Assembly: GCF_902806285.1 (NCBI RefSeq)
Contig: NZ_CADCWA010000014.1
Coordinates: forward strand, 1-32,453
DNA: 32,453 nt
Reading direction: 5' to 3'
Source of the DNA: an uncultured Sphingomonas sp.
GTDB lineage: Bacteria; Pseudomonadota; Alphaproteobacteria; Sphingomonadales; Sphingomonadaceae
Position 1 is the stretch's first letter. Every line of letters starts with the position of its first letter. Both the position numbers and the translations under genes were made by a program. The notes under the pieces are model-generated. The model did not search any database. It saw only the letters and a list, made by a program, of their open reading frames with translations, and was not told where the DNA came from. This document shows positions 1 through 32,453 of this stretch, piece by piece.

Positions 1-2
1 TT

Positions 3-2075
3 CCGATCTTCACGCGCGCAGGCGCGGCGGACACGCTGACGATCGACCTTTCCGCCGGGCCGCAGCCGCCGACGCTGGACAGCGTCGCGGGCGCGCTCAG
101 CGCGGCGATCGCGGCGGTACCCATGACGGGCCCGGACGGCACCCCGGTGCTGGACGCGAGCGGCCAGACGGTCAAGCGCTGGGGCACCAGCTTCTCGGTG
201 GTGAAGTCGGCCGCCGGCTGGGGGCTGCAACTGAACACGGCCGGGATCGAGGAAGTGTCCCTGTTCCAAGAGGGCGCGGCCGACACGCTGGTCGTGGCTG
301 CCGGGCAGTCGGGGGCCGGGCAAGCCGCCGCGACCAGCGTGATGCGCTTCGACCTGTCCGGCGGCCAACTTGCGCGCGCCAACCTCGCCACGCTGGGCGC
401 GGTCGACGGGGACGCCACCGCCGCTGGCCGCCTGCTGCCACCGCCCGCCCCGGTAACGGTTGCGGCGCCGGTGCACAGCTCGGGCATGGTCACGGCGGCG
501 GATGGCTTCACCTACATCGTGGGCACGACCGCGGGCGACCTCGCCGGCAACCTTGGCGACGGCCGCGACGACCTCATGTTGACCAAGCTCGACCCGGCCG
601 GCGGCATCGTCTGGCAGCGGACGCTCGGGACCGCGGGATCCGCGGAAGGCTCCGCCGTCAGCATTGCGGCGAACGGCGACATCATCGTCGCGGGTACGGC
701 CGAGGGCGATGCGGACGGCGCGGGCAGCGATGGCGACATGCTGGTCGCGCGCTACTCGCCCGCCGGCGACGAGCGCTTCCTGACGCTGGTTCGGTCCGCC
801 GGCGCTGACGCAGCCACTGCGGTGACCGAAGCGGCGGACGGAAGCATCGTCGTTGGCGGGCGCACCGCCGCCGGCGCGACCCTTGCCCGGCTCGACGCGA
901 GCGGACGCCTGTTGGCGCGCCGCCTGCTGGACGGAGGCGCCGGCGCATCGGTCCGGGCGCTGCAGACGGCTCCCGACGGCTCGGTGATGGCGCTGAGCAG
1001 CGAAGGCGGCCGCGGCGTGCTGCGGCGGCTTGGTGCTGGCTCGGTGACCGTCGACGCGGCACAGCTCGACCTGGGCACGGTCGACGCCCGGACCCTGGCG
1101 GTGGCCGCGGACGGCCGGATCGCAGTTGGCGGCCTGCGCGGCGGCAATGGAGTGGTCGCGGTGGTCGACTCCGCGATGACGGCGGTCCGCGAGATCGGGG
1201 TTGCAAGCGGGGGCGACGATCGGGTCGATAGTCTCGCCTGGCTGGGCAACGACCTGTACGCGGGCGGCCGCACCGACGGAACGCTCGGCCCCGCCAAATA
1301 CGGCGCGGTCGATGGCTTTGTCGCACGGATCGACACGGCCGCGGGGACCATTGCCACCCTCCAGCAATGGGGCCGGCCGGGAGCGCGAACCGAGCCGGTG
1401 CAGCTCGCGGTCGGACGCGGGCTCGACACCGATGTTCCTGCGCTCGGTCTCCGTCCGGGCGTGCTCAACCCCGCCGACAGCGCCAGGCTCGTCGCCCAGA
1501 CCAGCATCCGCGCGGGCGACCGCTTCAGCCTGCGCCTCGACGAGGGAAGCGTCCGCGAGTTCGCCATCGCTGCCGAGGATACGCTCGCCAGCCTCGCCGC
1601 GCGTATCTCCGCCGCACTCGGCCGGAACGTGGGCGCAACCCTCGCCAAGGTCGAGGGCGGCATCGCGCTTCGCCTTGAAGCCAAGCCGGGCCACTCGCTC
1701 CAGCTGATCGCCGGTCCGGAAGGCCGTGATGCGCTTGCCAAGCTCGGCCTTGCGCCATCGCGGCTCACCGCCGCCGCTCCGACCAGCGCCAAGGCACCCC
1801 GCGTGACGCCCGGAGGCCATTATGGCTTGGAGCTGAGCACGGCGCTTTCGATCGGCGACGTCGCGTCGGCCACCCTCGCGCTCGGCAAGCTGGGCGCGGC
1901 AATCGGCACGACCCAGTCGGCGTACCGCTCGCTCTACTGGGACGAGAACAAGGAGGCGATCGTGAACGGCGGCACCTCGGGCCGGCTATCGCCTTATCTG
2001 GGCCGCCAACTTGCCCGCTACCAGGACGCGCTGTCGCGGCTCGGCGGCGGCACCTCCTTCACCACAGGACTCTGA
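3..2075 (+). CDS. flaEY: FlaEY-like flagellar regulatory protein, 5'-truncated by the window edge
   Basis: The reading frame is open from the first bases of the window, so the true start lies to the left; the first in-frame ATG at 123 is internal. The visible 690 or so residues carry repeated blade-like units (GAADTLVVAAGQSG, DGSIVVGGRTAAG, DGRIAVGGLRGG) typical of a beta-propeller, around residues 100-430 of the visible part. A C-terminal segment with DVASATLALGKLG and QSAYRSLYWDENK follows. Proteins of this shape next to flgB are called regulatory protein FlaEY in Caulobacter and sphingomonads (from memory). No helix-turn-helix is visible, so the regulatory label is family-based and its biochemical role is unknown. 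It ends 5 nt before flgB, which suggests one transcript. A structural or secreted flagellar role is an alternative. Confidence 0.6.
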   Translation, partial: PIFTRAGAADTLTIDLSAGPQPPTLDSVAGALSAAIAAVPMTGPDGTPVLDASGQTVKRWGTSFSVVKSAAGWGLQLNTAGIEEVSLFQEGAADTLVVAAGQSGAGQAAATSVMRFDLSGGQLARANLATLGAVDGDATAAGRLLPPPAPVTVAAPVHSSGMVTAADGFTYIVGTTAGDLAGNLGDGRDDLMLTKLDPAGGIVWQRTLGTAGSAEGSAVSIAANGDIIVAGTAEGDADGAGSDGDMLVARYSPAGDERFLTLVRSAGADAATAVTEAADGSIVVGGRTAAGATLARLDASGRLLARRLLDGGAGASVRALQTAPDGSVMALSSEGGRGVLRRLGAGSVTVDAAQLDLGTVDARTLAVAADGRIAVGGLRGGNGVVAVVDSAMTAVREIGVASGGDDRVDSLAWLGNDLYAGGRTDGTLGPAKYGAVDGFVARIDTAAGTIATLQQWGRPGARTEPVQLAVGRGLDTDVPALGLRPGVLNPADSARLVAQTSIRAGDRFSLRLDEGSVREFAIAAEDTLASLAARISAALGRNVGATLAKVEGGIALRLEAKPGHSLQLIAGPEGRDALAKLGLAPSRLTAAAPTSAKAPRVTPGGHYGLELSTALSIGDVASATLALGKLGAAIGTTQSAYRSLYWDENKEAIVNGGTSGRLSPYLGRQLARYQDALSRLGGGTSFTTGL

Positions 2076-2080
2076 CCCGA

Positions 2081-2503
2081 ATGACGGACCTTCCGCGCAT
2101 CTTCGCAGGCATCGCCGCCGGCCTGCACCATCTGTCCGACCGGCAGCGGGTGATCGCGGGCAACATCGCCAACAGCGACACGCCCGGCTTCAAGGCGCTT
2201 ACGGTGGAGGAGCCCGACTTCTCGACGCTGCTCGGCAGGCCGTCGGGGGGGCGCCGCGTTGCCCGCCCGACCGTCGCGCTCACCGGCACCATGACGGCGC
2301 TGGGCGCGACCCGGCCGGCATCTGCGGCGCGGATCGTCGAGGAGCGGGATATCAGCGAAACCAAGCCGGACGGCAACAACGTCACCCTGGAGGACCAGTT
2401 GATGCGGATGGGGCAGGTGCAGGCGGACTATGCGACGCTGACCAACCTTTATGCCAAGCAGCTCAAGCTGCTCAAGACCGCCCTCGGACGGAGCGGCGGC
2501 TGA
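2081..2503 (+). CDS. flgB: Flagellar basal-body rod protein FlgB
   Basis: FlgB is a proximal rod subunit of the periplasmic flagellar axis, assembled with FlgC, FlgF and FliE. At 140 residues the length is normal. The N-terminal segment (QRVIAGNIANSDTPGFKA, about residues 22-40) is the signature flagellar rod/hook motif, and the C-terminal half ends in a helix (DQLMRMGQVQADYATLTNLY) as in other rod proteins. The ATG is 5 nt after the FlaEY-like stop. flgC and fliE, often adjacent to flgB, are instead about 4.5 kb away on the opposite strand, so the rod operon is split here. The gene ends just before a long inverted repeat that separates it from the convergent flgN-like gene. Confidence 0.93.
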   Translation: MTDLPRIFAGIAAGLHHLSDRQRVIAGNIANSDTPGFKALTVEEPDFSTLLGRPSGGRRVARPTVALTGTMTALGATRPASAARIVEERDISETKPDGNNVTLEDQLMRMGQVQADYATLTNLYAKQLKLLKTALGRSGG

Positions 2504-2546
2504 TCGGCTCGGGTCCGGACCCGTAAAGCGCGATGGCCGTGACGAT

Positions 2547-2635
2547 GCGGGTTCCGGCGCAGGAGGGGAAGCGAGGAGGCAGCGATGTCATCGCATCGTG
2601 ACCGATGAGCGACGCCCTCCTGCGCCGGAACCCGC
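2547..2635. terminator. Perfect 21-bp inverted repeat between convergent flgB and flgN-like genes
   Basis: The left arm (2547-2567, core GGTTCCGGCGCAGGAGGG) and right arm (2615-2635) are exact reverse complements, separated by 47 nt. It sits in the 181-nt gap between two convergent transcription units, where a bidirectional terminator is expected. There is no T-tract, so Rho-independent action is uncertain. The arm resembles the dispersed palindromes elsewhere in the window (GGCGCAGG core), so it may also be a member of that repeat family. Confidence 0.6.
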
Positions 2636-2684
2636 CCGCCGCTTCGCGGTCGATCTCGGCCACCGCGATTTGTGGGTCTGGATC

Positions 2685-3101
2685 CTAAAGGCTGGCGTTG
2701 ATCGAGATCGGCGCGGGCAGCTCGGTCCGCCGCACGCCGCCGGTTGCAGCATAGGTCTCCGAACGGTTTCCGCCCAGCCGCTTGGCTTCGGCCGCAATCG
2801 CGTCCAGCAGCTCGCGCGACAGCTCGATCCGGCGCTGGAGCATCCGGCCGTTCTCCGCCGCTGCCACCTGCAGCTCGCGGACCAGCGCCGCCAGCCCCGA
2901 GTCCGCCTCCAACATCCGTTCGCGCCAGTTCGCGTCCTCGCGGCCCGCTTCGGCGACCAGCTTCTCAAGCCGCGCGGTGAGCTTCAGCTTGGCCGCGGCC
3001 AACTCCCGCACCTCCGCGCTTCGCCCCGCCTGCAGCAGCGCCGTCTCGTCCCGCATGACCGCCACCAGCGAGCCAATGACTTCCCGAAGCGCTTCGGTCA
3101 T
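2685..3101 (-). CDS. FlgN-like flagellar chaperone (coiled-coil, 138 aa)
   Basis: This is a mostly helical protein of 138 residues with heptad-like runs (LAAAKLKLTARLEKLVAEAG, ELQVAAAENGRMLQRRIELS). It ends in a non-helical tail containing YAATGGVRR. Size, helicity and a position right after flgJ fit FlgN, the export chaperone for hook-associated proteins FlgK and FlgL. The C-terminal tail also resembles the short tails seen in FlgN-like proteins. Its ATG overlaps the flgJ stop by 4 nt (ATGA), so the two are probably translationally coupled. Sequence similarity among FlgN proteins is low, so the name rests on size, shape and position, and I leave the symbol blank. Confidence 0.65.
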   Translation of the reverse strand: MTEALREVIGSLVAVMRDETALLQAGRSAEVRELAAAKLKLTARLEKLVAEAGREDANWRERMLEADSGLAALVRELQVAAAENGRMLQRRIELSRELLDAIAAEAKRLGGNRSETYAATGGVRRTELPAPISINASL

Positions 3102-3373
3102 TCCCCTTCTCCTTGAAGCCGCAGGATCTGCTGCAGCACCGCGGGAGCAAGGCCGAGCCCGCCCCCCTTCGCGATGTCCGTTCCCAGCTGCTCGGCGAGC
3201 ACGCCGCGGAACATCTCCTCGCCGTGACCGCCGCCGAAGCCATCGTCGACCTCGACGCTTTCCAGCATCAGCTTGGCGACCGCGCCCGCGAAAACGGCCT
3301 CGAACTCGCGCGCGGTCTTCCCCGCGGCTTCCCGCCTGGGTGCGCCTGCTGAGACGCCCGCGATGTCCATCAT
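3098..3373 (-). CDS. flgJ: Rod-binding protein, FlgJ N-terminal domain type
   Basis: This 91-residue protein matches the rod-binding domain of FlgJ: AREFEAVFAGAVAKLMLESV, then GGGHGEEMFRGVLAEQLGTDIAKGGGLGLAPAVLQQIL. The muramidase domain found in gamma-proteobacterial FlgJ is absent, as is usual in alphaproteobacteria, where a separate lytic enzyme does that job. It caps the growing rod in the periplasm. The first ATG (3371-3373) overlaps the flgI TGA by 4 nt; a second ATG directly follows (3368-3370), and either could be used. The stop overlaps the start of the flgN-like gene in the same way, so flgI-flgJ-flgN-like forms a coupled trio. Confidence 0.88.
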   Translation of the reverse strand: MMDIAGVSAGAPRREAAGKTAREFEAVFAGAVAKLMLESVEVDDGFGGGHGEEMFRGVLAEQLGTDIAKGGGLGLAPAVLQQILRLQGEGE

Positions 3374-4458
3374 TGCACCTCGATCTCGGCCTGCAGCGCG
3401 CCTGCGCTCTTGACCGCCTGAAGAATGGTGATGAGGTCGCGCGGACTGACGCCCAGCGCGTTGAGCCCGGCGACCAGCTGCCGCAGGGTCGCGCCTTCCA
3501 TCATCGCCAGCGAGCGCCCGCTGCCATCGTCGACCTCGACCGCCGTGCGCGGCACCACCGCCGTGCCGCCGCCGCCAAGCGGCTCGGGCTGAACGGCTTG
3601 CGGGCTTTCCGCGACGCTGATCGTCAGCCCGCCCTGCGCCACCGCGACCGGGCTGAGCTTGACGTCCGCGGTCATCACCACCGTGCCCGATGCCTCGTTG
3701 ACGATGACCCGCGCGGGCTGATCGACCTGGACGGGAAGGTTCTCGACCTGGGTATAAAGGTCCACCAGCGGCAGCCCGGCCGCGCGCAGCTCCACCGTGG
3801 CGGGATCGAGCACCGCCGCCGCACCGGGAAAGCGGCCCTCGATCGCTCCGGCGATGCGCTGCGCGGTGGTGAAGTCGGGGTTGCGCAGCGCCAGCTTCAG
3901 CCGCGTCGCCGAACGGAGGTCGTACGCGACTTCCCGCTCGACGATCGCGCCGCCGGCGATCCTGGCGGAGGTCATCACCCCGCGGCCGACCTTGGCCGCC
4001 GCGCCCTGCGCCTTGAAGCCGGACACGGCCACCGACCCTTGCGCCATTGCGTAAACCTGACCGTCCAGCCCGCGCAGCGGCGAGGCGAGCAGCGTTCCGC
4101 CCTGCAGGCTGGAGGCGTCGCCCATCGCGGACACCTGCACATCGATCGTCGAACCCGCGCGCGCGAACGGCGGCAAGGTCGCGGTAACCGTCACCGCCGC
4201 CACGTTCTGGATGCGCATGTCGCTGCCGCGCACGTTGACACCGAGCCGCTCGAGCATGGCCTGCAGCGACTCCTCGGTGAACGGGCTGTTGCGCAGCCGG
4301 TCGCCGGTGCCGGCCAGGCCGACCACCAAGCCGTAGCCGATCAGCTGGTTGGCCCGCACATTCTCGACCGAGACGATATCCTTGATCCGCGGGGCAGCCT
4401 GCGCCTCCCGGGCCAGCAGCGCCGACCCGGCGATCAGCAAGACGGTGGGAAAGCGCAT
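3370..4458 (-). CDS. flgI: Flagellar P-ring protein FlgI
   Basis: FlgI forms the P-ring around the rod in the peptidoglycan layer. The 362-residue length is typical. A Sec signal peptide is visible (hydrophobic VLLIAGSALLA, likely cut after AQA at residue 21). The mature start RIKDIVSVENVRANQLIGYG and the GLVVGLAGTGD motif are hallmarks of the family; further conserved runs are NVAAVTVTATLPPF and RVIVNEASGTVVM. The C-terminus (LNALGVSPRDLITILQAVKSAGAL) is also canonical. It heads the leftward unit flgI-flgJ-flgN-like, with a 97-nt gap upstream to flhB that contains a palindrome at 4513-4527. Confidence 0.96.
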   Translation of the reverse strand: MRFPTVLLIAGSALLAREAQAAPRIKDIVSVENVRANQLIGYGLVVGLAGTGDRLRNSPFTEESLQAMLERLGVNVRGSDMRIQNVAAVTVTATLPPFARAGSTIDVQVSAMGDASSLQGGTLLASPLRGLDGQVYAMAQGSVAVSGFKAQGAAAKVGRGVMTSARIAGGAIVEREVAYDLRSATRLKLALRNPDFTTAQRIAGAIEGRFPGAAAVLDPATVELRAAGLPLVDLYTQVENLPVQVDQPARVIVNEASGTVVMTADVKLSPVAVAQGGLTISVAESPQAVQPEPLGGGGTAVVPRTAVEVDDGSGRSLAMMEGATLRQLVAGLNALGVSPRDLITILQAVKSAGALQAEIEVQ

Positions 4459-4512
4459 AACAGCCCCTCATGCGCGGATGCGCCCGCACTACTCATCTTA
4501 TAGAAGGCGCTG

Positions 4513-4527
4513 CGGCAAATCTTGCCG
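4513..4527. promoter_or_regulatory. Perfect palindrome CGGCAAATCTTGCCG upstream of flgI (candidate operator)
   Basis: This is a 6-bp perfect inverted repeat (CGGCAA/TTGCCG) around a 3-nt centre, 55-69 nt upstream of the flgI start, in the only gap within the leftward flagellar block. A close variant sits at 7416-7430 between flgC and fliN. Its position suggests a binding site for a flagellar regulator. It recalls the ftr enhancer elements bound by FlbD in Caulobacter, but that comparison is from memory and unverified. Confidence 0.5.
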
Positions 4528-4555
4528 TACGCCCGCAATTGCCGCCGGCCCGCCG

Positions 4556-5620
4556 TCACCGCCGGGCGCGGGCGAGCTCCATCACATAGCTGATGATCTC
4601 GGCCACGGCCGCATAATGCTCGAGCGGGATCGGCCGGTCGACCTCCGCGCTGGCGTAGAGCGCGCGGGCCAGCGGCGGGCTTTCGACGATCGGCACCTTG
4701 TGCTCGCCCGCGACCTCGCGGATGCGCAGGGCCAGCAGGTCGGCGCCCTTGGCGACCACCACCGGCGCGCGCATGGCGCCATGGTCGTAGCGCAGCGCCA
4801 CCGCATAATGGGTCGGGTTGGTGAGGATCACGCTGGCGGTGGGCACCGCGGCCATGATCCGGCTGCGCACCCGGGCCGCACCGATCTGCCGCTGGCGGGC
4901 CTTCACGGCAGGATCGCCGTCGTTCTGCTTGTGCTCGTCGCGGACCTCCTGCAGCGACATGCGCATCCGATTGAGAAAAGCGCGGTGCTGCCAGACGAAA
5001 TCAAAGGCGGCGATCGCGGCGACCAGCAGCAGCACGGAACGGAGCATGTCGGCGACGAGCGTGCCCGCGACCCGGGCGATGCCCAGCGGATGGAGGCCTA
5101 CCAGCTGTTCCGTTCCCGCCAGCCGCGGCTGCAGGATGGCGACGCAGACCGCCAGCACCGCCGCGCACTTGGCGACGGTCTTGACGAACTCCACCAGACC
5201 CTGCTTGCCGAAGGTGCGGGTAAAGCTCGCCACCGGGTTCACCCGCGACCATTTGGGCTTCAGCCGCGCGGCGGCGAGCGTCGGCCGGCCTTGCGCGAAG
5301 GCGATCAGGCAAGCAAAGCCGAACAGCGCGCCCAGCAGGGGCAGCAGCGTTGCGGCGACCTCGCCCAGCAGGCCGCCGGTGAAATGCGTCGCATCGCCGG
5401 TATCGACGCGCAGGCGGCCGGCGCTGCGCCACAGGTCGGCCGACAGCTCGGCAAGTTCAACCAGGACGGACGCGCCGAGCGTTCCTCCGGCCGCCCACAT
5501 GCCCAGCAGCATGACCGCGTGCCGCATCTCCGGCGAAGTGGCGACCTCGCCCCGCTTGCGCGCGTCGTCCAGGCGCTTGGGCGTCGGGTCGTGGGTCTTG
5601 CCCTCCTTGTCCTCAGACAT
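4556..5620 (-). CDS. flhB: Flagellar export apparatus protein FlhB
   Basis: FlhB is the substrate-specificity switch of the flagellar type III export gate in the inner membrane. The N-terminus is canonical (GKTHDPTPKRLDDARKRGEVATSPE), followed by four hydrophobic segments. The autocleavage motif NPTH is intact at residues 268-271, followed by YAVALRYDHG and the conserved GADLLALRIREVA and PPLARALY. The length of 354 is normal. Its ATG (5618-5620) overlaps the end of fliR by 8 nt, indicating coupling. It is the last gene of flgC-fliE-fliQ-fliR-flhB. flhA, normally its partner, is not in the window. Confidence 0.96.
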   Translation of the reverse strand: MSEDKEGKTHDPTPKRLDDARKRGEVATSPEMRHAVMLLGMWAAGGTLGASVLVELAELSADLWRSAGRLRVDTGDATHFTGGLLGEVAATLLPLLGALFGFACLIAFAQGRPTLAAARLKPKWSRVNPVASFTRTFGKQGLVEFVKTVAKCAAVLAVCVAILQPRLAGTEQLVGLHPLGIARVAGTLVADMLRSVLLLVAAIAAFDFVWQHRAFLNRMRMSLQEVRDEHKQNDGDPAVKARQRQIGAARVRSRIMAAVPTASVILTNPTHYAVALRYDHGAMRAPVVVAKGADLLALRIREVAGEHKVPIVESPPLARALYASAEVDRPIPLEHYAAVAEIISYVMELARARR

Positions 5621-6383
5621 GGACCCACCCGCCGCTCAGCCACTCCGCGAAACGGTCGGCGAACAGGCTCAACATGGCCCCGGCGGTGACCGCCAGCAGC
5701 GACAGGCCGAGCAGCAGGTTGAGCGGCTGGACGATGAAGAAGATCTGGATCTGGGGCGCCAGTCGCGAGGCGAAGCCCACCGCGACGCTGAACACCATCC
5801 CATAGATCATGAACGGCGCGGCGAGGCTGACTGCCAGCAGCGTGGCCTTGCCCGCGGTGGCGCTTGCCAGGCTTGCCCAGTCGGCGGCGTTCGGGACGCT
5901 GCCCGCGGGGAACAGCTGATAGGAGCCGACGATCGCGCTGATCCATAGATGGTGCACGTTGAACGCGAAGCAGAGCAGGGCCGCGGCAACCGCGAACCAT
6001 TTGGCCAGCACCGGCGCCTGCCCGTTCACCGACGGATCCCACACCAGCGCGGTGGTGAGGCCGATCTGCAGGCTGACCAGCGACCCCGCCATCGCCGCCG
6101 CCTGGAAGAAGATCCGCACCAGCATGCCGAAGGCCAAGCCGGTCAGCAGCTCGGCCAGCACCGTGCCGAGCAGCGCCACGTCCGCCTGCGCCGCCAGCGG
6201 CGTAACCGCCCGCCGCAGCAGGCCGAACAGCGCAGCGGTCATGCCCACCGCAAGCAGCAGGCGCACCTGTCCCGGCACCGCCTCCTCTGAGAAGACCGGC
6301 AGCAGCATCAGCACCGCGCCGATCCGGGCGAACAGGATCAGGAACGCCGTCGCCAGCAGCGGCAGCTCGGCCGCGAACGCCAT
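5613..6383 (-). CDS. fliR: Flagellar export gate protein FliR
   Basis: FliR is an inner-membrane export-gate component that assembles with FliP and FliQ. The 256 residues hold about six hydrophobic segments. Typical family features are the N-terminal LLATAFLILFARIGAVLMLLPVF, then PGQVRLLLAVGMTAAL, the ELLTGLAFGMLVRIFFQAA region and QIGLTTALVWDPS. The start ATG (6381-6383) is 1 nt from the fliQ stop, and its 3' end overlaps the flhB start by 8 nt. The order fliQ-fliR-flhB is common. Confidence 0.95.
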   Translation of the reverse strand: MAFAAELPLLATAFLILFARIGAVLMLLPVFSEEAVPGQVRLLLAVGMTAALFGLLRRAVTPLAAQADVALLGTVLAELLTGLAFGMLVRIFFQAAAMAGSLVSLQIGLTTALVWDPSVNGQAPVLAKWFAVAAALLCFAFNVHHLWISAIVGSYQLFPAGSVPNAADWASLASATAGKATLLAVSLAAPFMIYGMVFSVAVGFASRLAPQIQIFFIVQPLNLLLGLSLLAVTAGAMLSLFADRFAEWLSGGWVHV

Positions 6384-6384
6384 G

Positions 6385-6648
6385 TCAGCCCGCGACGATG
6401 CGGTCGCGCATCAGCTGGGTGAAACTGCCCATCGCCTGCCCCATCATCGGCAAGGTCATCAGCAGCACCATGCCGAGCACGAGCAGCTTGGGCACAAAGG
6501 TCAGCGTCATCTCCTGAACCTGGGTGAGCGCCTGCAACAGGCCGATCACCACCCCGGTGATCAAGGAGGCGATCAGCAACGGACCTGCGACCGCGATCAG
6601 CAGCAGCAGCGCGGCACGGGTGAGTTCCATGACGTCGGACGCGCTCAT
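6385..6648 (-). CDS. fliQ: Flagellar export gate protein FliQ
   Basis: FliQ is a small two-helix membrane subunit of the export gate. At 87 residues, with two hydrophobic helices (AALLLLIAVAGPLLIASLITGVVIGLLQA and the later LLVLGMVLLMTLP run) joined by a QALTQVQEMTLTFVPK loop, it matches the family exactly; the loop is strongly conserved. The start at 6648 is 3 nt from the fliE stop. fliP, which normally precedes fliQ, is missing here; fliE takes its place. Confidence 0.95.
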   Translation of the reverse strand: MSASDVMELTRAALLLLIAVAGPLLIASLITGVVIGLLQALTQVQEMTLTFVPKLLVLGMVLLMTLPMMGQAMGSFTQLMRDRIVAG

Positions 6649-6651
6649 CGC

Positions 6652-6966
6652 TCAGATCTGCATCCGCATGATGTCTTGGTAGGCGTTGACCACCCGGTCC
6701 CGCACCGCGACCACCGTTTCGAGCGCTGTTTCCGCGGCGCCGATGGCGGTCACCACGTCGATGAGGTCCCCCTTGCCAGCGATCTGCTGCGCAGTCGCCG
6801 TTTCCGCCGCGCGCAGGCCCTCGGCCGCGGGCTTGACCAGTCCGTCCACCATCGCCGCAAAGCCGCTTGTTCCGGCTTCAGTCGTCGGCGGAGCAGCCGC
6901 CGCCCGGGCTGCGGTGCCGAGGACGCGGCCATAGGCGCTGGCCGCGTCGAGCGCGTTCAAGGACAT
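6652..6966 (-). CDS. fliE: Flagellar hook-basal body protein FliE
   Basis: FliE joins the MS-ring to the proximal rod. The 104-residue protein has a variable N-terminus and the conserved C-terminal half (about residues 60-104: GDLIDVVTAIGAAETALETVVAVRD, then RVVNAYQDIMRMQI). The terminal YQDIMRMQI is diagnostic. It lies between flgC (15 nt upstream) and fliQ (3 nt downstream), consistent with a flgC-fliE-fliQ-fliR-flhB operon. Confidence 0.93.
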   Translation of the reverse strand: MSLNALDAASAYGRVLGTAARAAAAPPTTEAGTSGFAAMVDGLVKPAAEGLRAAETATAQQIAGKGDLIDVVTAIGAAETALETVVAVRDRVVNAYQDIMRMQI

Positions 6967-6981
6967 GTTCGATTGCTCCCC

Positions 6982-7371
6982 TTATTTGATGAGGTCGATC
7001 GTGCGCAGCGCCATGCTGCGCGCCGCATCGATGGCGTTGAGGTTGGATTCATAGCTGCGCTGCGCCGCCTTCATGTCGGCGGTCTCAACCAGGCTGTTGA
7101 CGTTGGGCTTCAGCACGTAACCGTTCGCGTCCGCCGCCGGATGGCCCGGCTGGTAGGTCCGCTGGAACTCGCTCCGATCCGTCTCGATCGACCGGACCTG
7201 GACCCCGCCCTCGTCCGGCCGGAGCACGGCGAGCTTGCGCCGGTAAGGCGTTCCGCCCGGAGTGCCGGCCACCGAGTCCGCGTTGGCGAGGTTCTCCGCG
7301 ATCACCCGCATGCGCAGGCTTTGCGCACGCAGGGCGGAGCCCGAGATGCCGGTGATCGCCTTCAAGTCCAT
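6982..7371 (-). CDS. flgC: Flagellar basal-body rod protein FlgC
   Basis: FlgC is a proximal rod subunit. The N-terminal rod motif SLRMRVIAENLANADSVAGTPGG (about residues 19-41) and the C-terminal region (GYVLKPNVNSLVETADMKAAQRSYESNLNAI, ending SMALRTIDLIK) are typical, and the length of 129 is near normal. It is the first gene of the leftward flagellar operon and diverges from fliN across a 118-nt gap that holds a candidate operator at 7416-7430. Confidence 0.95.
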   Translation of the reverse strand: MDLKAITGISGSALRAQSLRMRVIAENLANADSVAGTPGGTPYRRKLAVLRPDEGGVQVRSIETDRSEFQRTYQPGHPAADANGYVLKPNVNSLVETADMKAAQRSYESNLNAIDAARSMALRTIDLIK

Positions 7372-7415
7372 GCCGTCCTCCCCCGAGCGGGCTCCGCCCC
7401 CTGCCTGCTCATTGT

Positions 7416-7430
7416 AGGAAGATTTTGCCT
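7416..7430. promoter_or_regulatory. Near-palindrome AGGAAGATTTTGCCT between divergent flgC and fliN
   Basis: This is an imperfect inverted repeat whose reverse strand reads AGGCAAAATCTTCCT. It shares the GGCAA-(A)ATCTT-GCC layout with the perfect palindrome upstream of flgI at 4513-4527. It lies 45-59 nt from the flgC start and 60-74 nt from the fliN start, so one site could serve both directions. Confidence 0.45.
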
Positions 7431-7489
7431 AGTGCGGCCGAACGCCCGGTTTTCGGAACCTATAAGGAACCACGAGGGAGGGCCGCAGC

Positions 7490-7723
7490 ATGGTCGGGCT
7501 CAGAAGCGTTCACGTCCAGGTCGCGGTGGTGCTCGGCTCCACCCGGCTGCCGATCCGCGAGATCCTCAAGATGGGGCGCGGCACCACCATCCCGCTCGAC
7601 GGCGGGGCGGACGACCTCAGCGAGCTTCACGCCAACGGCCTCCCGATCGCCCGCGGACGGATGCAGGTGGCGGGCGAGCGCCTGTGGCTGCAAGTCACCG
7701 AACTGCTCGCCCCGGCGGACTGA
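7490..7723 (+). CDS. fliN: Flagellar motor switch protein FliN
   Basis: FliN is the C-ring subunit of the motor switch. This 77-residue version consists almost only of the SpoA domain: VHVQVAVVLGSTRLPIREILKMGRGTTIPLD and ANGLPIARGRMQVAGERLWLQVTEL. Longer FliN proteins carry an N-terminal tail that is absent here, as in many alphaproteobacteria. A GGGAGG ribosome-binding site lies about 7 nt before the ATG. fliO follows after 4 nt. fliM, usually adjacent, is not present. Confidence 0.92.
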   Translation: MVGLRSVHVQVAVVLGSTRLPIREILKMGRGTTIPLDGGADDLSELHANGLPIARGRMQVAGERLWLQVTELLAPAD

Positions 7724-7727
7724 ACCG

Positions 7728-8300
7728 ATGGACGCTACCCTTGTGATCCGCACGCTGGGTGCGCTGGGGCTGACCCTCGGCCTGCTGTTCGCGGCCTTGT
7801 GGGCGGTCCGGCGGTCCGGCCTGCGGCTGCCCGGTCAGGTCGGCGGCGGCACCCTCAAGCGGGTGGAGCTGGTCGAACGCACCGCGCTGGACGGCAAGCG
7901 ATCGGTCGCCCTGCTCCGCCGCGACGGCCGCGAGCATCTGATCCTCCTCTCGCCCGAAGGCAATCTGGTTATCGAAAGCGGCATCAGACAGGACGGAACC
8001 GACCGCAAGGCGCAGGCCGAGCGCGAGGCGGCGGCGGATCGGCAACGCCGGGAGCAGCAGGAAGCGCTGGCCGCGGCGCGCGCGCAACTCCTGCAGCAGT
8101 CGGAGCAGCTGGTCCGCGCCGCCGCGACGACCCTCGACCGCGTACGGCAGGTCGCCGCCAGGCGCGTCGGCCAGGGGCGCGGCGAGTTCGCTCGCCTGCT
8201 GGAGGACTCGGCTCGGGCGGCAACTAGCGGCCGCGCAAGCCCAGACCGAAGATCAGGTCGGCCGCGACCACGAACATCGCCACGAACGCCAGCACGTTGA
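7728..8300 (+). CDS. fliO: Flagellar biosynthesis protein FliO, with overlapping Arg-rich C-terminus
   Basis: The start ATG is 4 nt after fliN. The N-terminal transmembrane helix (TLGALGLTLGLLFAALWAVRR, about residues 7-27) is followed by the FliO core (GTLKRVELVERTALDGKRSVALLRRDGREHLILLS). A charged helical stretch of about 90 residues comes next. FliO helps FliP assemble. The final 25 residues or so (SGRASPDRRSGRPRPRTSPRTPAR) are Arg/Pro-rich and lie over the 3' end of the opposing 81-residue gene, so they may not be ancestral. A TAG in another frame at 8225-8227 would be reached after a 1-nt indel. Confidence 0.82.
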   Translation: MDATLVIRTLGALGLTLGLLFAALWAVRRSGLRLPGQVGGGTLKRVELVERTALDGKRSVALLRRDGREHLILLSPEGNLVIESGIRQDGTDRKAQAEREAAADRQRREQQEALAAARAQLLQQSEQLVRAAATTLDRVRQVAARRVGQGRGEFARLLEDSARAATSGRASPDRRSGRPRPRTSPRTPAR

Positions 8301-8469
8301 CTCCCAGCAGGGCATAGAAGCGCGGGTTTCCAGCCTCCGCTCGCGTCAGCCGGGTGCGGTAGAGCGGCACCTCCCCGGTCCGCAGCGCCTGCCCGATCCG
8401 CAGCACCAGCAGCACGGCCAGCACCGCGCAGCCCACACCCACGATCAGGTCCGCACCACGATCATTCAT
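8224..8469 (-). CDS. Small two-helix membrane protein, function unknown
   Basis: This 81-residue protein has two hydrophobic helices (DLIVGVGCAVLAVLLVLRIG at residues 7-26; FYALLGVNVLAFVAMFVVAADLIF at about 52-75) joined by a charged loop (YRTRLTRAEAGNP). Hydrophobicity follows codon position well, supporting a real gene. It lies downstream of mce on the same strand, separated by about 96 nt containing a palindromic repeat. Its 3' end overlaps that of the opposing fliO by 77 nt. I do not recognise the family. Confidence 0.68.
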   Translation of the reverse strand: MNDRGADLIVGVGCAVLAVLLVLRIGQALRTGEVPLYRTRLTRAEAGNPRFYALLGVNVLAFVAMFVVAADLIFGLGLRGR

Positions 8470-8479
8470 ATGCGCGATG

Positions 8480-8560
8480 TACCCCGGCGAAGGCCGGGGT
8501 CCAGCCTCAATCGAAGAACCGGCGCGGGAGGGCCGCCCGGACCCTGGCCGGCACCGGGGA
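8480..8560. repeat. Dispersed palindromic repeat, family A, copy 1
   Basis: Arm one (8480-8505) contains the self-complementary core CCCCGGCGAAGGCCGGGG followed by TCCAG. Arm two (8539-8560) is an imperfect inverted copy (GGACCCTGGCCGGCACCGGGG). Other copies of the same layout lie at 20868-20943 and 28707-28822. Here it fills the gap between mce and the small membrane-protein gene and may act as a transcription or mRNA-stability hairpin. Confidence 0.75.
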
Positions 8561-8565
8561 ACCGC

Positions 8566-8985
8566 TCAATGCGCCTGCTTCGGGCTCTCCATGATCTCCG
8601 TCAGCACCCCGCCCATGTCCTTGGGATGGAGGAAGAAGATCGGCGTCCCATGCGCCCCGATCCGCGTGTCCCCAAGCACCCGCGCTCCCTGCCCCTCGAA
8701 CCAGGCCCGGGCCTGCGCAATGTCCGGCACCTCGAAGCACAGGTGATGCTGCCCGCCCTCCGGGTTCTTCTCGAGGAACCTGGCGATCGGCGAGTCCGGC
8801 CCGAGCGGCTCGATCAGCTCCACCTGCGTGTTCGGCGCATCGACGAAACACACCCGCACGCCCTGCGCCGGCAGGTCGAACGGCTCGCCAACCTGCTCCG
8901 CCCCCATCCGCTCACGGTACAGCGCCACCGACCGCTCGATCGAAGGCGTCGCCACGCCGACGTGGTTCAGGCGTCCGAGTTTCAT
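8566..8985 (-). CDS. mce: Methylmalonyl-CoA epimerase
   Basis: The enzyme interconverts (2S)- and (2R)-methylmalonyl-CoA in the propionyl-CoA to succinyl-CoA route. The 139 residues form two VOC-fold halves. Metal ligands appear at H8 (GRLNHVGVA), in EGGQHHLCFEV and in GVLTEIME; CVDA-type segment CFVDAPNTQVELIEPLG is conserved. The ATG (8983-8985) overlaps the stop of the 72-residue gene upstream by 4 nt. pccB of the same pathway lies 0.9 kb upstream on the same strand, but small genes and a degenerate copy of this gene's own 5' end stand between them. Confidence 0.95.
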   Translation of the reverse strand: MKLGRLNHVGVATPSIERSVALYRERMGAEQVGEPFDLPAQGVRVCFVDAPNTQVELIEPLGPDSPIARFLEKNPEGGQHHLCFEVPDIAQARAWFEGQGARVLGDTRIGAHGTPIFFLHPKDMGGVLTEIMESPKQAH

Positions 8986-9200
8986 CGTTCGGGAAGCTGC
9001 CGGGGGTCGGCGAAAGCGCGCGCGTACCCCTCCATAACGCCTTCTATCCGGGCGACGCGCTGACCAAGCTCCGAGTGGCTTTTCGCCAAGTCTCTAAGCT
9101 CTGCGGACAGTTCCTTCATCTCCGAATGGATCGCATCGAATTTTTCGTTCACGAGCAGCATGCTCTTGAGCGCACCAAAGGCCTTTTCCGCTCCGCTCAC
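8982..9200 (-). CDS. Small coiled-coil protein, function unknown
   Basis: This 72-residue protein is dominated by a coiled-coil-like helix (KFDAIHSEMKELSAELRDLA, then SHSELGQRVARIEGVMEGYAR). Base composition is slightly less GC-rich than the neighbouring metabolic genes. Its start overlaps the stop of the upstream 103-residue gene by 4 nt, and its stop overlaps the mce start by 4 nt, so all three are probably translated in series. I do not recognise the family. Confidence 0.65.
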   Translation of the reverse strand: MSGAEKAFGALKSMLLVNEKFDAIHSEMKELSAELRDLAKSHSELGQRVARIEGVMEGYARAFADPRQLPER

Positions 9201-9508
9201 TTCCCAGCTTCCACAGACTGGATGGCTTCCCGCACGGCGCGACGCGCCTCGGCGATGGACTGCTCCATGTCGTCAAGCTGCGCATTCCACTTCGGCAGCA
9301 ATGCCTCGAGTTCGGGGAGCAGGAGCGCCAGAGCCTCTTCATAATCGTCGGTGCTCGTGGGCTTGCTCATATATTGCGCCGAAGCTTCGCGCAGTACGTG
9401 CCCGACCGACTGCTTGCGAGCAGCCGCGAACGCATCAAGCGAGGCCTTGTGGTCCGCAGAAGTGAGAAACGTCACGCGCTCCGTCTGCACCGGCAAACTC
9501 CTTTGCAT
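9197..9508 (-). CDS. Small protein with ribbon-helix-helix-like N-terminus and helical tail
   Basis: Of the 103 residues, 10-47 (ERVTFLTSADHKASLDAFAA, then QSVGHVLREASAQYM) read like a ribbon-helix-helix unit: a short strand, a helix, a turn, and a second helix. The rest is an acidic helical tail (YEEALALLLPELEALLPKWN). It could be a small DNA-binding regulator. It is coupled by a 4-nt overlap to the coiled-coil gene downstream. The assignment is by pattern only; function is unknown. Confidence 0.65.
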   Translation of the reverse strand: MQRSLPVQTERVTFLTSADHKASLDAFAAARKQSVGHVLREASAQYMSKPTSTDDYEEALALLLPELEALLPKWNAQLDDMEQSIAEARRAVREAIQSVEAGK

Positions 9509-9535
9509 GACATTATAAGGGTAAGCTCAAGGTCT

Positions 9536-9691
9536 TCAAGGCGGATCGACAAAGCACACTCACGCGCCCCGAGCGGAAAGGTCGAACGGCTCGCTAACTT
9601 AGCCTGCGCCGATCCGCTCGCGGTAGAGCGCCACCAAATGCGCGATCGAAGACCTCGCCACGCCGACGTGGTTCATGCGTCCGGGTTTCAA
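9536..9691 (-). pseudogene. Degenerate 5' fragment of a second methylmalonyl-CoA epimerase gene
   Basis: Read leftward from 9691, this stretch aligns without gaps to the first 50 or so codons of intact mce. Translation gives LKPGRMNHVGVARSSIAHL, then VALYRERIGAG, a stop, SEPFDLSARGA, a stop, and VCFVDP. The start is TTG in place of ATG, and in-frame stops occur at 9601-9599 (TAA) and 9562-9560 (TGA). Similarity extends about 10 nt upstream of the start and fades left of about 9536. The remnant lies between the 78-residue membrane-protein gene and the 103-residue gene, so the pair of small genes is flanked by a decayed and an intact mce 5' end. Confidence 0.85.
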
Positions 9692-9699
9692 CGTTCAGC

Positions 9700-9916
9700 T
9701 CAACTGGTGATAACGTGACCAGTAACGAAAGTACCCAAGATCAACACAAGGACGCACGCCGCGATGTAAGTCCAATAGCCAACGAGACTGTCTGACTTGT
9801 CCGACCAACTCCATTGCACAGGACGGCGAAGCTTGTTGTACCTAAGACCCTGGTATAGTCCCCAAGCCATTATCGCCATCCCGACTGCCATGATGACAGC
9901 ATCTGCTGTTCCAACA

Positions 9917-9936
<20 letters not shown>
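9700..9936 (-). CDS. Small membrane protein, function unknown
   Basis: This 78-residue protein has two hydrophobic helices ([20 protein letters not shown] at about 12-31; [20 protein letters not shown] at about 54-73) and a charged, tryptophan-containing loop. Base composition is lower in GC than pccB, which suggests a different history. Its start overlaps the end of pccB by 20 nt. No family recognised. Confidence 0.55.
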
Positions 9937-11443
<1,507 letters not shown>

Positions 11444-11582
11444 GGGCAGAGGCTGTTGGGCTGTTCGCCCCCGCTCGTCAAATCCGCCGCGTGTCCGTGG
11501 TTTACGGCACGCTCGCGGAAAGAAGGCCAGGCACCGCCGGTCCTCTGAAATTCGCTGCGGGGACAGAAACTTACAAGCGACG

Positions 11583-11603
11583 GAGCGAGCGTATGGCTCG
11601 CTC
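11583..11603. other. Perfect 8-bp hairpin between divergent pccB and KGG gene
   Basis: GAGCGAGC (11583-11590), a 5-nt loop, then GCTCGCTC (11596-11603). The genes on both sides read away from it, so it is not a simple 3'-end terminator. It lies just upstream of the candidate stress promoter at 11637-11662 and could be an operator or an unrelated hairpin. Confidence 0.35.
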
Positions 11604-11636
11604 AACGGAACAGCTCGCTAACCCATGTCAGAAAGG

Positions 11637-11662
11637 TGAACGGGAAATTTATATAGTTCGTT
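11637..11662 (+). promoter_or_regulatory. EcfG-type general stress promoter upstream of the KGG gene
   Basis: The -35 TGAAC (11637-11641) is followed by exactly 17 nt and the -10 CGTT (11659-11662). The alphaproteobacterial EcfG consensus is GGAAC-N16/17-CGTT, so there is one mismatch in -35. The spacer is AT-rich in a GC-rich background. The distance to the start codon is about 40 nt, and the downstream gene is of a stress-induced family. Confidence 0.6.
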
Positions 11663-11701
11663 TTCCGGCGGCTCCCCCGGGCCGTCTTAAGGAGACAGAT
11701 G

Positions 11702-11884
11702 ATGGCAAGCTTGATCGCAAGCACCGCGAAGCGTGGCTTCGCGGCAATGGATCCGCAACGGCAACGCGAGATCGCCAGCAAGGGCGGCAAGGCCAGCGGC
11801 GGCAATTTCGCTCACGACCGGGATCGGGCGGCCGCGGCCGGGCGCGAGGGCGGCAAGGCGAGCCGGGTCCGCATCGAAGCATGA
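11702..11884 (+). CDS. KGG-motif general stress protein
   Basis: This 60-residue hydrophilic protein carries the repeated motif of the stress-induced KGG family: GFAAMDPQRQREIASKGGKA and then AAAAGREGGKASRV. Family members, such as Bacillus GsiB-like and ConE-like short proteins, are induced by general stress; biochemical role is poorly defined. An AAGGAG site ends 7 nt before the second of two tandem ATGs, so I use 11702; the first ATG at 11699 is too close. A candidate EcfG promoter precedes it. Confidence 0.85.
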   Translation: MASLIASTAKRGFAAMDPQRQREIASKGGKASGGNFAHDRDRAAAAGREGGKASRVRIEA

Positions 11885-11977
11885 TCGGGGCAGCGGCAGC
11901 GGTGGCTCGGATGGGCGCTCCCCTGCCGCGGCTCGTCGCAGTGCAGCAAAATTGATGCAGCGCAACCATGGAGAGAT

Positions 11978-12003
11978 GGAACCCGAATCGGCCCTTTGTT
12001 GTT
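11978..12003 (+). promoter_or_regulatory. Candidate EcfG-type promoter upstream of the GT-Glf fusion gene
   Basis: A perfect -35 GGAAC (11978-11982) is followed by 17 nt and TGTT (12000-12003), one base off the CGTT -10. The start codon is 42 nt downstream with a GAGGTG ribosome-binding site at about 12031. The match is weaker in the more critical -10 element than at the KGG gene. Confidence 0.35.
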
Positions 12004-12044
12004 CAACGTTCATAACAGCCACAATTACGCGAGGTGACTTGAAG

Positions 12045-14414
12045 ATGTTCGAGAGTGTCGGCGTTCGCGGTCAAGGTAACGTTCCTGTGCCGGCCTCCCC
12101 GAACAACAAGACCACCCTGATCTGTTTCTCGCACCTGCGGTGGGAGTTCGTATTCCAGCGGCCGCAGCATTTGCTGAGCCGCTTCGCCAAGTCGATGCCC
12201 GTCGTGGTTTGGGAGGAGCCGGTTCCGGCAACTGTGGGCGAAGGTCCGTCGCTGGACATCCGGCCGGCGCGCAACACGCCGGGCCTAACGGTCGTGACCC
12301 CATTGCTCCCGGACGGCCTGGACGCGGCGGCGCAGCAGACGGTGCTCAAGGGCCTGCTCGACGGGTTCATCGAGACCATGTCCGGCAAGCTGATCCGCTG
12401 GTACTACACGCCCATGATGCTGCCCTTCTCGCGGCACCTGGACGCGCTGTGCACCGTCTACGACTGCATGGATGAACTCAGCGCTTTCCGCTTCGCGCCG
12501 CAGGAACTGCTCAATCTCGAGACCGAACTGCTGGAGGCGGCGGACCTGGTCTTCACCGGCGGCTACTCGCTGTACGAGGCCAAGAAGAAGCGGCACGGCG
12601 ACGTGCATCCCTTCCCCTCCTCGGTCGATCGCAAGCATTTCGGCCAGGCCCGCGGCGGCATCGCCGATCCGGCGGACCAGGCCGGCATCGCCCGTCCGCG
12701 CCTCGGCTTCTATGGCGTGATCGACGAGCGCATCGACCTCGACCTCATCGCCGCGGTGGCCGACGCCCGGCCCGACTGGCAGCTGGTGATGGTCGGCCCG
12801 GTGGTGAAGATCAGCGAGGACGACCTGCCCCGCCGCGACAACATCCACTATCTGGGCGGCAAGGGCTACGAGGAGCTGCCGGCCTACCTCGGCAATTGGG
12901 ACGTGGCGCTGATGCCGTTCGCCATCAACGAGGCGACCCGCTTCATCTCGCCGACCAAGACGCCCGAGTATCTGGCCGCCGGCAAGCCGGTGGTGTCCAC
13001 GCCGATCAAGGACGTGAAGCGCCATTACGAAAAGCTATCGGGCGTGCGCATCGCCGCCACCCCCGAGCAGTTCGTCGAGGCGTGCGAGCGGGCTCTTGCG
13101 CTCACCCGGGGCGACGACGCGTGGCTGGCGGAGGTCGACCTCCTGCTGGCGGACATGAGCTGGGACATCACCCAGGCGCGCATGGCCAAGCTGATCGACA
13201 ACGTCGTGGAACCCGCCCGCAAGATCGAGCGCCCGGCGTTCGGCGGGGGCTCGGCGGCACAAAGGGCCAGGAAGTACGACTATCTGGTCGTCGGCTGCGG
13301 CTTCGCAGGCTCGGTGCTGGCCGAGCGGCTGGCGACGCAGCACGGCGCGCGGGTGCTGATGATCGACAAGCGCGATCACATCGCCGGCAACGCGTACGAC
13401 GAGCTGAACGCGGACGGCATCCTCTACCATAAGTACGGGCCGCACATCTTCCATGCCAACTCGGACGAGATCGTCGGCTACCTGTCGCAGTTCACCGAGT
13501 GGCGGCCGTACGAGCACCGCGTGCTCGCCAACGTCCGCGACCAGCTGGTGCCCATTCCCATCAACCGCACCACGCTCAACAAGCTGTTCGACGCGAACCT
13601 CAAGACCGACGAGGACGCCGCGGCCTTCCTCGCGTCGCGCGCCGAGCCGGTGGCGGACATCCGCACCTCGGAAGATGTGGTGATCAACGCCGTCGGGCGC
13701 GAGCTCTACGAGCTGTTCTTCCAGGGCTATACCCGCAAGCAGTGGGGCCTCGACCCGAGCGAGCTCGACAAGCAGGTGACGAGCCGTATCCCGACCCGCA
13801 CCAACACCGACGACCGCTACTTCACCGACACCCACCAGATCATGCCGCTGGAGGGCTACACCCGGATGTTCGAGCGGATGCTCGACCACCCGCTGATCGA
13901 CCGGTCGCTCGGCACCGACTTCCGCGACGTCAGGCAAGAGGTCGATGCGGCGCACATCATCTACACCGGGCCGATCGACGAATATTTCGACTGGCGCTTC
14001 GGCAAGCTGCCCTACCGTTCGCTGCGGTTCGTCCATTCCACCATCGAGAAAGAGCAGTTCCAGGACGTCGCGGTGGTCAACTACCCGGATACGGAGACGC
14101 CCTATACCCGCATCAGCGAGTATAAGCACATGACCGGGCAGACCCATCCGCGGACCACCATCACGCTGGAGTATCCCAGCGCGGAGGGCGATCCCTACTA
14201 TCCGATCCCGCGGCCGGAGAACCAGACGCTGTTCAAGAAGTATGAGGCGCTGGCGGACTCCACGTCTGGCGTGACCTTTGTCGGGCGGCTGGCGACCTAC
14301 CGCTACTACAACATGGACCAGATCGTCGGACAGGCGCTCGCCACCTTCCGCCGCCTGGACCAGGCGCGCACCAAGGCCGGCGCGTCCAGTAGGGAGCTGC
14401 GCCTGGCGATCTGA
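12045..14414 (+). CDS. Fusion: GT4-like glycosyltransferase and UDP-galactopyranose mutase
   Basis: This 789-residue protein has two clear domains. Residues 1-395 or so resemble a GT-B glycosyltransferase of the TuaH type (FSHLRWEFVFQRPQHLLSRF at about 29-48; nucleotide-sugar motif SPTKTPEYLAAGKPVVSTP at about 305-323). Residues 410-789 are a full-length UDP-galactopyranose mutase (Glf): FAD motif VVGCGFAGSVLAERL near 415-429, HKYGPHIFHANSDE, GYTRKQWGLD, and GRLATYRYYNMDQIVGQA. Glf makes UDP-galactofuranose using reduced FAD. A short linker (IERPAFGGGSAAQRA) joins them. The start ATG follows a GAGGTG site; an upstream frame exists but looks non-coding. The next gene starts 19 nt later. The fusion suggests that UDP-Galf is used directly by the attached transferase; substrate and acceptor are unknown. 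Confidence 0.9.
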   Translation: MFESVGVRGQGNVPVPASPNNKTTLICFSHLRWEFVFQRPQHLLSRFAKSMPVVVWEEPVPATVGEGPSLDIRPARNTPGLTVVTPLLPDGLDAAAQQTVLKGLLDGFIETMSGKLIRWYYTPMMLPFSRHLDALCTVYDCMDELSAFRFAPQELLNLETELLEAADLVFTGGYSLYEAKKKRHGDVHPFPSSVDRKHFGQARGGIADPADQAGIARPRLGFYGVIDERIDLDLIAAVADARPDWQLVMVGPVVKISEDDLPRRDNIHYLGGKGYEELPAYLGNWDVALMPFAINEATRFISPTKTPEYLAAGKPVVSTPIKDVKRHYEKLSGVRIAATPEQFVEACERALALTRGDDAWLAEVDLLLADMSWDITQARMAKLIDNVVEPARKIERPAFGGGSAAQRARKYDYLVVGCGFAGSVLAERLATQHGARVLMIDKRDHIAGNAYDELNADGILYHKYGPHIFHANSDEIVGYLSQFTEWRPYEHRVLANVRDQLVPIPINRTTLNKLFDANLKTDEDAAAFLASRAEPVADIRTSEDVVINAVGRELYELFFQGYTRKQWGLDPSELDKQVTSRIPTRTNTDDRYFTDTHQIMPLEGYTRMFERMLDHPLIDRSLGTDFRDVRQEVDAAHIIYTGPIDEYFDWRFGKLPYRSLRFVHSTIEKEQFQDVAVVNYPDTETPYTRISEYKHMTGQTHPRTTITLEYPSAEGDPYYPIPRPENQTLFKKYEALADSTSGVTFVGRLATYRYYNMDQIVGQALATFRRLDQARTKAGASSRELRLAI

Positions 14415-14433
14415 CGCCGGGTCCAGTCGGAGC

Positions 14434-16593
14434 ATGATGACCGACACGAACCAGACCCCCACTCCGCTCCAGCTTTGGGGCGGGGTGGAATGCACCGTCG
14501 TTCGCATCGGCGACGAGTTCCGCGACCAGGTCGTGGAGACCGGGCATGCGTGCCGCTTGGGCGACCTCGACGCCATTGCCGAGCTCGGGATCAAGACCGT
14601 CCGCTACCCCATCGTGTGGGAGCGGGTCGCGCCGGAGCACCCCGACAAGCTCAACTTCGCCTGGCACGATGAACGGCTCCGCCGCTTGCGCGACCTCGGC
14701 ATCACCGTCATCGGCGGGCTGGTCCATCACGGGTCCGGCCCGAAGTACACCAGCCTGCTCGATCCCGACTTTCCGGCCAAGCTCGCGGCCTATGCCGGCC
14801 AAGTGGCGGAGCGTTATCCGTGGATCGAGCAATGGACTCCGGTCAACGAGCCGCTGACCACCGCCCGCTTCTCCTGCATGTACGGCCACTGGTACCCGCA
14901 CCGGAAGAACTTCCGCGACTTCCTGGCGGCGCTGGTCCATGAATGCCATGGTACGCTCGAGGCGATGCGCGCGATCCGGGAGGTCAACCCGGGAGCGCTG
15001 CTGGTCGTCACCGAGGATCTCGGCAAGACCTTCTCCACCCAGAGACTCGCCTATCAGGCGCGACACGAAAACCACCGCCGCTGGCTCAGCCTCGACCTGC
15101 TGACGGGGAGGGTCGATCAACAGCACCCTTTCTGGCCGATGCTGACGCAAGCGGGCTGCAAGCCCGAGGTGCTGGCCGACCTCGGCGGCGGACAGGGCGC
15201 GCCCGACCTCATCGGGATCAATCACTACCTCACGAGCGAGCGCTACCTCGACCATCGGCTGGAGCGCTACCCGGGCGTGGAGCCGGGTAGCAACGGGATC
15301 GACGGCTACGTCGACCTCGAAGCCGTGCGCATGCCGCACCTCACCGCGAAGGTCGGCCCTGCCGCTCGCCTGCGCGAGGCTTGGGACCGCTACCGCATCC
15401 CGTTGGCGGTCACCGAAGTCCACCACGGCTGCACCCGCGAGGAGCAGGTGCGCTGGTTCCACGAGGTCTGGGCCGCAGCCCAGAAGGTGCGCGACGACGG
15501 GGCCGACGTCCGCGCCGTCACTCTCTGGTCGCTGTTCGGCAACGTCGACTGGCGCTCCCTGCTGACGCGCAAGGAGGGCGTGTACGACGTCGGCGCATTC
15601 GATACCCGCGGCGGGGAGCTCCGCCCGACCATGGTCGCCAAGGCCGCCAGGGCGCTCGCGCGGGGGCAGTTGCTCGACCATCCGGTGACGCAGGGCAAGC
15701 CCTGGTGGCGCCGGCCCGAACGCTTCCACATCGGCGCCAGCCCCTGCAAGCCGCATCATCTTGGGAGCCACCCCGTGCTGATCACCGGAGCCACCGGCAC
15801 CCTCGGCCAGGCTTTTGCGCGCCTGTGCCACCATCGCGGCCTCGCTCACGTAGTCAGCGATCGGTCGATGATGGACATCACCGATGCCGGGTCGATCGAC
15901 CGGGCGCTGGACAAGCTCCAGCCGTGGGCCGTGATCAACACGGCGGGGTTCGTCCGCGTGCCGGAGGCGGAGCACCAGCCCGACGACTGCTTCCGCATCA
16001 ACACCACGGGCGCGGAGCTGCTCGCCGCGGCCTGCCACAAGCGGGGCATCCCGTTTGTCACCTTCTCGTCCGACCTGGTGTTCGACGGCCGGCTCGGCCG
16101 CCCCTATGTCGAACCCGATCCCACCAGTCCGACGTCCGTGTACGGACAAAGCAAGGCGGACGCGGAGGACCGGGTCATGGCGATCGACCCGCAGGCGCTG
16201 ATCGTCCGCACCAGCGCCTTTTTCGGCCCGTGGGACCGCCACAATTTCCTGTGGGGCACGCTCGACCGGCTGGTGAACGGCCAGGAAGTCCATGCCAGCG
16301 ACAATGCGGTGGTCAGCCCGACCTACGTGCCCGACCTGGTCCATGCCACGCTGGACCTGCTGCTCGACGGCGAGCACGGCATCTGGCACCTCGCCAACCA
16401 GGGCAGCATCAGCTGGCACGGCCTCGCCCGCGAGGTCGCCGGCCGTGCGGGCCTTTCGCCCAAGAAGATCAACGACATCGGCGGCGCCAGGGCGGACACC
16501 ACGCTCGCCACTTCCCGCGGCCAGATCCTCCGCCCGCTCGATCATGCGCTAGGTGACTTCATGCTCCACGCGGACGACCTTCCGGGGCGATAG
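14434..16593 (+). CDS. Fusion: GH1-like glycoside hydrolase and RmlD-like dTDP-4-dehydrorhamnose reductase
   Basis: This 719-residue protein has a (beta/alpha)8 glycosidase-like N-terminal half (residues about 10-430). WTPVNEPL places the acid/base Glu at E139, and LAVTEVHHG places a candidate nucleophile at E328; both fit clan GH-A, family 1-like. The C-terminal half (about 446-719) is a short-chain reductase: VLITGATGTLGQAF from residue 448, VINTAGFVRVPEAE, FVTFSSDLVFDG, and SVYGQSKADAE with Y570 and K574 as the YxxxK pair. This half resembles RmlD, the last enzyme of dTDP-rhamnose synthesis. I use the first ATG (14434); the second ATG follows directly. It is 19 nt after the GT-Glf gene, so one transcript is likely. 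Whether the glycosidase half hydrolyses, transfers, or only binds sugar is unknown. Confidence 0.87.
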   Translation: MMTDTNQTPTPLQLWGGVECTVVRIGDEFRDQVVETGHACRLGDLDAIAELGIKTVRYPIVWERVAPEHPDKLNFAWHDERLRRLRDLGITVIGGLVHHGSGPKYTSLLDPDFPAKLAAYAGQVAERYPWIEQWTPVNEPLTTARFSCMYGHWYPHRKNFRDFLAALVHECHGTLEAMRAIREVNPGALLVVTEDLGKTFSTQRLAYQARHENHRRWLSLDLLTGRVDQQHPFWPMLTQAGCKPEVLADLGGGQGAPDLIGINHYLTSERYLDHRLERYPGVEPGSNGIDGYVDLEAVRMPHLTAKVGPAARLREAWDRYRIPLAVTEVHHGCTREEQVRWFHEVWAAAQKVRDDGADVRAVTLWSLFGNVDWRSLLTRKEGVYDVGAFDTRGGELRPTMVAKAARALARGQLLDHPVTQGKPWWRRPERFHIGASPCKPHHLGSHPVLITGATGTLGQAFARLCHHRGLAHVVSDRSMMDITDAGSIDRALDKLQPWAVINTAGFVRVPEAEHQPDDCFRINTTGAELLAAACHKRGIPFVTFSSDLVFDGRLGRPYVEPDPTSPTSVYGQSKADAEDRVMAIDPQALIVRTSAFFGPWDRHNFLWGTLDRLVNGQEVHASDNAVVSPTYVPDLVHATLDLLLDGEHGIWHLANQGSISWHGLAREVAGRAGLSPKKINDIGGARADTTLATSRGQILRPLDHALGDFMLHADDLPGR

Positions 16594-16598
16594 GTGAA

Positions 16599-16630
16599 GG
16601 TCCGCTAAGGGTGCAAAGCAGACATTGCCG
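16599..16630 (+). repeat. Short dispersed repeat, family C, copy 1
   Basis: The segment reads GTCCGCTAAGGGTGCAAAGC, then AGACATTGC, a partly self-complementary unit (TCCGC..GC.GACA). Related units lie at 17119-17147 and, inverted, at 31881-31914, where the form is closest to TGTCCGCTTTGGGTCG. It sits just after the GH-RmlD gene. Confidence 0.5.
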
Positions 16631-16632
16631 GA

Positions 16633-17052
16633 TCAGCCTTTCGGAAAGTCGGGCAGGACCTCCACACTCTCGATTGAAACAACGAGTGGGCTCGGACATT
16701 CCATGGCGCGTGGAGTGATGCTCTCATCCGTTCGGACCACTCCCCTTACTCTCACGATGGCCCAAGGCTTGAGAGCGGCTAGGCGACCCGACGGGTCATC
16801 AGCCCAAATACAGAAGTTCGCTCTGCTCGGCCCGAAAGCATGGGCGCGAGCGGCAGCGGAGAGCCAAAGCATCGGCGGCGAGCTTCCTCCATATCGCTGC
16901 TCAACCCCTGCATACACCGTCACTCGCTGGCCGATGATTTCCGTCCGGTGCTTCTGCAAATCGGCGTGTGTGAGGTCACGCTTAAGCCAAGGCTGAGCGC
17001 CAACACAGCCGGCCAAGGCAAGCACCGCTAAGGTCGAAAAACCTGCTTTCAT
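16633..17052 (-). CDS. Predicted lipoprotein, function unknown
   Basis: This 139-residue protein has a lipobox-bearing signal peptide (LAVLALAGC, acylated Cys at residue 16). The mature part has an OB-fold-like strand pattern (IIGQRVTVYAGVEQRYGG, then WAIVRVRGVVRTDESI) reminiscent of periplasmic OB-fold proteins, which is inference only. It is less GC-rich than neighbouring genes and is flanked on both sides by family C repeats. Confidence 0.68.
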   Translation of the reverse strand: MKAGFSTLAVLALAGCVGAQPWLKRDLTHADLQKHRTEIIGQRVTVYAGVEQRYGGSSPPMLWLSAAARAHAFGPSRANFCIWADDPSGRLAALKPWAIVRVRGVVRTDESITPRAMECPSPLVVSIESVEVLPDFPKG

Positions 17053-17118
17053 CAGCGGACGGTAACAGATTGTCCTGCGTCCGCTAGTGGGGCGTCAGCC
17101 GCCGTTCGCCACCTCATT

Positions 17119-17147
17119 CAATGTCCGCAATGGGTCGGAAACGGGCA
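17119..17147 (+). repeat. Short dispersed repeat, family C, copy 2
   Basis: It begins AATGTCCGCAATGGGTCGGA and continues AACGGGCAC. It shares ATGTCCGC..TGGGTCG with the inverted copy at 31881-31914. It lies upstream of the lipoprotein gene, in the region divergent to the histidine phosphatase gene. Confidence 0.5.
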
Positions 17148-17216
17148 CCGTGCCCCAGTCCCGTTGGACCTAACCGCACCCTGATGCTTTCTGCCCGCTA
17201 AGGCGGAAAGGCACCA

Positions 17217-17981
17217 ATGACCCCATCCCACTGGCCCAGGCGCCTCTACCTTGTCCGGCATGGCCAGTCGCAGGGCAACGTCGCCCGCGACCATTCCGAA
17301 GCGCATGGCCTGCCCACCATCGGCATCGACATCCGGGACGTGGACGTGCCCTTGTCCGATCTCGGTCACCGCCAGGCCCAGGCGGCGGGCCGGTGGTTTG
17401 CGGCGTTGCCCGATGAGCAGAAGCCGGAGGTGATCCTCTCCTCGCCCTACCTGCGCGCCCGCCAGACCGCCCGGCACATCTGCGAGGCCGGTGGGCTCGC
17501 GGGCGGCAAGGCCCGGACCATCATGGACGAGCGGCTGCGCGAGCGCGAATTCGGCATCTTCGACGGGCTGACCACGCTCGGCATCCGCGAACGCTATCCG
17601 GCCGAAGCCGGGCACCGCGCCCGGCTCGGCAAATTCTACCACCGCCCGCCCGGCGGGGAGAGCTGGGCGGATGTGATCCTCCGGCTCCGCTCGGCGATGA
17701 ACTCGATCAACCTCCATTACGCGGACAGGCGCGTGCTGATCGTCTGCCACCAGGTGGTGGTGCTGTGCATGCGCTACATCCTGGAAGAGCTCGACGAAGC
17801 GCAGATCCTGGGCATCGACAAGCAGTCGGAGATCCTCAACTGCGGCATCTGCGCGTTCGACTTCCAGCCGCTCGAGCTCGAATGTGCGCCCCGACTGGCG
17901 CTGTGGAATCACGGCGCGCCGCTCGAAGAGGAACAGGCGCCGGTCACGTCCGAGCCCGATGCGGTCGTGGGCACCCGATGA
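17217..17981 (+). CDS. Histidine phosphatase (phosphoglycerate mutase-like) family protein
   Basis: This 254-residue cytoplasmic enzyme of the histidine phosphatase superfamily has the phospho-accepting RHG motif at residues 14-16 (LYLVRHGQSQGN, H15). The second catalytic His is H178 (VLIVCHQVV). Also present are VPLSDLGHRQAQAAG and the catalytic Arg region SSPYLRARQTAR, plus LREREFGIFDGLT. The substrate cannot be told; PGM, fructose-bisphosphatase or broad phosphatase activity are all possible. The stop overlaps the nnrD ATG by 4 nt, so the two are coupled. Confidence 0.88.
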   Translation: MTPSHWPRRLYLVRHGQSQGNVARDHSEAHGLPTIGIDIRDVDVPLSDLGHRQAQAAGRWFAALPDEQKPEVILSSPYLRARQTARHICEAGGLAGGKARTIMDERLREREFGIFDGLTTLGIRERYPAEAGHRARLGKFYHRPPGGESWADVILRLRSAMNSINLHYADRRVLIVCHQVVVLCMRYILEELDEAQILGIDKQSEILNCGICAFDFQPLELECAPRLALWNHGAPLEEEQAPVTSEPDAVVGTR

Positions 17982-18856
17982 GCACGCCAGCCGAGCTCAC
18001 CCCCACGCTGCTCAAGAAGCATCCGCTGCCAGAGATCGGCGGAGGCGACAAGAACGCGCGCGGGTCGATCCTGATCATCGCCGGCAGCCGCGATATCGGC
18101 GGCGCGGCGCTGCTCACCGCCCTGTCCGCGATGCGCGCCGGCGCCGGCCGGCTGCAGATCGCCACGGTGGACAGCGTCGCCCCGCACCTAGCCATGGCCA
18201 TGCCCGAAGCGATGGTGGTCGGCCTGGCGCAGGGCCGCGACGGCGGCTTCGCCCCATCCACGGTGAAGCCCCTGGCCGAGCGCGCCGCCCAAGCCGACGC
18301 GGTGGTGGCCGGCCCGGGCCTGCAGGGCAACGGCCACACCGCCAGGCTCGCCGCGGCGCTGGTCGCCAACGGCAACGCCCTCGCGCTCGACGCCGCTATG
18401 CTGCGCGCCCTGCCGCAGCGCCGGGAGGAGGTGCAGCGCTCCGACTGCCCCGCCATCCTCCTGCCCCACGCCGGCGAGCTCGCCTCGCTGCTGGAGTGCG
18501 ACGAGGAGGAGGTCGAGGCCGACCCCCTCGGCGCCGGCCGCACCTGCGCCGGGCGCTACGATGCGGTGACCCTAGTCAAGGGCGTCGACAGCCACATCGT
18601 CGCGCCGGACGGCACCGCGTTCCTGTACCGCGGCGGCGGCCCCGGCCTCGGCGTCTCGGGCAGCGGCGACACGCTGGCGGGGATCGTCGGCGGCCTCCTC
18701 GCCCGCCGCGCCGACCCGCTCACCGCGCTGCTGTGGGCCGTCTGGTGCCACGGCGAGGCGGGCCGGCGCCTGGGCGAGAAGGTCGGGACCTTGGGCTACC
18801 TCGCGCGCGAGATTCCAGGCGAGGTGCCGGGGTTGCTGAACCTCCCTGCCGCGTAG
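17978..18856 (+). CDS. nnrD: ADP/ATP-dependent NAD(P)H-hydrate dehydratase (NnrD type)
   Basis: The enzyme repairs hydrated NAD(P)H. The 292 residues match the stand-alone C-terminal NnrD domain: GSILIIAGSRDIGGAALLTALSAMRAGAG near residues 28-56, PEAMVVG, DAVVAGPGL, ILLPHAGELASLL, and the anion-hole/catalytic run GPGLGVSGSGDTLAGIVGGLLA. The catalytic Asp is in GSGDT. The NnrE epimerase domain, fused in E. coli, is absent here. The ATG overlaps the phosphatase stop by 4 nt. Confidence 0.9.
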   Translation: MSTPAELTPTLLKKHPLPEIGGGDKNARGSILIIAGSRDIGGAALLTALSAMRAGAGRLQIATVDSVAPHLAMAMPEAMVVGLAQGRDGGFAPSTVKPLAERAAQADAVVAGPGLQGNGHTARLAAALVANGNALALDAAMLRALPQRREEVQRSDCPAILLPHAGELASLLECDEEEVEADPLGAGRTCAGRYDAVTLVKGVDSHIVAPDGTAFLYRGGGPGLGVSGSGDTLAGIVGGLLARRADPLTALLWAVWCHGEAGRRLGEKVGTLGYLAREIPGEVPGLLNLPAA

Positions 18857-18857
18857 C

Positions 18858-18906
18858 GGTGGGGAGGGGGACCGCTCGCGCAGCGAGTGGTGGAGGGGCC
18901 AACACA
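18858..18906 (+). repeat. Dispersed GC-rich repeat, family B, copy 1
   Basis: The unit reads GGTGGGGAGGGGGACCGC, an imperfect hairpin CCGCTCGC-GCA-GCGAGTGG, then TGGAGGGGCCAACAC. The same layout recurs at 31479-31531 with a different hairpin sequence. It follows nnrD within the 182-nt gap to the convergent pyk gene and may help terminate transcription. The rest of that gap shows nothing further. Confidence 0.65.
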
Positions 18907-19038
18907 GGCTCCGCTGGCCCCTCGGTCAGCGCTTCGCGCTGCCATGAACAGGTGAAATTGTTCCCCAGACAGTTTCAGTCATGTCCGGGGGACATGACGA
19001 CCTGCTCATCCCATCGTGCTGCGCACGACAGGGAGGAC

Positions 19039-20499
19039 TCAAGCCCCCGAGTAATCGTCCAGCTCGTCGCCGACCAGCCGCGCCACATGAATGACGTTGG
19101 TCGACCCGCTGGTCCCGAACGGAATGCCCGCCAGGATGATCAGCCGCTGGTCCGCCCCGGCCAGCTTGTGCCGCAGCGCCATGCGCTTGGCCTTGCCGAC
19201 CATCTCCTCGAAGCTCGACACGTCGCGGGTGTTGACCGCGTGCACGCCCCACACCAGCCCCATGCGCCGCGCGACCTTCTGGCTCGCCGTCATCACCAGC
19301 AGCGGCACCGGCCCACGCTCCCGCGCGATGCGCCGGGCGGTGCCCCCCGTCGAGGTGTAGCAGACCATCGCCGCGACCGGCACCGTATTGGCGATGTTGC
19401 CCGCGCTTTCCGCCAGCGCGTCGGCGGTGGTCGGCTCCGCCGGGGTCGCGGTGAAGTGCACCCGCGCGGCGTAGTTGGGGTCGGCCTCCACCGACCGCCC
19501 GATCCGGTCCATCATGTGCACCGCCTCGCACGGATAATCGCCCGCCGCGCTCTCGGCCGAAAGCATCACCGCGTCCGCCCCGTCGTAGATGGCGTTGGCG
19601 ACGTCGCTCACCTCCGCCCGCGTGGGGGTCGGCGAGCTGATCATCGATTCCAGCATCTGCGTCGCCACCACCACCGGCTGGCCGAGCTCGCGGCAGCGGG
19701 CGACGATCCGCTTCTGCAACGGCGGCACCTGCTCGGCCGGCAGCTCCACGCCAAGGTCGCCGCGCGCGACCATCACCGCGTCCGAATGCTGCAGGATCGC
19801 TTCCAGCCGGTCGATCGCCGACGGCTTCTCGATCTTGACCATCAGCGCCGCGCGCCCGTCCACCAGCCGGCGCGCCTCCGCCACGTCCTCCGCCTGCTGC
19901 ACGAACGACAGCGCGATGTAGTCCGCCTCCTGCTCCAGCGCGAACTGGAGGTCGGAGCGGTCCTTGTCCGTCATCGCCGGGATCGGCACCAGCACGTCGG
20001 GCACGTTGACGCCCTTGTTGTCGCTGATCCTGCCGCCGACCTCCACGATGGTCTCGATCCGGTCGGGCCCGACCGCCGCCACCCGCAGCCGCACCTTGCC
20101 GTCGTCGATCAGCAGCCGGTCGCCCTGGCCCACCGCGCCGAACAGCTCCGGGTGCGGCAGCTCGACCCGGCTCGCGTCGCCCGGCTCGCCCGACCGGTCG
20201 AGCACCAGCCGGCTGCCCGTGTCGACCGTGGCCGAGCCGCCGGCGAGCTTGCCGATGCGCAGCTTGGGGCCCTGCAGGTCGAACAGGATGGTGGTGGGCC
20301 GCTTGTGCTCGACGCCCAGCGCCCGGATGGTCCGCACCAGCTCGGCCTTGGCCGCCTGGTCGCCGTGGCTCATGTTGATCCGGAACGCGTCGGCGCCCGA
20401 ATTCATCAGCTTGGCGATCATCTCGGGCGAGGAACTCGCCGGCCCGAGCGTCGCCAGAATCCTGACCTTGCGCCCGCGCGGGCCAACCGAAACCGCCAC
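19039..20499 (-). CDS. pyk: Pyruvate kinase
   Basis: Pyruvate kinase converts phosphoenolpyruvate and ADP to pyruvate and ATP. The 486 residues are typical. Visible hallmarks are VRILATLGPASSSPEMI at the N-terminus, DAFRINMSHGD, ILFDLQGPKLRIG, the active-site segment MVKIEKPSAIDRLEAILQ, the metal/substrate run DAVMVARGDLGVELP, ATQMLESMISSPTPTRAEVSDVANAI, and DAVMLSAESAAGDYP. It reads leftward, divergent from gapR across a 121-nt gap. No promoter was recognised in that gap. Confidence 0.96.
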   Translation of the reverse strand: MAVSVGPRGRKVRILATLGPASSSPEMIAKLMNSGADAFRINMSHGDQAAKAELVRTIRALGVEHKRPTTILFDLQGPKLRIGKLAGGSATVDTGSRLVLDRSGEPGDASRVELPHPELFGAVGQGDRLLIDDGKVRLRVAAVGPDRIETIVEVGGRISDNKGVNVPDVLVPIPAMTDKDRSDLQFALEQEADYIALSFVQQAEDVAEARRLVDGRAALMVKIEKPSAIDRLEAILQHSDAVMVARGDLGVELPAEQVPPLQKRIVARCRELGQPVVVATQMLESMISSPTPTRAEVSDVANAIYDGADAVMLSAESAAGDYPCEAVHMMDRIGRSVEADPNYAARVHFTATPAEPTTADALAESAGNIANTVPVAAMVCYTSTGGTARRIARERGPVPLLVMTASQKVARRMGLVWGVHAVNTRDVSSFEEMVGKAKRMALRHKLAGADQRLIILAGIPFGTSGSTNVIHVARLVGDELDDYSGA

Positions 20500-20620
20500 T
20501 CACATCTCCCTTGTTGCGCTCACGCCATAGCCGCTGGTTTCGGCTGTTCAACCGCTTGAGCGCCCGCCGCGGCTCGCCTAACGGGCTCCCGGCAAAAGAA
20601 TCTGGTGAGCGGGGACAACA

Positions 20621-20863
20621 ATGGCAGACGGCAACGTCGCGGCGGATCAGCTGCGGCTGTTCATCGAACGGATCGAGCGGCTCGAAGAAGAGAAGAAGGG
20701 CATCGCGGACGACGTCAAGGACGTCTACGCCGAGGCCAAGGCCAACGGCTACGACACCAAGACGATGCGGGCGGTCGTGCGGCTGCGGAAGATGGAAAAG
20801 CACGCACGGGACGAGGCCGACGCGCTGCTCGAAACCTACCGCAATGCCTTGGGGCTGCATTGA
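20621..20863 (+). CDS. gapR: GapR-type nucleoid-associated protein (DUF2312)
   Basis: This 80-residue protein matches the GapR family: [39 protein letters not shown], then [33 protein letters not shown]. In Caulobacter GapR clamps overtwisted DNA ahead of replication and transcription forks (established for that species). It is near-universal in alphaproteobacteria. A GAGCGGGGA-like ribosome-binding site precedes the ATG. Downstream is a repeat, then yebC. Confidence 0.93.
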
Positions 20864-20867
20864 TCGA

Positions 20868-20943
20868 AGTGCTCCTGCGGAGGCAGGAGCCCAGTGCCTT
20901 TTAGTCTAGAAGAACTGGACCCCTGCCTTCGCAGGGGTACATG
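20868..20943. repeat. Dispersed palindromic repeat, family A, copy 2
   Basis: Arm one is CTCCTGCGGAGGCAGGAG (20872-20889) followed by CCCAGT. Arm two is CCCCTGCCTTCGCAGGGG (20920-20937) preceded by ACTGGA. The arms are each self-complementary and also pair with each other (CCAGT/ACTGG). It fills the gapR-yebC gap. The family ending TACATGG supplies an ATG at 20941 that is in frame with yebC but lies 4 codons upstream of its real start. Confidence 0.75.
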
Positions 20944-20952
20944 GGAGCCAAG

Positions 20953-21696
20953 ATGGCCGGCCATTCCAAATTCAAGAACATCATGCACCGCAAGGGCGCG
21001 CAGGATAAGAAGCGCTCGGCGATGTTCTCCAAGCTGTCGCGTGAGATCACGGTGGCGGCCAAGATGGGCCTGCCCGACCCTGACATGAACGCGCGCCTGC
21101 GGGCCGCGGTGCTGGCGGCCAAGGCGCAGTCCATGCCCAAGGACAATATCCAGCGCTCGATCGACAAGGCGTCGGCCGGCGATGCCGAGAATTATGAGGA
21201 GATCCGCTACGAAGGCTTCGGCCCGGGCGGCGTGAGCCTGATCGTCGAGGCGCTGTCCGACAACCGCAACCGCACCGCCACCAATGTCCGCACCGCGTTC
21301 AGCAAGAACGGCGGCAACCTCGGCGCCTCGGGCTCGGTCAGCCACGGCTTCGAGCGGGTGGGCCTGATCGAGTATCCGGCGCGCGCGGGCGATGCCGACA
21401 AGATACTGGAGGCCGCGATCGAGGCCGGGGCCGACGACGTCGAGAGCGACGAGGACGGCCACCGCATCTGGACGGGCATCGACAGCCTCCACGAAGTCGC
21501 CAAGGCGCTCGAAACTGCGCTCGGCGAGCCCGAAGCCGTCAAGCTCGCCTGGCGCCCGCAGACCCCCGTCGAGGTCGGCGAGGAGCAGGCCGGCCAGCTC
21601 GTCAAGCTGATCGACACGCTGGAGGAGGACGACGACGTCCAGACCGTGTGGGGCAATTACGAGATTTCGGACGAGGTGATGGAGCGCCTGGGCTGA
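20953..21696 (+). CDS. yebC: YebC/PmpR (TACO1) family protein
   Basis: The family was long annotated as transcriptional regulators; several members are now linked to relief of ribosome stalling at proline runs. The 247 residues begin with the diagnostic [20 protein letters not shown] and contain [34 protein letters not shown] and the DGHRIWT region, with [23 protein letters not shown] in the middle. I choose the ATG at 20953 because family proteins start MAGHSK; the ATG at 20941 belongs to a repeat. Its last codons overlap or abut the ruvC start. Confidence 0.95.
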
Positions 21697-22181
21697 TCAT
21701 CCTCGGCCTCGACCCCTCGCTCACCTGCACCGGCTGGGGGGTGATCCGGGCCGAGGGCAATCGCCTCGCCCACCTCGCCAACGGGCAGCTCAGGACGCGC
21801 GCGTCCGACCCGCTGCCCCAGCGCCTCGCCGGCCTCGCGGACGCGCTCGACGCCCTGCTCGCCGAGCACCGCCCGGCGGCGGCGGCGGCGGAAGAGGTGT
21901 TCGTCAACCAGAACCCCGCCTCCACCCTCAAGCTGGCCCATGCCCGCGGCGTCGCCCTGCTCTGCGCCGCCCGCGCCGGCCTCCCCGTCGGCGAATACGC
22001 CCCGACGCTGGTCAAAAAGGCCGTCGTCGGCACCGGCGGCGCGTCGAAGGAGCAGGTTCACGCCATGATCTCCCGCCTGCTGCCCGGCACCAAGATCGCC
22101 GGCCCCGACGCGGCCGATGCGCTGGCGGTCGCCATCACCCACGCTCACCATCTGGCGAGCGCACGGCGACTCACTCGATGA
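21693..22181 (+). CDS. ruvC: Crossover junction endodeoxyribonuclease RuvC, probable CTG start
   Basis: RuvC resolves Holliday junctions. Conserved parts are [17 protein letters not shown] (catalytic D7), [23 protein letters not shown] with a catalytic Glu, and a C-terminal [17 protein letters not shown] with acidic residues. No ATG, GTG or TTG lies at the usual start. CTG at 21693-21695 directly precedes ATC-ATC and overlaps the yebC TGA by 2 nt, with a GGAG site at 21681-21684, 8 nt upstream. The alternative GTG at 21648 would add 15 residues inside yebC without an obvious ribosome-binding site. From CTG the protein has 162 residues. Confidence 0.9.
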
Positions 22182-22257
22182 TCGTCCCGCGGAAGCGGAC
22201 CTAGTTTTCCAGCGCCATCTCGACTTGGCGCGATGCGAGCGGCTACCAACGCCCAAC

Positions 22258-22854
22258 ATGATCGCGCGCCTCGCCGGAACCCTCGCCGAAACCTCCGCCG
22301 ACACCGCCGTCGTCGACGTGAACGGCGTCGGCTACCTCGTGCTGGCGTCCGCCAAGACGCTCGACGCGCTCGGCCCGGTCGGCGGCGCCGTCACCCTGCT
22401 GACCGAGCTCCAAGTCCGCGAGGACAGCATGACCCTGTTCGCCTTCGGCTCCGCGGCCGAGCGCGAGGCCTTTCGCCAGCTCACCAATGTCCAGGGCGTC
22501 GGCGGGCGGCTGGCGCTGGCGATCCTCTCCATCCTCTCGCCCGAAGAGCTCGCCCGCGCGGTCAGCACCGGCGACAAGGCAATGGTCGGGCGCGCCAACG
22601 GCGTCGGTCCCAAGCTCGCGCAGCGGATCACCATGGAGCTGCAGGGCAAGCTCGGCGCGCCCGCGCTGGCCGGCACCCTCGGCGCACCCCCACCCCGCGG
22701 AGGCGCCGCCCAGGACGCCCTCTCCGCCCTCGCCAACCTCGGCTTCAAGCCGGCCGAGGCCAGCGCCGCCGTCGCCGCCGCCAACGACGAACTCGGCCCC
22801 GACGCCACGCTCGACGCACTGGTCCGGCTGGCGCTGCGCAAGGCCGCGAAGTGA
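22258..22854 (+). CDS. ruvA: Holliday junction branch-migration protein RuvA
   Basis: RuvA binds the four-way junction and loads RuvB. At 198 residues with [28 protein letters not shown] at the N-terminus (OB fold), the two HhH motifs in [18 protein letters not shown] and [17 protein letters not shown], and a C-terminal RuvB-binding domain ([20 protein letters not shown]), it is canonical. It starts 76 nt after ruvC. Its TGA overlaps the GTG start of the next gene by 4 nt. Confidence 0.96.
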
Positions 22855-23426
22855 GTCCGGCCCGCCTCCTCACCTGCCTGCTCGCGGCCGCAGCGACTGC
22901 CGGCTGCGCTACTATCAACGAGTACGCCCGCATCGACCGCTGCCTCGCGGGCGGCCGGGCCTGGGACTATGCGGGCGCCCGCTGCACTCCATCACCGCCG
23001 CCGCAGGTCGACGCGCTGTATGTCGACAAGTCGGAGCGGCGCTTGTCCGCCTATCGCCGCGGAGAGCTCGTCCGGACGTTCCGCGTCGCGCTCGGCCGCG
23101 GCGGGCTCCTGCCCAAGGAACGGCAGGGCGACGGGCGGGTGCCGGAGGGCCGCTACCTGATTACCACCCGCAACCCGAACAGCGCCTATCACCTATCCCT
23201 CCGCATCGGCTATCCGACGCCGGACCAGGCCGCCACCGCGGCCCGGCTCGGCATCGCTCCGGGCGGCGAGATCATGATCCACGGCCTGCCCAACGGCCGC
23301 GGCACGATCGGCAGCCGCCACTCGCTCGCCGACTGGACCGAGGGCTGCATCGCGCTCACCAATCCTGAGATCGAGTGGCTGTACCGCGCAGTCCCGGACG
23401 GAACGCCGATCGAGATCACGGCATGA
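22851..23426 (+). CDS. L,D-transpeptidase (YkuD) family lipoprotein
   Basis: This 191-residue protein has a lipobox signal peptide ([10 protein letters not shown], Cys19) and a YkuD catalytic domain from about residue 55. Motifs are [49 protein letters not shown] and the catalytic [10 protein letters not shown] with Cys166. Such enzymes make 3-3 peptidoglycan cross-links or attach proteins to peptidoglycan. The GTG start overlaps the ruvA stop (GTGA), and the stop overlaps the GFA gene's ATG (ATGA), so it is embedded in the ruv operon by coupling. Confidence 0.9.
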
Positions 23427-23836
23427 CCGCCCGCACAGCCTCCTGCCGCTGCGGCCAGCTTCGCGCCACGGTGACCGGCGAGCCCGTGCGCGTGTCGGTC
23501 TGCCACTGCCTGAACTGCAAAAAGCGCAGCGGCGCCGCCTTCGCGGTGCAGGCGCGCTGGCCCGCGGATCAGGTGACTGTCGAGGGTCGCTCGAGCACCT
23601 ACGAGATGGTGGCCGAGAGCGGGAACCGGGGCATCTTCCACTTCTGCCCGGATTGCGGGTCGGACGTGTACTACCGGAACGAGGGCCCAAGCGTCCAAGC
23701 CAAGCTCGCCGGCTTGGTGGCCATCCCGCTCGGCGCCTTCGACGACCCGTTCGCCTTCACCCCGGCCTTCTCCGTCTGGGAGGAGCGCAAGCACGACTGG
23801 GTCGAGATCACGGGAGAGGTCGAGCACCACCACTGA
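23423..23836 (+). CDS. GFA (glutathione-dependent formaldehyde-activating-like) family protein
   Basis: This 137-residue zinc-binding protein of the GFA/CENP-V fold has Cys ligands at C8 and C10 (SCRCGQL), C27, C29 and C32 (VCHCLNCKK), and a second site in [13 protein letters not shown]. True formaldehyde-activating activity has been questioned for many members, so the function is not assigned. The ATG overlaps the transpeptidase stop by 4 nt. ruvB starts 200 nt later; in that gap I see no clear gene. Confidence 0.9.
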
Positions 23837-24036
23837 GCCCGAGGCAAAACTCTGTCCTACAGCGGCTTACCTGTGCAACATGGGCCCGTGAGCCTGCCCG
23901 CGCCTCGTTCCGCCCGTCTCCTGACCGCCTCCCCGCTGCTGGCTGCGAAGGTGACGAAGTTCACACGCATCACCCTCTCCCTAGAGGGAAGAAGGGGCTT
24001 CTCACCGTCAACTCGAGTCAACTTCGCGCCGCTCGC

Positions 24037-25077
24037 ATGAACGCCGATCCAGCCCGCATCACCATGCCCGAGCGCATGGCCGACGACGCCGACGCGGCGC
24101 TCCGCCCCAAGTCGCTCGACGAGTTCGTCGGCCAGAAAGGCGCGCGCGAGAACCTGCGGGTGTTCATCTCCGCCGCCAAGGCCCGCGGCGAGGCGCTCGA
24201 CCATGTGCTGTTCTTCGGTCCTCCCGGCCTCGGCAAGACCACGCTTGCGCAGATTGTAGCGCGGGAGATGGGCGTCGGCTTCCGCGCCACCTCCGGGCCG
24301 GTCATCGCCAAGTCGGGCGACCTCGCCGCGCTGCTCACCAATCTGGACGACGGCGACGTCCTGTTCATCGACGAGATCCACCGCCTCAACCCCGCGGTCG
24401 AGGAGGTGCTCTACCCGGCGATGGAGGACCGCGCCCTCGACCTGATGATCGGCGAAGGGCCGTCCGCCCGCTCCGTCCGGATCGACCTGCCCCGCTTCAC
24501 CCTGGTCGGCGCCACCACCCGCCAGGGCCTGCTCACCACGCCCCTGCGCGACCGCTTCGGCATTCCCGTCCGCCTCAACTTCTACACGGTGGACGAGCTG
24601 GAGCAGGTGGTCCGCCGCGCCGCCCGCCTGCTCGGCGCCGACCTGGCCCAGGATGGCGCGCACGAGATCGCCCGCCGCAGCCGCGGCACCCCGCGCATCG
24701 CCGGCCGGCTGCTCCGCCGGGTGCGCGACTTCGCCCATGCCGCCGGCGCCGACCTGATCGACGCGGAGACCGCCGACCGCGCGCTCACCCGGCTGGAGAT
24801 CGACGGCCTCGGCCTGGACGCGATGGATCGCCGCTACCTCCTGATGATCGCCGACCTGTACGGCGGCGGCCCGGTCGGCGTGGAGACGCTCGCCGCCGGC
24901 CTCAGCGAGCCGCGCGACACGATCGAGGACGTGATCGAGCCTTACCTCATCCAGCTCGGCCTGATCGCCCGCACCGCGCGGGGCCGGTGCCTCAACGGCC
25001 GGGGCTGGACCCACCTCGGCCTCAATCCGCCCGCCGGCTCGCAGACCGGCCTGTTCGACGGCAATGGAGTGAAATGA
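24037..25077 (+). CDS. ruvB: Holliday junction branch-migration helicase RuvB
   Basis: RuvB is the hexameric AAA+ motor of RuvAB. The 346 residues contain [23 protein letters not shown], Walker [18 protein letters not shown] (about 68-84), Walker [17 protein letters not shown], sensor [19 protein letters not shown], the arginine-containing [21 protein letters not shown], and the winged-helix C-terminus ending in [14 protein letters not shown] use the ATG at 24037 (MNADPARIT); earlier in-frame codons have no family similarity. The stop overlaps the start of the DUF3089 gene by 4 nt. Confidence 0.96.
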
Positions 25078-26192
25078 TGAGCCTCACCTTGAGCCTGTTG
25101 CTTGCCGCTCAAGCCGCCGTGGCCGCCCCCGCGCCGGACTATCGGACCGCCGTCAGCTGGCTCTGCCTGCCGGGCCGCTCCGACGTCTGCTCCACCCCGC
25201 TCGCCACCACGGCGCTCAACCCCAACGGCTACGGCTCCACCGGCCAGAGCCCCGTCGCCAAGAACCCGCCGCTGGACTGCTTCTACGTCTACCCGACCGT
25301 CTCTCGCGATCGCGGCCTCAACAGCGATCTATCCGTCAATGAGGAGCGCGGCACCGCCGCGAGCCAGTTCGCCCGCTTCGCCGGCGCCTGCCGCCCGTTC
25401 GCGCCGGTGTACCGCCAGATGACCACCGCCGCCATCGCCGCCGTCGCCGCGGGCACCGACATCCGCCCCGCCTTCGCCACCGCCTACGGCGACGTACGCG
25501 CCGCCTTCCGCAACTATCTCGCCACCCGCAATTCCGGGCGCCCCTTCGTGCTGGTCGGTCACAGCCAGGGCAGCTGGATGCTGCAGGAACTGATCAAGCA
25601 GGAGATCGAGGGCAAGCCGGTTGCCCGCCAGATGCGCCTGGCGATCGTTCCCGGCTTCAACGTGCTGGTGCCGCAGGGCCGGCTGGTCGGCGGGACGTTC
25701 AAGTCCACGCCGCTGTGCAGCCGCCCCGGCGAGACCGGCTGCGTGGTGAGCTACGTCAGCTACCGCACCGGCAACCCGCCCCCACCCGGCGCCACCTTCG
25801 GCTTCGCGCCTGCAGCCGGCATGACCGTCGGCTGCGTCAATCCGGCGCGCGCCGGAAGCCGCAACTGGGAGCGGCTCGACAGCTATTGGAACGCCCGCTC
25901 CACCCTGCCCGTCCCCGGCGGCCCGATCCGCTGGTCGATCGAAGGCCCGTCCCCCACGCCTTACCTCCGCACCGAAGGCCTGGTGTCCGCCCGCTGCGTC
26001 AACGCTGGCCAGCGCGGGTACCTCGAAGTCCGAGTCAACGCCGATCTCCGTGACCAGCGCACCGACCGGGTCGGCGGCGAGGTTGGCGCGCTCGGCTTTT
26101 TTCTCCCCGGCTGGGGCATGCACCTCGCCGACATGAACGCGCCGCAGGGCGACCTCGTGCGGCTGGTTGAGGAGGCCGGCCGCACCCGATGA
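25074..26192 (+). CDS. DUF3089 alpha/beta-hydrolase family protein, exported
   Basis: This 372-residue protein has a short signal peptide ([17 protein letters not shown]). The alpha/beta-hydrolase nucleophile elbow GHSQG has Ser164. Other family-like runs are [36 protein letters not shown] and [15 protein letters not shown]. Members are lipase-like enzymes, mostly uncharacterised. Two ATGs occur in tandem at 25074 and 25077; the first overlaps the ruvB stop by 4 nt. The stop overlaps the ybgC start by 4 nt. Confidence 0.88.
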
Positions 26193-26635
26193 GCCTCGAC
26201 CAACCCTATCGCGGCGGCTTCGTCGGGCCGGAGCACCGTTTCGCGCTGACCGTCTACTTCGAAGACACGGACACCGCCGGCATCGTCTACTACGCCAATT
26301 ACCTGAAGTTCATGGAGCGCGCCCGCTCCGACATGCTGCGCGCCGCCGGCGTGGACCAGCGCGCGGCAATGGACCGCGGCGCGGGCGTCTATGCGGTGGC
26401 GGAGGCGAACATCCGCTACCTGCGGCCGGCCAAGCTCGGCGACGATCTGGTGATTCGCTCAACCGTGCAGAAGATCCGCGCCGCCAGCGTGCTGATCCAC
26501 CAGCGCGTGTTCCGCGCGTCCGAGCAGCTCACCGACGCGCGCGTCACCGCGGCCTTTCTGACGCCGGACGGCCTCCCTACCCGCCAACCCCGCGAGTGGG
26601 TCGAAGCCTTTGAGCGCATCCGTCAGGCGGCGTAG
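26189..26635 (+). CDS. ybgC: YbgC-type acyl-CoA thioesterase
   Basis: This 148-residue hot-dog thioesterase has the YbgC signature: VYFEDTDTAGIVYYANYLKFMERARSD near residues 22-48. The catalytic Asp is in EDTDTAG. In many proteobacteria ybgC precedes tolQRAB-pal, often after ruvB; here no tol gene follows within the window, and the next gene is convergent and overlaps its end by 13 nt. The ATG overlaps the DUF3089 stop (ATGA). Confidence 0.93.
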   Translation: MSLDQPYRGGFVGPEHRFALTVYFEDTDTAGIVYYANYLKFMERARSDMLRAAGVDQRAAMDRGAGVYAVAEANIRYLRPAKLGDDLVIRSTVQKIRAASVLIHQRVFRASEQLTDARVTAAFLTPDGLPTRQPREWVEAFERIRQAA

Positions 26636-26931
26636 CGGCGCGCCGTGCCTCCCCCCGCCGCCAGCCACGCCCGCGCCTGCCGCTGCGCCTCGGCGATCTC
26701 GCGCGCGGTCATCTCGGCGCTGATCTCCGCCCGGCATTCCTGCCCGCGGCTGCTACCGTTCAGCGCCGCGAGGTTGAACCATTTGTGCGCCTCGACCAGG
26801 TCCACGGCGACGCCGGTCTCACCCGTCGAATAGGTGACGCCCAACTCGAACAGCGCCTCCACGTCCCCGCGCTTCGCGTCCGCAAGCCGACTCCTGATCA
26901 AAAACTCCGCCCCGCGCTGGCTGATCGCCAT
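26623..26931 (-). CDS. Sel1-like repeat protein
   Basis: This 102-residue protein has one or two Sel1/TPR-like repeats: GDVEALFELGVTYSTGETGVAVDLVEAHKWFNLAAL, followed by EISAEMTAREIAEAQRQARAWLA. Such repeats mediate protein contacts. No signal peptide is evident. It is convergent with ybgC, overlapping by 13 nt. Partner unknown. Confidence 0.8.
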   Translation of the reverse strand: MAISQRGAEFLIRSRLADAKRGDVEALFELGVTYSTGETGVAVDLVEAHKWFNLAALNGSSRGQECRAEISAEMTAREIAEAQRQARAWLAAGGGTARRYAA

Positions 26932-27018
26932 GAACTTTCCCCCTGTTATCGGGGTGCAAGTTCGGGCCGAGTCTCTACGAATTGGTTAATCGCGGAATCG
27001 GCATGCCGGAGGCCGGGC

Positions 27019-27846
27019 TCAGAGCGGCAGATTGTCGAGCAAACGGGTCGAGCCGATCGTCGCCGCCGCGATCAGCCGCATGTCTCCGGACGGCTCGTCC
27101 AGCGGCTCCAGGCTCGCCGAGTCGACCAGCGCGAAATAGTCGATCCGTTCGAACCCCGCTTGCCGTAGCCCGGCCCGCCCTTCCGCCAGCGCCTCCTCAA
27201 CCGGAAGACCGCCGCCGATCGCCTGCGCGGCTTCAGCCAATGCCCGCGGCAAGGCCGCCGCTCGCGCCCGCTCCTCAGCGCTGAGATAGGCATTGCGCGA
27301 GGACAGGGCGAGCCCATCCTCCTCCCGCACCGTCGGCACCCCGACGATCTCGACCGGCAAGGCGAGGTCGCGAACCAATCTTCGGATCACCGCCAGCTGC
27401 TGAAAGTCCTTTTCGCCAAACAGGGCGACGTCCGGCGCGACGGCGATAAGCAGCTTCGCGACTACGGTGGCGACACCCGCGAAATGGCCGGGCCGTGCCG
27501 CTCCTTCCCAGCGTTCGCCAAGGCCGCCGACTTCGATCCGGGTCGCGAAGCCGTCCGGGTAGAGATCCTCGGCTTGCGGCACCCAGGTCAGCGCCACCTC
27601 GGCCGCCTGCAACATCGAATGGTCGAGGCGCTCCTGCCGCGGGTAGCGGGAGAAGTCTTCATGCGCGCCGAACTGGAGCGGGTTGACGAAGATGCTCGCC
27701 GCAACGTGATCGGCCCGCGCCTGTCCTGCCGCGACGAGCGCCAGATGCCCCGGGTGCAGCGCACCCATGGTCGGAACAAACGCAAGCCTGCCCGTCAGCT
27801 CGCGCCGCGCCCGGCGGAGGTCGTGGAGCGCACGGACCATTTGCAC
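27019..27846 (-). CDS. panC: Pantothenate synthetase
   Basis: The enzyme condenses pantoate with beta-alanine using ATP. The 275 residues contain VPTMGALHPGHLALV with the HxGH nucleotide motif, ASIFVNPLQFGAHEDFSRYPR, FAGVATVVAKLL, GEKDFQQLAVIRRLV, and the later DGLALSSRNAYLS. I prefer the GTG at 27844-27846 (VQMVRALHDLRRA) because a GGGGGA site stands about 7 nt upstream; the ATG at 27838-27840 is the alternative. The gene diverges from mipZ across 70 nt. Confidence 0.94.
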   Translation of the reverse strand: MQMVRALHDLRRARRELTGRLAFVPTMGALHPGHLALVAAGQARADHVAASIFVNPLQFGAHEDFSRYPRQERLDHSMLQAAEVALTWVPQAEDLYPDGFATRIEVGGLGERWEGAARPGHFAGVATVVAKLLIAVAPDVALFGEKDFQQLAVIRRLVRDLALPVEIVGVPTVREEDGLALSSRNAYLSAEERARAAALPRALAEAAQAIGGGLPVEEALAEGRAGLRQAGFERIDYFALVDSASLEPLDEPSGDMRLIAAATIGSTRLLDNLPL

Positions 27847-27916
27847 CGATGAGTCCCCCGCATTAAACCCTGGACCGCAGGGCGCTTCACTCGCGCCGGG
27901 GGAAAGATCAAGGGCC

Positions 27917-28699
27917 ATGACCAACCCGCACCACATCGTCTTCGCCAATGAAAAGGGCGGCACCGGCAAGTCGACCACCGCCGTGCACACCGCCGTCGCC
28001 CTCGCCGCCGCCGGCCACCGGGTCGGCGCGCTCGACCTGGACAACCGTCAGCGCACCACCACCCGCTACCTGGAGAATCGCGCCGCAACCGTGCGCCGGC
28101 TCGGGACCGAGCTGCCGCAGCCGGTGTTCGAGGTGCTGGAGGAACTTAGCGAGGAAGCGCTGGCGGCTGCGATCGAGCGGCTGTCGGGGCAGTGCGAAGT
28201 GCTGGTCATCGATACCCCCGGCCGGGATGACCCGGTCGCCCGCGCCGCCATCCTCCGCGCCGATACGCTGGTCACGCCGATGAACGACAGCTTCGTCGAC
28301 CTCGACCTCATCGGCCAGGTCCACCCCGAGAACTTCAAGATCACCAAGCCCAGCTTCTACGCCGAACTGATCTGGCAGAGCCGGACCAAGCGCGCCAAGT
28401 CGGCTGGCAAGAGCGTCGACTGGGTGGTGCTCCGCAATCGCCTGCAGCACATCGGGTCGCACAACCAGCAGCGTGTCGGGGCCGCGATGGACGAGCTCGC
28501 CCGCCGCGTCGGCTTTCGAGTCATCCCCGGTCTCGGCGAGCGGGTCATCTACCGCGAACTGTTTCCCAAGGGGCTGACCCTGCTCGACCTCAAGCAGCTC
28601 GGCGAAGTCGGCCTCAGCCACATCGCGGCCCGCCAGGAACTTCGGGAGATGATCGCCGGGCTAGGCATCCCCGGCGCGGAGCAGGCGCAGGCGGCGTAG
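27917..28699 (+). CDS. mipZ: MipZ-type division-plane positioning ATPase
   Basis: This ParA/MinD-family P-loop ATPase is 260 residues long. The deviant Walker A is KGGTGKSTT (residues 13-21), followed by GALDLDNRQRTTTRYLENR and DTPGRDDPVARAAILRADTLVTPMNDSFVDLDL. In Caulobacter MipZ binds ParB at the poles and inhibits FtsZ assembly away from midcell. The NRQRT segment after the Walker A' and the DSFVDLDLIG run distinguish it from plasmid ParA. No parB or parA is in the window, so this is a solo gene as is usual for mipZ. It diverges from panC. Confidence 0.92.
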   Translation: MTNPHHIVFANEKGGTGKSTTAVHTAVALAAAGHRVGALDLDNRQRTTTRYLENRAATVRRLGTELPQPVFEVLEELSEEALAAAIERLSGQCEVLVIDTPGRDDPVARAAILRADTLVTPMNDSFVDLDLIGQVHPENFKITKPSFYAELIWQSRTKRAKSAGKSVDWVVLRNRLQHIGSHNQQRVGAAMDELARRVGFRVIPGLGERVIYRELFPKGLTLLDLKQLGEVGLSHIAARQELREMIAGLGIPGAEQAQAA

Positions 28700-28706
28700 C
28701 TGCGAG

Positions 28707-28822
28707 CGCCCCGGCGCAGGCCGGGGCCCAGACCCCTATAGACCACCGCTGCGGCGGCAGCGAGCCTGCTTCGCAGGCTGTTCTTGTTCGGGACTGGACC
28801 CGGCCTGCGCCGGGGTACATGG
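28707..28822. repeat. Dispersed palindromic repeat, family A, copy 3
   Basis: Arm one (28707-28732) has CGCCCCGGCGCAGGCCGGGG then CCCAGAC. Arm two (28791-28822) has ACTGGACCCGGCCTGCGCCG then GGGTACATGG. Between them is a 7-bp perfect hairpin (AGCCTGC at 28763-28769, GCAGGCT at 28773-28779). It fills most of the 159-nt gap between mipZ and pgmG and may end mipZ transcription. Confidence 0.75.
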
Positions 28823-28858
28823 TTGAACAAACCCGTCGCTTCCGCGTAGGGCCGCACC

Positions 28859-30238
28859 ATGACCCACACATTCGACCCCACCATCCTGCGCGAATACGAC
28901 ATCCGCGGAGTCGTCGGCCACACGCTCCATGAAGCGGACGCCTACGCGCTCGGCCGCACCTTCTCCGCCCACGCCGCCGCCGAAGGCGTCAAGCGCCTCG
29001 CGGTCGGCCGCGACGGGCGCGAGCATTCGCCCCGGCTGGAGGAAGCCCTCATCCGCGGCCTGATCGAGGGCGGGGTGGACGTGGTCCGCGTCGGCCAGGG
29101 CCCCTCGCCCATGCTCTACTATGCGGTGGCTGAGCTCGACGTCGACGGCGGCATCCAGATCACCGGCAGCCACAACCCGGCCGACTACAACGGCTTCAAG
29201 ATGCTGCTCCCCAACCGCTCGGTGTTCGGCGAGGAGATCCGCTCGCTCGGTGCCCGCGCCGCCGAAGGCCGCTGGTGCGAGGGCCAGGGCACTGTCACCG
29301 ACGTCGACATCCTCGACCGGTACATCGACCGGCTCGTCCAGGATTTCTCCGGCGGCGCGTTCCGGATCGGCTGGGATGCCGGCAACGGCGCCGCGGGCCC
29401 GGCGCTCGAGAAGCTGGTCAAGCGCCTGCCGGGCGAGCACCATACCCTCTACACCGACGTCGACGGCAGCTTCCCCAACCACCATCCCGACCCGACGGTC
29501 GAGAAGAACCTCGAGGACCTTAAGCGGCTGGTCGCCGAGAAGGACCTTGACTTCGGCATCGCCTTCGACGGCGACGGCGACCGCATCGGTGCGATCGACA
29601 GCCGCGGGCGGGTCATCTGGGGCGACCAGATCGTGTCCATCCTTGCAGTGCCGGTCCTCCAGGCCGAGCCCGGCGCGACTATCATCGCCGACGTCAAGGC
29701 CAGCCAGAAGCTGTTCGACCGCATCGCCGAGCTCGGCGGCCAACCGCTGATGTGGAAGACCGGGCACAGCCTGATCAAGTCCAAGATGAAGGAAACGCAT
29801 GCGCCGCTGGCCGGCGAGATGAGCGGCCACATCTTCTTCAAGCACCGCTGGTACGGCTTCGACGACGCCCTCTACGCCGCCGTCCGCCTGATCGAGGCGG
29901 TGAGCGCATCGGGCAAGAGCCTGACCGAACTCAAGGACGAGATGCCGCAGAGCATCGTCACCCCCGAGCTGCGCTTCCCCGTCGACGAAAGCCGCAAGTT
30001 CGCGGTGATCGACGAGATCCTCGGCCGCCTGTCGAGCAGCGGCGCCCGGGTCGACCGCACCGACGGCGCCCGCGTGATGAGCGAAGACGGCTGGTGGCTG
30101 CTCCGTGCGTCCAACACGCAAGACGTGCTGGTCGCCCGCGCCGAAGCGCAGGACGAGGCAGGCCTGCAGCGGTTGATGGGGCAGATCGACGAGCAGCTGG
30201 CGGCTTCGGGGGTGGAGCGAACGGAAGGCGGGCATTGA
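28859..30238 (+). CDS. pgmG: Phosphomannomutase/phosphoglucomutase, PgmG-like
   Basis: This alpha-D-phosphohexomutase of 459 residues interconverts mannose or glucose 1- and 6-phosphates. Its phosphoserine loop is TGSHNP with Ser104, the Mg-binding loop is FDGDGDRIG, the sugar-binding loop is GEMSGHIFF, and the phosphate-binding site is in the C-terminal domain (RASNTQDVLVARAEA). PgmG of gellan-producing Sphingomonas is bifunctional and feeds surface polysaccharide precursors. It could supply sugar phosphates for the fusion-gene glycan unit 14 kb away; this is inference. Confidence 0.93.
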   Translation: MTHTFDPTILREYDIRGVVGHTLHEADAYALGRTFSAHAAAEGVKRLAVGRDGREHSPRLEEALIRGLIEGGVDVVRVGQGPSPMLYYAVAELDVDGGIQITGSHNPADYNGFKMLLPNRSVFGEEIRSLGARAAEGRWCEGQGTVTDVDILDRYIDRLVQDFSGGAFRIGWDAGNGAAGPALEKLVKRLPGEHHTLYTDVDGSFPNHHPDPTVEKNLEDLKRLVAEKDLDFGIAFDGDGDRIGAIDSRGRVIWGDQIVSILAVPVLQAEPGATIIADVKASQKLFDRIAELGGQPLMWKTGHSLIKSKMKETHAPLAGEMSGHIFFKHRWYGFDDALYAAVRLIEAVSASGKSLTELKDEMPQSIVTPELRFPVDESRKFAVIDEILGRLSSSGARVDRTDGARVMSEDGWWLLRASNTQDVLVARAEAQDEAGLQRLMGQIDEQLAASGVERTEGGH

Positions 30239-30402
30239 CCGTTCGGCACCCGGGCCGTTGACCGGGGTCCACCTCCTCCGTTCTCGATAGCTTGCGGATT
30301 GTCCGCTACGATCCGAGGCGGATGTCCAGGAGGACAGGCCGATCGTTGAGCCGTGCCGCTCAAGGAAAAAAGATCGAAACCGATCGCCGATCCTCACGCA
30401 CG

Positions 30403-30711
30403 TTAACCCTCCGAGCTTCGACGCGCCAGGATCGCGCGGGACAAGCCGTCGTAGCGTTGAGCCATCTCCAGATGGGCCAGGCGGGCTCTTGAGTGTCTGG
30501 CCCTGACGGCTGCCGTGACCGCTTGAGCCGCACGCCGGGCGAAGTACCGGCTATCATCCTCGTGGAAGCCGAGCGGCCAGTCCCGCTCGACGGCGAGCCG
30601 GTCGAACTCGCTCGCCAGCCGAAGCAGCAGCGGCGCCTCGGGTCGGCCCTGGAACTCCTGCGCCAGGGAACGGCAGTCCGAACCTTCACCCGCTAGACGA
30701 CACAAAGGCAT
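30403..30711 (-). CDS. Hypothetical protein, helical, function unknown
   Basis: This 102-residue protein has a mostly helical pattern with PLLLRLASEFDRLAVERDW and SRARLAHLEMAQRYDGLSRA near the C-terminus. The RAxHLEMAxRYD motif occurs in many small alphaproteobacterial hypothetical proteins. The ATG is at 30709-30711. No function assigned. The 164-nt stretch between pgmG and this gene shows nothing I can name; the 287-nt stretch to its right contains only a 7-bp inverted repeat (AACCCGG/CCGGGTT) near 30748-30774. Confidence 0.6.
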   Translation of the reverse strand: MPLCRLAGEGSDCRSLAQEFQGRPEAPLLLRLASEFDRLAVERDWPLGFHEDDSRYFARRAAQAVTAAVRARHSRARLAHLEMAQRYDGLSRAILARRSSEG

Positions 30712-30998
30712 TGGAGGCTCCTGGCAAGCTGCTGAAGAACCACCATTAACCCGGCGCTTCTAAACTCCGGGTTCCTCCGCATGGTTTATCTCGAGTTAAG
30801 CCGTCGATCGCGGAGGCCGCGCTCAAGTCAGGATCGGAGCGTCAGCCGGACACAGCGCGCTCCATCGCCTGCGCTTCGAACAAGCGCCGCCTGATCTGGC
30901 AGGTCTGTCCCGCCATGGTGCAGGCCGGTTTCGACCATGCACTTAGTGGCATCCAAACCGTTGAATGGGGAGGCGGGCAAACCCAACGGAGATGGTCC

Positions 30999-31142
30999 AT
31001 GGACCTCACTTTCCCCGAATATGATTACGACCAAACGCCTGAGCTGAGCATCGCACGCGAGTTGCAGGAGGACGGCGCGGCGGCTTCGGTCTCTCCGGAG
31101 GATCTTGAAGGCGCCCGATCGAAGCAACCGGGCACGTCTTGA
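30999..31142 (+). CDS. Short acidic protein, function unknown
   Basis: This 47-residue acidic protein begins MDLTFPEYDYDQTPELSIAR and continues ELQEDGAAASVSPEDLEGAR. A GGAGATGG ribosome-binding site precedes the ATG by about 7 nt, which favours this start over an in-frame one at 30915. A second small gene follows 12 nt later. It is not recognised. Confidence 0.45.
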   Translation: MDLTFPEYDYDQTPELSIARELQEDGAAASVSPEDLEGARSKQPGTS

Positions 31143-31154
31143 GGAGCGAAGACG

Positions 31155-31349
31155 ATGGCTTTTCGACACGAGACATCACCGGGCAGGCCTCGTCGGCGCG
31201 CAGTCGGCGGCCGCATGGTCCTCCGCCGCGGCTCGTCCGAGCCATATCTGGCAGTTCTGACCTACGAAGACGGACGAACCAGAGAGCACCCGTTCCGCTC
31301 CCTTCGGCAGGGAGAAGCGTTCCTGCGGCAGGAGGGCTCGATGAACTAG
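31155..31349 (+). CDS. Short basic protein, function unknown
   Basis: This 64-residue basic protein is rich in Arg at the N-terminus (GRPRRRAVGGRMVLRRGS) with a later strand-like part (PYLAVLTYEDGRTREHPFRS). A GAGGAG site is 9 nt before the ATG. It forms a micro-operon with the acidic gene 12 nt upstream. The opposite charges could suggest mutual binding, which is speculation. Confidence 0.5.
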   Translation: MAFRHETSPGRPRRRAVGGRMVLRRGSSEPYLAVLTYEDGRTREHPFRSLRQGEAFLRQEGSMN

Positions 31350-31478
31350 CTACCGGAACTACTCCGCTAGCACCCTAACCGATCGGATGATCAGCGTCGC
31401 ATAGCGAGGCGTTTGTCGCGTTCCGCAAGCGGATCAAGCGCCCACTTACTGGAGAATCTCCCCGTTCCGCACAGCGCA

Positions 31479-31531
31479 ATGGGGACGGGGACCGCCGCCA
31501 AAGGCGGTGGTGGAGGGGCCAACACCCCCTC
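31479..31531 (+). repeat. Dispersed GC-rich repeat, family B, copy 2
   Basis: The unit has GGGGACGGGGACCGCC, a hairpin CCGCC-GCCAAA-GGCGG, then TGGTGGAGGGGCCAACAC. It matches the layout of 18858-18906 including the TGGAGGGGCCAACAC end. An upstream complementary half (CTCCCCGTTCCGC, 31458-31470) suggests a longer fold. It fills the gap before csbD. Confidence 0.65.
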
Positions 31532-31551
31532 CACCCGGCTTCAGCTATCGA

Positions 31552-31803
31552 TCAGACCCGCGCCCCGCGTGACCGCAGGGTCTTCAGCAAGCCGAATCCG
31601 AGCAAGGCCGCCGCTGCGGCCGTCGCCACCGGCTGCCGCTTGGCGAAGTCGCGCACCGCGCCCACGCTCTTGCGCGCGCCGCCCGACAACTGATCGGCTG
31701 CGCCGTCCTGCCGGAGCCTGCTGTCGCCCGTCGCATCACCCAGCGACGACTTGAAACGTCCCTTCAACTCCGTGCCTTCACCGGCCAGCGTATCGATGTT
31801 CAT
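31552..31803 (-). CDS. CsbD-family stress protein
   Basis: This 83-residue protein begins with the CsbD-like sequence MNIDTLAGEGTELKGRFKSSLGDATGD and GAADQLSGGARKSVGAV, followed by a short hydrophobic helix (VATAAAAALLGFGLLKTL), a form found in DUF883-like variants. CsbD proteins are general-stress induced; the molecular function is unclear. A good EcfG-type promoter is 30-60 nt upstream. Confidence 0.85.
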   Translation of the reverse strand: MNIDTLAGEGTELKGRFKSSLGDATGDSRLRQDGAADQLSGGARKSVGAVRDFAKRQPVATAAAAALLGFGLLKTLRSRGARV

Positions 31804-31833
31804 AGCCTATCCCTTTCGACGATCGTCGGGTGA

Positions 31834-31861
31834 GAAACGCTCGGTGCCCCACGGAGGTGCC
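31834..31861 (-). promoter_or_regulatory. EcfG-type general stress promoter upstream of the CsbD gene
   Basis: Read leftward, GGCACC (31861-31856), 16 nt, then CGTTTC (31839-31834). The consensus is GGAACC-N16-CGTT, so one base of the -35 differs. The -10 lies about 31 nt before the ATG, and the gene is of a stress-induced family, as at the KGG gene. Confidence 0.6.
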
Positions 31862-31880
31862 GCCCAATGCAAGGTGATGA

Positions 31881-31914
31881 TGGACGTCCGCTTACGACCC
31901 AAAGCGGACATTAG
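31881..31914 (-). repeat. Short dispersed repeat, family C, copy 3 (inverted)
   Basis: On the minus strand it reads CTAATGTCCGCTTTGGGTCG then TAAGCGGACGTCC, with complementary ends (GTCCGCTT/AAGCGGAC). Looser copies lie at 16599-16630 and 17119-17147. It lies between the csbD promoter and the secreted hypothetical gene. Confidence 0.6.
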
Positions 31915-31971
31915 AGCGTCAGCCAGTGCACCTTTACGAACTCCACAGGGTGCTGGATTTGTCCCAGTGCT

Positions 31972-32421
31972 TCATTTCTTCCCGTCCGTTCGCGCGCACT
32001 GGCCCAGCGCGATGACCGCAAACGGTGTTCGGGTGCCGGCCTTCTGGTCGCGTACCAACGCCACAGGCGTGATGATGACCTTGGCCGTGCCGCCTGCAGC
32101 GTCGACCAAATTGACCTGACTAAGACACGAAGTTTCAGTGAACAGACAAGGACCGGGCGAATACGCCGAAAAGGCATAAGACCCCGGAGCCGTCGAAATC
32201 GTCGGGAACTTGCCAGCCATAGTCAGCGGGTCGCCGGACCAATCAACCTTGGCCTGCATCGGATTTCCGCTCTCGAGCGCTATTGAAAAGTGCAGAGATG
32301 CCGGTGGAAGACCGATTTCCGAAGCCTTTGCCTGCCCACCCTCGAAGCCAACGGCCTTTGGGGCATCCAGTTGGCAGTCATACGCGGCAACTAGGCTAGC
32401 CACGGCTAGAAGAATAATCAT
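31972..32421 (-). CDS. Hypothetical exported protein
   Basis: This 149-residue protein has a short hydrophobic N-terminus (MIILLAVASLVAAYDC) that could be a signal peptide, though it lacks the usual basic residues. Cysteines are spaced so as to allow disulfides, and the rest has a strand-rich pattern (SLHFSIALESGNPMQAKVDW; TAKVIITPVALVRDQ). Base composition is clearly lower in GC than most of the window, which suggests a different origin. No family recognised. The start ATG is at 32419-32421, 32 nt from the window edge. Confidence 0.6.
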   Translation of the reverse strand: MIILLAVASLVAAYDCQLDAPKAVGFEGGQAKASEIGLPPASLHFSIALESGNPMQAKVDWSGDPLTMAGKFPTISTAPGSYAFSAYSPGPCLFTETSCLSQVNLVDAAGGTAKVIITPVALVRDQKAGTRTPFAVIALGQCARTDGKK

Positions 32422-32453
32422 TATCCACCCCCATAACGCGTGAGCATAAGCCC

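Follow-up and report, generated by a model that had tools for sequence, protein, structure and literature searches.

Two long genes of an uncultured Sphingomonas sp. each join a nucleotide-sugar enzyme to a carbohydrate-active enzyme, raising the question of which sugar the pair handles and under what control. We analysed them in a window of 32,453 nucleotides (the whole stretch of DNA under study) from a source genome of 203 contigs that is 87% complete. An earlier note had proposed a compact galactofuranose/rhamnose glycan module; the analysis below supports the conserved pair and galactofuranose but not rhamnose, and the fusion of gene 1 is not constant. Our preferred reading, to which we give a probability of about 0.6, is that the two genes form a single operon that transfers galactofuranose (Galf) under stress control. 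The UDP-galactopyranose mutase (UGM) half of gene 1 would convert UDP-galactopyranose to UDP-Galf, and the glycosyltransferase (GT) half fused to it would most likely transfer Galf to an acceptor made in the cytosol. Gene 2 would provide an accessory cytosolic enzyme, in which a GH1 half may trim or transglycosylate a Gal- or Galf-containing intermediate and an SDR half may reduce a keto-sugar or NDP-keto-sugar other than dTDP-4-keto-rhamnose. In alphaproteobacteria the operon would begin at an EcfG promoter and would thereby be part of the general stress response.

Domains and catalytic residues of the two fusion proteins

Gene 1 (positions 12045-14414, plus strand) encodes a GT-UGM fusion of 789 aa, recognised from domain profiles and solved-structure relatives. 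Its first half, a GT-B glycosyltransferase spanning approximately residues 1-400 (12045-13244), was assigned from PF13692 (41.7 bits, cut-off 27), its structural model and Foldseek; against the teichuronic acid GT family TuaH (NF047676) it reached 78.8 bits, below the cut-off of 550. The UGM half, approximately residues 410-770 (13272-14354), passes the curated UGM family TIGR00031 with 386.8 bits (cut-off 303.75), and its best solved relative is the UGM 3hdq (E 2.5e-155), which we take to be the Deinococcus radiodurans enzyme. Unlike plain Glf, the UGM of the window is fused behind a GT-B domain, as it also is in other sphingomonads and many of the cyanobacteria seen; elsewhere the two are split. 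Gene 2 (14434-16593, plus strand) follows after 19 bp (14415-14433) and encodes a GH1-RmlD-like fusion of 719 aa, assigned from profiles, model and Foldseek. The GH1-type glycosidase half (approximately residues 12-425; 14467-15708) carries glutamates E139 and E328 and passes the Pfam GH1 family PF00232 with 46.1 bits (cut-off 22.6), and the RmlD-like SDR reductase half (approximately residues 447-719; 15772-16590), with Ser546, Tyr570 and Lys574, scores 195.1 bits against PF04321 (cut-off 27). The two adjacent two-domain fusions described in the earlier note were recovered with the same coordinates, frames and gap.

Fold prediction, which had been proposed for both proteins, succeeded for GH1-RmlD (mean pLDDT 91.1, pTM 0.91), whose model matched RmlD chains as well as GH1 chains of the PDB in a Foldseek search, but the GT-UGM model (mean pLDDT 73.3, pTM 0.52) is good in the GT half only, where most residues lie at pLDDT 75-98 except for the first 20 and the linker. 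Since this model is too weak in the UGM half, the UGM assignment rests on sequence. Foldseek matched the gene 1 model to UGM chains and to GT-B enzymes. After the UGMs, the neighbours of the GT half are MshA, sucrose- and trehalose-phosphate synthases, glycogen synthase and a polysaccharide mannosyltransferase, at 11-15% identity. Inspection by eye revealed no signal peptide or membrane segment in either protein, and both are probably cytosolic.

The claim of intact catalytic residues held in an alignment of 53 GH1-RmlD rows, from which nine plasmid rows were left out, two of them (L054 and L056) being the most deviant in the SDR half. Both GH1 glutamates are found in 53/53 rows, as are Ser546 and Tyr570, and Lys574 is found in 52/53; with the nine plasmid rows included (62 rows) the glutamates are still invariant and the Tyr and Lys become nearly invariant. 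Alignments to solved GH1s do not reach E328, which we take from its TEN-type motif to form, with E139, the acid/base and nucleophile pair of GH1. The GH1 half shares the fold and both glutamates with beta-glucosidases (PF00232, TIGR03356), but it scores only 62.1 bits against a TIGR03356 cut-off of 478.5; Asp372 (52/53 rows) stands where solved GH1s have the Glu of the DN(F/L)EW stretch, and His99 where they have the Trp of HWD. Both changed positions presumably lie near the sugar site, so the substrate may not be a beta-glucoside. Among 27 fused GT-UGM proteins, the residues that we take to be the catalytic arginines of UGM are likewise retained (Arg564 in 26/27, Arg689 and Arg748 in 27/27). 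A Caballeronia GH1-RmlD protein (L054:7989-10190) lacks the conserved Tyr and Lys of the SDR half, so its reductase may be inactive.

Recurrence and linkage of the gene pair

The pair is not confined to this genome. Among 71 genomes from the genus, one of them that of the window, GH1-RmlD occurs in 24 and GT/UGM matches in 43. Each of these 24 carries GT and/or UGM matches as well, and in 23 of them the genes are same-strand neighbours within approximately 120 nt, as judged by eye from their coordinates, in agreement with the proposal that the pair is a conserved unit. Two fragmentary genomes give partial pictures: in one (G033) the GT and GH1-RmlD lie on separate contigs and the GT match comes without a UGM, and in the other (G489) the end of a UGM is the sole GT/UGM match. 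GT/UGM matches without GH1-RmlD were seen in 19 of the 43 genomes, some of them fragmentary, and the reverse case in none. Across a class sample of 385 genomes, in which the GT search scored two candidates per genome, GH1-RmlD was present in 3 and the GT in about 6, including all 3 of the former.

A scan of species genomes gave at least 573 stretches encoding a relative, and the best 80 by similarity were kept, all of which were confirmed as GH1-RmlD fusions; because of this choice by similarity, the shares given here for the best 80 of at least 573 are not those of a fair sample. Their hosts are Sphingomonadales, Microvirga, Noviherbaspirillum and other betaproteobacteria, cyanobacteria, Pyrinomonadaceae, Chloroflexota, Geomonas and others. 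The GT and UGM lie just upstream on the same strand in 44 of the best 80 loci, fused in 22 and split in 22, with a median gap to GH1-RmlD of 55 nt and a maximum of 813. The remainder comprise 3 loci with both in other orientations, 4 with the GT only, 1 with the UGM only and 28 with neither, 4 of these 28 at contig ends. A genome-wide search covered 16 of the 28 (all except L067, L070, L080, L085, L086, L087, L089, L092, L095, L120, L131 and L139) and found the GT elsewhere in 16/16; four further loci in this search already showed the GT and are not counted among the 16. In ten of the 16 genomes there is also a UGM of bacterial type (identity 58% or more), fused to or near the GT. The other six, all betaproteobacterial, have GT matches in frames of 877-1279 aa (one also in a frame of 440 aa); four of them hold a separate UGM (40-42% identity) and two hold none.

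Copies were also found on plasmids, with 19 records covering at least 80% of gene 2, from Deinococcus, Caballeronia, Azospirillum, Gloeothece, Runella and others. Eleven plasmid loci with full-length GH1-RmlD, out of the 19 records, were analysed for their flanks: 6 hold both GT and UGM, 2 (Azospirillum, Runella) the GT only, and 3 neither (Microvirga VF16, D. deserti, Novosphingobium). In a tree of 78 GT domains, sphingomonads and cyanobacteria stand apart, and the bacterial fused state must have changed at least 3 times. The idea of an invariable two-gene unit with constant fusion was rejected, as GT and UGM are split in some loci, and GH1-RmlD at another site, or GT/UGM without GH1-RmlD, is also seen.

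One alternative is that the genes are chance neighbours or hitch-hikers on mobile DNA with no joint function, as their sporadic spread, the 19 plasmid records and the three plasmid loci whose flanks lack both GT and UGM could suggest. This we regard as highly improbable given the co-occurrence in 24/24 genomes of the genus and in 16/16 of the genomes followed up, the presence of the GT in 3/3 GH1-RmlD genomes of the class sample against about 6/385 overall, and the repeated fusion of GT and UGM, bearing in mind that these counts are not independent events because the genomes are related.

Some copies depart from the common layout. In Ensifer and Mesorhizobium (L059:7977-9347, L060:7989-9692) we observed the GT, the UGM and the GH1 half with no detectable RmlD half; these loci count against our preferred reading, as do the 19 genus genomes with GT/UGM alone and the five plasmid loci whose flanks lack the UGM or both partners. 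On a plasmid of Sphingomonas daechungensis (NZ_CP060781.1, L048:6551-11138) the GT and GH1-RmlD genes are broken into separate frames, with a stop inside one GT match on the same contig; these interruptions may reflect decay or record errors.

Galactofuranose and rhamnose as candidate sugars

Galactofuranose is the best-supported theme of the gene pair, and this part of the earlier proposal gained ground from the UGM score given above, from a second kind of UGM partner and from galE-type genes nearby. In two Noviherbaspirillum loci (L101:4090-6816, L112:4165-6864), the partner fused to the same GT is a flavoprotein (PF01593) in place of a bacterial UGM. The best solved relatives of the L112 flavoprotein are UGMs, presumably fungal and protozoan ones, including 3ute (E 6.7e-49), which we take to be the Aspergillus fumigatus enzyme; the L101 flavoprotein matches the same NCBI families. 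Both may be called eukaryotic-type UGM-like, and as those NCBI families are named hypothetical, UGM activity is here a prediction from likeness. The eukaryotic type thus fills the place of the UGM behind the same GT in these two loci, but it is absent from the window and far in sequence from the bacterial type (window UGM against 3ute, E 2.2e-4 only). If the activity holds, the association of two distant kinds of UGM with one GT family makes UDP-galactofuranose the likely donor. In 11 cyanobacterial loci a galE-type gene lies downstream of GH1-RmlD on the same strand, within approximately 400 nt, and 3/3 of those tested exceed the galE cut-off; a galT lies near the L112 copy and a galactokinase-type gene near another copy (L102).

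Such Leloir-type neighbours could also point to the breakdown and salvage of galactosides, with GH1 and GH2 enzymes freeing galactose, Leloir enzymes recycling it and UGM as a side branch. A GH2-type cluster in 35 of the best 80 loci (of at least 573), with 3/3 tested members matching Pfam GH2, is consistent with this alternative as well as with our preferred reading. We nonetheless consider it improbable, as GT/UGM occur without GH1-RmlD in the 19 of 43 genus genomes noted above, and the fusion of GT to UGM suggests synthesis.

The rhamnose half of the proposed module fared less well. The domain identities given in the earlier note stand for the GT, the UGM, the GH1 and an RmlD-like fold, but the RmlD-like half reaches 194.1 bits against the curated rmlD family TIGR01214, under the cut-off of 224.05. 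Its resemblance to RmlD lies in the fold (1vl0, TM-score 0.87 by target length), the glycine motif and the Ser-Tyr-Lys residues, which correspond, with Ser546 in place of Thr, to the catalytic T104, Y128 and K132 that the available text of one study gives for Salmonella RmlD (PMC4832382). It differs in being joined to GH1 and in its substrate contacts. Of the dTDP-rhamnose contacts T65, V67, Y106 and W153 of Salmonella RmlD, as listed in the accessible part of PMC9415975, three are replaced, by V507 (53/53 rows), L548 (51/53) and A595 (52/53) for T65, Y106 and W153, and only V67 is kept, as V509 in 48/53 rows. The same genome carries an rmlC on another contig (C168), identified by family search, beside frames read by eye as rmlA, rmlB and rmlD; this rmlD shares 33% identity with the fused half. 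In the flanks of the best 80 loci (of at least 573) no rmlB was found, the top matches being galE-type at no more than 112 bits. Rhamnose synthesis by the fused domain is thus not supported.

A surface glycan module producing both galactofuranose and dTDP-rhamnose, as first envisaged, would fit the joint presence of UGM and RmlD-like folds, and papers on capsule and O-antigen loci, in the parts available, name both enzymes. Given the score and contacts of the fused half, the rml genes elsewhere and the lack of rmlB in those flanks, such a module is unlikely, and the annotated neighbours in the window also argue against it, being mostly flagellar, carboxylase, RuvAB and YebC genes, yet with one phosphohexomutase-type gene (28859-30238).

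An EcfG-type promoter-like site and proposed stress control

Beyond the content of the earlier note, we found a new element, an EcfG-type promoter-like site (GGAAC-N17-TGTT; 11978-12003, plus strand) 67 bp before the start of gene 1. It is the sole match to GGAAC-N15-18-[CT]GTT on both strands of the window. The accessible text on Sphingomonas melonis gives the EcfG motif as GGAAC-N17-20-GTT and reports its enrichment in the 100 bp nearest the start (PMC6599016), and that on Sphingopyxis granuli gives GGAAC-N16-CGTT (PMC7083833); as far as these texts extend, the window resembles the EcfG/PhyR regulons of S. melonis Fr1 and Sphingopyxis granuli in its motif and in a distance below 100 bp. NepR, the anti-sigma factor of the EcfG system, was also found in the genome, and the predicted motif suggests that gene 1 may be under EcfG control.

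Counting the N16-17 motif within 300 nt before the GT gene, we found it in 32/41 alphaproteobacterial loci, several with approximate gene starts, as against 87/20000 random stretches of the same loci (0.44%) and 89/20500 shuffled upstreams. The count omits two apparent duplicates (L032 and L037, of the L061 and L064 genomes), three loci with a contig edge or unclear start (L039, L042, L043), and L048, though the last has the motif. Outside the alphaproteobacteria the motif was seen at 0/21 cyanobacterial and acidobacterial loci, 0/16 mainly betaproteobacterial loci and 0/7 non-alphaproteobacterial plasmid starts; these sets, like the 41 rows, consist of related genomes, so that a Fisher value for the comparison is no true probability. 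The form of the motif is kept across lineages while spacers and distances differ, and in some cases it lies farther than the usual 100 bp (range 127-170: Microvirga approximately 147 nt, L031/L033 approximately 169, L051 127). The motif also precedes GT-UGM genes of genomes without GH1-RmlD (L029, L030, L034, L035). Against stress control count its absence from 9/41 loci, the longer distances just given and its presence before no more than 4/10 solitary alphaproteobacterial GH1-RmlD genes. We found no support for a second promoter in front of gene 2, as the motif precedes GH1-RmlD in 1/12 loci that have the GT upstream.

If the operon is indeed induced under stress, the fate of the transferred sugar allows for more than one proposal. 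Galf is classically a surface sugar, discussed mostly in pathogens. Exopolysaccharide or lipopolysaccharide might be decorated with Galf during stress, with the sugar attached in the cytosol and general machinery handling export; this is a tentative sub-case of our preferred reading, and the odds of the two overlap. The list of top EcfG-regulated genes of S. melonis, in the accessible part of PMC6599016, contains an exopolysaccharide biosynthesis gene and several glycosyltransferases, which would agree with such decoration. Against it, as against our preferred reading as a whole, no export gene and no transporter, flippase or polymerase gene occurs among the annotated neighbours in the annotated part of the window, and the structural neighbours of the GT half include small-molecule enzymes; as these neighbours are a mixture of small-molecule and polysaccharide enzymes at 11-15% identity, they carry little weight. 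A bolder and rather doubtful proposal is that the product would be a soluble intracellular galactofuranoside serving as a protectant in a horizontally spread stress system, from Sphingomonas to Nostoc and Deinococcus, for which bacterial- and eukaryotic-type UGMs would have been recruited separately and in which the GH1-RmlD glycosidase-reductase would finish or recycle the galactofuranoside.

The component families of the module are known; the combination and the GH1-RmlD family are undescribed as far as searched, a search by title and abstract having returned no description of the module, with most subscription papers outside its scope. In the main texts of the EcfG regulon papers (PMC6599016, PMC7083833), as available, the word galactopyranose is absent. 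The D. radiodurans UGM gene dr_A0367 is lower in a dsr11 RNA deletion according to the accessible text of PMC7022480, which neither supports nor opposes stress control.

Should an operon for stress-controlled Galf transfer be the right reading, it would link the supply of UDP-Galf to the general stress response and point to a role of galactofuranose in stress survival. It would also establish a family of GH1-reductase fusions with a substrate open to direct search. Many of the bacteria bearing the module are, we presume, soil and desert-crust dwellers. The joining of a single GT family to two such different kinds of UGM would be an unusual natural clue to the donor sugar of that family.

Two features of the upstream part of the window are recorded here in their own right. 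A gene for a small KGG-repeat stress protein (11699-11884, plus strand; PF10685, 66.3 bits) was considered as a module member, but its membership is not supported, as a KGG frame occurs in 3/15 Sphingomonas-type loci, that of the window among them. Farther upstream, positions 2081-7371 hold flagellar genes for an FlhB-type export protein, rod proteins and a rod-binding protein.
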